Shown here piece after piece: positions 1-56,975 of a stretch of DNA of 56,975 bases. The notes under the pieces were generated by a model. The model did not search any database. It saw only the letters and a list, made by a program, of their open reading frames with translations, and was not told the origin of the DNA. This DNA comes from Nitrospirota bacterium. Its GTDB lineage: Bacteria > Nitrospirota > Nitrospiria > JACQBW01. The stretch spans positions 1 through 56,975 of the forward strand of contig JACQBW010000009.1 of assembly GCA_016194305.1 (NCBI GenBank), read 5' to 3'. Positions within the stretch are counted from its first letter, which is position 1, and each line of letters starts with the position of its first letter. Position numbers and translations under genes: made by a program.

Positions 1-228
1 ATTCTGATTATTAAATTTAAGAGTACCTTGATGGGACTGATCGTCGACAAAGTGAAGGATGTGCTCTATCTCAACAGCTCGCATCTTCAGGCGGCAAGTT
101 TTGAAAACAAGGAAGAACAAAAATTCTTGAAAGGAATATTCAAACATCAGGGAGAATTGATCATGCTGCTGGATATTCAGAGGATTTTGGACCTCGAAAC
201 CTATGAAATGGCCAATCAAGGGGTATAA
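1..228 (+). CDS. cheW: CheW-like chemotaxis coupling protein, C-terminal part (5' end outside window)
   Basis: The reading frame is open from base 1, so the gene enters the window already in progress; only the last 75 residues are seen. The visible part starts ILIIKFKSTLMGLIVDKVKD, the core strand pattern of CheW (a conserved G-L-x-V-D followed by V and hydrophobics), and ends shortly after LLDIQRIL, the usual last CheW strand and helix. CheW links receptors to the CheA kinase. The following genes (receiver, HEAT, cheR, cheB, cheY) confirm a chemosensory operon. A CheA C-terminal domain has a similar fold, but the short tail after LDIQRIL and the new start 8 bases after the stop favour a stand-alone CheW. 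Confidence 0.8.
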   Translation: MLIIKFKSTLMGLIVDKVKDVLYLNSSHLQAASFENKEEQKFLKGIFKHQGELIMLLDIQRILDLETYEMANQGV

Positions 229-235
229 GAAAAAA

Positions 236-1402
236 ATGATGACGTGTGCAAAATGCAAGTCTAGATTTGAAATACCGGAAAGCCCAGGTGTTTATTTGGA
301 AGAAGTTACCTGTCCCAACTGCCATTCGAAAATGAAAATCAGATGGAAGATGGAGCTGGAGTCCGAACTTGAAGAAAAGGTCGAAGCCTCTCAGAGAACT
401 TCGCCATCTCCTAAGAACTCCGAAAGGTTAAAAGTACTTGTGGCTGTTGACGGAGAGGCGACTCAGGATGTTATGAAGGAAGTGCTGACGGGGGCAGGTT
501 ATGACGTCTATATCGCTTCAACCGGAAAAGAGGCGCTTTCTCTACTTGAAAAAGAACATCCGGGAATTGCGTATCTCGACGTAGCGCTTCCGCAAGTCCT
601 GGGATTTGAAGTGTGCGAGATCATTAAGAAGAGCCAACGGCTCAAAGCGACAAAAGTAATCCTGGTTTCAGCAATTTACGACAAAACGCGATACAAACGC
701 GCTCCGTCCTCTCTTTATGGCGCGGATGATTATATCGAGAGGCACCACATTCAAGACGGCCTCTTGACCAAACTCAACAAATTGCTCCGTACGGACGAGA
801 CTTCTCCTGTTTCTTACAGAATTTTGCCTGGAGACTCCTCCGTGGAAGTGATGGATAAAGAATCCTTATCGCCCCGGCATGGCGTGAGGGAAACGGATAA
901 TACGCTTCCACCCGAGATCCAAACCGAAATTCCTCCCGTTCCGGAAGTGTTCGAGTCGGCGGCATCCGAAAGTCTGCTAGAGCAACCATCCACATGTGAA
1001 GTGGCCCCCGAAACGGAATTATCGACAGTGGCCGCTCTGCCAGAATCCGGAAATCCTTTTGAAAATCCGGATATCGGCTCAGCCCTTGAAGTGGCAGAAG
1101 TGTCAGCGGCTCCTCCGGAAACGACGCCAGTATTAACACCTGAGGAGAATGTGAAACATGAGGAGGCGAAGAGATTTGCCCGCCTGATTATTTCGGATAT
1201 TGCACTCTATAATCAAAAGACGATTGAAGAGGGAATCGAAAACGGAAATGTTGAGGAGCTCTTGAAAGACGACATGGTCGAGGCTGAAAAACTCTACCGT
1301 GAAAGAGTCTCAAAGGAAGTTCGGGAGAAGACGCAATATCTTCAGGAAGCCTTACGGGATCTGGTAGACCGGAAAATAAAAATGTTGAAAAAAGGAAATT
1401 AA
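236..1402 (+). CDS. Zinc-ribbon protein with degenerate response-regulator receiver domain
   Basis: A 388-residue cytoplasmic protein. Residues 1-35 form a zinc ribbon of the MJ0042 type, with paired cysteines at C4/C7 and C26/C29. Residues 66-185 are a CheY-like receiver. The likely phosphoacceptor D115 (AYLDVALP) and S145 are kept, but the usual acidic pair is D72-G73 and the invariant lysine-proline is R169-H170, so phosphorylation chemistry may be altered. A low-complexity Pro/Glu linker (about 190-325) leads to a helical C-terminal region (about 325-388). The frame is open back to ATG 203, inside cheW; I prefer ATG 236 because the zinc ribbon then begins at residue 2 and AAGGGG lies 12 bases upstream. 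It sits between cheW and the HEAT gene and is probably a chemosensory scaffold or output. The partner is unknown. Confidence 0.8.
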   Translation: MMTCAKCKSRFEIPESPGVYLEEVTCPNCHSKMKIRWKMELESELEEKVEASQRTSPSPKNSERLKVLVAVDGEATQDVMKEVLTGAGYDVYIASTGKEALSLLEKEHPGIAYLDVALPQVLGFEVCEIIKKSQRLKATKVILVSAIYDKTRYKRAPSSLYGADDYIERHHIQDGLLTKLNKLLRTDETSPVSYRILPGDSSVEVMDKESLSPRHGVRETDNTLPPEIQTEIPPVPEVFESAASESLLEQPSTCEVAPETELSTVAALPESGNPFENPDIGSALEVAEVSAAPPETTPVLTPEENVKHEEAKRFARLIISDIALYNQKTIEEGIENGNVEELLKDDMVEAEKLYRERVSKEVREKTQYLQEALRDLVDRKIKMLKKGN

Positions 1403-1420
1403 TCTTCCGAGCGAGGAAAT

Positions 1421-3424
1421 ATGGGGAATGAACAGACGACGCTGGATCTAAATCACCCTTCTGTTGAGATTCAATTGAAGGCGATTGAACAGCTTGGAAA
1501 TGAGCAGAGACGCGAAAGTATCCCTCTTTTGACGGAAGCGCTTAAATCGCCGGAATGGAGAGTCCGGAAAGAGGCCTCTAACGCCATTTCCAAATTTCAG
1601 ATTGATGAAGATTTGACCAATTTCCTGATTAATGAACTGAAAAACTCAATCGATCCGGGAGAGAAGAACGCCTTTTTTGAAATCCTGGTATTTCTGGGTA
1701 AAAAAGTAACTCACGCACTCATGACCCATTACCGGGAAATGAACGCAGACATCAAGAAGATCTGCCTTGATATTTTTGGTGAAACCGGTGATCTGAGCGC
1801 TTCATACCTTTTAATTCAATGCCTGAGCGATCCGAATCCGAATATTCAAATTGCGGCCATTGAGGCGCTGGGAAAATTGAAAGAACCCAGGTCAGTTGAT
1901 GAATTGATTCAATTTTTAACCCATGAGAACCAACTGCTCAGTTTCGCGGCACTTCGAAGTCTGGAACAGATCGGTGACACCCGGGCAGTTGAACCGATTA
2001 TACGGCTTCTCGGAAAGAGCGTTCTGGATCGGCCTGCTCTGAAAGCACTGGGTCAGCTGGGTGATTTGTCTGCGCTGAACCCGATTGTCAATTCTCTTCA
2101 AAATGGAACGCCCAAGATAAAAAAGGCCGCCATTGAGGCGGTGATTCGACTGCAGGAACAGATGATTCAGCAAAACGAAGTTAAAATCATAGGCCGGCTT
2201 AGAGAAGTTTATAATAAGGATATGTCCCTCTTTCTGTTTGATCTCCTTCAAAATTCCGAGGGAGAGGAACAGTTGATTCGTGGCACCATTCGGATTCTCG
2301 GTTGGATGGGGGAAATTCTGAGCATTCAGTTACTGATTCCCTTTCTGGAAGGCCCCTATCGGGAAGAAGCGATCCAGGCGATCACCCGAATGAAAAGAGG
2401 AGCTGTTGAACCGCTCCTTGCGGCGCTTCCGAAACATGAAGGAGTTGTTCGGGAGGGTATGATTCGGGCCTTGGGAGAAATAGGTGATCGGAAGGCCGTT
2501 ATGCCACTTTTTAAAATGGTTTCCGATCCGATTGGCCACGTCAGGCAATCTCTGGCGATTGCACTGGGTAAACTTGGAGATCCTGTTGCAACCAGGATGT
2601 TGATACAACTTTTGGATGACCCTTATTCCAACGTTCAGGAAGCAGCCATACAGTCGCTTAGAAAATTTAAAGACCGGACCCTGATTTTGGAATGCATCAC
2701 ACTATTGGGACATGAAAAGGAAAATGTTCGCTTAAACAGCATTCGATTGATCGGACTGATGAAAGCCAAAGAAGCAGTCCCCAATTTGGCTCTGTTTCTG
2801 AAGGACCAGGATCCTGTGTTTCGTAAGGAAACCCTGTTAGCGCTCAAAGCCATGGAAAACGTCAATATAGAAGAGTGGGTAATTTTTGCGCTTGCCGATG
2901 AGTTTGAAGAAGTCCGTATGGCAGCACTGTCCTGCCTGGAGGATCGACCTGAAATCCGGCTAGATCCATTTATTGAGAATTTGAAACAGGATGAATCAAT
3001 CTGGGTCAGATCCTTTCTTGCGAGATTGCTCGGCAAGGTCAGGACGGCTGCATCAAAAAAGGAGTTGATAGGACTGATGAGCGACCCTATCGGCGTGGTC
3101 CAGATCAGTGCGATGGAATCGCTTTCTCACTTTCACGAATCCGAGAATATTCCCTTATTTATGGAAAAAATGAAAAGCGAGGATCTTGAAGTCCAGAGTG
3201 CGGCAATTATCGCGATCGGTGAATCAGGAGATTTTTCGAGCGGAGAAAAATTAATCGGATATATGAATCATTTGAATTGGAATATCCGGGCGGCCGCGAT
3301 CAGAGCTTTGGGGAAGCTAAAATACAAGCCCGCTTTTGCCACGATCGAAAAATTGGCCGAAGAAGATCCGGATAAGATCGTCAGGCAATCCGCACTTTAT
3401 GCACTTGAATTAATTCTAGGTTGA
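1421..3424 (+). CDS. HEAT-repeat protein of the chemosensory operon
   Basis: A 667-residue protein built almost entirely of about 30-residue helical hairpins of the HEAT/PBS-lyase type. Repeated signatures include AAIEALGKLKEPRSVDELI, LKALGQLGDLSALNPIV, LAIALGKLGDPVATRMLI and AAIRALGKLKYKPAFATIE, covering residues from about 25 to the C-terminus. No signal peptide, membrane segment or catalytic domain is visible. HEAT arrays are protein-binding solenoids, so the likely role is a scaffold or adaptor for the receptor-kinase cluster or the degenerate receiver upstream; this is inferred from position only. GAGGAAAT precedes the ATG. Its stop codon overlaps the possible TTG start of cheR by four bases, which suggests translational coupling. 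Confidence 0.85.
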   Translation: MGNEQTTLDLNHPSVEIQLKAIEQLGNEQRRESIPLLTEALKSPEWRVRKEASNAISKFQIDEDLTNFLINELKNSIDPGEKNAFFEILVFLGKKVTHALMTHYREMNADIKKICLDIFGETGDLSASYLLIQCLSDPNPNIQIAAIEALGKLKEPRSVDELIQFLTHENQLLSFAALRSLEQIGDTRAVEPIIRLLGKSVLDRPALKALGQLGDLSALNPIVNSLQNGTPKIKKAAIEAVIRLQEQMIQQNEVKIIGRLREVYNKDMSLFLFDLLQNSEGEEQLIRGTIRILGWMGEILSIQLLIPFLEGPYREEAIQAITRMKRGAVEPLLAALPKHEGVVREGMIRALGEIGDRKAVMPLFKMVSDPIGHVRQSLAIALGKLGDPVATRMLIQLLDDPYSNVQEAAIQSLRKFKDRTLILECITLLGHEKENVRLNSIRLIGLMKAKEAVPNLALFLKDQDPVFRKETLLALKAMENVNIEEWVIFALADEFEEVRMAALSCLEDRPEIRLDPFIENLKQDESIWVRSFLARLLGKVRTAASKKELIGLMSDPIGVVQISAMESLSHFHESENIPLFMEKMKSEDLEVQSAAIIAIGESGDFSSGEKLIGYMNHLNWNIRAAAIRALGKLKYKPAFATIEKLAEEDPDKIVRQSALYALELILG

Positions 3425-4302
3425 GCAGATCAATGATCGTTTCGCCGAATGAGACATTGGAAGCGGAACAGAATCTTGTCTTTTCCGACGAGACTTTCCG
3501 TCTTTTTCAGGATTTGATGCTTCAAAAAGCGGGTGTGACGCTTGACGACAAATCCAAAGAGTTTGTCCGGTCCCGGCTGAAAGAATCCGTATTAAAGAAA
3601 CAATTTAATGATTACAAAGATTATTATTTTTATTTGAAGTATGACCGGAACCGGGATTCGGAACTCTATCATGCGATTGATCTGCTAACGATTCACGAAA
3701 CCTATTTTTTCCGGGAAACCATGCAGCTGGACACATTCTCGGATGAAGTGCTTGAAGAAACAATCCGGAAAAATCAGGCTCATAAAAACCTCCGGATCTG
3801 GTCTGCGGGATGTTCAACCGGTGAGGAGGCTTACACCATCTCGATGCTTTTGCTCGATAAGCCTGAATTGAAAGATTGGAGGATCGAAATTTTTGCAACA
3901 GATATATCCCAACAAGTGCTTCAATATGCAAGAAGGGGAGTTTATCAGGCCAATTCATTCCGGTCGACTTCGACCGAATATATGATGAAATATTTCACGA
4001 AAGAGAACAACGGATTTAAAATTAAAGACGAAGTCAGAGAAAAGGTAAACTTTTTTCACGCCAGCTTGATTGATCCGGGGAAGATGTTTTTTCTGAATGA
4101 AATGGACATTGTTTTCTGTAGAAACGTCATTATTTATTTCAATCTGGATATCAAGAAAAAGGTGATTTCCACTTTTTACGAAAAGTTAAAATTTGGCGGA
4201 TTTCTTTTGCTTGGACATTCGGAATCACTGAGCTATATCAGTCCCGATTTCGAATTGAGACATTTTAAAAAAGATATGGTATACCAAAAACCAAGTAAAT
4301 AA
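3421..4302 (+). CDS. cheR: Chemotaxis protein methyltransferase CheR
   Basis: CheR transfers methyl groups from S-adenosylmethionine to receptor glutamates. The N-terminal all-helical CheR domain (about residues 20-75) is followed by the SAM-binding domain with RIWSAGCSTGEEAYTISMLL, IFATDISQQVLQYAR and the late motif FCRNVIIYFN. The substrate-contact segment HETYFFRE is present. Length (293) is standard and no TPR extension is seen. The start is uncertain: TTG 3421 overlaps the HEAT stop as TTGA, while ATG 3433 lacks a clear ribosome site. It pairs with cheB downstream for adaptation. Confidence 0.93.
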   Translation: MSRSMIVSPNETLEAEQNLVFSDETFRLFQDLMLQKAGVTLDDKSKEFVRSRLKESVLKKQFNDYKDYYFYLKYDRNRDSELYHAIDLLTIHETYFFRETMQLDTFSDEVLEETIRKNQAHKNLRIWSAGCSTGEEAYTISMLLLDKPELKDWRIEIFATDISQQVLQYARRGVYQANSFRSTSTEYMMKYFTKENNGFKIKDEVREKVNFFHASLIDPGKMFFLNEMDIVFCRNVIIYFNLDIKKKVISTFYEKLKFGGFLLLGHSESLSYISPDFELRHFKKDMVYQKPSK

Positions 4303-4342
4303 AAGCGCCAAGGTGGTAAGTCCTTCTTGTGATCTATTGCTC

Positions 4343-4412
4343 AGCGAGCGATGCGAGCGAGAGGGGGAAGCTTTAACGGCCTTGCCGGTGAAGGGGGAGA
4401 CGCGAGCCCCTT
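4343..4412 (+). repeat. 70-base dispersed hairpin repeat, copy A
   Basis: This element in the cheR-cheB gap begins AGCGAGCGATGCGAGCGAGA and ends GACGCGAGCCCCTT. It matches copies at 6571, 17216 and (minus strand) 53243. The centre can form a GGC/GCC hairpin and the right end an AGGGG...CCCCT hairpin. Copy A diverges in the centre (TTTAACGGCCTTGCC). It points in the direction of transcription, between two genes of one operon. Confidence 0.75.
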
Positions 4413-4430
4413 AAATAAGAGGAAAGAGTT

Positions 4431-5537
4431 GTGAGTCGTTCAAAAATCAAGGTGCTGGTCATTGATGATTCTCCTTTTGTCCGTCAATCCATTTCAATTA
4501 TGATCTCTGAAACGCCCCATATTGAAGTGATGGCAACCGTTCACGGTGGACTTGAAGCGATCAAGTTTCTTGAAAAGGAAACCCCTGATGTGATCACGCT
4601 GGATATCGAGATGCCGGAGATGAACGGATTTTCATTTTTGGTCTGGTTAATGCAAAATCACCCTCTTCCGGTGCTGGTTATCAGTTCCCGCAGTGATAAT
4701 CAGAATGTTTTCAAGGCGCTGGAACTCGGGGCGCTGGAATTTATTCCTAAACCCAGCGCAACGGCGTCGTTAGATCTTCTTAATGTCAAAGATGAGTTGA
4801 TCAAAAAAATAGAGATCATCAGTAAAATTCCGAGAACTGCGATAAAGAAACAGGTTTCCATTTATCAGCCGCAGGTCCAGGAAAAAGAACCGAAGGAAAT
4901 TCAACTAAAGGGCCGAGTGGCAGGTCAGCGTTCCGACATTCAGGGAACGACGGCTATCCAGGCTCGCGGCGTATCGATTATTGTCATTGGCGCATCCACG
5001 GGAGGGCCTGCGGCGCTTCAGCTGATCGTGTCATCGCTTCCGAAAGACTTGAAAGTTCCTATAGTGATCGTGCAACATATGCCTCCGAATTTCACGCGTT
5101 CCTTTGCACAGCGGCTCGATTCGTTAAGCAAGTTGAGAGTCATGGAAGCCGAGGAGGGGGAAGGAATTCAGGCTGGTCGGGTTTACGTTGCCCCGGGAGG
5201 AAACCATTTGACCGCGGTCTCTGCGCCCGACGGAATCAAATTTCATCTGGTCCCCAAAGAATCGGGAGACCGGTATATTCCATCGATTGACAAAACCATG
5301 CTATCCCTCGCCTCGATTTATCACAAGGAAATGTTGGGCGTCATCCTGACCGGAATGGGAAACGATGGAACGGAAGGGATCAGAAAGATTAAGGAATATG
5401 GAGGAGCAACGCTCGCTGAGTCAGAAGAGACCGCTGTCGTCTATGGGATGCCCCGGGTTCCGGCCCAGCTGGGCTTGATAGATAAAGTCGTGCCAATCAA
5501 TCAAATGGCAGATCAGATTATCCGGATCTGCCAATAA
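4431..5537 (+). CDS. cheB: Chemotaxis protein-glutamate methylesterase CheB
   Basis: CheB removes receptor methyl groups (and can deamidate glutamines), opposing CheR. The receiver domain (residues 5-125) has D12-D13, phosphoacceptor D58 (LDIEMPEMNG), S85-S86 and K107. A linker of about 50 residues leads to the esterase domain (about 180-368) with the catalytic triad S189 (GASTGGPA), H216 (VQHMPPNFT) and D312 (TGMGNDGTEG). All key residues are present. GTG start 4431 has AGAGGA about eight bases upstream. Copy A of the dispersed repeat lies in the 128-base gap after cheR. Confidence 0.96.
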   Translation: MSRSKIKVLVIDDSPFVRQSISIMISETPHIEVMATVHGGLEAIKFLEKETPDVITLDIEMPEMNGFSFLVWLMQNHPLPVLVISSRSDNQNVFKALELGALEFIPKPSATASLDLLNVKDELIKKIEIISKIPRTAIKKQVSIYQPQVQEKEPKEIQLKGRVAGQRSDIQGTTAIQARGVSIIVIGASTGGPAALQLIVSSLPKDLKVPIVIVQHMPPNFTRSFAQRLDSLSKLRVMEAEEGEGIQAGRVYVAPGGNHLTAVSAPDGIKFHLVPKESGDRYIPSIDKTMLSLASIYHKEMLGVILTGMGNDGTEGIRKIKEYGGATLAESEETAVVYGMPRVPAQLGLIDKVVPINQMADQIIRICQ

Positions 5538-5576
5538 TGTGGTTAGCATTATTGTTTATTACAAGGAGACAAAAAC

Positions 5577-6419
5577 GTGGATAATGAGAAAGATGGAGAA
5601 ATATTACGGAAAGCCGAAGATTTCCTAAAGGTTTTCAAGAAGGGAGAGGAATTTACCCACGAACTTCTGATTACGAACGAGAAGCTTCGGTTCCGGGTCG
5701 TTCAGCTTGAAGAAGAGGTCAATCAGTCTAGAAAAAATTCCACTTCACAGGCGGAAACAGGAAAGATGGCTGAAATGATCCGTCAGCTCGAAAAAGAGAA
5801 AATGGACATCTTGAACAAATACAAAGATGTGGAGGCGGAAAACAAGGATTTTGCCAGCAGGTATGTCGAAGTAGAAGAGGAAAACAATAACCTGGCGAAT
5901 CTCTATGTTGCCAGTTATCAGCTTCACTCGACGCTTGATTACCAGGAGGTTTTGAGGATTGTTCTCGAGGTCTTGTTAAACCTGGTCGGAGCAGATCGAT
6001 GCGCGATTCTATTGCGCGAAGAAGAGTCTCCCGATTTGACCGTCGTCGCCTCGGAAGGGCTCCATCAAATCGAGTTTAAGAAAGTGAAAATGGGAGAGGG
6101 AATTATCGGCAATGTCGGAAAAACCGGCGAGTCTCATTTCGTCTCTGATCTAAAAAATATTCCAATGGCAGATCCGCTTTATCCGATCGTCTGTATTCCA
6201 CTAAAAATCAAGGAACACATCCTGGGGGTAATTGCTGTATTTTCGCTCCTGGAGCAGAAAAAGGAAAAATTAAACCGGATCGATTACGAGCTGTTTTCGA
6301 TGCTGGCGGGCCATGCGGCGACTGCCATTTTCAGTTCCAGACTTTACTCTCAATCAGAAAGAAAACTTTCCACCATTCATGGTTTTATAAATCTTCTGAG
6401 TGGACGGGAAAAGAGTTGA
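5577..6419 (+). CDS. Coiled-coil protein with GAF sensor domain
   Basis: A 280-residue cytoplasmic protein. Residues 15-110 are charged, heptad-like coiled coil (LRFRVVQLEEEVNQ, EKEKMDILNKYKDVEAENKD). Residues about 115-265 form a GAF domain: LYVASYQLHSTLDYQEVLRI, VGADRCAILLRE, GEGIIGNVGKTGE and a closing LAGHAATAIFSS helix. No output enzyme domain is present. GTG start 5577 follows AAGGAG by seven bases. Placed between cheB and cheY, it probably feeds a ligand or redox signal to the chemosensory pathway or acts as a structural partner. The ligand cannot be deduced. Confidence 0.82.
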   Translation: MDNEKDGEILRKAEDFLKVFKKGEEFTHELLITNEKLRFRVVQLEEEVNQSRKNSTSQAETGKMAEMIRQLEKEKMDILNKYKDVEAENKDFASRYVEVEEENNNLANLYVASYQLHSTLDYQEVLRIVLEVLLNLVGADRCAILLREEESPDLTVVASEGLHQIEFKKVKMGEGIIGNVGKTGESHFVSDLKNIPMADPLYPIVCIPLKIKEHILGVIAVFSLLEQKKEKLNRIDYELFSMLAGHAATAIFSSRLYSQSERKLSTIHGFINLLSGREKS

Positions 6420-6570
6420 TCGCATCCGGGACAATTCATTTAATCTCCCCAGTATGTCATGCGAGCAAGAAGGGGAAAATGTTGATACGGGAATTTGCAA
6501 TAAGAGCCGTAAACAGGTGCGGGCCATTGGGCATCCTGGATCGGTACAATCCGCTTTTATAAATGAAAAC

Positions 6571-6640
6571 AGCAAGCAACGCGAGAGAGAGGGGAAGGCT
6601 CCGGCCGGCTCTGCCCGTGGTGGTGGCGACCCGAGCCCCT
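6571..6640 (+). repeat. 70-base dispersed hairpin repeat, copy B
   Basis: This copy lies in the 244-base gap between the GAF gene and cheY. It starts AGCAAGCAACGCGAGAGAGA and ends GACCCGAGCCCCT. The central CCGGCCGGCTCTGCCCG segment is palindromic. The frame through it is open and would read QREREGKAPAGSARGGGD, nearly the peptide encoded by copy C inside the ABC ATPase, but here cheY has its own start downstream. A weak partial resemblance (GCGAGCAAGAAGGGG) lies at about 6462. Confidence 0.75.
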
Positions 6641-6663
6641 CTTATCAGAGAAAGGAAAATACA

Positions 6664-7047
6664 ATGAGTCAATATTCATTTCTGGTCGTGGAAGACTCTC
6701 CTACGATGAGACAGCTTGTTACTTTTAGTTTAAAAAGAATTCATGATGCTAAAATAGTTGAGGCCACCGATGGCGTCGACGCATTAAAGAAAATGGCAGA
6801 AGATAAGTTCGATCTGATCATTGCAGACATCAATATGCCGCTCATGGATGGCTTGAAACTGCTCAGTATCATCAGAAAAGATCCTAACTATGCGTCCATA
6901 CCCGTAATCATCGTGACGACAGAAGGAGCGGAGGTTGATAAAGAAAAGGGATTAAAGCTGGGGGCCAATGCCTATCTCACCAAGCCGATTCAGACCAATA
7001 CACTTTTGACCAAAGTGAAAGAATTATTGAAGATGGAGGTGGCTTAA
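6664..7047 (+). CDS. cheY: Single-domain response regulator CheY
   Basis: A 127-residue stand-alone receiver with every signalling residue: E10-D11, phosphoacceptor D55 (ADINMPLMDG), T85-T86 and K107-P108. It would be phosphorylated by the operon's CheA (outside the window) and carry the signal to a motor or other target. Start ATG 6664 is chosen because the receiver fold begins at once and AAAGGA lies eight bases upstream. The frame is open further upstream to about 6400, but that part runs through repeat copy B and into the GAF gene and is not protein-like. It is the last gene of the chemosensory run. Confidence 0.95.
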   Translation: MSQYSFLVVEDSPTMRQLVTFSLKRIHDAKIVEATDGVDALKKMAEDKFDLIIADINMPLMDGLKLLSIIRKDPNYASIPVIIVTTEGAEVDKEKGLKLGANAYLTKPIQTNTLLTKVKELLKMEVA

Positions 7048-7056
7048 GGCCTCCAT
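7033..7056 (+). terminator. Possible weak hairpin at the end of cheY
   Basis: ATGGAGG and CCTCCAT pair as a perfect seven-base stem around a ten-base loop that contains the cheY stop codon. No T tract follows, so intrinsic termination is doubtful; it may only be an mRNA-end structure before the purine promoter. Confidence 0.25.
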
Positions 7057-7082
7057 TTGCCTCGTCACAATCAAATCAACTC

Positions 7083-7111
7083 TTGACGATCCTCTCACCA
7101 AGTGGTACTTT
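7083..7111 (+). promoter_or_regulatory. Candidate sigma-70 promoter for purQLF
   Basis: TTGACG, a 17-base spacer and TACTTT lie 88 bases ahead of purQ, in the only non-coding gap between cheY and the purine genes. No purine riboswitch-like fold was recognised in the leader. Confidence 0.45.
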
Positions 7112-7198
7112 TTTAGTTCATTCTTTATCCAAAATTCACCCATCGATAGGCTTCTGGTCCGGTTCAAATCTCTTTTTTGACAGGAAATAGAGCTAAAT

Positions 7199-7924
7199 AT
7201 GCTTTCTCTGCCGGACCAGGACTTAGAAAGGAAATTTAAAGATTTGAAGTTTGGCATTCTTGTATTTCCAGGGTCAAATTGCGAGCAGGATTGTGCCGAC
7301 GTGATTCAGACCCTGCTGAACCAGGAAGTGAGAATGATCTGGCACAAGGAAACCACGCTTGGAGGGATTGACGCCCTCATTATTCCAGGCGGCTTTTCTT
7401 ATGGTGACTACCTTCGGACAGGTGCCATTGCCCGATTTTCTCCGGTTATGAAATCGGTTATGAAATTCGCGGAGGCAGGGGGTTTGATCCTCGGAATTTG
7501 CAATGGATTCCAGATTCTGGTGGAGTCAAAACTTCTTCCGGGTGCCTTGTTGAGAAATGAATCCTTGAAATATATCTGCAGGGACGTCCTGATCCGTGTA
7601 GAAAACTCGGAAACCTCTTTTACCTCCCTTTATCAGGAAGGGGAAATTTTAAAGATTCCAATCGCGCATGCGGAAGGAAATTATTTTTGCAATCAGGAGA
7701 CTCTGGAAGAGTTAACACGAAATCGTCAGATTCTTTTTCGATATGGTGGCTCGGTCAATCCCAACGGTTCGCTCGACCGGATAGCGGGGATCTGTAACTC
7801 TGAACGAAATATTGCAGGGATGATGCCTCACCCGGACCGTTCCTCTGAAATGATTCTCGGTTCGGAAGATGGCAAAAGAATTTTCCTTTCAATGATGAGT
7901 CATTTAGCGGGGGCCCGAAAATGA
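7199..7924 (+). CDS. purQ: Phosphoribosylformylglycinamidine synthase, glutaminase subunit PurQ
   Basis: PurQ hydrolyses glutamine to supply ammonia to PurL in step four of purine synthesis. Class I glutaminase features are clear: [30 protein letters not shown], the nucleophile in [11 protein letters not shown], and the His-Glu end in AHAEGNYF with a final MMPHPDR. From ATG 7199 it has 241 residues, but most family members begin at the MKFG-like segment; TTG 7244, with AAAGGAAA upstream, would give 226 residues and may be the true start. It overlaps purL by four bases (ATGA). No purS is found next to it, although this PurQ/short PurL type normally needs PurS. Confidence 0.96.
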
Positions 7925-10146
7925 TCAGAGGAGAACCACCGGTTGACGAACGACTTGCGTTGGATCATGGTCTGACGAAAGACGAATATCTGAAGATCGT
8001 CAAATTAATGGATCGGGTTCCGACCTTTACGGAGCTCGGAATATTTTCCGTCATGTGGAGTGAGCACTGCAGTTATAAGAGTTCCCGCATCCATTTGAAG
8101 AAATTTCCGACCAAAGGAGAAAGGGTTATCTTTGGCCCTGGTGAAAACGCCGGGGTTGTCGATATTGGAGAGGGCATGGCCGCAGTTTTTAAAATGGAGA
8201 GCCATAATCATCCTTCTTTTATTGAACCGTATCAGGGAGCCGCGACAGGTGTCGGGGGAATTCTTCGGGATGTGTTTACAATGGGGGCCAGACCTGTTGC
8301 GCTCTTGAACTCGCTCCGGTTCGGATCGCTTGAAAAAGCGAAAAACAGAACCCTCTTCGCCGGGGTGGTTTCCGGAATTGCGGGTTATGGTAACTGTATG
8401 GGTGTTCCCACACTGGGAGGTGAAGTCTGCTTTTACGATATTTACGACCAAAATCCTCTGGTGAATGCATTTTGTCTCGGTTTGGTCCAGAAGAACCGGA
8501 TTTTTCTTGGCCAGGCGGCAGGTGTTGGAAATCCCATTATTTATGTTGGCTCTAAAACGGGACGTGACGGGATTCATGGAGCAAGTCTTCTCGCCTCCTC
8601 GGAATTCAATGATACGTCGATGGAAAAGAGACCGGCGGTTCAGGTCGGGGATCCCTTCACAGAAAAGCTCCTTCTTGAAGCCTGCCTGGAGTTGATGTCC
8701 AGAGATATCGTTGTGGGGATTCAAGATATGGGAGCTGCGGGATTAACCTCCTCGTCCTGCGAAATGGCCGGCAGGGCGGGAACCGGAGTTGAAATGGACG
8801 TTTTGAAAGTCCCCCTTCGGGAGGTCGGGATGACGCCTTACGAAATTATGCTCTCAGAATCACAGGAGAGAATGCTTCTGGTCGCCCGGCAGGGATGTGA
8901 GAAAGAGGTCCTGGAGATTTTTGAAAAATGGGATCTTGACGCAGCCGTAATTGGAAGAGTGACCGGAGATGGAAAGATCCGGATCAAATCAGGAGACAGG
9001 CTTTTTGCCGAAATTCCGGTGGTTGCGCTGGTTGAAGATGCGCCTGTTTACGAAAGGCCGTTAGGTCTTCCCCCTTATCAGCAATCGATTCAGACATTGC
9101 AGATGGATCTCATCCACCTTCCAAAGGATTACAACCGGGTTTTAAAACAACTCCTGGCTTCTCCTACCATTGCGAACAAGGAGTGGGTCTACGACCAATA
9201 CGATCATATGGTTCAAACCAATGTGGCGATTCGGCCTGGCGGGGACGCTTCATTGATCCGGATTAAAGGTTCAACGAGAGCGATCGCCGTTTCTGTTGGA
9301 GGAAACTCCCTCTATACCCTTTTGAATCCGCATGTCGGAGGAATGATTGCAGTGGCCGAAGTCTGTCGAAACCTGGTCTGTACAGGTGCTAAACCGCTGG
9401 CGATAACCGATTGCCTGAATTTTGGAAGTCCTGAGCGTCCGGATATCATGTGGCAATTTTCCATGGCTATTGAGGGCATTGCGGATGCCTGCAGAAAATT
9501 CTCTACACCCGTGGTCAGTGGAAATGTCAGTTTTTACAATGAAACCAAAGGGGTGGCCATCTATCCGACGCCCACAGTCGGGGCGATCGGTCTTTTGGAA
9601 AATATCGAGAAAAGAATGACCTGCTTCTTTAAGAGTGAAGGGGACGTGGTCATCCTCCTGGGGAAAACGGGGGAAGATCTGGGAGGGACGGAATATATGA
9701 GGATTGTTCACCACCAGGAGCGTGGATTCCCTCCACTGATCAATCTGGATGAGGAATATGCACTGCATCAGCTTTGTCTCGAGCTGATCGATCAAGAGTT
9801 GGTCCATTCCGCCCATGACTGCTCCGAAGGCGGACTGGCTGTTGCACTTGCGGAGTCTTGTATCGCTTCTCCTTTGCCCAAAGGGGCCGAAATCAGATTA
9901 CCGGACACGCCTCTTCGTCCGGACGCCCTGTTATTCGGTGAATCGCAATCGCGAATTATCATATCCGCGCCGCCTGCTCATGTGAAGTTGATTGAAGCCA
10001 TATCAAAAAAACATAGGGTTCCTTTTATGATCGTAGGAGTGGTAAAATCAGAGAGTCTGGTCATCAATTCCTGGATTTCTATTCCGCTGGATGAGTTGAC
10101 AGAATCATGGCGAAATGCCATACCAAAAATGATGGTGAATGGATGA
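7921..10146 (+). CDS. purL: Phosphoribosylformylglycinamidine synthase, synthetase subunit PurL (small type)
   Basis: This subunit catalyses ATP-dependent conversion of FGAR to FGAM using ammonia from PurQ. Its 741 residues match the small PurL that works with PurS and PurQ, not the fused 1300-residue enzyme. Visible family motifs are [15 protein letters not shown] near the N-terminus, [21 protein letters not shown] (first ATP site), [18 protein letters not shown] and the duplicated second half with [10 protein letters not shown] and [15 protein letters not shown]. It overlaps purQ and purF by four bases each, so the three are probably translated in a coupled way. Confidence 0.97.
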
Positions 10147-11558
10147 AAGAACTCATTTTTGACAAGATGCACGAAGAGTGTGCCGTATTCGGAATCTATA
10201 ATCACCCCGAGGCGGCCAAAATGACCTATTTGGGACTTTATGCCCTTCAGCACCGGGGGCAGGAAGGGTCCGGGATTGTCTCCTCAAATGGAAAAGATTT
10301 TCATATTGAAAAAGGCGTTGGACTGGTTTCCGATATCTTTACCCAGGAAAGTTTAAAAAAGCTCCCCGGTACGATGGCCATCGGCCATAATCGATATTCG
10401 ACTTTTGGAGGGAACACCCTTAAGAATGTTCACCCGCTGATGGTCAACTATGCGCTTGGTACGCTCGCAATGGCCCATAACGGTAATTTGACAAACGCCC
10501 ATATTTTGAGAGATGAACTCGAAGCATACGGAGCCATATTTCAGTCGACGGTCGATAGCGAAGTGATCGTCCACCTGATTGCCCATTCCAAAGGTGATAC
10601 CCTTATTCAAAGAATGACCGATGCCCTTAGCCGTGTTTCAGGAGCCTTTTCTCTAGTCTTCCTTTCAGAAGAGGGATTGATCGGAGTCCGGGATCCGTAT
10701 GGCGTCCGCCCTCTCTCTCTCGGAAAATTGAGAGAAGGTTATGTCATTGCGTCTGAGAGTTCCGCTTTTGACCTTATTGAGGCGGAGTATATCCGGGAAA
10801 TTGCACCCGGAGAGATCGTCTTGATTAATGAAAAAGGAGTGAACTCTTACTCCCCATTCCAACAATCGCCGCATGCTTTTTGTATTTTTGAACACATCTA
10901 TTTTGCGAAGCCGGACAGTTTTATCTTCGGGGAAAATGTGTATGCAGTCAGAAAAAGACTCGGATTGGAACTTGCCCGGGAGTTTCCGGTTTCGGCGGAT
11001 GTGGTGATCCCGGTACCGGATTCCGGCACCTCGGCGGCGCTCGGTTATTCTTTGGGTTCGGGAATTCCCTATGAATATGGCTTAATCCGGAATCATTACG
11101 TAGGAAGGACCTTTATTGAGCCGGAACAGAGCATCCGGCACTTTGGGGTCAAGATAAAACTAAACGCGGTGAAGGAAGTACTAAAAGGGAAAAGAGTCAT
11201 TGTGATCGACGATTCGCTGGTGAGAGGAACAACCAGCATGAAGATTGTCAAAATGATCAGGGATGCGGGAGCAAGAGAAGTGCATCTCCGAATCAGCTCT
11301 CCCTCGATTGTCTCCCCCTGTTTCTACGGGATCAATACACCGACAAAAAAAGAATTGATTGCTTCTACCCATTCTATTGAAGAGATCCGGGAGTTCATTA
11401 CTGCCGATTCCCTGGCCTATCTGAGTATGGAAGGACTTCTCCGATCTATCAAGGCATTCAGCCCCGCAGAATACTGCACGGCCTGTTTTACCGGGGACTA
11501 TCCGATTCCGATCCAGGACGGACGGCGAAATCAGCTCTCTCTCTTCGAAACAAAATAA
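10143..11558 (+). CDS. purF: Amidophosphoribosyltransferase PurF, Fe-S type
   Basis: PurF makes phosphoribosylamine from PRPP and glutamine, the first committed purine step. ATG 10143 overlaps the purL stop (ATGA). Processing of the 12-residue leader ending HEE would expose C13 (CAVFGIYN), the Ntn glutaminase nucleophile. The glutaminase half has [11 protein letters not shown] and HNRYSTFG; the PRPP half has [14 protein letters not shown]. Cysteines in [18 protein letters not shown] and the pair EYCTACF match the four ligands of the 4Fe-4S cluster in the Bacillus-type enzyme, implying oxygen sensitivity. The frame is open to ATG 10107, inside purL, but that start adds residues the family lacks. 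Confidence 0.97.
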
Positions 11559-11568
11559 AGTTATTCTT

Positions 11569-12039
11569 TCAGGCAAGCCCCGAGAAGTAGACTCTGTTTC
11601 CTCCTTCGGACTGGGCCATCCCGAGCAGGTGAATGGCCTGAGAATTGAGTTCGTTTGAGTTTACGCCATGGGTAGGAAAACAGACGCCGCCTCCGCTGAT
11701 GGTGATTTCCTGTTTTTGATTCAAATTTTCGGAAAGAAAAGAGTAGTTGACAATTCTGTTTCTAATCCGGTCAGATATAAGATGAGCCTGTTTCGTTTCT
11801 GCCTGTAATAGGGCGGAAAATCGATTGAATTCTATTCTGCCGACGATATCCACTTCCCGAATTTCGTCCAGAATCAGCTTGGCAATCGTATCCAGATACT
11901 CCGTTCTTTCGAGTTCCTGATCTACTTCAATGAGAAGCAATGAAAAAAAATAAGAATACCGGGTGGCCCGCTTGACTTCAAGATCGAGCAAATACTTGAA
12001 GAGGTCACTACTCACAACGGCGGTGAATGATCCTGGCAT
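11569..12039 (-). CDS. Degenerate GGDEF-like domain protein
   Basis: This 156-residue protein has the size and strand order of a lone diguanylate cyclase domain: FSLLLIEVDQ at the start, REVDIVGRIEFNRFSALL in the middle, and ISGGGVCFPTHGVN then MAQSEGGNRVYF at the end. The signature loop reads E-F-N-R-F instead of GG(D/E)EF, so cyclase activity is not expected. It may bind c-di-GMP or GTP, or act as a protein partner. A strong ribosome site (AAAGGGGG) precedes the ATG. It is transcribed with the sigma-54 activator 50 bases upstream, so a link to that regulator is likely but unproven. Confidence 0.65.
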   Translation of the reverse strand: MPGSFTAVVSSDLFKYLLDLEVKRATRYSYFFSLLLIEVDQELERTEYLDTIAKLILDEIREVDIVGRIEFNRFSALLQAETKQAHLISDRIRNRIVNYSFLSENLNQKQEITISGGGVCFPTHGVNSNELNSQAIHLLGMAQSEGGNRVYFSGLA

Positions 12040-12089
12040 ATGGGCACCCCCTTTCCTTTCCTTAAATGGAAAATGATGAGCTCAAACAT

Positions 12090-13526
12090 TTAAATGACGT
12101 CATTGAGTTCATATTTTTTAATTTTATATAAGAGCGCTTTATAACTGATCTGCAACAATTGGGCTGCTTTCTTTCGATTCCAGTGTGTTTGATTCAAGAT
12201 GGTCTGAATCAGTTCTTTCTCCGCCTTTCCTGCCGCATCTTTTCCAACCTCTTTCAAAGAAAAGCCAGGTTTCGTTTCGGAATCGGCAGATTGAATGGCC
12301 GGTATGAGAGGGTGTGGCAAGGCCGGAACCGGGATAATCGATTCAACCTGTTTTTCATTAATTTTTTGAAGAATAATATTTTCGTTTTCCAGAACCACCA
12401 TTCTTTTGACCGTATTTTCCATTTCCCGGATATTCCCCGGCCAGTCATAGTCCTGCAAGAGCTTCAATGTCTGGTCGGATAGAGGGTGTTTTTTCTTGTT
12501 GTACTGTTCACAATATTTGTTAAAAAAATACTCCGCCAGCACCGGGACCTCTTCCTTTCTTTCCCGAAGCGGAGGGAGATGAATCGAAACAACGTTCAAC
12601 CTGTAAAAGAGGTCTTCCCTGAATGATCCGTCTTCAACGGCTTTTTCAAGCTGCTTATTGGTGGCCGCAATGACCCTGGCATCCACCTTGACATCCGTTT
12701 CACCGCCGATTCTGGAGAATTCGCCATCCTGCAGGACTTGTAGCAGTTTTGCCTGGAGTATCGGATGAATCTCTCCGATTTCGTCAAGAAAAATGGTTCC
12801 GTGGTTTGCAAATTCGAATTTCCCCGGTTTTCTTCGATGTGCTCCGGTAAAGGCTCCTTTTTCATAACCAAACAATTCGCTTTCCAGCAAACCTTCGGGA
12901 AGCGCCGCACACAACACCTTCACAAACGGCTTTTCCCTCCTTAAGGATCTCGCATGGACCGTTCTGGATACCAGTTCTTTCCCTGTCCCGCTTTCCCCTC
13001 TGACGAGCACCGTAATATTGGTTTCAGCAACCTGATTGATGATGTTTAATACATCCTTCATTTTCTTGCTGTGGGACAAAAGATGTCCGTAATCATTGGA
13101 GCTTTGAGCATCTTCCTTAATCATTTCTGACTGGACTAGAAGTTCTGGTTCCAGAATGACCGTCTTGGGCTGGGACGAACGGCGAATCTTCTCTTCCAGC
13201 AGTAATGTCTCTTCCGGCAGTTTCAGGAAATCAATGCTTTCGGAATTTCTAAACTCCTCCTCAAGGGGACCAATCAGGTCGGATGTTGCCGTGAGCAAAT
13301 AATTCAAATTCGGAAAAAGAGATCTTGTCTTCTTGAAAACCTCACTCCATTCACCAGACCGGATAATCGAATCCCCGATGATAATCAGGGCCGCATGATT
13401 AAGATCGAGTTCCCTGAAAAGCTCGATTTCATTTCTCACCTTTCTGAAAGCGGGATAGGCTGTTTTCAAAATCGACTCCACAGCAGATTGAGTCGAAGAC
13501 GACCATAATAAGATTTTTCTTTGCAT
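12090..13526 (-). CDS. Sigma-54-dependent transcriptional activator (NtrC family)
   Basis: A 478-residue enhancer-binding protein. Residues 1-120 resemble a receiver in strand pattern but lack the acidic pocket and a convincing phosphoacceptor. The AAA+ domain (about 145-385) has Walker A GESGTGKE, the sigma-54 contact loop GAFTGA, Walker [10 protein letters not shown] and arginine-finger region LFYRLNVV...LRER. A Fis-type helix-turn-helix ends the protein ([20 protein letters not shown]). I use ATG 13526; a TTG at 13544 would add six residues. The input signal is unknown and may be protein binding rather than phosphorylation. The GGDEF-like gene follows in the same operon. Confidence 0.93.
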
Positions 13527-13529
13527 TAC

Positions 13530-13901
13530 CTTATTAAACCTCAAAAAAGCAAATTTTATACCCCAAGAGTATGTTTTTTCTGAAAACTTTTTCCAACATA
13601 TTTTTTGGGGTTCGCTTTTTTCTTCAAGAATTATGGACTAGAGTTGTAAAAAAAGCGAAAAGAGTTCTTCTAAATCTAATTATATCCTATTTTTGAAATA
13701 TATTGGGAAACTATTTTCTACTTTCTCGTGTTTAGGGGTATGAAAAAGTTTACATATCTTTTCACAAATTAAACTTTCTGGATAACTCATGTCAAGTGTA
13801 ATTGACAAAAATCGAGATAAAAGTGGTTAAAAATAGATTTAAAGGTGATATAAGGTAGAAAAATGGTATAGAAAGGTTCTGTTTTAGGAGTAATAGAAGA
13901 A
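13530..13901. other. AT-rich non-coding gap between the sigma-54 activator and moaE
   Basis: About 370 AT-rich bases with no protein-like frame or RNA fold that I recognise. It must hold the promoter of the minus-strand regulator operon. Short palindromic runs such as AAAACTTTTT are present, but no convincing -24/-12 or -35/-10 pair stands out. Confidence 0.5.
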
Positions 13902-13929
13902 GCAGACCGGAAAAGGGTTTCCGGTCTGC
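13902..13929 (-). terminator. Intrinsic terminator downstream of moaE
   Basis: A perfect 12-base stem (GCAGACCGGAAA with TTTCCGGTCTGC) around a four-base loop. On the minus strand it is followed by TTCTTCTATT, and it lies 25 bases beyond the moaE stop. The plus-strand side ends in TTTAGTT, so it could also work in reverse. Confidence 0.8.
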
Positions 13930-13953
13930 TTTAGTTGAATCAAATAAGGGCGC

Positions 13954-14391
13954 TTAAGGATGTTGCTCGACCCAGACATCCCCTTGAGGCGTGGTTTCTT
14001 TCTTCCAGATCGGCGTAATTCTCTTTAGTTCATCGATGCACCAGGAACAGGCTCGAAAAGCGTCCTTGCGGTGTTCTGCGCCGACGACAATCAAAACTAT
14101 TTGTTCACCGATGCTAATTTTTCCTACACGGTGGACAATATTGACTTCAATGATATCGTAATCTTTTAGGGCTTTTTCACGGATTTCAGCTAATTTCTTT
14201 TCTGCCATTCCGGGATAGTACTCAAAATCAATCTGATTAATATCTCTTCCTTGGGAGAAATCCCGGGCAGTGCCTAGAAAGCTGACGATTCCCCCAATCC
14301 GCTTGGAACTTTCTCTGACCTTTTTATATTCTTCTTCAAGCGAAAAATCATCTTCCTGAATTCTAACCCATTCTGTCGTGATATTCTGCAT
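13954..14391 (-). CDS. moaE: Molybdopterin synthase catalytic subunit MoaE
   Basis: MoaE, with thiocarboxylated MoaD, inserts two sulfurs into precursor Z to form molybdopterin. The 145-residue protein has family motifs GGIVSFLGTARDFSQG, FEYYPGMAEKKL, IVHRVGKISIGEQIVLI and the active-site region HRKDAFRACSWCIDELK...IWKKE. ATG 14391 is chosen because AAGGAG stands six bases before it; the open frame extends ten codons further without a better site. moaD lies about 80 bases upstream on the same strand and the terminator follows directly. Confidence 0.95.
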   Translation of the reverse strand: MQNITTEWVRIQEDDFSLEEEYKKVRESSKRIGGIVSFLGTARDFSQGRDINQIDFEYYPGMAEKKLAEIREKALKDYDIIEVNIVHRVGKISIGEQIVLIVVGAEHRKDAFRACSWCIDELKRITPIWKKETTPQGDVWVEQHP

Positions 14392-14472
14392 CTGGTTCTC
14401 CTTCCCCTGTTTTCCGGGCATCAGGAGCTTGTGATGCCCGTTTTTGAATCATTCACATTCACTGGACTGGAT

Positions 14473-14721
14473 TTACCCCCCGGCAAAGGGGGGGAGGATT
14501 GCAATTTCGTCTCCGCTGTTGACAATAGTGTTTTCATCCGACATCTCCTGATTAATGGAAATGAGCGATCGACCTTCTTTAATGACCTGCCGGATCTTGG
14601 GGATCTCCTTTTCAATCTGGTTCAAGACGTCTCTGAGAGTCGTCGGTGTGTCGATCTGGAGCTCGATTTTTTCTTTTCCCACCAATTTCTTCATGACCGC
14701 GAAAAATTTCACAATAACCAT
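14473..14721 (-). CDS. moaD: Molybdopterin synthase sulfur carrier subunit MoaD
   Basis: An 82-residue ubiquitin-fold protein. It starts VIVKFFAVMKKLVGKE and ends ILPPFAGG, the free C-terminal Gly-Gly that is adenylated and thiocarboxylated. It is the small partner of the MoaE encoded just downstream. No moeB/thiF-type activating enzyme or moaA is in this window. Confidence 0.93.
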   Translation of the reverse strand: MVIVKFFAVMKKLVGKEKIELQIDTPTTLRDVLNQIEKEIPKIRQVIKEGRSLISINQEMSDENTIVNSGDEIAILPPFAGG

Positions 14722-14763
14722 AGAACGAAATTCCTTAATTTGAATTTTTAAAGCCTGATCTGT

Positions 14764-14793
14764 AAGATACCGTATCGAATGTTAACTTGTCAA
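14764..14793 (-). promoter_or_regulatory. Candidate sigma-70 promoter for moaD-moaE
   Basis: Read on the minus strand: TTGACA, an 18-base spacer and TATCTT, 43 bases ahead of the moaD start. The consensus -35 makes this one of the better promoter candidates here. Confidence 0.5.
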
Positions 14794-15438
14794 GCGCCTC
14801 CCGGGTAGACAACGGTTACAGGTCTCCATGCACCCTTTCTTCGCCACCATACAAAACGAAAGAACGGCGAAGCGAGGTTAAGAGTGCTAAGAATAGAATG
14901 CATGCAAAATTAATACCGGAATTTGAACAATTACAATGATGTTGATTTAATTCATGATCAAGAAAACTCCCAAGGCAGAGTTGTCCCTCCCAGGATGAGT
15001 GAACCTCTCAATATAGGACAATATTTTCTCTTTTATCCTCTTTTTTCAAAGGGTTTGAGGAAATACAGGTTAGCGGGATAAACCGATTCAAAATAATAAA
15101 GGAGAAACCAATCTGATGAATCGATCCGGAAGGGGTGACAAAGATTCTTAGGTGCGGCATGACAAGAAAGTGAAAGAATAGGTTGAATAATGAATAAAAT
15201 GAATACGTTGAGAGAATTCAGTTCCTGTCGATTTTAGAGGCTTCACCACAATTGCGGTTCCACTTTGCTTCACTTTTGTTGATTTAGAATTAGGCTTTTC
15301 AAAGTTGATCTGATATACTAAGCCAACTTAAATGAGTGGTATACCGATTGCATTGTTTAATCCATTAACATATCACAAACGGTCTCCCTTTTAGAGGAAT
15401 CTTGAAATTCAAACCAGATCTGGAAAGGAAAAATAGTT
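14794..15438. other. Long non-coding gap between moaD and moaC (divergent genes)
   Basis: About 645 bases without a protein-like frame. A short segment (14860-14920) can pair CTTCGCC with GGCGAAG. An AAAGGAG at about 15103 precedes an 11-codon frame that I do not call a gene. Near 15305, TTGATC-17-TTAAAT or an overlapping TATACT could serve moaC. The length would allow a leader RNA for Moco regulation, but I could not match the conserved Moco riboswitch core. Confidence 0.4.
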
Positions 15439-15942
15439 ATGTCAAATTCTGAACTCACTCATTTTAACGCGGAAGGGCGCGCAAGGATGGTAGACGTTTC
15501 CGAGAAGAAAGATACCGAACGGACTGCGCTTGCCAGAGGGATCGTTTATATGCAACCCGAGACCTTTAAGAGGATAAAAGAGGGAAAGATAGCAAAAGGA
15601 GATGTGTTAGCGGTCGCCCAGGTGGCGGGTGTCCTGGGAGCAAAGAAAACGCCAGATCTGATTCCGATGTGTCACCCCCTCCTCCTGACCAGTGTCGATA
15701 TCGATTTTAAAGAGAATGATGTGCCAAATGAGAAAGGGAAATGTTCTATTGAGGTCTCGGCGACAGTGAAATTAAGAGGACAGACCGGAGTTGAAATGGA
15801 AGCTTTAACGGCGGTTTCCATTGCAGCGCTTACAATCTATGACATGTGTAAGGCCATTGATAAAGAGATGAGTTTTGGAAGTGTCGGTTTAGTCCGGAAA
15901 ACAGGGGGAAAATCGGGCACCTTCGTCAGAAAAGAGGACTGA
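15439..15942 (+). CDS. moaC: Cyclic pyranopterin monophosphate synthase MoaC
   Basis: MoaC converts the MoaA product to cyclic pyranopterin monophosphate, the precursor used by MoaD/MoaE. The 167-residue sequence contains the family hallmarks [32 protein letters not shown] and [20 protein letters not shown] with CKAIDKEMS, which include the substrate-binding Cys/His and catalytic Lys/Asp. AAAGGAAAAA precedes the ATG. It is alone on the plus strand, facing away from moaDE. Confidence 0.96.
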
Positions 15943-16000
15943 TTTTACTTCAGGCAAAAGATTCTGATATTCGAAAATTCTACCGGGATATTTGGGCAAT

Positions 16001-17365
16001 ATGATTTCATTAAAAGGCCTCTCTAAAACCTACGCATCAGGGGTTGAAGCGCTCAAGAATTTGAATCTGGAGATCGGGGAGGGAGAGATTTTTGGTTTTC
16101 TCGGATCCAACGGGGCCGGAAAAAGCACGACAATAAAGATTTTGACAACGCTTTCTCGTCCGACCGCTGGCACTTTTGCCATCGCTGGAATCGATCCCCT
16201 TGTGAATCCGACCCGGGTCAGGGAAAACATCGGCTATGTTGCGCAGGAAGCCGGGGTGGATTACTTTCTGTCCGGTCGAGAGAATCTGACACTGCAGGGA
16301 AGGCTTTACCATTTGCCTAGTTCCCTGATTCGGGAGAGAGTCGATGAACTCCTGGAATTGTTTGATCTGAAAGAGGTCGCGGATGCGATGGTTTCCAGCT
16401 ACTCAGGCGGGATGCAGAGAAAGCTTGATGTGGCTACGGCTCTGGTACATCGACCCAAAATATTATTTCTCGATGAGCCGACTCTGGGCCTCGATCCGAG
16501 GAGCCGACTGACCCTCTGGGATTATATCAGGAACCTCAATAAAAATTTTGGAATGACCATTTTTTTGACCACTCATTATCTGGAAGAGGCTGAAAAATTG
16601 GCCGGAAGAATAGGGATACTTGAAGGGGGCGAACTCAAGGTCATTGGCACGCCTGAAAAACTGAAATCAGAAATGGGAGGTGATTCCATAAACTTTGTCT
16701 GTGAGTCGGCAGAAAAAAGGGAGTTGCAAACCGAGAAATGGAATCACTTTAAATTCAAACCCTATATTGACCACCTGGTTTTTGACCGTAACGAAGTGAG
16801 AATGTATGTGCGAAACGGGAAGGATGCCCTGCTCAAAGTCATGGCCGAAGCAGAGGCGATCAAATTGGAAGTGGAGACGATCTCCTTTTCCCGTGCCAGT
16901 CTGGACGATGTGTTTTTGAAGTATACCGGAAAAAGCCTCGAAAACAAAAAGGAAGAAACCGAAGCCGAGCCGTGGTGGAAGAAATGGCAAAAATCGGGTC
17001 AGGGAAATGATGAATGGAAAAAGTGGCAGAAAACAAATGAAGAGGGAAGTTCCGACGAGCAGGACGGGGAGAAATCATCCATCTCCGCAGGAAAGCAGGG
17101 ATCTGACTCTGCCAGTCCGGATGTGGGGTCTGGGGGCATCGAAGGAGCGATAGCTCCGAGCGGGCCCGCAGATGAGGTCGCTCGCGACGCAAGCCCCTCG
17201 AAAAATGGATTTACCAGCGAGCAACGCGAGAGAGAGGGGGAGGCTCCAGCCGGCTCCGCCGGTGGAGGGGGCGACGCAAGCCCCTCGAAATCGTCCTGGC
17301 AATCCGGAAAATGGACCGAAGCAGAAATGAAGGAGTGGTGGGCGAACAAATCCAAAACCAAATGA
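16001..17365 (+). CDS. ABC-2 type exporter ATP-binding protein with unusual Trp-rich, repeat-bearing tail
   Basis: A 454-residue ATPase of the DrrA/NatA type. Walker A (GSNGAGKSTT), signature YSGGMQRKLDVA, Walker B ILFLDEPTLGLDP and switch His (TTHYLEEAEK) lie within residues 1-230, and the usual DrrA-type C-terminal domain runs to about 310. Then comes a hydrophilic tail of some 140 residues absent from normal members. It has WWKKWQKSGQGNDEWKKWQK, Ser/Asp/Gly-rich sequence, repeat copy C read in frame (residues 406-429), a partial copy (about 377-401) and a closing WTEAEMKEWWANKSK. ATG 16001 is preferred to TTG 15992. The stop overlaps the permease start (ATGA). Confidence 0.92.
   Translation: MISLKGLSKTYASGVEALKNLNLEIGEGEIFGFLGSNGAGKSTTIKILTTLSRPTAGTFAIAGIDPLVNPTRVRENIGYVAQEAGVDYFLSGRENLTLQGRLYHLPSSLIRERVDELLELFDLKEVADAMVSSYSGGMQRKLDVATALVHRPKILFLDEPTLGLDPRSRLTLWDYIRNLNKNFGMTIFLTTHYLEEAEKLAGRIGILEGGELKVIGTPEKLKSEMGGDSINFVCESAEKRELQTEKWNHFKFKPYIDHLVFDRNEVRMYVRNGKDALLKVMAEAEAIKLEVETISFSRASLDDVFLKYTGKSLENKKEETEAEPWWKKWQKSGQGNDEWKKWQKTNEEGSSDEQDGEKSSISAGKQGSDSASPDVGSGGIEGAIAPSGPADEVARDASPSKNGFTSEQREREGEAPAGSAGGGGDASPSKSSWQSGKWTEAEMKEWWANKSKTK
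17184..17203 (+). repeat. Partial copy of the 70-base repeat, right end only
   Basis: GCGACGCAAGCCCCTCGAAA occurs here and again, identically, at 17271-17290 as the right end of copy C. The preceding bases (GAGCGATAGCTCCGAGCGGG) are a different GC-rich palindromic run. Both lie inside the ABC ATPase gene and keep its frame. Confidence 0.7.
17216..17286 (+). repeat. 70-base dispersed hairpin repeat, copy C, inside a coding sequence
   Basis: This is the copy whose palindromic centre is best preserved: it begins AGCGAGCAACGCGAGAGAGA, has the centre CCGGCTCCGCCGG and ends GACGCAAGCCCCTC. It lies wholly within the ABC ATPase gene, in the same orientation, and is translated as QREREGEAPAGSAGGGGDAS, a peptide nearly identical to the one that copy B would encode. 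Confidence 0.85.
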
Positions 17366-18132
17366 GTACGCTATTTTACGATACCTGGTACCAGTTTGAG
17401 AAATATATGAGGATCACCCTCAGAATGCCTCTTTGGACCCTCTTTGGATTGATCCAGCCGATTATCTGGTTAATTATTTTTGGAGAGCTTTTCAAAAATA
17501 TGGTTCAGCTCGGTGGATTCCCTTCTTCATCCTATCTTGAGTTTTTAACGCCTGGGATTTTAGTCATGACGGTTCTTTTCGGCTCCTCCTGGTCAGGGGT
17601 TTCTCTCCTGCGTGAAATCAATTTTGGAACCGTCAACAAGGTCCTCGTGACGCCTGTGAAGCGGATTTCAATCGTCTTGAGCCGCGTGATCCATTCTGCG
17701 GTCACGGTTCTCATTCAAATTTTCATCATCTTTGCTCTAGCGGCAGTTTTAGGAGTGAGAATTCACGGGGGATTCTTTGGTTTTTTGTCTGTTTTGGTTC
17801 AAATCCTTCTGTTGGCAATTGGTTTTGCCGCCCTCTCGAATGGGTTCGCCATGAAGCTAAAACGGGAAGAACCTTTGGTGGTCGTTGGAAACATGTTGAC
17901 CCTTCCGCTCATGTTTTTTTCCTCGGCATTTATTCCTCAATATTTTATGCCGGATTGGATAAAGAATTTAAGCGTGATTAATCCGGTCAGTTATGCTGTG
18001 GATGGTATCCGGCTGGCCCTGCAGGGAGACTTCTCGGTCCCTTTTCTATTTAGTTTTTTAATGATATTATGTTTCGCTCTGGGGACGATGGTTTGGGCGA
18101 CCTCGATTTTCCTCCAACAGCAAAACGATTAG
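17362..18132 (+). CDS. ABC-2 type exporter permease
   Basis: A 256-residue membrane protein with about six hydrophobic segments and the ABC-2 family pattern: PLWTLFGLIQPIIWLIIFGE, SYLEFLTPGILVMTVLF, LVTPVKRISIVLSR and the late FSSAFIPQYFMPDWIK followed by NPVSYAVDGIR. It forms the membrane part of the exporter with the preceding ATPase (ATGA overlap). Drug, polyketide or polysaccharide substrates are all known for this family; none can be chosen here. The frame is open 17 codons upstream within the ATPase, so ATG 17362 is used. Confidence 0.93.
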   Translation: MSTLFYDTWYQFEKYMRITLRMPLWTLFGLIQPIIWLIIFGELFKNMVQLGGFPSSSYLEFLTPGILVMTVLFGSSWSGVSLLREINFGTVNKVLVTPVKRISIVLSRVIHSAVTVLIQIFIIFALAAVLGVRIHGGFFGFLSVLVQILLLAIGFAALSNGFAMKLKREEPLVVVGNMLTLPLMFFSSAFIPQYFMPDWIKNLSVINPVSYAVDGIRLALQGDFSVPFLFSFLMILCFALGTMVWATSIFLQQQND

Positions 18133-18135
18133 AGA

Positions 18136-18305
18136 CAGACTGTTGAACTAACTTCATTTGAATTGTTCTCGTCGTTCGGCAATCTTCACGTACGTGTCAT
18201 ATACGTTCCGGTTGTCTCGTTTCTGCGGCTTGCGACCCTCAAAATGAAGCTTTATAATTGAGGAAGTCCTTGGCAGGGGACAACTGAAGCTATTTGAACA
18301 GTCTG
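18136..18305 (+). repeat. Palindromic dispersed element, family 2, copy 1 (divergent)
   Basis: The core at 18152-18249 starts with CTTCATTT and ends with AAATGAAG, and contains GTTCTCG, CACGTACGTG and CTGCGGCTTGC in the same order as copies at 42173 and 51407. It is flanked by a second inverted pair, CAGACTGTTGAA (18136) and TTGAACAGTCTG (18294). It fills the gap between the permease and the phosphatase genes. Confidence 0.6.
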
Positions 18306-18333
18306 AAGTTTAGCAAAGGATGATTCATTTACG

Positions 18334-18975
18334 ATGTCGGAGAGGATCAGGGAAAAAGAGGCGGCCACCTCGGTGATCTATTTACGGCATGGAAAGACTG
18401 ATTTTCCAGACGAACGTTTTTACAGCAGAAAAGACGATCCGCATTTAAGTCTCGAAGGAAAGGGACAGGCCGAAAGGCTCGGTCGATGGATTAAAGGATC
18501 GGGTATTCCATTTTTGTATTCTTCGCCGTTAAATAGAACGATGGAAACGGCGGCTTTTATTTCGGAGGGTTTGAATATCAAAATAACGCCCAAAGCTGGG
18601 CTTGAAGAACGGGCAATGGGCCAGTGGGAAGGGTTAACTCCGGCCGAAGTCAAAGAACAGTTTCCGGACCAGTTTAGAAACTGGAAAGAGAATCTTCTCG
18701 GTTATTCTCCGCCCGGCGGAGAATCATGGAAGGAATTTGCAGCCCGAATTGTCAGGACAGTCGAGCAGATTAAAGGAGAACATCTTTTTCAGCGGATTGC
18801 GGTGGTCACTCATGTCGGGCCGATTAGAGTCCTCGTCAGTAAGGCGATGGAAATGGCAGAAGACAATCACAAGCGAATTATTTTGGGTTATGCGTCTGCC
18901 ACGCGAATTGACTATACCAGTAAATGGGGGAATCTCTGTTATCTGGGCGTGATTCCCTTTGAACAACAACCATAA
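18334..18975 (+). CDS. Histidine phosphatase (phosphoglycerate mutase-like) family protein
   Basis: A 213-residue cytoplasmic enzyme. The RHG motif with catalytic His is in VIYLRHGKTDFPDERFYS, the second arginine in SSPLNRTMETAA, the catalytic Glu in LEERAMGQWEG and the second His in VVTHVGPIRVL. Relatives include alpha-ribazole phosphatase CobC and broad sugar phosphatases. No cobalamin genes are nearby, so the substrate is left open. It stands after a family-2 repeat and before the His-rich gene, without clear operon coupling. Confidence 0.88.
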   Translation: MSERIREKEAATSVIYLRHGKTDFPDERFYSRKDDPHLSLEGKGQAERLGRWIKGSGIPFLYSSPLNRTMETAAFISEGLNIKITPKAGLEERAMGQWEGLTPAEVKEQFPDQFRNWKENLLGYSPPGGESWKEFAARIVRTVEQIKGEHLFQRIAVVTHVGPIRVLVSKAMEMAEDNHKRIILGYASATRIDYTSKWGNLCYLGVIPFEQQP

Positions 18976-19018
18976 ATAATAACCTAAACCAGCAATAACT
19001 AAACGAAGGAGGAGTAAA

Positions 19019-19387
19019 ATGTGCAATAACCATTCTCACGGTCAGGCTCATGGCGTTCGGTCGGATGAAGAAAAAGTGTGTGCGGATTTAAGGGATGATC
19101 TGGTTGAAAAGCTCAGGAGCATTACAAAAATTGAAGCTCAAATTCCAGTGATCGCCGATGAAGAATTTCCGATGGTCAATGAAGTGACCGCGGTTCTTTC
19201 TCAGATCGTTCGCGAAGAGAAAAGACATGCGGCCGCTCTGATGAAATTGATCAACAAGCTCGACGATGTTCAGTCGGAAATGTTTTTGACCGGTCTTAAC
19301 ATTGATGAACACGAACATGATGATGACCATGATCATGAGCATGGCGAACATAGCCACGATCATTCGGAACATGGTCACGCCCATTAA
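19019..19387 (+). CDS. Histidine-rich, probably metal-binding small protein
   Basis: 122 residues. A short His start (CNNHSHGQAHG) and a strongly His/Asp/Glu-rich end (HEHDDDHDHEHGEHSHDHSE) frame an amphipathic helical centre with EEKRHAAALMKLINKL. There is no signal peptide or membrane segment. The tails look like Ni/Zn/Co-binding sequences of metallochaperones, and the helical EEKRH segment recalls ferritin-like proteins, but no full motif set is present. An AAGGAGGAG ribosome site eight or nine bases before the ATG predicts strong translation. Function unknown; metal storage or chaperoning is the most likely guess. Confidence 0.8.
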   Translation: MCNNHSHGQAHGVRSDEEKVCADLRDDLVEKLRSITKIEAQIPVIADEEFPMVNEVTAVLSQIVREEKRHAAALMKLINKLDDVQSEMFLTGLNIDEHEHDDDHDHEHGEHSHDHSEHGHAH

Positions 19388-19394
19388 TCAGTGA

Positions 19395-19480
19395 GTCAGG
19401 TGTGAGGAGCAGGAAAAAGGAGGGAATGCGAGTTCAAATTCCCTGCCCCTGATCCCTCATGCCTCACCCCTTATTTCTGC
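19395..19480 (+). repeat. Short imperfect inverted repeat after the His-rich gene
   Basis: AGGGAAT and ATTCCCT pair around GCGAGTTCAA, and outer GTGAGG and CCTCAC flank them. There is no T tract. The GTTCAAATTCC segment superficially resembles a tRNA T-loop, but no tRNA arms surround it. Confidence 0.3.
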
Positions 19481-19496
19481 ATCTGGAGACTTTTTG

Positions 19497-20519
19497 ATGA
19501 AAACAAAAAAAGGGAAAAGTTCTGCCAAATCGTCGCTTGATCCGATGGCCGTAGCGCGACTGAGCTCTGCATACTGGAGTTCGAAAGTCATTCATACCGC
19601 GGTCCGCCTCGACGTATTTAATCATCTCGGTTCGCAGTCTAAAACAGCCGCGGTATTGGCCGAAGAGTGTGACGCCGATGTCCGGGGGCTTGAAATATTA
19701 TTAATTGCCGCCGTTTCGCTCGGACTTCTTGACCGAAGTTCATCTGGAAAATATAAGAACACCCTCCTGTCAAAGACTTTTCTGGTCAAGAACAGTCCAA
19801 AATATCAGGGGGGAATCCCCTTGATGTTTGAAGAGTGGTACCCGACCTGGGGAAGACTTTATGACGCCGTTCTGACCGGCAAACCCGTCGTCGAAAAACC
19901 TCACGAGCAGGGGGACGAATCGACACGTGCCTATATCATGGGAATGCATTACAGGGGTCTGGCTCAGGCTCATTTGTTAGCCAAACGGGTTCCCCTGAAA
20001 GGGAGAAAGCAATTTTTCGATGTGGCCGGCGGACCAGGGATTTTTACCATTATGATGTGCAAAGTGAACAAGAATTTAAAAGGGATTGTTTTTGACACGC
20101 CGCAAACTTTAAAGATTACCCGGGAGATTATTGAAAACTACAAGATTGCCGATCGCGTTAAAACCCGCGAGGGAGATTATTTCAGAGACGATTTTGGCGA
20201 GGGGAACGACGTTGTTCTCCTCTCTTCGATGTTGAACCAGGAATCTCCGGAAATGGTGAAGACAATCATGAGAAAAGGGTATCAATCGCTCGAAAAGGGA
20301 GGGCTCTTGATTGCCCAGGATCAGATGCTAAACCCGAATAAAACGGGTCCGCTTCTTTCCGCGCTGATTGGAGTTAATCAACTTTTGCATACCCCCGGAG
20401 GAGCTGCTCATTCAGAAAAAGAAATCGCCCAATGGATGAAAGAGGTTGGTTTTACCCGAGTCAGTCGAGTTGATCTGAAAGAACCAAGCCCGTTCACCGT
20501 ATTGACAGGAATAAAATGA
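19497..20519 (+). CDS. SAM-dependent O-methyltransferase (dimerising, plant-OMT-like family)
   Basis: A 340-residue protein. The N-terminal winged-helix dimerisation region (about 15-110) contains VIHTAVRLDVFNHLGSQSKT and LLIAAVSLGLLDRS. The C-terminal SAM domain contains FFDVAGGPGIFTIMMCK (glycine-rich loop), GIVFDTPQTLKITRE and LLSSMLNQESPE. The order matches the hydroxyneurosporene/acetylserotonin-type methyltransferase family. Small-molecule hydroxyls are the usual substrates; the true one is unknown. ATG 19497 is preferred over the adjacent TTG 19494. Its stop overlaps an upstream ATG of the LolA-like pseudogene, so the two were probably one transcript. Confidence 0.88.
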   Translation: MKTKKGKSSAKSSLDPMAVARLSSAYWSSKVIHTAVRLDVFNHLGSQSKTAAVLAEECDADVRGLEILLIAAVSLGLLDRSSSGKYKNTLLSKTFLVKNSPKYQGGIPLMFEEWYPTWGRLYDAVLTGKPVVEKPHEQGDESTRAYIMGMHYRGLAQAHLLAKRVPLKGRKQFFDVAGGPGIFTIMMCKVNKNLKGIVFDTPQTLKITREIIENYKIADRVKTREGDYFRDDFGEGNDVVLLSSMLNQESPEMVKTIMRKGYQSLEKGGLLIAQDQMLNPNKTGPLLSALIGVNQLLHTPGGAAHSEKEIAQWMKEVGFTRVSRVDLKEPSPFTVLTGIK

Positions 20520-20545
20520 TGAGATGTGAAGGAGAGAAAAGCCTG

Positions 20546-21305
20546 ATGAAAAATGTTTTTGCCTTGATGAGTTTTTTAACCCTCTTTTTTAATTTGTTTC
20601 TTGTGCTTCCTGTAATTGCCGAGGATGACAAAGACGCAGAGATGAAGAAAAAAGGGGTGGAGATCATGAAAAAGAAGTCTGAAGCCTACATGGCGAACGA
20701 CCAGATGTCCACCGTGACGCTCCATCTTTTTACCAAAGAAGGGGACGAGAAGCAGATTAAGACAAAACGGTATTGGAAGAATTTCGCCGGAAAAGACGGG
20801 ATGCTCTGAAGCGGGGAAGACCGATGACCTCTGGCTTTATCTCCCGTCGCTGCGGCAGACCCGGCATGTCTCTTCGCGCGGTCAGGATGATGCGTTTATG
20901 GGATCAGACCTGACTTTTGGAGATATGGGGCAGAGACGACTGGAAGAAGACGACCACAAGCTATTGAAGGAGGAGCCGTGCGGAGATGAGACCTGCTATG
21001 TGGTCGAATCGGTTTCTAAAGATAAAGAAGGGGTCTACAGCAAGAAGATACTCTGGATTACCAAAAAAGACAGTATTGCGATGAAAATCGAATATTATGA
21101 CCGGAAAGGCGAGCTTCTCAAGAGCCAGAAAATGAACTGGCAGGAAGTATCGGGCTATAAAGCCTGGAAAAGCTCGGAAGTCGTCAATGTCCAGACTCAG
21201 CATAAAACTATTTTTGAAATTTCAATTTCCAACCTTAAGATTAATATCGGACTTAAAGACGCAATTTTCCAGGAAAGGACCTTAAAAACCGGCGTTCAAA
21301 ATTAA
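20546..21305 (+). pseudogene. LolA-like outer membrane lipoprotein-sorting protein, frameshifted with internal deletion
   Basis: Frame one begins ATG 20546 with a signal peptide (FFNLFLVLPVIAEDDKDAE) and runs through TLHLFTKEGDEKQIKTKRYW to GKDGML, then stops at 20809. The next frame takes over and reads KTDDLWLYLPSLRQTRHVSS, GSDLTFGDMGQRRLEEDD and on to 21305. Both halves match one family of periplasmic LolA-fold proteins. In intact members a block of about 25 residues (F-x-x-P-x-x-x-K/R-G-T-x-F-L) lies between them and is missing here, so a deletion not divisible by three, not only a base slip, best explains it. An assembly error cannot be excluded. Confidence 0.75.
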
Positions 21306-21383
21306 ACGATTTAATGGAACCTTTTCAAATTCGGGTTGTCTAATCTTTAAAATGGATTAAATGAACCCAACTTTGGAGGTCCC

Positions 21384-22826
21384 ATGAAGCTTAATGACAA
21401 CTTTCTCATCAAACCGATTCTCTTCTCCGTTCTCTTAGTCGTACTCGGATACGGAACCGGAAAAGCCGCTCCGACAACCGATTTCAAAAACAGCCTAAAT
21501 AGTACTTTGGAAGATCAAAAGGAAGTTTCTGTCACGATCTATAATTCCAACCTTGCATTAATCAAGGACATCAGAAACCTGACTTTAAAAAGGGGGATTT
21601 CCGAGTTGAATTTCTCCGATGTGGCCTCCCAGATCATGACTCAGACCGTAAGCATCAAATCGCTGACCAGTCCCAATCTCCTCCAGGTGCTTGAACAGAA
21701 TTATGAATACGATCTCCTGACCCCGCAAAAACTCCTTGATAAATATGTGGGAAAACAGATTAAAGTATTGCGCGACGGGGCCGAGGTTCCGGTCACCATT
21801 TTGAGTACCAACAACGGAATTGTTTACCAGCTCGGAGATCGAATTCAGACTGATTATCCGGGACATCTCATCTTTCCCGGACTTCCGGAGAACCTCCTTT
21901 CCCGTCCAACACTGGTCTTAACACTTGATAATAAGAATGAAAAATCCCAAACGGTTGAAACAAGCTATCTCACGGCAGGTTTGTCGTGGAAAGCGGATTA
22001 CGTTGCTGTTCTCAATCAGACCGATGACAAATTGGATTTGAACGGATGGGTCACGCTGGATAACCGGTCCGGCTCGACGTTTCGGAACGCAAAATTGAAG
22101 TTGGTTGCGGGAGATATTCATCGGGCAGAGGGGGAAAGAATGCTGATGGATTATGTCAGGGCGAAGGAAGCGAATGCCGCTTCTCCGGCATCGGCATTTT
22201 CAGAACATTCGTTCTTTGAGTACCATTTATATTCGCTTCAACGCGCAACCACTATCAAAGAAAATGAGTCCAAACAGGTCAGCCTTCTTGATGCAAACGA
22301 CATTTCGGTCAAGAAAAAATATCTTTTCTATGGGAGTCAAAATGAATATCAGGCCTATTATCCAAAACCGGTCTTGAACCAGAAGGTCTCTGTCATGGTC
22401 GAAATTGCCAATAAAAAGGAGAACCGACTGGGAGTGGCACTCCCTAAAGGGGTAATCCGCGTATATAAGACTGACCTGGATGGATCGGAACAATTCATCG
22501 GTGAGGACAACATTGACCACACTCCCAAAGACGAAACCATTAAAATCAAGATGGGAGAGGCCTTTGATATCGTGGCCGACAGAAGGCAGACGGAATGGAA
22601 AAAAATCGCACACAATGTCTACGATGTTTCCTTTGAAGTCGTATTTCGAAATCACAAGGATTCGGCAGTCACAATTAACGATATTGAACCCTTCTTTGGA
22701 GATTGGGAAATACTATCCCGCTCCCACGAATTCAAGAAACTTGATTCAAACTCCGTTCAGTTTGATGTTCTTGTTCCTTCCAACGGATCTTCAACCTTGC
22801 AATATCGGGCACGGGTCACATATTAA
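21384..22826 (+). CDS. Exported DUF4139 domain protein
   Basis: A 480-residue protein with an N-terminal signal peptide (about 1-29, ending GYGTGKAAP). The body has the DUF4139 layout: VTIYNSNLALIKDIRNLTL near the start, TSYLTAGLSWKADYVAVLN and GWVTLDNRSGSTFRNAKLKL in the middle, and a C-terminal beta-rich half (VMVEIANKKENRLGVALPKG, RVYKTDLDGSEQFIGED, VPSNGSSTLQYRARVTY). It is probably periplasmic or outer-membrane associated; the family has no proven biochemical role. GGAGG precedes the ATG. It follows the broken LolA-like gene. Confidence 0.88.
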   Translation: MKLNDNFLIKPILFSVLLVVLGYGTGKAAPTTDFKNSLNSTLEDQKEVSVTIYNSNLALIKDIRNLTLKRGISELNFSDVASQIMTQTVSIKSLTSPNLLQVLEQNYEYDLLTPQKLLDKYVGKQIKVLRDGAEVPVTILSTNNGIVYQLGDRIQTDYPGHLIFPGLPENLLSRPTLVLTLDNKNEKSQTVETSYLTAGLSWKADYVAVLNQTDDKLDLNGWVTLDNRSGSTFRNAKLKLVAGDIHRAEGERMLMDYVRAKEANAASPASAFSEHSFFEYHLYSLQRATTIKENESKQVSLLDANDISVKKKYLFYGSQNEYQAYYPKPVLNQKVSVMVEIANKKENRLGVALPKGVIRVYKTDLDGSEQFIGEDNIDHTPKDETIKIKMGEAFDIVADRRQTEWKKIAHNVYDVSFEVVFRNHKDSAVTINDIEPFFGDWEILSRSHEFKKLDSNSVQFDVLVPSNGSSTLQYRARVTY

Positions 22827-22966
22827 GCTTTACACCCCCTTGACTTCCTGAAAAGCGTAATTAGTTTAATATTAAACGATTTGATCTGTGCTTAAATAGC
22901 ATTTCCGAATCATGAAATAATATGACAATTGCTTTTCTTATCGGAAGTCTTCAGGGGGAGGTAAAA

Positions 22967-23161
22967 ATGGATTGCCCAAAATGCAGCGGTCTGATGGTAT
23001 TTGAAGAGTTTTACGATTACTTGCAAACAGGATATTTTAATTTTACAGGGTGGAGGTGTCTAAGTTGCGGAAAAATTATGGATCCCTTAATTGATTCCCA
23101 CCAAAAGAACAGGATTCCCGCATATGTATCCAAAACTCGACGAAGAGTCTTAAAAGTTTAA
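22967..23161 (+). CDS. Small zinc-ribbon protein
   Basis: 64 residues with two CxxC knuckles, C3/C6 in MDCPKCSG and a second pair in WRCLSCGK, about 33 residues apart: a typical rubredoxin-like zinc ribbon. The frame is open from ATG 22922, but GGGGGAGG stands just ahead of ATG 22967 and the zinc knuckle begins there, so the shorter form is chosen. The function is not known. It lies 44 bases ahead of the HtrA-like gene and may share its transcript. Confidence 0.75.
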   Translation: MDCPKCSGLMVFEEFYDYLQTGYFNFTGWRCLSCGKIMDPLIDSHQKNRIPAYVSKTRRRVLKV

Positions 23162-23205
23162 TCTTTGCGAATTGTTCGAATTGTTATAGCAAAAGAGGTC
23201 CGCAT

Positions 23206-24267
23206 ATGAAAGAAACTCCGGAATGGGTCGAGGTCTTCAATCAAGACCCAAATCAGACTGATCAAAACCCATCCTCTAAACTCCCTCGGTCAGAAGACGA
23301 CAGGAGCTTGCTAGATGCCTATTCTGATGCTGTAATCAGGGCGGCTGAGAAGATTAGCCCTTCGGTTGTTAATATCGAGGTCAGAAATGGCAATGTGAGA
23401 CGGCACGATCCGGACGAAGAAGCGAACCCTGAGACAGGTGGAAGCGGATCCGGGTTTGTATTTACCCCTGACGGGTTTATCTTGACAAATAGCCATGTGG
23501 TTCATCAGGCTAACCGGATCGAGGTAACTCTTTCCGATGGAAGAGGAGCCAGGGCTTACCCAATAGGCGACGATCCTGATTCTGACCTGGCCGTCATTCG
23601 AATCCATAAACCTGATCTGACAGCCGCAGTCCTGGGTGATTCGGAAAAGATCAAAGTTGGCCAATTAGTGATCGCTATCGGGAATCCTTATGGTCTGCAA
23701 TGTACCGTCACCTCCGGTGTCGTCAGCGCACTTGGCCGCTCTCTCCGAGCCGGATCCGGCCGTCTCATCGACAATATTATTCAAACCGATGCGGCCCTTA
23801 ACCCCGGAAATTCTGGAGGGCCGCTTGTGACATCGCGCGGCGACGTTGTGGGTATCAATACGGCGATCATACGCCCTGCCCAGGGAATCTGCTTTGCCGT
23901 AGGTATTAATTCTGTCAAATATATCGCGGGGCGTCTGATTAAAGAGGGTAAGATAACAAGGAGTTATATCGGAGTCGGGGGACAAAATATTGTTCTGCCG
24001 CGCAGACTGGTTCGCTATCATCAACTCCCTTTCGAAAAGGGAATTCAAATTGTGACAATTGAAAAGAATAGTCCTGCAGAAAAAGCCGGATTGCTTAATC
24101 GTGACATCCTCGTAAGCTTCGACGGCCATCCTCTTTCCGAAATTGACGATCTGCATCGACTTCTCACAGAAAACCGTGTTGGAATGAAATCATTTCTTAC
24201 GGTCATCCGATATACTGAAAAGATCATGCTTGAAATTACACCCGGAGAACATCGTTTGATCCGGTGA
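23206..24267 (+). CDS. HtrA/DegP-like trypsin-fold serine protease with one PDZ domain, no export signal
   Basis: A 353-residue protein. The protease domain (about 40-250) has the catalytic triad H97 (LTNSHVVH), D127 (DSDLAV) and S203 (GNSGGPL) and the family segment IAIGNPYGLQCTVTSGVVSA. One PDZ domain follows (about 255-345; NSPAEKAGLLNRDILVSFDG). Unlike classic DegP/DegQ/DegS, the first 40 residues are hydrophilic (MKETPEWVEVFNQDPNQ) with neither signal peptide nor membrane anchor, so it is predicted to stay in the cytoplasm unless exported by another route. No extended upstream start is suggested by the sequence. Confidence 0.92.
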   Translation: MKETPEWVEVFNQDPNQTDQNPSSKLPRSEDDRSLLDAYSDAVIRAAEKISPSVVNIEVRNGNVRRHDPDEEANPETGGSGSGFVFTPDGFILTNSHVVHQANRIEVTLSDGRGARAYPIGDDPDSDLAVIRIHKPDLTAAVLGDSEKIKVGQLVIAIGNPYGLQCTVTSGVVSALGRSLRAGSGRLIDNIIQTDAALNPGNSGGPLVTSRGDVVGINTAIIRPAQGICFAVGINSVKYIAGRLIKEGKITRSYIGVGGQNIVLPRRLVRYHQLPFEKGIQIVTIEKNSPAEKAGLLNRDILVSFDGHPLSEIDDLHRLLTENRVGMKSFLTVIRYTEKIMLEITPGEHRLIR

Positions 24268-24323
24268 TTTCAAATTTAAACGATCTCTCCATTACAGAAG
24301 TCCTATTTTGATACAGGGGAAGA

Positions 24324-25052
24324 ATGAAGTCAGTCTTGATTGTCAAAAATTGTACACGAGAAGGTCCGGGAATTATTGAAGACCTGCTCAGGCAATCCTC
24401 CATTCCATTTGAAACCATTGATCTTGAACAGGGAGAAATTTTTCCTCATCCGAAAAATCTTAGTGCGCTCATCGTCCTGGGGGGACCGGATAGCGCCAAC
24501 GACAATAATGATAAGATGAGAAACACCCTGAAGCGGATTCAGGAAGCTCTCTCTTCTCAAATCCCCTATTTTGGTATTTGTCTCGGTTTACAGCTCCTCG
24601 TGAAAGCAGGGGGTGGAGCGGTTGTGAAGAATCCGGTAAAAGAGATTGGATTCCGGGATCCGAATAAGAACTTTTTTAAGGTCAACCTGACTCTTCATGG
24701 AAAGAGCGACCCGCTCTGCGGAGGTTTGGAGGGTAGTCTTAAAATATTTCATCTTCACGGAGAAACTGTCGAGCTCACTGAAAAGATGACACTTCTTGGA
24801 ACAGGAGAATTCTGCCGCAACCAGATTGTCCGGATCAATCCTCTGGCATACGGAATTCAAGGCCATCTGGAACTGACTGAAGAACTCTTCAGGGTTTGGG
24901 TAAAGGAAGATCCGGAGTTGGCGGTTCTTTCACAGTCGGACCTGGCAGCCGATTATCGCCTGCTCCAGAAGGAACTATTTAAAACCGGTTCTACCCTATT
25001 TAACAATTTCCTGGTTTTAGCAGAATTAACAAAAAAGAAAAAAACAAACTGA
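24324..25052 (+). CDS. Class I glutamine amidotransferase domain protein
   Basis: A 242-residue stand-alone glutaminase-fold protein. The nucleophile elbow is YFGICLGLQLL with C86; the His-Glu pair is H181 and E183 in GIQGHLELT; the early LIVLGGPDSANDN loop is typical of GMP-synthase-like members. Such lone proteins hydrolyse glutamine or gamma-glutamyl compounds for an unlinked partner. No obvious synthetase partner is adjacent. It lies 56 bases after the HtrA gene on the same strand. Confidence 0.88.
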   Translation: MKSVLIVKNCTREGPGIIEDLLRQSSIPFETIDLEQGEIFPHPKNLSALIVLGGPDSANDNNDKMRNTLKRIQEALSSQIPYFGICLGLQLLVKAGGGAVVKNPVKEIGFRDPNKNFFKVNLTLHGKSDPLCGGLEGSLKIFHLHGETVELTEKMTLLGTGEFCRNQIVRINPLAYGIQGHLELTEELFRVWVKEDPELAVLSQSDLAADYRLLQKELFKTGSTLFNNFLVLAELTKKKKTN

Positions 25053-25220
25053 GCTCATCTACTAAAAACAGTCAGCGGAAATTCCGAATTCTTATCAGTT
25101 ACTCGAATCAATATCGTCCATTTTTTGGAAGGAAGTCATTTCGTAATACATTGGACTTTTTCAATATATAAGAATTAAAATGCGCTCAAAACCTACCCGT
25201 GGAAAAGAAAGGAAATGCTT

Positions 25221-25649
25221 ATGCCTGATATCCTCCATAGAGTCGGAATTAAGGCCAAGCCGAAAGATGTTTACAAAGCCGTTTCTACGATTAATGGCCT
25301 CTCCCATTGGTGGGTTGTCGGCACAAAGGGTAGCAATAAGAAAGGTGGGATTATAGATTTCGGATTTACTGAATTAAAGGTTGTCGAATCTAAGCCTGGA
25401 AAACTGGTGAAATGGAAATGTGTGCGCGGCCCAAAGGAGTGGATAGATACTGAAATATCCTTTGAGTTAAAAAAAGGAAACGGACAAACTTTTGTTATTT
25501 TCAAACATGCCTGTTGGAAGCGGCCGGTAGAGTTTATGCATCACTGCAGTACAAAATGGGCTGTCTTTCTCTTCAGCCTCAAAGACTGGTTAGAAAAAGA
25601 GGAGGGAAGACCTTATCCCTATGACATGAAAATTCACGTCGGTGATTAA
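25221..25649 (+). CDS. SRPBCC/AHSA1-like ligand-binding protein
   Basis: 142 residues with the START/AHSA1 cavity-fold pattern: an N-terminal strand (ILHRVGIKAKPKDVYKAVST), LSHWWVVGTKGSNKKGG, a central beta region (GFTELKVVESKPGKLVKWKC) and a long C-terminal helix (FMHHCSTKWAVFLFSLKDWL). Such proteins bind hydrophobic ligands or act in stress and resistance; no specific role is deduced. ATG 25221 is preferred over ATG 25215 because AAAGGAA ends one base before the latter but eight before the former. Confidence 0.8.
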   Translation: MPDILHRVGIKAKPKDVYKAVSTINGLSHWWVVGTKGSNKKGGIIDFGFTELKVVESKPGKLVKWKCVRGPKEWIDTEISFELKKGNGQTFVIFKHACWKRPVEFMHHCSTKWAVFLFSLKDWLEKEEGRPYPYDMKIHVGD

Positions 25650-26075
25650 TATTGTATGTGCTTCGTCCCAAACTATAAGTAATGGGTCAATAGTGTCCGA
25701 CAGATTGCTTCCGGGAAATCACAGTTGAACTCTTTAAAAGTTCGTTTCAAGTTGTAATCTCATATCGTGAATTATTGAACAAAGCACCTAACGAAAATAC
25801 CTCCCCGTTCTATTAAAAAACAGCCATAAGTCTACGCCCCTTTATTCTTCAAGGCCAGAATTCTTTCAAATCCATTTGGGACCGTCGATTTCTTTTCAGG
25901 TAGCAAGCGGCGAACACTTTCAGGAATCACGCTTTGATTTAAAATGAAAAGTATAGCAGATTACCATCGTTAATGGATATAATTTAAGGGGCACCATTTA
26001 AGAGAAGTCCAGATGTTTTCGGGTTTTGAGAAAAATACGAAGGGACGGTGTTAAGTTTCCTAGGAGGAACTCTCT
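25650..26075. other. Non-coding gap with no recognised element
   Basis: About 425 bases between the converging SRPBCC and OB-fold genes. No protein-like frame, strong hairpin or known RNA is seen. Base composition is AT-rich, as in other parts of this accessory stretch. Confidence 0.5.
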
Positions 26076-26486
26076 TTAATTGATGACTACTGGTGTAATT
26101 TCGACTGCTACAAGGAAGTGATCGTGTTGGCTACCAGCCCAATAACCAGCCTTGTGGTAAATTCCTGAAACAACTACCCGTGCGCCCGCTTTTACCGGTG
26201 GAGTATAGTAGCTGAAGACATTCAAGACATGAGATCGATCTTCAAATTCGGTTTTCGAACCTTCTAGAACAAGAACAATGAACTCACTATCCATCTTTCC
26301 ACGGGCTGGACTTAAGGAGCGAACATTTCCAGAAACTTTAAGATCTTTCCCATCGTAAGCCTCAGGTGAAACGCGGATAGCGTCCACGCTAACAGGATTG
26401 ACAGATTCTTTTGCCTCGAGTCTGTTCAGGTTAAAAACGGCATCCCCGAATACGCACAGAATTATTAACATTAACAAAACTCTCAT
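26076..26486 (-). CDS. Small exported protein with OB-fold-like pattern
   Basis: 136 residues. The N-terminal hydrophobic stretch (MRVLLMLIILCVFGDAVFNL) looks like a signal peptide. The rest is a beta-strand series (DLKVSGNVRSLSPARGK, EFIVLVLEGSKTEFED, HVLNVFSYYTPPVKAGARVV, VSGIYHKAGYWAGSQHDHF) of the kind seen in periplasmic OB-fold proteins. No catalytic motif is seen. The ATG has no good ribosome site. It is isolated on the minus strand between plus-strand genes; function unknown. Confidence 0.7.
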   Translation of the reverse strand: MRVLLMLIILCVFGDAVFNLNRLEAKESVNPVSVDAIRVSPEAYDGKDLKVSGNVRSLSPARGKMDSEFIVLVLEGSKTEFEDRSHVLNVFSYYTPPVKAGARVVVSGIYHKAGYWAGSQHDHFLVAVEITPVVIN

Positions 26487-26618
26487 ATAATAATTATACT
26501 ACTCGTATAAAATTCTGCTTATGGAAGACAAATGGGGTTACAACATTTTGAAAAAGCCGAATCAATTCCTATTCTGGTTTATGATATTTTCCAGGGAGGA
26601 TCAAACCGAAATTTTAAA

Positions 26619-26798
26619 TTATTTCACACCAAGTTTCAGGAATCTTAAATTTTTGCCCTTTCTCAATTTTCCAATTTTGCTAATGGCATTCAACAAATCG
26701 TTGAGATTCGGATCAACAGTTTTTCTATATACCTGGACTTTACGACCGTCGTTTCCTACCCAACCAATTAGTTGAAACTGGAATATGAAGAGTATCAT
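26619..26798 (-). CDS. Possible small ORF or gene remnant, 59 residues
   Basis: An ATG-to-stop frame in an otherwise empty 435-base gap. The part GWVGNDGRKVQVYRK then DPNLNDLLNAISKI looks protein-like, but no ribosome site precedes the ATG. A second frame just upstream (NDTLHIPVSTNW) seems to continue the same protein, so this may be the frameshifted 3' end of a decayed gene. No family was recognised. The rest of 26487-26921 holds nothing else that I can support. Confidence 0.3.
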   Translation of the reverse strand: MILFIFQFQLIGWVGNDGRKVQVYRKTVDPNLNDLLNAISKIGKLRKGKNLRFLKLGVK

Positions 26799-26921
26799 TT
26801 ACAGACTTATTTTTGGATTAGTATAAAATTGCTCAAATGAACATGTGGTAATTGTAACATTAGTGCTATGAACACACATTCGTGACGTCTTTCCTGAAGC
26901 GAGTTTTAACCGGAGGTATCT

Positions 26922-27602
26922 GTGACAATCAGGGAGATTTGGCGTTATCCAGTTAAAACAATGGCCGGAGAAAGGCTGAAACGGGTAAGGATTGGGCCTC
27001 TCGGTATGGAAGGTGACCGCGTTGTCCATGTCGAGGACAGAAGGAACCAGGTGATTACCTCTCGCTCACATCCGCGTTTCTTGGGCCACAGAGGTTCTCT
27101 TGGAAGGAGTGGTGAGGTCTTGGTGGACGGTCGCCTATGGGACAGCCCAGAAGTTGCCGCAGAGGTTACGGATATTGGGGGGCCAGGTGCCAGGTTGGTT
27201 CGTTATGACGGTGCCGAGCGCTTTGATGTATTGCCATTGCTAGTTGCCACCGACGGTTCGATCGAGGCCTTCGGCTATGACCATCGGCGCTTACGACCCA
27301 ACATCGTTATCGGTGGTGTGGAAGGATTGGCTGAACGTAGGTGGCCAGGCGCCTGTTTGCGAACCGGAAATGTCCTGATTGGCGTCCAGGATCTCCGTTT
27401 GCGCTGTATCATGACTTCGTACGATCCCGACACTCAAATTCAGGATAAGGAAATCACCCGAGGAATCTACCGCCGATTCGAAGGCAAATTAGCTCTCAAC
27501 TGTTTCGTGATTGAAGGCGGGGCAATCTCTGTCGGCGACGAAGTCCAGTTGCTAAGAGGACGGGCCTCCGCAGAATCCGAGGTTTTCGCCGATATGGATT
27601 GA
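26922..27602 (+). CDS. MOSC domain protein
   Basis: 226 residues. It begins with a MOSC N-terminal barrel segment (IREIWRYPVKTMAGERLKRV, then GMEGDRVVHVEDRR) and continues to the MOSC core with RLRPNIVIGGVEGLAERRWP and RCIMTSYDPDTQIQD, where the Cys is the residue thought to contact the molybdenum cofactor in the family. Members reduce N-hydroxylated compounds or handle sulfur. It starts with GTG 26922. Its GC content looks higher than that of its neighbours, which hints at transfer from another source. The Moco genes earlier in the window could supply its cofactor. Confidence 0.88.
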   Translation: MTIREIWRYPVKTMAGERLKRVRIGPLGMEGDRVVHVEDRRNQVITSRSHPRFLGHRGSLGRSGEVLVDGRLWDSPEVAAEVTDIGGPGARLVRYDGAERFDVLPLLVATDGSIEAFGYDHRRLRPNIVIGGVEGLAERRWPGACLRTGNVLIGVQDLRLRCIMTSYDPDTQIQDKEITRGIYRRFEGKLALNCFVIEGGAISVGDEVQLLRGRASAESEVFADMD

Positions 27603-27791
27603 GTCCTTCCAGCAGTCTACAACCCTTGGACCTCTGTTTTGATACACGAATACGAGTGGCAATCTTCGTCCACGAAGAAGGTTTTTAAGCTACGACTTCC
27701 TCTTTTTTTTATTTGATTATGCGGACTGGTCTGGCTCTATGTCGGCCTCGGGCTCCCGAGAAATGAATTGAATCCGGAATAATAGGTTTCT

Positions 27792-28130
27792 ATGGCATAT
27801 GATGAAAAATTAGTCAGTCGATTGAGATCTGAACTCGGCCAGCGAAAGGGAATTTCCGAAAAAAAGATGTTCGGCGGTCTAACTTTCATGGTCGACGGCA
27901 AGATGTGCCTTGGCGTTTTGAATGATGATCTAATGGCACGTATTGATCCTGAAGTTTACGAAGCGTCTTTGCGAAAAAATGGTTGCCGCGGAATGACATT
28001 TACGGGAAGACCAATGAAAGGTTTTGTTTTTATCAGCCCTGAGGGCACCGGAAATAAAAAAGACTTAAACTATTGGATTGATCTTGCGTTTGATTTCAAT
28101 AAAAGAGCAAAGAAGTCTAAAAAGAAATAA
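27792..28130 (+). CDS. TfoX N-terminal domain protein
   Basis: 112 residues, a stand-alone TfoX-N domain. The hallmark is the EKKMFGGLTFMVDGKMCLGV segment, with RIDPEVYEASL and GRPMKGFVFISPEG following. The C-terminus is a lysine-rich helix (FNKRAKKSKKK). TfoX in Haemophilus is a competence regulator, but isolated N domains like this one are widespread and have no proven role, so a competence function should not be assumed. Confidence 0.85.
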   Translation: MAYDEKLVSRLRSELGQRKGISEKKMFGGLTFMVDGKMCLGVLNDDLMARIDPEVYEASLRKNGCRGMTFTGRPMKGFVFISPEGTGNKKDLNYWIDLAFDFNKRAKKSKKK

Positions 28131-28301
28131 TAGCCCTTCTTCCGCTCATCTAAAAATGCAAAATCAGATCAGTTTTTAGAAAATGCAACTGTACGTGCCT
28201 CTTATATGTGTCTCTCGGATGATGGAAATGAAATAAATAGGTAGCGTATAATTTATTGTTTTATATTTATTGTAAGTTTATAACTAAGACAAAGGTACTT
28301 T

Positions 28302-28817
28302 ATGAAAAAGCTTATATTGATTATCTTAATTCTCATTTTGACGTCTTGTCTCATTTTGTGGACGAAAGGAAGGACTATGCGAGAAATTCGGACAGAAATT
28401 GAAATAACTTCTCCACCAACAAAGGTGTGGAGGATTCTCACTCAATTTGATAATTGGAAAAATTGGAATCCAATCATCAATGAGGCAAGCGGAGTCGCTT
28501 CTCTTGGGTCTGACCTTAGTATTGCTATGCGTGGCAATAATGGTAAAGACGGACCGAAATATATGCCTAAAATTACAATCTTCGAAGAACCAAAGTCCTT
28601 TCGTTGGCGTGCTAAAATGATGGCCGAATTTTTATTTACTAATGACAAGGTCTTCGAACTTGAAGAAACTGGTTCTGGCACTCGGTTGATTCACAAAGAA
28701 TTGTTCAGTGGGATGCTCGTGCCTCTGTTTTGGAGTAAGCTAAATCAAGGCGTTCCGCCAATGCTAAAATCAATGAACGATTCCTTGAAAAGAATTGTTG
28801 AGAAGAGCTCATATTAA
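28302..28817 (+). CDS. Membrane-anchored SRPBCC-family protein
   Basis: 171 residues. An N-terminal hydrophobic anchor (LILIILILILTSCLILW) contains LTSC, which could be a lipobox, but the hydrophobic residues after the cysteine make a simple transmembrane anchor equally likely. The rest is a polyketide-cyclase-like SRPBCC domain: RTEIEITSPPTKVWRILTQF, WKNWNPIINEASG, FRWRAKMMAEFLFTND and a terminal helix (GVPPMLKSMNDSLKRIVEKS). The gene and its upstream region are AT-rich. Ligand unknown. Confidence 0.82.
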   Translation: MKKLILIILILILTSCLILWTKGRTMREIRTEIEITSPPTKVWRILTQFDNWKNWNPIINEASGVASLGSDLSIAMRGNNGKDGPKYMPKITIFEEPKSFRWRAKMMAEFLFTNDKVFELEETGSGTRLIHKELFSGMLVPLFWSKLNQGVPPMLKSMNDSLKRIVEKSSY

Positions 28818-28886
28818 TAATATTAGATAAGTTCTTCCTGAAACAGAGCATTGGGTCAAAATGGTGGCTAAAACAAGAATAAAGCG

Positions 28887-29477
28887 CTATTTATACTGGA
28901 GAAACCGCTCGATATATTTACCAACCAGGTCATTTTCGATATTGACCCGGTCCCCTGCTTTTTTCTCGCCTAAATTTGTTAGTTCCATGGTATGAGGTAT
29001 CACCATAAGTAAAATCCCTTTTTCTTTTACCTGATTGATTGTCAGGCTGATCCCTTCGACGGCAATTGAACCTTTTTCGATACAATATTTTAGAAGTGAT
29101 TTAGGAAGGTCAATCTGGTAAAGAAAAGCATTCTCAATCTGCTCAATCTTCCTGATTCTCCCGATGCCGTCGATGTGGCCGGAAACAAGGTGACCTCCAA
29201 TCCTGTCGGAAAATCGCGCCGACTGTTCCAGATTGACCGGGTCGCCGGCGCGAAGATCTCCGAGCGTCGTCCTCGCGAGTGTTTCATTTGAAATATCGGC
29301 TGTGAATCTCGATTTGGAAAGCGCTGCGACAGTCAAACAGGCCCCATTGACCGAAACGCTCTCTCCGGAAGAAAGTTTTTTCAATACACCCCGGCCTTCA
29401 ATGGTCAATCGGGCTGATCGGCCGGATTTTGCCATCCCCTTGACGATACCCGTTCCAGCAATCAATCCTGAAAACAT
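28887..29477 (-). CDS. ribE: Riboflavin synthase alpha chain
   Basis: This enzyme dismutates two molecules of 6,7-dimethyl-8-ribityllumazine to riboflavin. The 196-residue sequence shows the internal duplication of the family: first half MFSGLIAGTGIV to VNGACLTVAALSKSRFTAD, second half HLVSGHIDGIGRI to VEGISLTINQVKEKG. It ends IENDLVGKYIERFL. It follows a small membrane gene with a three-base gap and has no good ribosome site of its own, so translation is probably coupled. ribD lies 1 kb away on the same strand, separated by a plus-strand gene. Named ribC in some genomes. Confidence 0.96.
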   Translation of the reverse strand: MFSGLIAGTGIVKGMAKSGRSARLTIEGRGVLKKLSSGESVSVNGACLTVAALSKSRFTADISNETLARTTLGDLRAGDPVNLEQSARFSDRIGGHLVSGHIDGIGRIRKIEQIENAFLYQIDLPKSLLKYCIEKGSIAVEGISLTINQVKEKGILLMVIPHTMELTNLGEKKAGDRVNIENDLVGKYIERFLQYK

Positions 29478-29480
29478 GGA

Positions 29481-29870
29481 CTAAAAATGGTATTTAAAAA
29501 AGGGAATAAAAAGAAAAGCTTTTTTTCGATCCAAAGTATCGACTTGAGGAACATATTTTATTTCGGGACGAGGTATCTCTATTTTCAGTCGACCTCTCTC
29601 CATATCCGTTATGCCTCTGGAAGGGTAGGCCATGCCATAGAAGGTTCCAGCGATGACCCCGCCCGCCAAACCATAGGCAATATAGTTGAAATGATCTGCA
29701 GGACGATCAGAAAATATCATAATGGCTGTTCCGAGCAATCCGCCGATTGCCGCACCGTAGTAAGCATTCCTGAATATATTTTCAAGCGATTTATCGTCCG
29801 CAGCATGGGCATTTCGTACGGTTATGGAAAAAATCGAAATAATTAAACATAAAATGACAAATGATTTCAT
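29481..29870 (-). CDS. Small exported or membrane protein with glycine-zipper segments
   Basis: 129 residues. A signal peptide (SFVILCLIISIFSITVRNAHA) ends with an AHA cleavage site. Two glycine-rich hydrophobic segments follow (YYGAAIGGLLGTAIMIF and YIAYGLAGGVIAGTFYGMAY), typical of glycine-zipper membrane insertion. The polar tail ends FIPFFKYHF, with an aromatic last residue like that of outer-membrane proteins. The function is not recognised. It directly precedes ribE in the same operon, with no evident metabolic link. Confidence 0.75.
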   Translation of the reverse strand: MKSFVILCLIISIFSITVRNAHAADDKSLENIFRNAYYGAAIGGLLGTAIMIFSDRPADHFNYIAYGLAGGVIAGTFYGMAYPSRGITDMERGRLKIEIPRPEIKYVPQVDTLDRKKAFLFIPFFKYHF

Positions 29871-30078
29871 CCTTTTCTCCTCGTAAAGATCTTACTGCTC
29901 AATTTTTTTAAAATTTTATAGAAATGATTGTGATAACTCAACTATTAAATTCTGTGAAATATTCGAACTAAAGATTATGGAAAGTTTCCGATGGTACATT
30001 CTGTTCAACTTGAAGAGCGGATGCTTTTGTTTTAAACTGAAAAGGTCATCTTAATTCTATTAGAGAGGAGATCCGATT

Positions 30079-30516
30079 ATGAGCCTTAACGTGAAGAACC
30101 TTGATTTGTCAAAAACATTTCCGGCAAGCCCAAGAGAAGTCTTCGGCGGATATGTTCATCTGGCAAGAATGCGCGACAAAGCTCGTGCAAAAGCAGCAGG
30201 AACACTGGGGGAATATCACTATCCCTGTCCTCTCGACAAGGCGCTGCTGGAATTCCTTAACCTGACACCAGAGGCTTTCATTGCAGAAGCACAAAAAGAG
30301 ACCAATGAAGAGCTCCTGCGCTGGGTGAAAGAAAAAGCGGCCCGAAAAAGCCCCGACGAACTTAAGAAGTGGAATGCGCTTTTTCTCAGCAAAAAACCGG
30401 ACAGTCCGGAAAAACTCGCTTACTTCATCGATTCAAGGAACAAAGCCAATCCAAAGAGAACCGATGTAGAGACCTGGGTTGACCTGCTCGATTTGGAAGA
30501 AGGGCGGCTCGGATAA
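30079..30516 (+). CDS. DUF5069 family protein
   Basis: 145 residues, cytoplasmic. It matches the DUF5069 pattern: LDLSKTFPASPREVFGGYVH, LARMRDKARAKAAGTLGEYHYP and CPLDKALLEFLNL, then a helical C-terminal half ending RTDVETWVDLLDLEEGR. No activity is established for the family. AGAGAGGAG precedes the ATG. It converges on ribD with only two bases between the stop codons. Confidence 0.85.
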   Translation: MSLNVKNLDLSKTFPASPREVFGGYVHLARMRDKARAKAAGTLGEYHYPCPLDKALLEFLNLTPEAFIAEAQKETNEELLRWVKEKAARKSPDELKKWNALFLSKKPDSPEKLAYFIDSRNKANPKRTDVETWVDLLDLEEGRLG

Positions 30517-30518
30517 TA

Positions 30519-31622
30519 TTACTTGAGATACCCTTCTATCAAGAGATCTCCCCCCAGTCTTTTCATTTTTATTCTTTTAAGCAACGTGAGACCGGAAAGG
30601 CTCGAGGGAGACTTTCCTCCGATCGCGGAAACGGAATCGGATCCTCCCATCAATTTTAACGCTGTGAGATAATAAACCTTATCGACCAGTTTTTCCCGAA
30701 TTACCGACCCGTTTATTCCCGATCCCCCTTCAATCAGAACCGAGCTTAACTCCATTTTTCCGAGTTTCTTCAGCAGTGACGACAGATCGACAAGCCCATC
30801 CTTGCTGGCCGTTCTCAGGACCTTAACTCCTTTTTGCTCCAACTGCATCACCCTTTTCTTTCTTCCTGTTTTCGTCGTCGCGACAATCACACGATCGCCG
30901 GGACGATATTGAAATACTTTTGATTCAAGAGGGAGAACCAGATCTTCATCGACAATGACTCTAACCGGGTTTTTTTTAAATCCCGAGTACAGGCGGGCAG
31001 TTAATTCCGGATTATCGGAGAGTACAGTTCCTTTTCCAACCAGAATCGCGTCATATTGGCTTCGAAGACGATGTCCGAATTGACGCGATTTTTCGCCGGT
31101 GATCCACTTTGAAACACCGGTACTGCTCGCAATCTTTCCGTCAAGCGTTGCCGCAACTTTCAAAGCCACAAACGGGAGAGCCGTTTTGATATAGCGGATA
31201 AAAATTTCATTCAAAACTTCCGCCTCCTTTTTCAAAACTCCTTCCTGAATCTCAACACCGTGTCTTCTAAGAAGACGAATGCCCTTACCATTTACTTTGG
31301 GATTGGGGTCTCTCATGGCGACAACAACCTTTTTAATTCCGCTCTTTAATATGGCTTCCGTGCAGGGGGGAGTTTTTTTATCGGTATGGCAACAGGGCTC
31401 AAGATTCAGGTAGAGAATACTTCCACTTGCCCTGTTTCCCGCTTGATCAATTGCATGAATTTCGGCATGGGGTGTTCCGGCCCCATGATGGAAACCGGTT
31501 CCCACCACGATGCCGTTCCGAATCAGGATGGCTCCCACCAGCGGATTGGGAGATACTCTTCCCTTTCCCATGTTGGCAAGACGGAGGACTTTTTTCATGA
31601 CCAGCTCGTCCGATTCCATCAT
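30519..31622 (-). CDS. ribD: Bifunctional riboflavin biosynthesis deaminase/reductase RibD
   Basis: RibD carries out the second and third steps of riboflavin synthesis: deamination of the pyrimidine, then side-chain reduction with NADPH. The N-terminal deaminase (about 1-140) has zinc ligands in HAEIHAI and PCCHTDKKTPPC. The C-terminal reductase (about 145-367) has KVAATLDGKIASSTG, SQYDAILVGKGTVLSDNPEL and SVLIEGGSGINGSVI. I start at ATG 31622 because family members begin just before the DELVMKKVLRLA helix; the frame is open ten codons further to ATG 31652. It lies directly after ppdK. Confidence 0.95.
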   Translation of the reverse strand: MMESDELVMKKVLRLANMGKGRVSPNPLVGAILIRNGIVVGTGFHHGAGTPHAEIHAIDQAGNRASGSILYLNLEPCCHTDKKTPPCTEAILKSGIKKVVVAMRDPNPKVNGKGIRLLRRHGVEIQEGVLKKEAEVLNEIFIRYIKTALPFVALKVAATLDGKIASSTGVSKWITGEKSRQFGHRLRSQYDAILVGKGTVLSDNPELTARLYSGFKKNPVRVIVDEDLVLPLESKVFQYRPGDRVIVATTKTGRKKRVMQLEQKGVKVLRTASKDGLVDLSSLLKKLGKMELSSVLIEGGSGINGSVIREKLVDKVYYLTALKLMGGSDSVSAIGGKSPSSLSGLTLLKRIKMKRLGGDLLIEGYLK

Positions 31623-31682
31623 GCTCAGGGAATACCTCGTCGAAGAGAACATAGCATCTGGACACCATTCCGGTCCATCAGA

Positions 31683-34331
31683 CTATTTCTTAGGGTATTT
31701 AATCGCAGCTCTGGCCGCTGCGAGCCGGGCTATGGGGACCCGGTAGGGAGAACAGCTTACATAATCGAGTCCGATTTGATGACAGAATTCCACTGATGCC
31801 GGTTCCCCGCCATGCTCGCCGCAGATTCCGGTTTTCAGATCTTTTCGGGATGACCTTCCTTTTTCAACGCCCATCCGGACGAGAGATCCCACCCCTTCCT
31901 GGTCGATCGATACGAAAGGGTCAATAGAAAGAATCTTTTTCTCGAGATAATCAGGCAGGAATTTTCCTGCGTCGTCTCTTGATAAACCAAAGGTTGTCTG
32001 GGTTAAATCGTTGGTTCCGAATGAAAAAAATTCTGCGGTTTTTGCAATTTGATCGGCAACAAGAACCGCCCTTGGCAGCTCAATCATCGTGCCCACCCGA
32101 TAGCTGACTTTGACCTTATAAGACGCCATTACTTTTTGACTGACCCGATCCACCAGTTCTTTCATCAGCTCAAATTCCCGGACGAGGCCAACAAGCGGAA
32201 TCATAATTTCCGGGATGACTTTGTATCCATCTCTTTTCAGTTCGCATACTGCTTCAAATATGGCCTGAACCTGCATTTCATAAATTTCAGGGTAGGAAAT
32301 GCCGAGGCGGCACCCCCGGTGCCCGAGCATCGGATTAAATTCATGAAGATTTCTGTTTATCTGCACTAGCTTTTCAAAAGAAGTCGCCATCTCGATGGAA
32401 AGTTCCCTTAGTTCAGCCTCGGTATGAGGCAGAAATTCATGCAATGGGGGATCCAACAGACGAATGGTTACCGCCAATCCGTTCATTTCCTTGAAGATCC
32501 CGATGAAATCCTCTTTCTGGAAGGGAAGAAGCTTGTCCAGAGCCTTTTTTCTTCCTTCGAGCTGGTCGGAAAGAATCATTTCCCGTACCACCTTGATCCG
32601 CTCATCATTAAAAAACATATGCTCTGTCCGGCACAAACCGATGCCTTCGGCGCCGAATTCTCTTGCCATCTTCGCGTCATGAGGGGTATCTGCATTAGTT
32701 CGGATTTTTAATCGCCGGGTTTTATCGACCCATCCCATCAGCGTCTTGAATTCTTTGCTTAATTGAGGACGAATCAGAGGGGCTTCTCCCAGGATCACGT
32801 CGCCTGTCGATCCGTTCAGGGTAATCGAATCTCCCTCTTTCAAGATCAGAGTGCCGACCTGAACCGTTTTGGACGTTTCGCTGACATTAAGCGATGAACA
32901 ACCGACAATACAGCATTTTCCCATCCCTCTCGCAACAACCGCGGCATGGGAGGTCATACCCCCTCGAGCGGTCAAGATGCCCTGGGCGGCATGCATTCCT
33001 CCGATATCCTCGGGAGAAGTTTCGGTCCTTACCAGGATCACTTTCTCACCGACCTCAGCATGCCTTTCAGCATCTTCTGCCGTAAAAGTAATTTTCCCCA
33101 CCGCCGCTCCGGGCGAGGCGGGTAATCCGCGGGCAATCACCTGAATACTGGCAGAACTATCAATGGTCGGATGAAGAAGCTGATCGAGTTGAGAAGGATC
33201 CACCCGCATGATGGCTGCTCTCTGGTCGATTAACTTTTCCCGCGTCATATCTACCGCCATCTTGATGGCTGCAGCGGCGGTCCTTTTTCCGACTCGCGTC
33301 TGCAACATATAGAGTTTCCCGTCTTGCACGGTAAATTCGATGTCGCACATATCTTTATAATACTTTTCAAGTTTTTTGTAGATGGCCACCAGGTCTTTGT
33401 AGGCCCGTGGAAGTTTTTCTGAAAGTGCGGAAATCGGCAGTGGGGTCCGGATACCCGCAACAACATCCTCTCCCTGCGCGTTAAACAAAAATTCTCCGAA
33501 AAACTTTCTTTCCCCGGAACTGGGGTCACGCGTAAAAGCGACTCCGGTTCCGCTGGTCTCTCCCAAATTTCCGAAAACCATTGCAACAATATTCACTGCG
33601 GTGCCCCACGTATCAGGAATATTATTCAGCTTTCGATAGGTTACAGCTCTATTTCCGTACCAGGATTCAAAGACGGCATTAATTGCCATCTTGAGCTGAT
33701 CCATCGGGTTGTCAGGAAAAGGACGGCCCGATTCCGACTTAACCAGACCTTTAAATTCACCAACAAGCTCCTTTAAAGCCCCAACATGCAAATCGGTATC
33801 CAATTGGACGCCAACAGCGTGTTTTTTTTCTTCGAGTATCTTTTCAAAAAGATCCCTTTTGACGTTCATGACGACACTTGCAAACATGGTAATAAATCGC
33901 CGATAGGTGTCATAGCCGAATCTTTCATTTCCATTCTTCGATATAAGTCCCTGAAGGGTCTCTTGATTCAATCCCAGGTTTAAAACGGTGTCCATCATCC
34001 CGGGCATCGACGCTTTTGCCCCGGAACGGACTGAAATCAGCAGGGGATCCTTGGGATCTCCAAATTTCATTCCCATGACCTTTTCAAGACGCTTCAAGTT
34101 CGCTAAAACCTCATCCCACATGCCATCCGGATGTTTTGCGCGATTCCCGAAGTAGGCAATACAGGCCTCAGTCGAAACCGTAAAGCCGGGAGGAACGCGG
34201 ATTCCGAGATGGGTCATTTCAGCAAGACCCGCTCCCTTTCCTCCTAGGAGATCTTTCATGTTTCCTTTTCCTTCCGCCTTGCCTTCACCAAAGAAATAGA
34301 CATACTTTTTTTTATTTTTTGACTTTGCCAT
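31683..34331 (-). CDS. ppdK: Pyruvate, phosphate dikinase PpdK
   Basis: PpdK interconverts pyruvate, ATP and phosphate with PEP, AMP and pyrophosphate, for gluconeogenesis or PPi-based glycolysis. At 882 residues it is full length. The ATP-grasp domain has GKGAGLAEM and SVRSGAKASMPGMMDTVLNL; the swivelling domain has the phospho-histidine in GGMTSHAAVVARGMG (about residue 455); the PEP/pyruvate barrel has GLCRTEHMFF, SFGTNDLTQTTFG and the active-site cysteine in GICGEHGGEPASV. It sits between glyS and ribD with short gaps (about 20-60 bases), probably in one operon from the glyQ promoter; glyQS-ppdK linkage is known in several phyla. Confidence 0.97.
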   Translation of the reverse strand: MAKSKNKKKYVYFFGEGKAEGKGNMKDLLGGKGAGLAEMTHLGIRVPPGFTVSTEACIAYFGNRAKHPDGMWDEVLANLKRLEKVMGMKFGDPKDPLLISVRSGAKASMPGMMDTVLNLGLNQETLQGLISKNGNERFGYDTYRRFITMFASVVMNVKRDLFEKILEEKKHAVGVQLDTDLHVGALKELVGEFKGLVKSESGRPFPDNPMDQLKMAINAVFESWYGNRAVTYRKLNNIPDTWGTAVNIVAMVFGNLGETSGTGVAFTRDPSSGERKFFGEFLFNAQGEDVVAGIRTPLPISALSEKLPRAYKDLVAIYKKLEKYYKDMCDIEFTVQDGKLYMLQTRVGKRTAAAAIKMAVDMTREKLIDQRAAIMRVDPSQLDQLLHPTIDSSASIQVIARGLPASPGAAVGKITFTAEDAERHAEVGEKVILVRTETSPEDIGGMHAAQGILTARGGMTSHAAVVARGMGKCCIVGCSSLNVSETSKTVQVGTLILKEGDSITLNGSTGDVILGEAPLIRPQLSKEFKTLMGWVDKTRRLKIRTNADTPHDAKMAREFGAEGIGLCRTEHMFFNDERIKVVREMILSDQLEGRKKALDKLLPFQKEDFIGIFKEMNGLAVTIRLLDPPLHEFLPHTEAELRELSIEMATSFEKLVQINRNLHEFNPMLGHRGCRLGISYPEIYEMQVQAIFEAVCELKRDGYKVIPEIMIPLVGLVREFELMKELVDRVSQKVMASYKVKVSYRVGTMIELPRAVLVADQIAKTAEFFSFGTNDLTQTTFGLSRDDAGKFLPDYLEKKILSIDPFVSIDQEGVGSLVRMGVEKGRSSRKDLKTGICGEHGGEPASVEFCHQIGLDYVSCSPYRVPIARLAAARAAIKYPKK

Positions 34332-34350
34332 AAACTGCTCCTCAGCGAAA

Positions 34351-36438
34351 TTAACTTTCCGTCATGATTCTTGAAAAATCCGCGAATGATTTTAAAAAGG
34401 TCAGACTCTCATTGACAAGTGCCAGGCGATTTTTTCTGATCGCGGGATCAGGGTCATTGACCATTACAGCCGTAAAAAAACGGTCCAATGGCTCCCTAAT
34501 CTCTGAAAAAAGCTCCAAAATGGATTCATATTGATGTTTCTTTAAGAAATCGTTGATTCGTTCTGTTTTTTGCTGGATGGCCTCATGCAACTGCTTTTCC
34601 TCTTCCACGACCAATCGTGCTGGCACAAGTGGTTCGGCCGTATATTCCTTCGGAATAATATTATTCAATCTTTTAAAGGCGATAGAAAGCGCAATGAATT
34701 TTGGATTCCGACTAAATTTTGCAAGCGCGGCGATTCTCTTTTGCTCATCGGTCAGATCCTGAAATTCAATCGATGTCACTGCCTGTATGATATCAGAACG
34801 GTATCCCCTCGATTCAAGTATAAATTCATATCTCTGTTTTAGAAATTCCCTTACCGGTTTTTGAACTTCGACCGCCAGCTTGTTCTGATTATGAAACTGC
34901 GCAATGGAACTTGAAATTAAATCATTCAGAGAAAAGGGAGAAGGATCAAAAGTCAACAGGATATGGATTAATCCCGCACCCTGCCTGCGCAGTCCATAAG
35001 GATCTTCCGAACCGGTGGGAGCCAGGCCGGCCCCAAATGACCCTGTGATGGCATCAATCTTGTCGGCTATAGAAAGAATCTTCCCAAGCAGACTTTCGGG
35101 AATGGGACCTCCGGCATATTTTGGAAGATACTGCTCCTCAAGTGCCCGAGCAATCGCGGGAAACTCTCCCTGCCGAAGCGCATATTCTTTTCCGATGATC
35201 CCCTGAAGTTTTGGAAATTCCCGAACGACCCCTGTAATCAAATCCGCTTTTGAAAGCAATCCAGCCCTGAGGGCGTCCTGTCGAAATTCGGTGTCGCGTG
35301 GAGAGACCCATTCTGCTATCTGGCCCGCAAGATTTGAAAGACGGTTCACCCTTTCCGCCTGAGTTCCCAGTTTCTCCTGATAAACAACTTTTTGTAACCC
35401 TTCTATCCGGTCAGAAAGCCGTACTTTAAGATCGGACTCGAAATAAAACTGGGCATCCGAAAGTCTGGACCGTAAAACCCTTTCATTCCCTTTCTGAACG
35501 ATCTTAGGGGAAGGAGACCGAATGTTGCTTACTGCAATAAAAGAGGGAAGAAGCCGGCCACCTTTTGCCGCGAGGAGCGGGAAATAACCCTGATGTTCGC
35601 ACATGGCGTTCATAATGACTTCTTTGGGAAGCTCGAGGAAACTCTCGTCGAAATCTCCCTTAAAGACAACCGGAAATTCTGTCAGATTGACTGCCTGGTC
35701 CAAAAACTCTTCGGTGATTTCGGCTCTTCCACCGGCTCTATTGCCTAGCTGAAGAGCGTTTTTCAGAATGCACGCTTTCCTCTCTTCGGGATCGATCAGG
35801 ACATACTGCTTCCGAAGCTGTCTTTCATAACCTAAAAAATTCTTGACCCGGACCGGCCGGGGTCCCAGGAAGCGATGGCCATAAGAAATCGGGGCAGTTT
35901 TCACTTCACCCAGCTGAAATGGAATCGTTTTTTCGCCATAAAGGGCGACAATCCATCGGATGGGCCGGACAAACCGGATTCTGGATGGGCCCCAGACCAT
36001 CGACTTGGAGAAGGTCACGGATTGAATCAGTTCCGGCAACGCACTTTTCAGAAGAACCGCGGAATTCAGTACCGGCTTTTTGCGAATTGCCGAGAGATAT
36101 TCACCTTTCGCGGTCACTTTCACCTTGAGATCTTTGATCGCGACTCCCTGACCCTGGGCAAATTTTATTCCGGTCTGGGTCAGGTTGCCCGATTCGTCAT
36201 AACTGATCTTCTTTGGGGGACCCACGATCTCTTCCGAAACTTCGGCTTGTTTGTCCGCAAGTTTCTTGACATGGAGTATCAGACGGCGAGGGGTACCGTA
36301 ACTCTTCATCCCCTCAAATTCAAGCCTGTTCTCCTTGAACATTTTTCCGGCAATATTCTCCAGCGTCTTCATCCCAATCGGAAGGAGATTTGAAGGAATC
36401 TCTTCGACTCCAATCTCAAGTAAAAACTCTTTCATCAT
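34351..36438 (-). CDS. glyS: Glycine--tRNA ligase beta subunit
   Basis: The tRNA-recognition subunit of the alpha2-beta2 glycyl-tRNA synthetase. The 695 residues are the usual length. Family features include the N-terminal [26 protein letters not shown]-like [27 protein letters not shown], the HD-type centre ([34 protein letters not shown]) and a C-terminal anticodon-binding helical region ([20 protein letters not shown]). The start codon overlaps the glyQ stop (ATGA), so the subunits are translated in a coupled way. Confidence 0.96.
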
Positions 36439-37307
36439 TTTCTGACTGGAGTCTCTCCTGCCAATCGTTTTTCAAGCTCGAGGTATCCCTCTGCGCACCG
36501 TTTGGCCAAATAACGTATCCGGGCAATATAATGGACCCGTTCTGTCACACTAATGGCCCCCCTTGCATCAAGGAGATTGAAGAGGTGTGAACATTTAATA
36601 CAGAGGTCGTAAGCTGGTATCACCAGCCCCTCCGTAGTCAGCGCTTTGGCATCTCTTTCGTAAAGCTCGAAAACCTTTAACAGTGTCTCAATATTCGCCT
36701 TTTCAAAATTGAAACGGGAGTTTTGCACTTCACCTTCATGATGAACGTCACGATAAGTCACCCCTTTTGTCCACTGAAGATCAAATACATTATCTACTCC
36801 TTGTAGGTACATCGCAATCCGTTCTGTCCCATAGGTAATTTCAGCGGGGATCAGGTCAAGGGGAATACCTCCAATTTCCTGAAAATAGGTAAACTGGGTA
36901 ATTTCCATCCCGTCCAGGCGGACCTCCCAACCCAAGCCCCAGGCGCCGATGCTCGGTGATTCCCAATCATCCTGAACAAATCGAATGTCATGTTTTAGAG
37001 GGTCAATCCCGAGGGAGGTTAAACTTTCAAGGTAAAGGCTTTGCACGTTGGAAGGGGCCGGCTTCAAGATGACCTGAAACTGATAGTATTGTTGAAGACG
37101 GTTGGGATTCTCGCCGTACCGGCCATCTGTCGGTCTGCGAGTTGGAGCGGCGTAAGCGGATTTCCAGGGACGGGGCCCGAGGACCTTTAGAAACGTAGAG
37201 GGATGAAAAGTGCCGGCCCCAGCCTCAATATCATATCCCTGCTGGATAACGCACCCCTGGTCTGCCCAGAAGCGAGAGAGGGACAACGTAAGTTCTTGAA
37301 AAAACAA
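36435..37307 (-). CDS. glyQ: Glycine--tRNA ligase alpha subunit
   Basis: The catalytic class II synthetase subunit. 290 residues with the family motifs [56 protein letters not shown] and [21 protein letters not shown] 37307 is the start: GGAG lies five bases upstream and the family begins exactly at [13 protein letters not shown]. It is the first gene of the glyQ-glyS-ppdK-ribD run. Confidence 0.97.
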
Positions 37308-37345
37308 TTATTCTCCATTTTGAAAGAAAAGCAAAAAGATTGGTA

Positions 37346-37375
37346 AAGTTAGCAAAGTAACCGTGACTTTGTCAA
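37346..37375 (-). promoter_or_regulatory. Candidate sigma-70 promoter for the glyQ operon
   Basis: On the minus strand: consensus TTGACA, an 18-base spacer and TAACTT, 39 bases ahead of the glyQ TTG start. No T-box leader was recognised in the short 5' region. Confidence 0.55.
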
Positions 37376-37458
37376 GTCGCCCGACAAGTGTTCGATCGTT
37401 CAAAATGGCCCGTTTTTCCCCTTCAGTGGGTTTCTCTCATGAAAAAAGTGTGTGGGCC

Positions 37459-37480
37459 GTGGGGGGGGGGCGCCCCCCAC
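37459..37480. repeat. G10/C6 hairpin
   Basis: GTGGGGGG pairs with CCCCCCAC across GGGGCG, the left side lying in a run of ten G. Further GC-rich palindrome (GGGCCG, CCCGCGGG) surrounds it. It lies in the gap between ppx and glyQ; it could be a Rho-independent-like block without a T tract or a slippage-prone tract. Confidence 0.7.
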
Positions 37481-37559
37481 CCCGCGGGAGAGAGAATCGG
37501 GAGTCCTTTTCAGGAACATGAGGTTTGCCAGTGAAATGGACAAGACAAATGCGTCTCTT

Positions 37560-38504
37560 TCAGTCGGATAATCCAAGTTTTTGGAGGCGGTCGATAATGA
37601 TCCCTTCTCTCAATCCATGATCGCTCACCACCACCTGACCAAAGTCCAAAATCGACATCGCTTCCAGTAGAATCAGCACCCCCGTGACGATAATATCCTC
37701 TCTTCCCGCCTCCAGACCCTTCATCCCTCTTCTCTCATCCTTTTTTCTGGAAATGAGGCAGTTAAACAGATCCTCAATCCTTTTCCGCTGCAAAATGAAT
37801 CCGTTGATCCTCTCAAATGAGTACCTTTCCAATTCCAAGTCCATCGCGGCAAGCGTCGTCAAGGTTCCGGCCGTACCTATCCAGGTGATTGGAACTTTTC
37901 TTTCCCAGATCCTACCCATGGACGATTTAACCTCCAACAAACTTTGCTGAATTCTCACTTTCATATCATCCATCTCAACCGGCAAAGGAGGATCCGACAA
38001 CAGATACTGTTCAGTCAAAAACACTACGCCGAGTGGAAGACTCCACTTGTTTAAGATTTTTTGACGATCGGCAACGATCCACTCGGTACTGCCTCCCCCG
38101 ATATCGATGAGGACCCTGAATTCCGTAGGGGCGCTCACGCTCTGGCAGATTCCAAGCCAGGTCAGCCTCGCTTCTTCCTCTCCCGAGATCACCTTTATTT
38201 CAAGAGGAATCCTTATTTTCATCAGATTAAGAAATTCGGATTGGTTTCTTGCCTCACGAACGGCACTGGTCGCAATGGCAACGACCTCATCGCAGCGAAA
38301 TTTTCGGATAGACTGATTAAAGGAATGTAATGCTTTTTCGGTTCTTTGAATAGCCGGCGAGCTTAAATGACGGTCTTGAAAAAAACCTTCACCCAAGCGG
38401 GTAACCTGACGTTCCGAATAAATCTCGTTCCATTGCCTGTTAGAGGCTTCGACTATCAGGAGTCTCAACGTATTGGTCCCGATATCGATTCCCGCCAGGC
38501 GCAT
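37560..38504 (-). CDS. ppx: Ppx/GppA family exopolyphosphatase
   Basis: 314 residues, the short two-lobed ASKHA form without the C-terminal HD extension of E. coli Ppx. Phosphate-1 loop GIDIGTNTLRLLIVE starts the protein, catalytic Glu lies in ATSAVREARNQSEF, phosphate-2 loop is LIDIGGGSTEWIV and the adenosine motif is WIGTAGTLTTLAAM. Members hydrolyse polyphosphate or pppGpp; the sequence does not decide which. It overlaps no neighbour but lies four bases downstream of the lipoprotein gene on the same strand. Confidence 0.93.
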   Translation of the reverse strand: MRLAGIDIGTNTLRLLIVEASNRQWNEIYSERQVTRLGEGFFQDRHLSSPAIQRTEKALHSFNQSIRKFRCDEVVAIATSAVREARNQSEFLNLMKIRIPLEIKVISGEEEARLTWLGICQSVSAPTEFRVLIDIGGGSTEWIVADRQKILNKWSLPLGVVFLTEQYLLSDPPLPVEMDDMKVRIQQSLLEVKSSMGRIWERKVPITWIGTAGTLTTLAAMDLELERYSFERINGFILQRKRIEDLFNCLISRKKDERRGMKGLEAGREDIIVTGVLILLEAMSILDFGQVVVSDHGLREGIIIDRLQKLGLSD

Positions 38505-38507
38505 GAA

Positions 38508-39119
38508 TTATCTCTTGAGAAGGAAATAGTAATCTTCGGCAGTCTGGTTCATCTCAATATGCAATTTCAGAGAATCACCGGCCGGCGGAGTTCGTTGAAA
38601 ATAAACAAAGCCTCGAACGGTCGCTCCGGGCAGAATATCTCCCTCCGGGAGCGCAAGCGATGCAATATCAGATCCCAGAGGACGGGCTGAGTTAAGGGGA
38701 AAGGTGAATCCCATCCCGAACATGGAGTGATACCCGCCCATACCGATCCCAAGGTGGGCTGTGGGAGTCATCACATATCCCCGATCTGTCATGGTCTTTT
38801 CCACTTCAGACGGTTGAAGTGGCTTTAACTGGTTTCCACCCGTGTCCACCAAATAGATCGAATTGAGACTCACTGGAATTTTACTTTCCGATTCGTTTCT
38901 GACCAAAAAAAGAAACGGGGTAAAATATTGTTCCAGTTCAGAAGGGTTAAATTGCCACTCATGGGTCTGGACAGAAACTTTTGCTCCGCCCATTTTTTTT
39001 GAAATGATTCGCGAATGGAGATCAATTTTCCCCGACTGGTCCGGTTTTGGAATAAGAGCCTTTCCGCACCCTCCCGCGCAAAAAAGAACTAACACAATCA
39101 TCCAAAAAAAGTATTTCAT
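38508..39119 (-). CDS. Putative lipoprotein
   Basis: 203 residues. The signal segment KYFFWMIVLVLFCAGGCGKA ends in a cysteine that could be lipidated (AGGC is an imperfect lipobox). The mature part is beta-rich, with TPFLFLVRNESESKIPVSLN near the middle, a Gly/Met-rich stretch (TAHLGIGMGGYHSMFGMGF) and a final Ig-like strand pair (GATVRGFVYFQR). No family is recognised. It probably faces the periplasm. Operon with ppx is likely, given the four-base gap. Confidence 0.75.
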   Translation of the reverse strand: MKYFFWMIVLVLFCAGGCGKALIPKPDQSGKIDLHSRIISKKMGGAKVSVQTHEWQFNPSELEQYFTPFLFLVRNESESKIPVSLNSIYLVDTGGNQLKPLQPSEVEKTMTDRGYVMTPTAHLGIGMGGYHSMFGMGFTFPLNSARPLGSDIASLALPEGDILPGATVRGFVYFQRTPPAGDSLKLHIEMNQTAEDYYFLLKR

Positions 39120-39138
39120 TTGGTTATCACCCTTCTCT

Positions 39139-39450
39139 CTATGTCATCGGATGGAGCCGCTCAGCTAACTCCGTCCTTAATGATTCCAGGTCGTCTCTCA
39201 CCTCGGTAGCTTTCGACAGCAATCTTTTGAGATCGGGATCATCAAGGGGATTTTCTCCCTTTTGAAGTCTTTCAAAAAGCATCTTACCGACCCGGAGAGA
39301 GTGTCCGTCAAATTCTTTCTCTTTCTTTCTGATTTCAAACCGGGTTCGGATGACTTCCGTTTCGTCGAGAGAACGTTGTATCAGATCACTGACCCCTTTT
39401 TTGACAATTCTGACTCCGAGTTCGCTATCGTCTTTTATTCGTTTTAACAT
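39139..39450 (-). CDS. Small helical protein of unknown function
   Basis: 103 residues, charged and helical throughout, with coiled-coil-like heptads at the end (KATEVRDDLESLRTELAERL). There is no signal or membrane segment. No family recognised. It lies 20 bases ahead of the lipoprotein gene and 35 bases after recG, all on the minus strand, so it may be part of the recG transcript. Confidence 0.65.
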   Translation of the reverse strand: MLKRIKDDSELGVRIVKKGVSDLIQRSLDETEVIRTRFEIRKKEKEFDGHSLRVGKMLFERLQKGENPLDDPDLKRLLSKATEVRDDLESLRTELAERLHPMT

Positions 39451-39485
39451 GGAAATATCTTACCATATTTGTTTTATTTTATTCA

Positions 39486-41654
39486 CTATCCCATTGAAAT
39501 AAGATCCAGTTTATCTTTCCACCGCCTTAACAGGAATTCTCTTAATCCCTGATGCTCGGAAAGCTCCAAAAGGGGATCGCGCCGCAATAGACTGATCGCC
39601 TCTTCCCGGGCAACTTCTAGCATCTTGCCGTCACGAAGGAGATTCGCCACTCTCAACTCCGGAATACCCGACTGCCGGGTGCCGAAAAACTCTCCGGGAC
39701 CCCGTATGGACAGGTCTTCTTCAGCCAGCTCAAAACCGTTGGAGGAGTTTACCATCGCTTTTAGTCTTCTTTTTCCATCATCCGAAACGGGATATTGAGC
39801 CATTAAGAAACAATAAGATTGAAAAGATCCTCTTCCGACACGTCCGCGAAGCTGATGAAGTTGCGCCAATCCAAATCGCTCTGCATGTTCGATGACCATT
39901 AATGAAGCATTTGAAATATCGATCCCCACCTCTATGACCGTGGTGGATACTAGAATATGGAGCTCCTTTTCCTTAAATGCGCTCATTGTTTTCTCTTTTT
40001 CTTCTGGTTTCAGTTTTCCATGGAGAAGACCGATGCGAAAAGAGGGGAAAATTTCATTCTGCAACTGTTCTGCCATCGTCACTGCCGCTTTGAGATCGAG
40101 TTTCTCCGATTCATCAATCAGCGGATAGACAATATAGACCTGTCTCCCTCCCCTGATTTCCTTCTCAATAAAAGAATAGCAGGCATGGCGCTGTTTTTCG
40201 TAAAAGAGACGGGTTTGAATCGGCTTTCGACCCGGGGGCAATTCGTCAAGAACCGATAAATCCAGATCCCCATAGACGGTCAGAGCCAGCGTCCTGGGGA
40301 TCGGAGTCGCTGTCATAACCAGCATGTCCGGACTTTTTCCCTTCTTTTTGAGTTCCAGCCGCTGTCTCACTCCAAATTTATGCTGTTCGTCGATCACCGT
40401 GATTCCGAGATTCTTAAAAAGAACCCGATCCTGCACCAGGCTATGTGTTCCAATGATCAACTGACTCTTTCCCCCGGCAATCTCTTCAAGCATTGTCATT
40501 TGCTCTTTTCTGCTGAGTGACTGGGTCAATAACCCGGTTGAGATATTGAGTTTTCGGAGAAGAGGCTGAAAATTAAAATAGTGCTGTTCGGCCAGAATTT
40601 CAGTCGGAACCATTAAACAAGCCTGGTATCCGTTTTCAACTGCGATCAACATGGAGATGAGCGCCACAACTGTTTTTCCCGATCCCACATCCCCCTGAAG
40701 GAGACGGCTCATCGGCAAATCGGATTTCATATCCCGCCTGATCTCCTGGAGAACCCGGTGTTGAGCGGAGGTCAGCTGAAAAGAGAGAGATTGAAGCAGT
40801 TTTTCCTCCAGAACTCCTTCCGTGTTAAAAGAAATTCCCTTGTCCTCATGGCTGTTTCGATTTTTTCTGAGTGTGAGTCCGATTTCCAAATAGAAGAAAT
40901 CTTCAAAAACCATTCTTCGCTGGAAAATAGTTCTTCCTTCAAGCGCCTCCAAATAGAGCTCCCGGGTTGAAGGAAAATGAATCTCTCTCAACGCATCGGA
41001 CAGGGAGGGAAACTGAAATTTTTCAACGAGGAAGGCAGGAAGCCTCTCTTTTTCGTTTTGCAGAAACCCTTCATTGAACAGGGACTTAACGAGCATCCGA
41101 AGGTTTTTGGAGCTCAGTCCCTCTGTCTCGTGATAAACCGGAACGAATTTACCATGATCGACCGGTCGATCTTCCGATTCGTTGATCGTCTCATAACTCA
41201 ATGGGCTCATTTCGAACCGGTTCCCTTCAAACCGGTTGAGGGATACTTTTCCGGTCAGGATCATTCGCTCTCCGGGCTTTAAAATTTTTTCAAGATAAGG
41301 TTGATTAAACCACTTGCAGATTAAAAGACCCGTTTCATCTTCGAGAATCAGTTCAAAAATTCTAAAATGTTTTCGGGAGGTCGTTCGGCTGCCAACCCTC
41401 TTGATCGTACCCGAAACCATCTGCACTTCATCGAGAGTCAGTTGAGAAATCTTTTTGACGGTCGTTCGATCTTCATATCGGTAAGGAAGATAAAAGAGGA
41501 GGTCTTCCACCGTAGTCAACCCTAATTTCTTGAGTAAAGAGGCTTTATACGGACCCACTCCTTTTACGTATTGAAGCGGGGTATCCCAGTTGATCCTGGA
41601 GTTCATCAATTTTCTATTCCACTGGTCCAACAATGAGCGATACCATGTTTGCAT
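39486..41654 (-). CDS. recG: ATP-dependent DNA helicase RecG
   Basis: RecG remodels stalled forks and Holliday junctions. The wedge domain starts at about residue 25 (LQYVKGVGPYKASLLKKLG) with OB strands to about 200. The helicase lobes carry Walker A LLQGDVGSGKTVVAL, DEQH-type Walker B VIDEQHKFGVRQR, motif III TATPIPRTLAL and motif VI QLRGRVGRG. The given start (ATG 41654) adds 16 residues ahead of ATG 41606 (MNSRINWDTPLQYVKG), which fits the family better; the extra part lies within an 83-base-period partial duplication of the gene's own 5' end. 722 or 706 residues, both within family range. Confidence 0.95.
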   Translation of the reverse strand: MQTWYRSLLDQWNRKLMNSRINWDTPLQYVKGVGPYKASLLKKLGLTTVEDLLFYLPYRYEDRTTVKKISQLTLDEVQMVSGTIKRVGSRTTSRKHFRIFELILEDETGLLICKWFNQPYLEKILKPGERMILTGKVSLNRFEGNRFEMSPLSYETINESEDRPVDHGKFVPVYHETEGLSSKNLRMLVKSLFNEGFLQNEKERLPAFLVEKFQFPSLSDALREIHFPSTRELYLEALEGRTIFQRRMVFEDFFYLEIGLTLRKNRNSHEDKGISFNTEGVLEEKLLQSLSFQLTSAQHRVLQEIRRDMKSDLPMSRLLQGDVGSGKTVVALISMLIAVENGYQACLMVPTEILAEQHYFNFQPLLRKLNISTGLLTQSLSRKEQMTMLEEIAGGKSQLIIGTHSLVQDRVLFKNLGITVIDEQHKFGVRQRLELKKKGKSPDMLVMTATPIPRTLALTVYGDLDLSVLDELPPGRKPIQTRLFYEKQRHACYSFIEKEIRGGRQVYIVYPLIDESEKLDLKAAVTMAEQLQNEIFPSFRIGLLHGKLKPEEKEKTMSAFKEKELHILVSTTVIEVGIDISNASLMVIEHAERFGLAQLHQLRGRVGRGSFQSYCFLMAQYPVSDDGKRRLKAMVNSSNGFELAEEDLSIRGPGEFFGTRQSGIPELRVANLLRDGKMLEVAREEAISLLRRDPLLELSEHQGLREFLLRRWKDKLDLISMG

Positions 41655-41706
41655 TGAAGCAGGGTATCCCAGTTGATTCTGGAGTTCAGCTAGCTTTTTC
41701 CATTCC
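41572..41706 (-). repeat. Partial tandem duplication at the recG 5' end
   Basis: The stretch ATTGAAGCGGGGTATCCCAG...GGAGTTCA at 41572-41623 is repeated with few changes at 41655-41706, an offset of 83 bases, which is not divisible by three. One copy lies within recG, the other just ahead of the upstream ATG. The upstream copy is out of frame with the recG reading and so is probably a fossil of duplication. Confidence 0.75.
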
Positions 41707-41740
41707 GAACATGGCCGAATGACCTTCCGATTTGCGGTCG

Positions 41741-41864
41741 CCCTTCACAGGGAGTGCCCTGATAGAAGACTCGGCGAAATCCGTTTATACCACATTCACT
41801 AATCTTGCTAAAGATGAGTATGAATTTCGGCGCCGTCGGAGAGAATGGCATTCCCTGCGAAGGG
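41741..41864. repeat. Long imperfect inverted repeat between recG and rpmB
   Basis: CCCTTCACAGGGAGTGCC (41741-41758) pairs with GGCATTCCCTGCGAAGGG (41847-41864), 16 of 18 positions. Weaker pairing continues inward (GGCGAAATCC with GAATTTCGGC), giving arms of about 40 bases around a loop near 41790-41820. It lies between divergent genes, about 30 bases before the rpmB promoter candidate. Confidence 0.65.
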
Positions 41865-41893
41865 TGAAAAACTCACTTTAACGATTAAAATCC

Positions 41894-41922
41894 TTGAATC
41901 CGCACCAGGAGTTATGTTATCT
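41894..41922 (+). promoter_or_regulatory. Candidate sigma-70 promoter for rpmB
   Basis: TTGAAT, a 17-base spacer and TTATCT, 53 bases ahead of rpmB. A strong promoter is expected for a ribosomal protein gene; this is the best pair in the gap. Confidence 0.45.
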
Positions 41923-41975
41923 TAACTCTTTTTTCAACATGGGTCTGATATTGGGAATGAAATTCAGGGGGAATC

Positions 41976-42167
41976 ATGGCAAGTCATTGCGAAATTTGTA
42001 ACAAAACCAAAACCATCGGTAACAGCGTCAGTCACGCCAGCAATAAGACCAAACGGGCTTTTCGTCCCAATTTACAAAGGGTTCATGCCATCGTCAATGG
42101 GGCGTCGAAAAAGATCCGGGTTTGTACGGTCTGCATCAAGTCCGGCAAAATCCAGAAAGCCATCTAA
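41976..42167 (+). CDS. rpmB: 50S ribosomal protein L28
   Basis: 63 residues. N-terminal [20 protein letters not shown] and C-terminal [16 protein letters not shown] are diagnostic. Both CxxC pairs are kept (C+ form), so a structural zinc is expected. Family order [13 protein letters not shown] is present in the middle. It is monocistronic and is followed directly by a family-2 palindromic element. Confidence 0.96.
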
Positions 42168-42172
42168 AACTC

Positions 42173-42281
42173 CTGAAAAAACGTAACTACGGCGTTCTCG
42201 CCTTTCGTTCTTCTCGACGTATCAATCAAATACGCCTCCGTCACACTCAAGGCTGCGGCCTGACCTCTGAAATTTTTTGAA
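42173..42281. repeat. Palindromic dispersed element, family 2, copy 2
   Basis: It begins within six bases of the rpmB stop. The core order is GCGTTCTCGCCTTTCG, CGACGTATCAATCAAATACG and AAGGCTGCGGCCT, the same as copy 3. GAAAAAA and TTTTTTGA near the ends can pair. It sits between convergent rpmB and hemE, where it may act as a two-way terminator. Confidence 0.7.
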
Positions 42282-42446
42282 CAAATTAATTCCCGTTTAT
42301 CTCAATTCCTCCCACCCCCTCATACCCGCGGTACAAAACAAGAAATAAACTTTTGGAAGTCCCCGAAGGGGGTACCTAATGTTTTTGAGCCGAATTGGAC
42401 TCTCCTTAGCTGAACTGGCGTTAGCTATTGATCTCTAACTCCACCT

Positions 42447-43499
42447 TTACTTGTGATAGATGGCGCTTTCTTCATGAACCGCCCGAATCATTTCTTTGGC
42501 GTTCTCAAATGGCGTGTCCGGCAAGATGCCATGTCCCAGATTAAAAATGTGTCCGGGTCCTTTCCCAAACTTCTCAAGTATCTTTTTCACTTCGGAACGT
42601 ATGGTACCGGAATCGCCATAAAGGACACAGGGTTCAAGATTTCCCTGAAATGCGACCTTGTTCCCAAACTGTTCACGTGCAATTCGGAGATCCGTCCGCC
42701 AGTCGAGGCTAATCACATCCGCCCCGGTGGCAACGAGCCGCTCAAGCAAGAGACCTCCGCCATTGAGATATAAAATGGCGGGCACGCCACTTTTTTTTAT
42801 TTCAGCGATAATCCTTTTCGTATACGGAAACGAAAAAAACTGATATTCATCTCCGGAAAGCGCTCCGGCCCAGGTATCAAAAATCTGAATCGTTTCGGCT
42901 CCCGCTTCGACCTGGGCTCTGACATAGTCCATCACGGTCGTGGTTGTTTTTTCAAGTAGCTCATGGAGTAAAGTCGGTGACTGATACATCCATTTTTTTA
43001 TGGCATTAAAATTCCTGGAGGTTTCCCCTTCGATCATATAGGTAGCCAGCGTATAAGGTGCCCCTGAAAATCCAATGAGCGGGACTCTCCCTTCCAGTTC
43101 TTTTCGGATCTTCCTGATGGCATCAAAGACAAATGGCGTCCTTTCTTCAATTCTGGGAGTGGTCAATTTTCTGATTTGTTCCTGGTTCCGGATCGGCGAC
43201 GGGAAAACCGGACCCTTATTCTCCGTAAAAACCACCTCCAGGCCCATCGCCTCCACCGGAATAAGAATGTCTGAAAACAGTATTGCGACATCGACATCAA
43301 GCAGGTTGACCGGAAGCAGAGTCGCCTCCGTGGCAAGATCCGGCGTTTTGCATAATGTCAAGAAATCAACTTTAGCACGGATGGCCTGGTACTCTTTCAT
43401 ATAACGTCCTGCCTGACGCATGATCCAGACGGGTGTGATGTCGACCGGTTCCTTCCGGCAAGCTTTCAGGAAACGTTCATTCTTAATCCGCTTATTCAA
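42447..43499 (-). CDS. hemE: Uroporphyrinogen decarboxylase
   Basis: HemE removes four carboxylates from uroporphyrinogen III to give coproporphyrinogen III. 350 residues with the signature PVWIMRQAGRYMKEYQAIRA, GFSGAPYTLATYMIEG, IQIFDTWAGAL, AILYLNGGG and FNLGHGILPDTP. TTG 43499 is the start; it overlaps the stop of the preceding unknown gene as TTGA, so coupling is likely. No other heme gene is in the window. Confidence 0.96.
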   Translation of the reverse strand: MNKRIKNERFLKACRKEPVDITPVWIMRQAGRYMKEYQAIRAKVDFLTLCKTPDLATEATLLPVNLLDVDVAILFSDILIPVEAMGLEVVFTENKGPVFPSPIRNQEQIRKLTTPRIEERTPFVFDAIRKIRKELEGRVPLIGFSGAPYTLATYMIEGETSRNFNAIKKWMYQSPTLLHELLEKTTTTVMDYVRAQVEAGAETIQIFDTWAGALSGDEYQFFSFPYTKRIIAEIKKSGVPAILYLNGGGLLLERLVATGADVISLDWRTDLRIAREQFGNKVAFQGNLEPCVLYGDSGTIRSEVKKILEKFGKGPGHIFNLGHGILPDTPFENAKEMIRAVHEESAIYHK

Positions 43500-44056
43500 T
43501 TTCTCTTCTCCCCTCTTGCCGTCCCGGAAGGGTCTTTAAAGATACCGTCGCACTGATTCCTGACATCTTTTTTTCGCAATCTTTCCATCGGATTGACGGC
43601 CTCCTCCAGACTCAGAATTCCCTTTCCCGGCGTCGCGGTAATCAAAGTGGAAAGGTCGATCTTCGAAACGGGAGAGTTTCCCCAGACAATTGTTTTTCCT
43701 GTCAGACTGGTATCATCTTTTAAAAGATCCCTCAAATTTCTCCTTTTGGAGGAAGGACCGCTTATTAAACATTCGACAACCCCGCTAAAACTGATCAAAA
43801 ATTGAGCCACTAACGGAATGAATCCGCCGGATGACTCGATCAAATCCTCGTGAGGACAAAAAACGAGGTTTGCGTAACTTGAAACGTACTTAAATCTCTT
43901 TTTATGTTCAAATCCCTGCGAAACTGCAATCGACAAATTGTCCCGTCTCAGCTCTTTCAGACGAATGATTGTCCCGTTTTCAAGCTGGATCAAGACGCTT
44001 AAGCAGTCCGACGGATCCGGTGATTCCTTTTCATCTCTATATTCTTCATCGATCAT
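43496..44056 (-). CDS. Protein of unknown function, upstream of hemE
   Basis: 186 residues, soluble. The start is acidic (MIDEEYRDEKESPDPSD), followed by a beta-rich region (CLSVLIQLENGTIIRLKELR, FKYVSSYANLVFCP) and a hydrophobic strand pair (GFIPLVAQFLISFSGVVECL). The C-terminal part is charged. A PilZ-like barrel was considered because of the early strand pattern, but the RxxxR and D/NxSxxG motifs are missing. Function not recognised. Its stop overlaps the hemE TTG start, which makes it part of that operon. Confidence 0.7.
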   Translation of the reverse strand: MIDEEYRDEKESPDPSDCLSVLIQLENGTIIRLKELRRDNLSIAVSQGFEHKKRFKYVSSYANLVFCPHEDLIESSGGFIPLVAQFLISFSGVVECLISGPSSKRRNLRDLLKDDTSLTGKTIVWGNSPVSKIDLSTLITATPGKGILSLEEAVNPMERLRKKDVRNQCDGIFKDPSGTARGEKRN

Positions 44057-44117
44057 ACTCGACTTGATCCAACGTTTCTTAAAACGGCGATATCCTAACT
44101 TGATCCCAACCAGGGAG

Positions 44118-45398
44118 TCAAACTTTTATTTTTCGGGAATGGCCATTCTTTTCCGGATTTTCATTTAAAACTACCGCTTCCGCTTCCGCAACGGTCCGGA
44201 TCTTCCCATTTAACTGGCGTGTTTCCAAATCGTAAAGGATCTTTTTAAAACGGGGGCCCGGAGAGTAGCCAAGTCTAATCAGATCGTCTCCATTAAGCAA
44301 AGTCGGCGGAAACAGTTCATCCGGTTTAAACCCTTTCCTTTTTTGAACGGCATACTCCCATTTTTCAAGGGACATGCCTGACGCAAGACAATCCGCCCGG
44401 TAAAGAGATAAAAGGTCGTTCATATGATCGGATCTCAGGAATCTTTTCAGTGTCGGCGTATCCATTTCCAGAATTTTCTGAAAAAGAGGAAAATCACGCA
44501 TCATAGAAGTGACCTTATCTATCTGAAGATTCGAGAGTTTCAATCTGCCACAGATATCCCTCACTTTTTCGAGATCCCCAGTTCCCAAGACCAACAGAGC
44601 AAGCCCCAACTCGAATGAGGGCCGATTTAGAACATGAAAGCATTTGAGGGCATGGGGAATCAGCGAACCTTTATGAAGGGACTTTAACTCCGGGAAAATG
44701 ATTCCGAGTATTCCCGACTCCTCCAGAAGGGCTATTCCCCGTTCGGGACTGGGTCCCAGCAGTATTTTCCCCATTTCATCACGAATTCTTTCCCCGCTGA
44801 TGTTGCGAATCGATCCTGCTCTCTTGCGAATGACTTCAAATGTCCTGGATTCAATTTCGAATGAAAACTGGGCGGCGAATCGGACTGCCCTGAGCATTCT
44901 CAGAAAATCCTCTTTGAACCGAAGCTCCGGATCACCTATCGTACGGATTATTCCGGAGGCTAAATCTTCTTTTCCTCCCACATAATCAATCAATCTCTTT
45001 TCCAATGGATCAAAAAACATTCCATTGATCGTAAAGTCTCTCCGATTGGCATCTTCTTTTTCATTTGAAAAGATGACAGACTCGGGATGCCGGCCATCCA
45101 GGTAGATTCCATCCGATCGGAAGGTGGCAATTTCGACCTGCTCCTTCTTACCTCCAGGCGTTAGTCTTCCCAAAGGAACCAGGACAACGCCAAACGCAAC
45201 GCCAACCGGAATCGCCTCCGGAAAAAGAGCCCGGACTTCCTCGGGCCTGGCCGAAGTAGCAATATCATAGTCTGTGGGCACCTTTCCTCGAATTTGATCC
45301 CTGACAGACCCGCCCGCAAAATAAGCCTTATGTCCCGAATCACTTAATCTCCGAACAATCTCCACGGCCCGTTCATAAAGAGTACGCGACTTCCTCAT
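44118..45398 (-). CDS. CCA tRNA nucleotidyltransferase / poly(A) polymerase family protein
   Basis: 426 residues. The class II nucleotidyltransferase head has AYFAGGSVRDQIRGKVPTDY with the metal-binding DxD in DYDIATSA, followed by NRRDFTINGMFFDP and the neck helices LRMLRAVRFAAQF and GERIRDEMGKILLG. A helical tail follows, without an HD phosphohydrolase motif. Head sequence cannot settle CCA addition versus polyadenylation. ATG 45398 is chosen because it falls just after the M20 gene stop and the fold begins there; the frame runs on to 45479 within the upstream gene. Confidence 0.92.
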   Translation of the reverse strand: MRKSRTLYERAVEIVRRLSDSGHKAYFAGGSVRDQIRGKVPTDYDIATSARPEEVRALFPEAIPVGVAFGVVLVPLGRLTPGGKKEQVEIATFRSDGIYLDGRHPESVIFSNEKEDANRRDFTINGMFFDPLEKRLIDYVGGKEDLASGIIRTIGDPELRFKEDFLRMLRAVRFAAQFSFEIESRTFEVIRKRAGSIRNISGERIRDEMGKILLGPSPERGIALLEESGILGIIFPELKSLHKGSLIPHALKCFHVLNRPSFELGLALLVLGTGDLEKVRDICGRLKLSNLQIDKVTSMMRDFPLFQKILEMDTPTLKRFLRSDHMNDLLSLYRADCLASGMSLEKWEYAVQKRKGFKPDELFPPTLLNGDDLIRLGYSPGPRFKKILYDLETRQLNGKIRTVAEAEAVVLNENPEKNGHSRKIKV

Positions 45399-45408
45399 TA
45401 TTCTTATC

Positions 45409-46563
45409 TCATCCTTTCTCACCGTTAACTCGTAGAACTTCATAAATAATCTCCGCGGCCTGGAGAAATTCATCGACAATCAAGTATTCGGAGAGAGAAT
45501 GGATATTTCTCATTCCGGTTCCAAGATTGGCGACCTGTATTCCTTTTTGATTAAAAATATTGGCATCACACCCTCCGCCCATTGCCCTGGTTTGAACCGA
45601 GAGATGTCTGTTTTGGGCCGCCCGTAGTACCAGTCGGACGATCGCCGTGGAGTCTGACAAATCCATCCGGTTATAATCCCTATAAATGTTTTTCTCCACT
45701 CTCCCCCGCACCAACCGGCCGTCCACGGTAATATAATTTTCACTGGCCGCCTTTTCGAAACAATCAACCATATGTTCAATCTGCCTCTCGAGCTTTTCAT
45801 CGTTGTGGCTTCGCGCTTCGCCCTCTATGGTCACCCGATTCGGAACAATATTGACGGCACTTCCTCCCTCGATCTTTCCAAGATTTGCCGTCGTTTCCGA
45901 ATCGATCCGGCCTAATTTCATCTTCGAAATGCCCATTCCGGCAAGTTGAATTGCACTTAATCCTTTCTCAGGAGCCATTCCGGCATGGGATTCCAGTCCA
46001 AAAATCCTAAACTCAAGTCTTGAGGAAGAAGGAGCCCTGGTGAATAGAAACCCTGCATCGTCACTATCGAGCACCAATCCATAGCGGGCATTGAAGCGGG
46101 AGATGTCCAGAAGTTTTGCACCCAAAAGTCCAGCTTCCTCACAGATCGTAAAAACCACTTCCAGCTTTCCATGCTGATCCTTATTTTCTTTCAATTTTTG
46201 GATAACTTCAAGAATGATGGCCAGACCGGATTTGTCATCGCCCCCTAACACCGTTCTTCCGTCGCTCTTGATGATCTTTTCGCTCACGACCGGCGTGACA
46301 CCTTCGCCGGGAACCACGGTATCCATATGGGCTGAAAGTAACATTGCCGGTTTGGAAGGATCGCCTTCAAAAATAGCGATAAGATTCCCTACTTCTCCTT
46401 TTACCTTTTCTCCCGCATCGTCGAAACAAACGTCTCCTCCCAGGTTACGGAGCTTTTCGGCAAGGAAAGCGGCAATCTTCCCTTCCTTACGGGAATGGCT
46501 GTCTATCCCGATCAACTGTAACAACGTTTGTATCAAACGGTTTTGATTAATCACGCCATTCAT
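45409..46563 (-). CDS. M20 family peptidase (PepT-like aminopeptidase)
   Basis: 384 residues. Zinc ligands and catalytic residues are in LLSAHMDTVVPGE (H-x-D), VLGGDDKSGLAIILE, TICEEAGLLGAK (catalytic Glu pair) and DSDDAGF, with a last His in NIHSLSEYLIVDEF. The lid domain has FRIFGLESHAGMAPEKG. Members are di- or tripeptidases or related amidohydrolases; tripeptidase T-like by overall length and the GGDDKSG motif. It lies 11 bases ahead of the nucleotidyltransferase on the same strand. Confidence 0.93.
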   Translation of the reverse strand: MNGVINQNRLIQTLLQLIGIDSHSRKEGKIAAFLAEKLRNLGGDVCFDDAGEKVKGEVGNLIAIFEGDPSKPAMLLSAHMDTVVPGEGVTPVVSEKIIKSDGRTVLGGDDKSGLAIILEVIQKLKENKDQHGKLEVVFTICEEAGLLGAKLLDISRFNARYGLVLDSDDAGFLFTRAPSSSRLEFRIFGLESHAGMAPEKGLSAIQLAGMGISKMKLGRIDSETTANLGKIEGGSAVNIVPNRVTIEGEARSHNDEKLERQIEHMVDCFEKAASENYITVDGRLVRGRVEKNIYRDYNRMDLSDSTAIVRLVLRAAQNRHLSVQTRAMGGGCDANIFNQKGIQVANLGTGMRNIHSLSEYLIVDEFLQAAEIIYEVLRVNGEKG

Positions 46564-46609
46564 TTTGGATCGCTCCGTTCTCTCAGTCCCCCTTGCCGGG
46601 TTTTAGTAA

Positions 46610-46638
46610 TTGACAAGAGTCCAATATCAAATTAAGAT
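46610..46638 (+). promoter_or_regulatory. Sigma-70 promoter for the 46672 operon
   Basis: TTGACA, a 17-base spacer and TAAGAT, 33 bases ahead of the small coiled-coil gene; GGAG follows seven bases before its ATG. This is among the best promoter matches in the window. Confidence 0.6.
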
Positions 46639-46671
46639 TGATTATATCATTTATATTTTTGGAGTGAATAG

Positions 46672-46968
46672 ATGAAAAAGCCGCTCACAGCCCCTGCCGT
46701 TAAAAAAAAACAGAAACCCGGTGTTAAATTGAGGTCGAAAAGTCGCACACTTAAGAGCGTCCCCTCGTCAGGTGAAAAAACAAAATCGATTAATCAGATC
46801 GTTCAACAGATGAAAGCCGAATTAATGGACAAAATCGACCAGAAATTCAATCACTTAACCCACCGCTTGGATAGAATGGATGACGGAATTGACGAAATTC
46901 TTGACGAACTCAGGGCAACCGAAGCGCTATTGGAATCGGAAACAGAACCGTATGAAGGGCAGGCATAG
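46672..46968 (+). CDS. Small basic protein with C-terminal coiled coil
   Basis: 98 residues. The first 45 are Lys/Arg/Pro-rich and probably disordered (MKKPLTAPAVKKKQKPGVKL). The rest is a coiled coil (INQIVQQMKAELMDKIDQKF, HRLDRMDDGIDEILDELRAT). There is no signal peptide. A basic tail plus coiled coil would suit nucleic-acid or membrane-surface binding, but no family is recognised. Its stop overlaps the next start by one base. Confidence 0.75.
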   Translation: MKKPLTAPAVKKKQKPGVKLRSKSRTLKSVPSSGEKTKSINQIVQQMKAELMDKIDQKFNHLTHRLDRMDDGIDEILDELRATEALLESETEPYEGQA

Positions 46969-47237
46969 TGGCTCTGTTAAAGAAAACCCCCTGGATGTTG
47001 ATTTTCTTTATTTTATTGGGCGGTTTTTTCGGCACACTAATGGGAGAAATTTTAAGAGCGGTCGCTCCCGACGGTGCAGTAAGAAATCTTTTTCTCCACA
47101 GTCTCAGCTTTGGCATCAATCCCCCATTTACACTTGATTTAAGGCTCTTTACCGCTACGGTCGGGTTCACATTCCGAATTAATATTCTTGGTTTTATTGG
47201 GGTATTCCTGGGGCTTTACATCTACAAACAAGCCTGA
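46968..47237 (+). CDS. DUF4321 family small membrane protein
   Basis: 89 residues. Two hydrophobic helices (WMLIFFILLGGFFGTLMGEI and ILGFIGVFLGLYIYKQA) frame a short exposed loop with the family segment FGINPPFTLDLRLFTATVGF. It starts with GTG 46968, overlapping the preceding gene's TAG by one base, so translation is coupled. The family occurs widely in Gram-positive and deep-branching bacteria with no known role. Confidence 0.85.
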   Translation: MALLKKTPWMLIFFILLGGFFGTLMGEILRAVAPDGAVRNLFLHSLSFGINPPFTLDLRLFTATVGFTFRINILGFIGVFLGLYIYKQA

Positions 47238-47283
47238 TCTCCGGCCTAGCAACTAGTCCATTCTTGAAATTCAGATTATTCTG

Positions 47284-49281
47284 CTAAATCCTTAGAGACG
47301 ATTCCTTTAGAGACTTGATCTTGTCTCTTAATTCGGCGGCCCTTTCAAAATCAAGTTCCTTCGAGGCACTTCGCATCTCCTTTTCAAGATGCGCGAGAAT
47401 CGGACCGAGCTCTTCCTGGGGAATATAGGAAGCTGCGGCTTCGGCGGCCAACGGAACGGTCAAATAATCCGCTTCAGAAACTTCATAAAGTGCCTTTGGA
47501 ATTCCACTTTTAACGGAAACCGGCACAATATGATTCTCCTGATTATATTTCATCTGAATTTCTCTTCTCCTGTTGGTTTCATTGATCGCCTGGCCCATGG
47601 AATCGGTCAATTTGTCGGCATACATATAGACTTCTCCATGGAGATGTCTTGCCGCTCTCCCTATCGTTTGAATCAAAGAACGGTGGGACCTCAAGAATCC
47701 TTCTTTATCCGCGTCCAGGATGGCTACCAGAGAGACTTCCGGCAAATCAAGTCCCTCTCTCAAAAGATTAATGCCGACGAGTACGTCAAATTTTCCAAGC
47801 CTCAAATCTCTCAAAATCTCCATACGTTCCAGTGTTTCGATGTCTGAGTGAAGGTATTTCACTTTGATGCCGAGATCATGGTAATACTCAGTCAGATCCT
47901 CCGCCATCCTTTTGGTCAAGGTGGTTACCAAAACCCGCTCATTCTTTTCCACCCTTAAATGAATCGCTTCCAAAAGATCATCGACTTGACCTTTTGCCGG
48001 TTTGACGGTAATTTTCGGGTCGATGAGTCCGGTCGGACGGATAACCTGTTCGACAAACTGGCTCTGGCACTTTTCGATTTCATAAGGTCCCGGTGTGGCG
48101 GAGACAAAGATCACCTGATTGAGCAGATGTTCGTATTCCTCAAATTTTAACGGACGATTGTCGAATGCGGAGGGGAGTCTGAAACCATATTCGACAAGAG
48201 ATGTTTTTCTCGAGAAATCTCCGGCATACATCCCTCTGATCTGCGGAATCGTAGCATGACTTTCGTCAGCCAGGAGCAGGAAATCATCCGGAAAATAATC
48301 GATCAAGGTAGGGGGCGGTTCGCCCGGTTTTCGGCCGGAAAAATGCCGGGAATAGTTTTCGATTCCCTGACAGAATCCGATCTCCCGGATCATCTCCAGG
48401 TCAAATCGAGTCCGCTGTTCGATCCTTTGGGCTTCGATCAGCTTCTTTTCTTTTTCAAAATAGAGGATCCGCTCTTCCATTTCCTGTTCGATTGCCTGAA
48501 GAGCCGTCTGAAGCCGCTCGGGAGGGATTACATAATGGCTCCCCGGATAAATGGCTATTTTCGGAAGCTTCCTGATCATCTCTCCCCGGAGAGGATCGAT
48601 CTCTTCAATGGCTTCAATTTCATCACCAAAAAGGGAAATCCGGATACAGCTTGTGTCCGAGGATGCGGGGAATACCTCAATCACATCCCCCCGGACCCGA
48701 AACGTTCCTCTGTAAAAATCGATATCATTCCGGTCATACTGAATTTCAACCAGCTTTCTTAGGATTTCTTCCCGGTCCATCCGTCCGCCGGTCTCCAGAT
48801 AAAGGAGCATCCCATGATAAGCTTCTGGCGACCCGAGGCCATAAATTGAAGAAACCGAAGAAACGATAATGACATCATTTCTTTCAAAGAGAGAGGCGGT
48901 CGCCAGATGGCGCATCTGGTCGATCGTTTCATTAATGGAACTGTCTTTTTCGATGTAGGTGTCGGTCGTCGGGAGATAGGCCTCCGGCTGATAATAATCG
49001 TAATAGCTGACAAAATATCCGACGGCATTTTCAGGGAAAAAAGTCTTAAATTCCTGGTAAAGCTGGGCTGCGAGGGTTTTATTATGTACCATCACTAAAG
49101 TCGGCTTTCGAATCTCTTCAATGACCTTTGCCATGGTAAAGGTCTTGCCTGAACCAGTCACGCCCAACAGGGTCTGAAATTTCTTCTTTTTTTTCAAACC
49201 GGCGACAAGAAGGTCGATCGCTTTTTGCTGATCCCCTTTTGGGGTAAATTCGGATGAGAGTTTGAAATCATTCATTTTCAC
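47284..49281 (-). CDS. uvrB: Excinuclease ABC subunit B
   Basis: UvrB is the damage-verifying helicase of nucleotide excision repair. 665 residues. Walker A is [16 protein letters not shown], the beta-hairpin contains [12 protein letters not shown], Walker B-type ILDADKEG follows, and motif VI is QTIGRAARH. The C-terminal UVR helix that contacts UvrC is intact ([18 protein letters not shown]). No uvrA or uvrC lies here. It converges on the DUF4321 gene and diverges from the PocR-GGDEF gene. Confidence 0.97.
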
Positions 49282-49301
49282 TTAATATTAGGTTAAATTC
49301 C

Positions 49302-49331
49302 TTGACTTTTTCGGCCTAAAACTTGTAGCAT
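49302..49331 (+). promoter_or_regulatory. Candidate sigma-70 promoter for the PocR-GAF-GGDEF gene
   Basis: TTGACT, an 18-base spacer and TAGCAT, 58 bases ahead of the cyclase start, in the divergent gap with uvrB. No second gene uses it. Confidence 0.35.
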
Positions 49332-49389
49332 TAAAAGACTAACCCCGGTCATCCCCTCGGGGAAGATTTACCTTAAAACGGCTTTACCT

Positions 49390-51402
49390 ATGCGCAGCTA
49401 TGACCACTTAACCTGGAAAACGATTCAGGACAATCTGTCGAAGTTATACGGCACTCAACTTTTTACCCTCGACACGACAAAAGAGAGTCGCATCACCTGC
49501 GATTCGATACCGGAACACCCGATTTGCAGCCTCGTCCACCAAGACCCCGAGATGAAAAAAAGATGTGAACAGGAGTGCGAGAATCAGATTTTGCAGGCAG
49601 ACCGGTCGGGGGAACGAAGACAGTTTAAATGTTACGCGAATCTCAATCTGTTTGCAATACCAGTCAAAATCGACAGTATGGAACGTAAAGTAGTGGTAGG
49701 GGGAAAGGTCTATTTTTCCTACCAGGAACTGGAAGATTTCAAGGCAAAATCCGGCGCTCTAAAAATCGACCCTCAGAGGATTATTTCCCAGTCTGATCAT
49801 ATCAAAATTATGGATCGGGAAACCTTCAACAATACGGGTGAGCTGGTCCAATCCATTGCCTCCCCATTTTTCAAGAACCTCAATCAGAAAAAAACTTCCG
49901 ATTCTCGCCATATTAAGCTTGATACGCTCTTTAACCTCTTTCAGGAACTCGATCAGAACCTCGGGGAAAGAGATTTTTACGGCCTTCTGCTGAATGCACT
50001 CGGAATCATCTTTAACGGAAATACGGTGGCGATCCTGAAATATGATCCGGTCTTGAAAGAATTTCGCACTTTCGAAGCTTTTGGAAAAAAGATTTTTGAA
50101 ATGGCCGACTTTTCGGGAAACGAAAGGAATATCCTGTTAAATAGAGTGGTCACGGATGGGAAGCCGTATTTCACCCAGGATGTGCTTGAAATCGTAAAAG
50201 GAGGCTTTCCTGAAGAAAGCGCCCAGATTCACCTCTTTCCGTTGGGAAAACCGGATAAAAATCAGGCCGTTCTCGTCTTTCTGGATACGCCATTGCGAGA
50301 AGAAGATATACAGATTATTTCTCCTTTTTGCAAACAGGCATTTGTGATTCTGGAAAACCACATGCAGGCTGATTTATTGAGAAACTACAAGAAAGACTCC
50401 AAATCATTAACCGAATTCTCTCATACGATCGGTTCAACGCTCGATCCCGAAGAGCTCTTCAAAACCATTATAGATCAGACGACCGCAATTCTTCACGCGG
50501 AAAAGGGATCTCTCATGCTCCTGGATGAAGAGACTGGAGAGTTGAAAATAAAAACGATTAAAGGAATGAATCCCAAGATTGTACAGGGGCACCGGATTCA
50601 GTCCGGCGAAGGAATCGCGGGAAAGGTGCTTGAGGACGGACTCCCTCTGGTAGTCCAGAATATGGAGACCGATCCCAGGATTCTCCTTCCGAGAAGAGCA
50701 CGATATAAGTCCACTTCTTTCATTTCCGTGCCGATTAAGTTGAATCATCGAACAATCGGCGTGATGAATATTGCGGATAAAATCAGCGAGCCTGTGTTTA
50801 CGGACAAGGATCTTCTTGTGGCCATGACCATTAGCGGGTATGCGTCAATGGCTATTGAACGATCTGAGTTTTACCGTCGTTCAGAAGAGTTCCGGCAGAT
50901 TTCCATCACCGATCCATTAAGCAGTTTGTTAAACCGGCGATATTTCCAGGAGCGAATGGCAGAAGAGATGGAAAGATCCAAGCGGCACAAACTTCCTCTC
51001 TCCCTCATCGTCATGGATATCGATAATTTCAAGAAATTTAACGATCTCCATGGCCACCTGGCAGGTGACGAAGCGATCCGGCTGGTTGGATTGTCGCTGA
51101 GGAATAATATCAGGACGATTGACGTTGCGGCCCGTTACGGAGGAGAAGAGTTTACCGTCATACTTCCTCAAACGACCAAAAGCGATGCGACCCAGATTGC
51201 GCAAAGAATCTGTTCAGAAATTGAAAAAAATGCCCTGGTCACCGATGACCGAAACCGGACCTCCGGTATAACCGTTAGTCTGGGGCTTGCCACTTTCCCG
51301 GACGACACGGAATCGCTCGAAGATCTCTTCAAACATGCTGACAGAGCTCTGTATACGGCGAAGGCTGCCGGCAAGAACCGCGTTGTCGTCTATTCACCTT
51401 AG
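49390..51402 (+). CDS. PocR-GAF-GAF-type diguanylate cyclase
   Basis: 670 residues, soluble. Residues 5-165 form a PocR-type ligand-binding domain with clustered cysteines (HPICSLVHQDPEMKKRCEQE, RQFKCYANLNLFAIPVKI). A divergent GAF-like domain (about 175-330) follows, then a clear GAF domain (about 340-500; AEKGSLMLLDEETGELKIKT, GEGIAGKVLEDG). The C-terminal GGDEF domain is active-looking: ARYGGEEFTVILPQ, with an intact RxxD inhibitory site (RTID) five residues ahead. It should make c-di-GMP under control of a small ligand or redox signal. No EAL domain is nearby. Confidence 0.93.
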   Translation: MRSYDHLTWKTIQDNLSKLYGTQLFTLDTTKESRITCDSIPEHPICSLVHQDPEMKKRCEQECENQILQADRSGERRQFKCYANLNLFAIPVKIDSMERKVVVGGKVYFSYQELEDFKAKSGALKIDPQRIISQSDHIKIMDRETFNNTGELVQSIASPFFKNLNQKKTSDSRHIKLDTLFNLFQELDQNLGERDFYGLLLNALGIIFNGNTVAILKYDPVLKEFRTFEAFGKKIFEMADFSGNERNILLNRVVTDGKPYFTQDVLEIVKGGFPEESAQIHLFPLGKPDKNQAVLVFLDTPLREEDIQIISPFCKQAFVILENHMQADLLRNYKKDSKSLTEFSHTIGSTLDPEELFKTIIDQTTAILHAEKGSLMLLDEETGELKIKTIKGMNPKIVQGHRIQSGEGIAGKVLEDGLPLVVQNMETDPRILLPRRARYKSTSFISVPIKLNHRTIGVMNIADKISEPVFTDKDLLVAMTISGYASMAIERSEFYRRSEEFRQISITDPLSSLLNRRYFQERMAEEMERSKRHKLPLSLIVMDIDNFKKFNDLHGHLAGDEAIRLVGLSLRNNIRTIDVAARYGGEEFTVILPQTTKSDATQIAQRICSEIEKNALVTDDRNRTSGITVSLGLATFPDDTESLEDLFKHADRALYTAKAAGKNRVVVYSP

Positions 51403-51406
51403 TCTA

Positions 51407-51526
51407 GTTTGCTGAAAAAGGTTATCTGCAGTGTTCTCGGCTTTCGGCCTCCTTCAACGTACGAATTATGTACGCCTCAGTCGTCCATAAGTCTGCGGCC
51501 TTGCAGATAATCCTTTTTGAGCAAAC
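51407..51526. repeat. Palindromic dispersed element, family 2, copy 3 (most complete)
   Basis: 120 bases starting four bases after the cyclase stop. Outer arms (GTTTGCTGAAAAAGG with its near-complement at 51502-51526) enclose TGTTCTCGGCTTTCGGCC, CGTACGAATTATGTACG and GTCTGCGGCCTTGCAG. It lies between convergent genes (the cyclase and ftsY), so a bidirectional terminator role is possible. Confidence 0.75.
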
Positions 51527-51559
51527 TCTTAAGATCATTTCAAAAAAATATTCAACAAA

Positions 51560-52480
51560 TTAATCAGCAAAGAGCGCGTCGACGAAGGCATCTGCGTCAA
51601 ACGGTTCCAGGTCGGACTCTTTCTCCCCCATTCCCACCCAGTAAATCGGAATCTTTAATTCGTTCCAGATTGAAATCACAATTCCACCCCTGGACGAGCT
51701 ATCCAGTTTCGCCAGAATAATTCCTGTAACTCCTACCGCTTCATGAAACATCCTCGCCTGGCTCAAGGCGTTTTGACCCTGGGTGGCATCCAGCACCAGT
51801 ATGACTTCATGTGGTGACAGCGGATCGATCTTTCCCAGTGTCCGTTTGACCTTTTTCAATTCATCCATTAAATTCGTTTTGGTATGGAGCCTTCCAGCCG
51901 TATCGATGATTAATAATTCGATCTTCCTCGCCTTGGCGGCGGCGTACGCATCAAATGCGACTGCCGAAGGATCGGCCCCATGCTGTTGGGAAATGACCTC
52001 AACTCCGTTTCGTTTTCCCCAGATTACAAGCTGTTCCGTTGCCGCCGCTCTGAAAGTATCTCCCGCCGCAAGCAAGGTCGATCTTCCCTCCTTGACCATA
52101 CGATGAGCTAATTTTCCAATCGAGGTCGTTTTTCCGACCCCGTTCACGCCGATGATCATCATCACATGGGGAGTCTGATGAAATTCATACTTTGGGTTTT
52201 TCTTTTTGATACCGGAAAGGATCTTTTTTAATTCTTCTTTAAGCGCCGCTTTTATTTGATTCAGCTCTTTGAGTTCTTTCCGATCGAATCTCGGCTTCAG
52301 GGATGACATGAGCTCTTCCACCGCCTTCGCTCCCATATCAGAAGTGATTAAAAACTCCTCAAGTCGTTGAAGGGTCTCCTCGTCCACCCCTTTTTCTTCG
52401 AGAAAGATCTCCTCAAACGCTCCCGAAAGCTGCTTTCGAGTCTTTTCAAGACTTTTCTTGAATCGATCAAATAATCCCAT
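51560..52480 (-). CDS. ftsY: Signal recognition particle receptor FtsY
   Basis: The GTPase that receives SRP-bound ribosomes at the inner membrane. 306 residues, i.e. the NG core without the long acidic A domain of E. coli. The N domain begins FDRFKKSLEKTRKQL; G motifs are GVNGVGKTTSIGKLAHRM (G1), DTAGRLHTKTNLMDE (G3), AKLDSSSRGG (G4) and the closing GMGEKESDLEPFDADAFVD. The short amphipathic N-terminus may supply membrane contact. It stands 180 bases after ybeY's region on the minus strand, separated from ybeY by a long inverted repeat. Confidence 0.97.
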   Translation of the reverse strand: MGLFDRFKKSLEKTRKQLSGAFEEIFLEEKGVDEETLQRLEEFLITSDMGAKAVEELMSSLKPRFDRKELKELNQIKAALKEELKKILSGIKKKNPKYEFHQTPHVMMIIGVNGVGKTTSIGKLAHRMVKEGRSTLLAAGDTFRAAATEQLVIWGKRNGVEVISQQHGADPSAVAFDAYAAAKARKIELLIIDTAGRLHTKTNLMDELKKVKRTLGKIDPLSPHEVILVLDATQGQNALSQARMFHEAVGVTGIILAKLDSSSRGGIVISIWNELKIPIYWVGMGEKESDLEPFDADAFVDALFAD

Positions 52481-52522
52481 ACAACCTCGTTAACCTAGAC
52501 TCTCATCGAAGGGAACGGGGAC

Positions 52523-52639
52523 GGGTCGGGTGAACCGTCACAGCGACCTCTTCGAAATTTGGTAACCTATCCACAATCCAGTTAAAATAGATGGTAAATT
52601 TCGGAGCCGGAGCAGTGAAGGTTGCACCCGACCTGACCC
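52523..52639. repeat. Long imperfect inverted repeat between ftsY and ybeY
   Basis: GGTCGGGTGAACCGTCAC (from 52524) pairs with GTGAAGGTTGCACCCGACC (ends 52634) and, further in, CTTCGAAATTTGGTA pairs with TGGTAAATTTCGGAG. Arms of about 45 bases enclose about 25 unpaired bases (CCTATCCACAATCCAG). The layout resembles the element at 41741, but the sequence is different. Confidence 0.7.
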
Positions 52640-52660
52640 GGTAAAACATTTCAGTCCGAT

Positions 52661-53098
52661 TTAATAGTCTAAAAGGGAAAGTAATTCACGTTGCTTTTTA
52701 TACATCCTTCTGGCTTCCTGAGGCGACCGTTCATGATCCCAGCCGAGGAGATGTAAGATACCGTGAATCAAAAGGAATGTTAATTCCCGTTCCAGAATAT
52801 GGCCCAGTTCGCGTGCCTGCCTCCGGGCGGTCTCAACAGAGATGACGATATCCCCAAGAAGGGGCGATCCGTACCGGACCCTCTGATGATTCAAGGGAAA
52901 CGACAAAACATCGGTTGGAGTGTCGATCTTCCGATATTGTCGATTCAATCGTCGAATCGCGGGGTCATTAACAAAAAGGAGGCTCAGCGCCTCCTTGTCT
53001 TTCCCCAATGCTCTTAAGATTTTGTCTGCCACTTTCATGACCCTGGGCAGATTCAACTTAAACTTGCGCTGACGATTGCGTATCGAAATCCGCTTCAC
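52661..53098 (-). CDS. ybeY: Endoribonuclease/rRNA maturation factor YbeY
   Basis: 145 residues. The zinc site HGILHLLGWDHE (H-x3-H-x5-H) is complete, and the family core is present in LSLLFVNDPAIRRLNRQYRK, DTPTDVLSFPL and GDIVISVETARRQA. It processes the 3' end of 16S rRNA and takes part in ribosome quality control. phoH lies upstream on the same strand, a common ybeY neighbour, with repeat copy D in the 266-base gap. Confidence 0.96.
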   Translation of the reverse strand: MKRISIRNRQRKFKLNLPRVMKVADKILRALGKDKEALSLLFVNDPAIRRLNRQYRKIDTPTDVLSFPLNHQRVRYGSPLLGDIVISVETARRQARELGHILERELTFLLIHGILHLLGWDHERSPQEARRMYKKQRELLSLLDY

Positions 53099-53242
53099 TT
53101 CTCTAATTGTAGCGAGACCCCACTCTTATTGTCTGATATGGCACCTGAAATTCCGTTCTCTCCAACGGCGCCGAAATTCATCCTCATCTTTAGCCACTTC
53201 CGTTTAAGAAGGATAACCGAATTTCGCCGAGTCTCCATTTAC

Positions 53243-53312
53243 AGGGGCTCACGTCGCCCCCTTCACCGGCAAAGCCGGAGAAGCTTCCCCCTCTCGCTTG
53301 CTTTGCTCGCTG
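53243..53312 (-). repeat. 70-base dispersed hairpin repeat, copy D
   Basis: On the minus strand it begins CCAGCGAGCAAAGCAAGCGA, has the hairpin CCGGCTTTGCCGG and ends GACGTGAGCCCCT. It lies between phoH and ybeY and, like copies A-C, points in the direction of transcription of its neighbours. Confidence 0.8.
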
Positions 53313-53364
53313 GAGTACTTATTCTCAGCCCAGCAGGTCTTTTATATCCACACCCAGCGAAACG

Positions 53365-54426
53365 TTATTTCTTCGGCTTCTTCTTGTTTCCAAGCGTTTC
53401 ATAAGCCTGAATAATCTCGGCAACGAGCCGATGGCGCACAACATCTCTTTTCGTAAAGTAAAAGATCTCAATTCCGGAAATTCCGGAAAGAATCGACTGG
53501 ATCTGAATCAAGCCCGAAACTTTGCTGTCGGCAAGGTCCACCTGGGTAATATCTCCGGTGACAACCATTCTGGAGTTAAATCCAAGCCGGGTCAAAAACA
53601 TCTTCATCTGCTCCGCCGTGGCATTCTGCGCTTCATCCAGGATCACGAAGGCATCGTTTAATGTTCTGCCCCTCATATAGGCCAACGGCGCGATTTCGAT
53701 TTCGCCCCGTTCAATCAACGAATTGGCCCGTTCTATATCCATCATGTCAAAGAGTGCATCGTATAACGGTCGAAGATAGGGATTCATTTTTGCGTAAAGA
53801 TCGCCGGGCAGAAAACCGAGCTGTTCTCCCGCTTCAACTGCGGGGCGGGCCAGGATAATCCGGCTCACTTGCCTTCGCGAATAAGCCAAAACGGCCATCG
53901 CCATGGCCAGATAGGTTTTTCCGGTTCCCGCAGGGCCAATCCCGATCACGATCTCGTTTTTGAGGATGGCGTCTATATACGCCTGTTGAGTCGGGCTTTT
54001 TGGTACAATCTGTTTTTTTGACGGAACCGGAATATGCGAAAAATGCTCCTTTTTGTGGGCCGTACCATGCCGGTTGGGGGCAATGGCTTCGTTAATATCT
54101 TCCAATCCCAGGGGCTTCCCCTTCTGAGCCGCCATTTGAAGTTCCCGAAGGACCCGGCCCGCCTCTTCAATCTGGCCGGGAGTTCCTTCGATCCGGATCT
54201 CCTCGCCCCGAGCCAGGATACGGACATTCAAGAGCAACTCAATCCGCTTTAAATGGGAATCAAAACTGCCGTATAAATTTAAAGTATCAAATCCCTTGGG
54301 AAGTTTAAGGGAGAGCGTGCCAGAAGGCGAAGAGGGAGTTTTCAAATGGAAAACATTTCCTTTTTGGAACTTTTTAATAATAAATGAAGGTAATCCATTA
54401 TAACCATGAGGGACAAAAGAAGACAA
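53365..54426 (-). CDS. phoH: PhoH-like ATPase/RNA helicase-type protein
   Basis: 353 residues from TTG 54426; a second TTG at 54345 (MKTPSSPS-like) with AAAGGA upstream could be the real start, giving 326. A KH-like N-terminal part (ERIELLLNVRILARGEEIRIEG-type pattern) precedes the PhoH ATPase with IGPAGTGKTYLAMAMAV (Walker A), the ILARPAVEAGEQLGFLPGD segment, AFVILDEAQNAT (Walker B) and RMVVTGDITQVDL. It is usually linked to ybeY, as here, and is thought to act in RNA metabolism. It is the last of the phoH-ybeY-ftsY group by position. Confidence 0.94.
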   Translation of the reverse strand: MSSFVPHGYNGLPSFIIKKFQKGNVFHLKTPSSPSGTLSLKLPKGFDTLNLYGSFDSHLKRIELLLNVRILARGEEIRIEGTPGQIEEAGRVLRELQMAAQKGKPLGLEDINEAIAPNRHGTAHKKEHFSHIPVPSKKQIVPKSPTQQAYIDAILKNEIVIGIGPAGTGKTYLAMAMAVLAYSRRQVSRIILARPAVEAGEQLGFLPGDLYAKMNPYLRPLYDALFDMMDIERANSLIERGEIEIAPLAYMRGRTLNDAFVILDEAQNATAEQMKMFLTRLGFNSRMVVTGDITQVDLADSKVSGLIQIQSILSGISGIEIFYFTKRDVVRHRLVAEIIQAYETLGNKKKPKK

Positions 54427-54450
54427 CCGATAAAAACTTCCGGTAACAAT

Positions 54451-55485
54451 TTAGCGCGCGGGGGAAGAAGTAAAGGAAAGAGGGAGCATATACGACTGAC
54501 TATCTCCCTCACCGTCCGGGTCTGAAACCTTGATCTCAATCGGGTGATTTCCGGCATCCTTTTCGGTAAATGCCCACTTGATCAAACCGGTTTTAGAATC
54601 GATCGTCATTCCGACCGGACCCTTTGTAAGCGTAAAGGTGAGGGGGTCACTATCCGGGTCTTCTGCAGTCACCTGGTAACTGTACTCGTTTCCCTGAAAA
54701 GAGGCAGGAATGGAAGTAATCTTTGGAAGCGCTTTGGAAATGATCATCGCTCTTCGCATCGGCTGACCCTGGGCCACACCATCTGACGGAGTCACCTCCA
54801 ATATCACTTTTTCTTTCTTATTAAAAAGAGAACCCGGGATGGACAGGTCGTTTCCAACCACCGATTCGTCTTCTTTTAACCAGCGATAGGAATAGGTGAT
54901 TGGGTCCCCATCCGCGTCAAATCCTTCCACCTTGGCTGTCAATTTATCTCTCCGGGTCGGAGGAAATGGCTCAATTGCGATTGATACCACTTTCGGTAAC
55001 GCGTTTTCCACGACAATTGGCTCGGACTCAACCGGTTCACTCCCCGGCTGGGTTAGGAGCCTCACTTTAATGCGATCACCTTTGCGAATCAAGCTCTTAT
55101 TAAATAAGGAAGACTGCTCACCAGGAATAACAGCACCATTCCTTTCCCATTCGAAGCGTTCACCGACATTCACAGATTTGAGACCACCAGAAAGGACTGC
55201 AATGTCATTTTCTGCCGTCAACGGATTCGGAGAGAGGGTCAGTTTAAGGGGTCCGGCGGTGATAGACCTGTTTTCTGAAATTTCCCGCCCGTTCTTAATC
55301 AGATTGGACGAATAAGCGGGAGAAGAAGTGACCCGACTGGTATGACTAAGGGGAAAATAGAGTATTCCTGCAATCAAGAGCGCCGCTATTCCAACGAGCC
55401 ATGGCAAAGGAATGACAATCCTTCTATTTTTTAACGACTTCTTTCTTGCTTTTGCCTTCCTTGCTTTTATCGAGGCTTGATTCAA
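54451..55485 (-). CDS. Membrane-anchored protein with Ig/cadherin-like repeats
   Basis: 344 residues. A basic N-terminus (MNQASIKARKAKARKKSLKN) and one hydrophobic helix (PLPWLVGIAALLIAGILYF) orient the rest to the periplasm. The exposed part has three or so beta-sandwich modules. The last is a He_PIG-type putative Ig domain with YSYQVTAEDPDSDPLTFTLT and GMTIDSKTGLIKWAFTEKDA, and the middle has VEGFDADGDPITYSYRWLKE. It is part of a minus-strand run after pilY1 and a small exported gene, so a role in pilus anchorage or cell-surface binding is possible but only inferred. Confidence 0.82.
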   Translation of the reverse strand: MNQASIKARKAKARKKSLKNRRIVIPLPWLVGIAALLIAGILYFPLSHTSRVTSSPAYSSNLIKNGREISENRSITAGPLKLTLSPNPLTAENDIAVLSGGLKSVNVGERFEWERNGAVIPGEQSSLFNKSLIRKGDRIKVRLLTQPGSEPVESEPIVVENALPKVVSIAIEPFPPTRRDKLTAKVEGFDADGDPITYSYRWLKEDESVVGNDLSIPGSLFNKKEKVILEVTPSDGVAQGQPMRRAMIISKALPKITSIPASFQGNEYSYQVTAEDPDSDPLTFTLTKGPVGMTIDSKTGLIKWAFTEKDAGNHPIEIKVSDPDGEGDSQSYMLPLSFTSSPAR

Positions 55486-55510
55486 TTTTCAAATAACCTT
55501 TTACAGAATT

Positions 55511-55924
55511 TTAATCATCATTATTTGAAGATGAGTGTTTACCTCTGAGACCGGGAATCGGACCCTCAGATTGACCATGACCCGGCGCAATATAGAGTGC
55601 CTCTCGATGGTCGGGATACAATTCAACAACCATATAAACCCAATTCCCGACTTCGAAGAAATTGAGCGCCGTTTTATGTTCGTCCTGATCCACCATCACT
55701 GTTTTTGGAAGAACCCTATAAACCTTTTCGTTAACTGAAATTTCACCATTCCTTCCCTTTTCGAACGGAAGAGAAACTGACATCACCTGGCCCGTTACAA
55801 AACGTTTGACGGGATACCGGACCTGAGCATTTTCTGCTATGACGGGTGACCCGAAGCAGAACATTCCCGTCAGGACCAAGGCGCCCCCCAATCTCCATCG
55901 ATACTTATTGATTTGGAATTTCAT
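55511..55924 (-). CDS. Small exported protein downstream of pilY1
   Basis: 137 residues. A signal peptide (WRLGGALVLTGMFCFGSPVIA) ends with a likely cleavage before ENAQV. The mature part is beta-rich (RFVTGQVMSVSLPFEKGRNG, KVYRVLPKTVMVDQDEHKTA, GNWVYMVVELYPDHREALYI), with a polar Ser/Asn/Asp tail. ATG 55924 is taken because AAAGGAG stands five bases before it; the frame is open 32 codons further, into pilY1. It is probably a pilus-operon accessory protein, with no family recognised. Confidence 0.78.
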   Translation of the reverse strand: MKFQINKYRWRLGGALVLTGMFCFGSPVIAENAQVRYPVKRFVTGQVMSVSLPFEKGRNGEISVNEKVYRVLPKTVMVDQDEHKTALNFFEVGNWVYMVVELYPDHREALYIAPGHGQSEGPIPGLRGKHSSSNNDD

Positions 55925-55979
55925 TGGAACTCCTTTCATTGTCATCGCAACATTTCTTATCATCGGATTGAAACTTTCA

Positions 55980-56975
55980 TTAATAAGGCTGGTGCCAGAA
56001 GATCTGATTGAAGCTTGCACCTGTATTCAGGTCAACCCCTTCAATACCTCCTCCAATACCAACCAGACCACTCATTCCGCTCTGGGTCACGGTCACCACC
56101 ACACCGGAAGGAATTCCGGAGCCTAGGGATTTGGACCTGTCTGAAAGGTCTTTCGTCCCATCTTTGTTATAGTCAAAAAAGGCGTTCCCGTTGGCATAGT
56201 TTAACGACCAAACGAACCCGGTGCCTAGAGCCGTCCCGCAGGCGTTTGCTGACATCGATGGTAAAAGCGGGGCATAGGTCGTATAGGTTACCTCCTTGTT
56301 TAATAGGAGAGGGGCTGAGAGACTCTTCTCTCCCAACATCGTCCCGGTTCCATTCAACCGGATATACCAACCTGCTCCCGTGATCGTCGGGGTTAAATTG
56401 GTGGTCACGTCCATCAGAAGAGGATTGGCATTCGTACTGCTGGGCGCCGTTCCCCCTTCCTTTGAAATCGCGGTATAGCTGGACTTATCGTAAATGGCGT
56501 AGAGCCGGTCCACAACAGAGGTACTGGTCTTGGGATGTTCCCTGTCCCCTGTTCCGGCGAAGAGAGCCCGGTACCCGCTTTCAATACTTAAATCGGGCGG
56601 GTAAAAAAATTTCCGGCCGGAGGAGCTGTCAGCACCTGGATTAGACTGAAAAATGACGGTTCCCGACCAGCTGGAAGTACTGCTGTAACCCACATTAAAC
56701 TCCCATATTTGTCCCCCCACATCTCCGACATAGAGGGTATCGACTGTTCCGTTATTATTGACATCCACGGCAGTCAAATCACTGGGGATCGAATAGGTCA
56801 TATTGAACTTGCTGTTGGTGCTATCGTTGGTCACCGAACTTCGATAAGAGTATTCCCAGAGGTTTGTTCCGGTCAAAAGATCGATTGCATAGACCGCCCG
56901 GCCTGCACTGTCTATATAGGAATAGGGCGGCGTGATATTCAGATCTTCTTTTGTATTATCGTAACCTCCGCTGAT
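55980..56975 (-). CDS. pilY1: Type IV pilus tip adhesin/assembly protein PilY1, C-terminal part (5' end outside window)
   Basis: The frame is open to the window edge, so 331 residues of the C-terminus are seen. This is the PilY1 beta-propeller: YDNTKEDLN then GRAVYAIDLLTGTNLWEYSY, AVDVNNNGTVDTLYVGDVGG with an EF-hand-like D-x-N-x-N-x-x-V-D calcium site, LFAGTGDREHP, and a second Asp/Asn-rich loop (DYNKDGTKDLSD). PilY1 sits at the pilus tip, regulates extension and retraction through calcium and mediates surface attachment. Downstream exported genes follow on the same strand. Confidence 0.92.
   Translation of the reverse strand: MSGGYDNTKEDLNITPPYSYIDSAGRAVYAIDLLTGTNLWEYSYRSSVTNDSTNSKFNMTYSIPSDLTAVDVNNNGTVDTLYVGDVGGQIWEFNVGYSSTSSWSGTVIFQSNPGADSSSGRKFFYPPDLSIESGYRALFAGTGDREHPKTSTSVVDRLYAIYDKSSYTAISKEGGTAPSSTNANPLLMDVTTNLTPTITGAGWYIRLNGTGTMLGEKSLSAPLLLNKEVTYTTYAPLLPSMSANACGTALGTGFVWSLNYANGNAFFDYNKDGTKDLSDRSKSLGSGIPSGVVVTVTQSGMSGLVGIGGGIEGVDLNTGASFNQIFWHQPY

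What the first reader, a model, noticed from the sequence alone, without database searches (positions are those of the whole stretch)
17184..17290. The repeat element is translated inside an ABC exporter ATPase
Copy C (71 bases) and a 20-base identical partial copy sit within the ATPase gene and keep its frame. The peptide QREREGEAPAGSAGGGGD matches the one that copy B would give in the same relative frame. The element seems to have entered a hydrophilic tail where insertion is tolerated, as described for Rickettsia palindromic elements. It raises the question of whether mobile palindromes create new protein segments in this lineage.
Basis: partly seen in the sequence, partly recalled or inferred. 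Interest (0 to 1): 0.62.

Follow-up and report, generated by a model that had tools for sequence, protein, structure and literature searches.

The report
Mobile palindromic repeats translated inside proteins
A short hairpin-forming DNA repeat, scattered between genes in a group of Nitrospirota-related bacteria, has inserted in frame into the floppy tail of a transporter ATPase and, in related genomes, into about a dozen other proteins, so this kind of 'protein-coding selfish DNA', best known from Rickettsia, is widespread in this lineage too.

Summary
A 72-bp repeat ('E2', copy C, 17215-17286) lies in frame in the C-terminal tail of a DrrA-like ABC ATPase (16001-17365). The '20-base partial copy' (17184-17203) is an E2 3' end joined to a second dispersed repeat ('F2', 17099-17170). 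The tail is predicted disordered; the conserved C-terminus GKWTEAEMKEWW lies beyond the elements in the same frame. Of two same-family relatives, G001 lacks the full E2 and G002 has it at the same site and frame. Element segments are better conserved at four-fold sites than the gene core (77-82% against 34-35%), so they were probably re-inserted or homogenised rather than simply inherited. E2 (16/17/35 copies in three genomes) has covarying hairpins and occurs across the class. In-frame copies also sit inside MidA, RsmD, UvrC, CbiA, an RND transporter (two), a multihaem cytochrome, PurN, PriA and others, several with insertion-free orthologues. It works like Rickettsia palindromic elements, but its architecture is not that of the described REP classes, and no mobilising enzyme was found. 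Translation is inferred; any benefit is unshown.

The parts
16001..17365 (+). ABC exporter ATPase gene (DrrA-like), 454 aa, host of the elements
   Evidence: translation; TIGR01188 drrA above cut-off over residues 9-310 and ABC_tran
17099..17170 (+). F2-family dispersed repeat, 5' part of the first insert, in frame
   Evidence: 83% identical to the G001 orthologous segment; 7, 9 and 42 F2 places in G000, G001, G002
17184..17203 (+).
   Evidence: identical 20-mers
17214..17289 (+). full E2 element (copy C), in frame, residues about 405-430
   Evidence: 92% identical to the family consensus over 76 nt
17306..17341 (+). conserved C-terminal motif GKWTEAEMKEWW downstream of the elements, same frame
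   Evidence: identical protein in three genera despite silent DNA changes
17362..18132 (+). ABC-2 type permease; ATG overlaps the ATPase stop (ATGA)
   Evidence: sequence and ORF list
6570..6641 (+). E2 copy B, extragenic, upstream of a response-regulator gene (ATG 6664)
4342..4411 (+). E2 copy, not inside any ORF of 120 aa or more
53243..53312 (-). E2 copy, not inside any ORF of 120 aa or more

Best explanation
E2 and F2 are non-autonomous, hairpin-forming dispersed repeats that spread in this lineage by an unidentified enzyme acting in trans (inferred). Most copies lie between genes. E2 is usually 72 bp, a multiple of three. With its A+T-rich 3' tail the consensus stays open in four of six frames, so a landing inside a gene often leaves the downstream frame intact; copies survive where the added 24-30 residues fall in a disordered tail, linker or surface loop (inferred selection filter). 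In the window, one F2/E2 composite and one full E2 sit in the disordered C-terminal tail of an ABC exporter ATPase and are read through to the conserved C-terminal motif and the overlapping permease start. The inserted peptide is most likely tolerated rather than useful. The copies in this gene have probably been renewed by re-insertion or gene conversion, and can be lost by deletion between flanking 20-bp repeats.
For: Dispersed copies: 16, 17 and 35 E2 and 7, 9 and 42 F2 places in three genomes. Covarying hairpins. Full E2 absent from the G001 orthologue. Insertion-free orthologues for in-frame copies in MidA, RsmD, RND site 2 and a cytochrome. Element length divisible by 3 in 41 of 47 full-length copies. 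Disordered tail, pLDDT below 50 at residues 315-438. Conserved C-terminus beyond the inserts in the same frame. Four-fold sites more conserved in the elements than in the core.
Against: No protein data. No mobilising enzyme and no general target-site duplication found. The shared site in G000 and G002 means the insert is not private to the window species. Strong silent-site conservation could instead mean selection on the element DNA.
Confidence: 0.82

Rival explanations
1. The peptide is an ancestral low-complexity tail, and its likeness to the intergenic repeats is coincidence or composition.
For: All class relatives have a long hydrophilic tail on this ATPase, and G002 has a similar peptide.
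Against: The DNA matches intergenic copies at 88-92% over 72-76 nt; the outgroup tails lack the sequence; the same repeat occurs in unrelated proteins in two frames.
Confidence: 0.03
2. The inserted peptide has been exapted: it does something for the exporter and is kept by selection.
For: Full E2 is at the same site in G000 and G002; silent sites are conserved above the core.
Against: 5 of 26 residues differ between G000 and G002, G001 lost it, the region is predicted disordered, and elsewhere the repeat is read in other frames giving unrelated peptides.
Confidence: 0.1
3. The tail is not translated in full: the gene is decayed or the frame is an assembly error, and the elements are effectively extragenic.
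For: These are draft genomes, and there are no protein data.
Against: The frame is intact through three inserts in G001, two element families in G000 and E2 in G002, all ending in the same conserved C-terminus. Separate assemblies agree on elements in this tail.
Confidence: 0.05

Closest known systems
Rickettsia palindromic elements (RPEs; Ogata et al. 2000 and 2002, as described in PMC10969869)
   Same: Palindromic dispersed repeats, many inserted in frame in unrelated protein-coding genes that appear functional
   Different: RPEs are described as about 150 bp with a conserved encoded peptide; E2 is 72-80 bp, read in several frames and in both orientations, in apparently free-living groundwater bacteria of another phylum; sequence relation to RPE families not tested
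GTAG- and CGTC-tagged REPs, including intragenic REPs (PMC3733652)
   Same: Hairpin repeats, mostly intergenic, some in frame within genes including uvrA and uvrB; CGTC REPs also lack a known transposase
   Different: Those are 20-40 bp single hairpins with an unpaired terminal GTAG or CGTC tag; E2 is about 72 bp with two adjacent hairpins and no such terminal tag; the paper does not mention Nitrospira
MITEs (review PMC10969869)
   Same: Small non-autonomous repeats that can fuse in frame with genes
   Different: No general target-site duplication detected for E2, and terminal inverted repeats are not evident by inspection

Membership tests
RPE-type protein-coding palindromes | Dispersed multi-copy repeat forming hairpins | tested here: met
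   68 E2 places in three genomes; covariation
RPE-type protein-coding palindromes | In-frame insertion in unrelated conserved genes, with insertion-free orthologues | tested here: met
   MidA, RsmD, RND site 2, cytochrome
RPE-type protein-coding palindromes | One conserved encoded peptide | tested here: not met
   Two forward frames and at least one reverse frame used
RPE-type protein-coding palindromes | Sequence homology to a named RPE family | not tested
   RPE sequences were not on hand; PMC186582 is not held
GTAG/CGTC REP | 20-40 bp hairpin with unpaired terminal GTAG or CGTC tag | tested here: not met
   By inspection of the consensus: 72 bp, two hairpins; CGTC occurs only inside a hairpin loop on the reverse strand
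GTAG/CGTC REP | RAYT (Y1 transposase) flanked by the repeat (GTAG class) | tested here: not met
   None of 45 Y1 loci carries E2 or F2; none detected in G000
MITE | Target-site duplication | tested here: not met
   No excess of abutting repeats in 47 copies
Known structured RNA | Rfam match | tested here: not met
   No match at gathering thresholds in the whole window

The most novel reading that the evidence does not exclude
In this class of bacteria, hairpin repeats that stay open in most frames are an ongoing, class-wide source of new protein segments. They land recurrently in replication and repair proteins (UvrC in two genera, PriA, uracil-DNA glycosylase, GyrB) and are kept at fixed sites by repeated conversion, with some inserts now doing a job.
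Probability: 0.12. Interest if true: 0.85.

Novelty: new variant of a known kind. Interest (0 to 1): 0.6.

Why it matters
In-frame palindromic inserts are best known from Rickettsia; the 2024 MITE review (PMC10969869) says only that a similar mechanism in other prokaryotes is conceivable, although PMC3733652 had already listed intragenic REPs in several phyla. Here two repeat families in little-studied, apparently free-living groundwater bacteria do it in many conserved genes, with empty sites in relatives. That makes rates of gain, loss and tolerance measurable by comparative genomics, and it warns annotators that such inserts are probably real protein sequence.

Tried and rejected
RAYT mobilisation: no link found. 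Target-site duplication: none in general; two copies (G000:C15, G000:C16) have 20-22 nt direct repeats in their flanks, unexplained. Six-frame openness as a special design: a first-order Markov control gives all six frames open in 37% of cases, so base composition explains much of it, and individual copies have 2-6 open frames. Single-strand folding energy of individual copies: mostly unremarkable; covariation was the informative test. A single mobile unit made of partial plus full E2: the left pieces have different upstream sequences, so mosaic arrays fit better. Apt (three tandem E2 at the N-terminus, L186), GyrB (N-terminal F2) and the alanine racemase C-terminus were not counted as proof, because terminal copies may be extragenic.

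Full report
OBSERVATION. The window's ABC exporter ATPase gene is 16001-17365 (+), 454 aa, a DrrA-type ATPase. A 72-bp repeat at 17215-17286 is 88% identical to a copy at 6570-6641, and 17184-17203 is identical to 17271-17290. Both are in frame. Copy B is upstream of a response-regulator gene, outside the likely coding region. I call the 72-bp repeat E2.

THE ELEMENT. The window's genome (G000, 2.27 Mb, 37 contigs) holds 16 E2 places. Two genomes of the same family hold 17 (G001) and 35 (G002). The consensus is CCAGCGAGCAAAGCGAGCGAGAGGGGGAGGCTCCATCCGGCTTTGCCGGTGGAGGGGGCGACGCGAGCCCCT, followed in many copies by ATAATAG. Two adjacent hairpins are supported by covariation: 98.1% of cells paired, 35 two-sided changes against 8.6 in shuffles and at most 4 when slid. 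E2 occurs in 26 of 58 class relatives, abundantly in families f1, f4, f5 and f7, and hardly at all in f2 or f8; strong matches are rare elsewhere in the phylum. Rfam has no match in the window.

A SECOND FAMILY. The piece 17099-17203 is not E2 alone. Its 5' part belongs to another dispersed repeat, F2, found at 7, 9 and 42 places in the three genomes. In G001 a further F2-type copy sits in frame inside the folded part of the same ATPase, and another related repeat lies in the gap before the permease.

PRESENCE AND ABSENCE. ATPase tails: G000 has F2 + E2 end + full E2. G001 has F2 + E2 end and no full E2. G002 has an E2 end + full E2 and no F2. All three end in GKWTEAEMKEWW in the same frame, with synonymous DNA changes. 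A tree from 1,770 aligned residues gives (G000,(G001,G002)) at 92% support. The simplest history is therefore an ancestral F2+E2 tail with one loss in each of G001 and G002. Deletion between the two 20-bp repeats would remove 87 bp (29 codons) and yield the G001 arrangement. But four-fold degenerate sites are 77% identical in E2 (G000/G002) and 82% in F2 (G000/G001), against 34-35% in the gene core (Fisher p = 0.006 and 0.0003). Plain vertical descent does not predict this; repeated insertion, conversion from other copies, or DNA-level constraint would. These were not separated.

TOLERANCE. AlphaFold2 gives high confidence for residues 1-314 and pLDDT below 50 for nearly all of 315-438, which includes both elements (residues about 367-430). 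Related ATPases in the class have long Trp/Lys-rich hydrophilic tails without the element.

NOT UNIQUE TO THIS GENE. In-frame copies with conserved sequence on both sides were found in G002: UvrC, an ExtM-like multihaem cytochrome, an RND transporter (two sites), RsmD and CbiA; and in G001: MidA, and UvrC at the same site as G002. Insertion-free orthologues: MidA in G000 and G002; RsmD in G000 and G001; the second RND site in G000 and G004; the cytochrome in G004. In family f5 genomes: PurN, PriA (reversed element), a diacylglycerol-kinase-like protein, a uracil-DNA glycosylase and others. PDB alignments show the PurN insert in the gap between two conserved blocks, and the PriA insert between two blocks of the cysteine-rich zinc-binding region. 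This list was assembled by hand from fetched loci and is not a census.

HOW IT WORKS. Shown: a dispersed covarying hairpin repeat, usually 72 bp, sits in frame in many genes and is absent from some orthologues. With its tail, one forward and one reverse frame contain stops, and the genic copies I read use the other frames. Inferred: mobilisation in trans, survival only where tolerated, translation. The enzyme is unknown: no Y1 transposase was detected in G000, Y1 number does not track E2, and none of 45 Y1 loci carries E2 or F2.

COMPARISON. RPEs are described as about 150-bp palindromes fused in frame to many Rickettsia genes (PMC10969869). Intragenic REPs, including in uvrA and uvrB, are reported in several phyla (PMC3733652). 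The behaviour here is the same. The element is not a GTAG/CGTC REP by structure and does not encode one conserved peptide. I therefore call it a new variant of a known kind; its relation to named RPE families was not tested.

LIMITS. Draft genomes; ORFs called by simple rules and supported by HMMs or orthologues; G001 is 82% complete; no expression or protein data; few four-fold sites; the frame and orientation tally is post hoc.

Noticed in passing
window 41767-41852 and 53149-53234; also 41570-41620 / 41653-41706 and 42173-42261 / 51412-51501: Other dispersed repeats in the window (72-85% identical pairs); one lies next to the E2 copy at 53243. They may be further repeat families.
   Followed up: no
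L110 just after the ATPase stop (G002); L029 4338-4490 (G001): In both relatives the ATPase-permease junction, which overlaps by ATGA in the window, is occupied by other palindromic repeats: a TTGTCATTGCGAGCG-type element in G002 and an F2-related mosaic in G001.
   Followed up: partly
L120-L127 ATPase tails; L281 (G004 RND transporter); window 16970-17040: The ATPase tail throughout the class carries repeated PWKKW(Q/G)-type Trp/Lys motifs, and a similar motif appears in a loop of an unrelated RND transporter. Function unknown.
   Followed up: no
L186 905-1693 (-), G001:C97: Three tandem E2 copies, about 91 bp apart, precede and run in frame into adenine phosphoribosyltransferase. The true start codon is uncertain.
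   Followed up: partly
L265 (G001 UvrC), L233, L237, L016: E2 variants keep both ends but have a different central hairpin (CCGCTCCCAAAGCAAGCTC...GGAGG type), so these elements look modular.
   Followed up: partly
G000:C15:30500 (L010) and G000:C16:4749 (L011): These two E2 copies are flanked by 20-22 nt near-identical direct repeats, well above the null distribution, unlike other copies.
   Followed up: no
G000 whole genome: No UvrC orthologue matched the query in the window's genome at E <= 1e-8; gene absence or an assembly gap.
   Followed up: no
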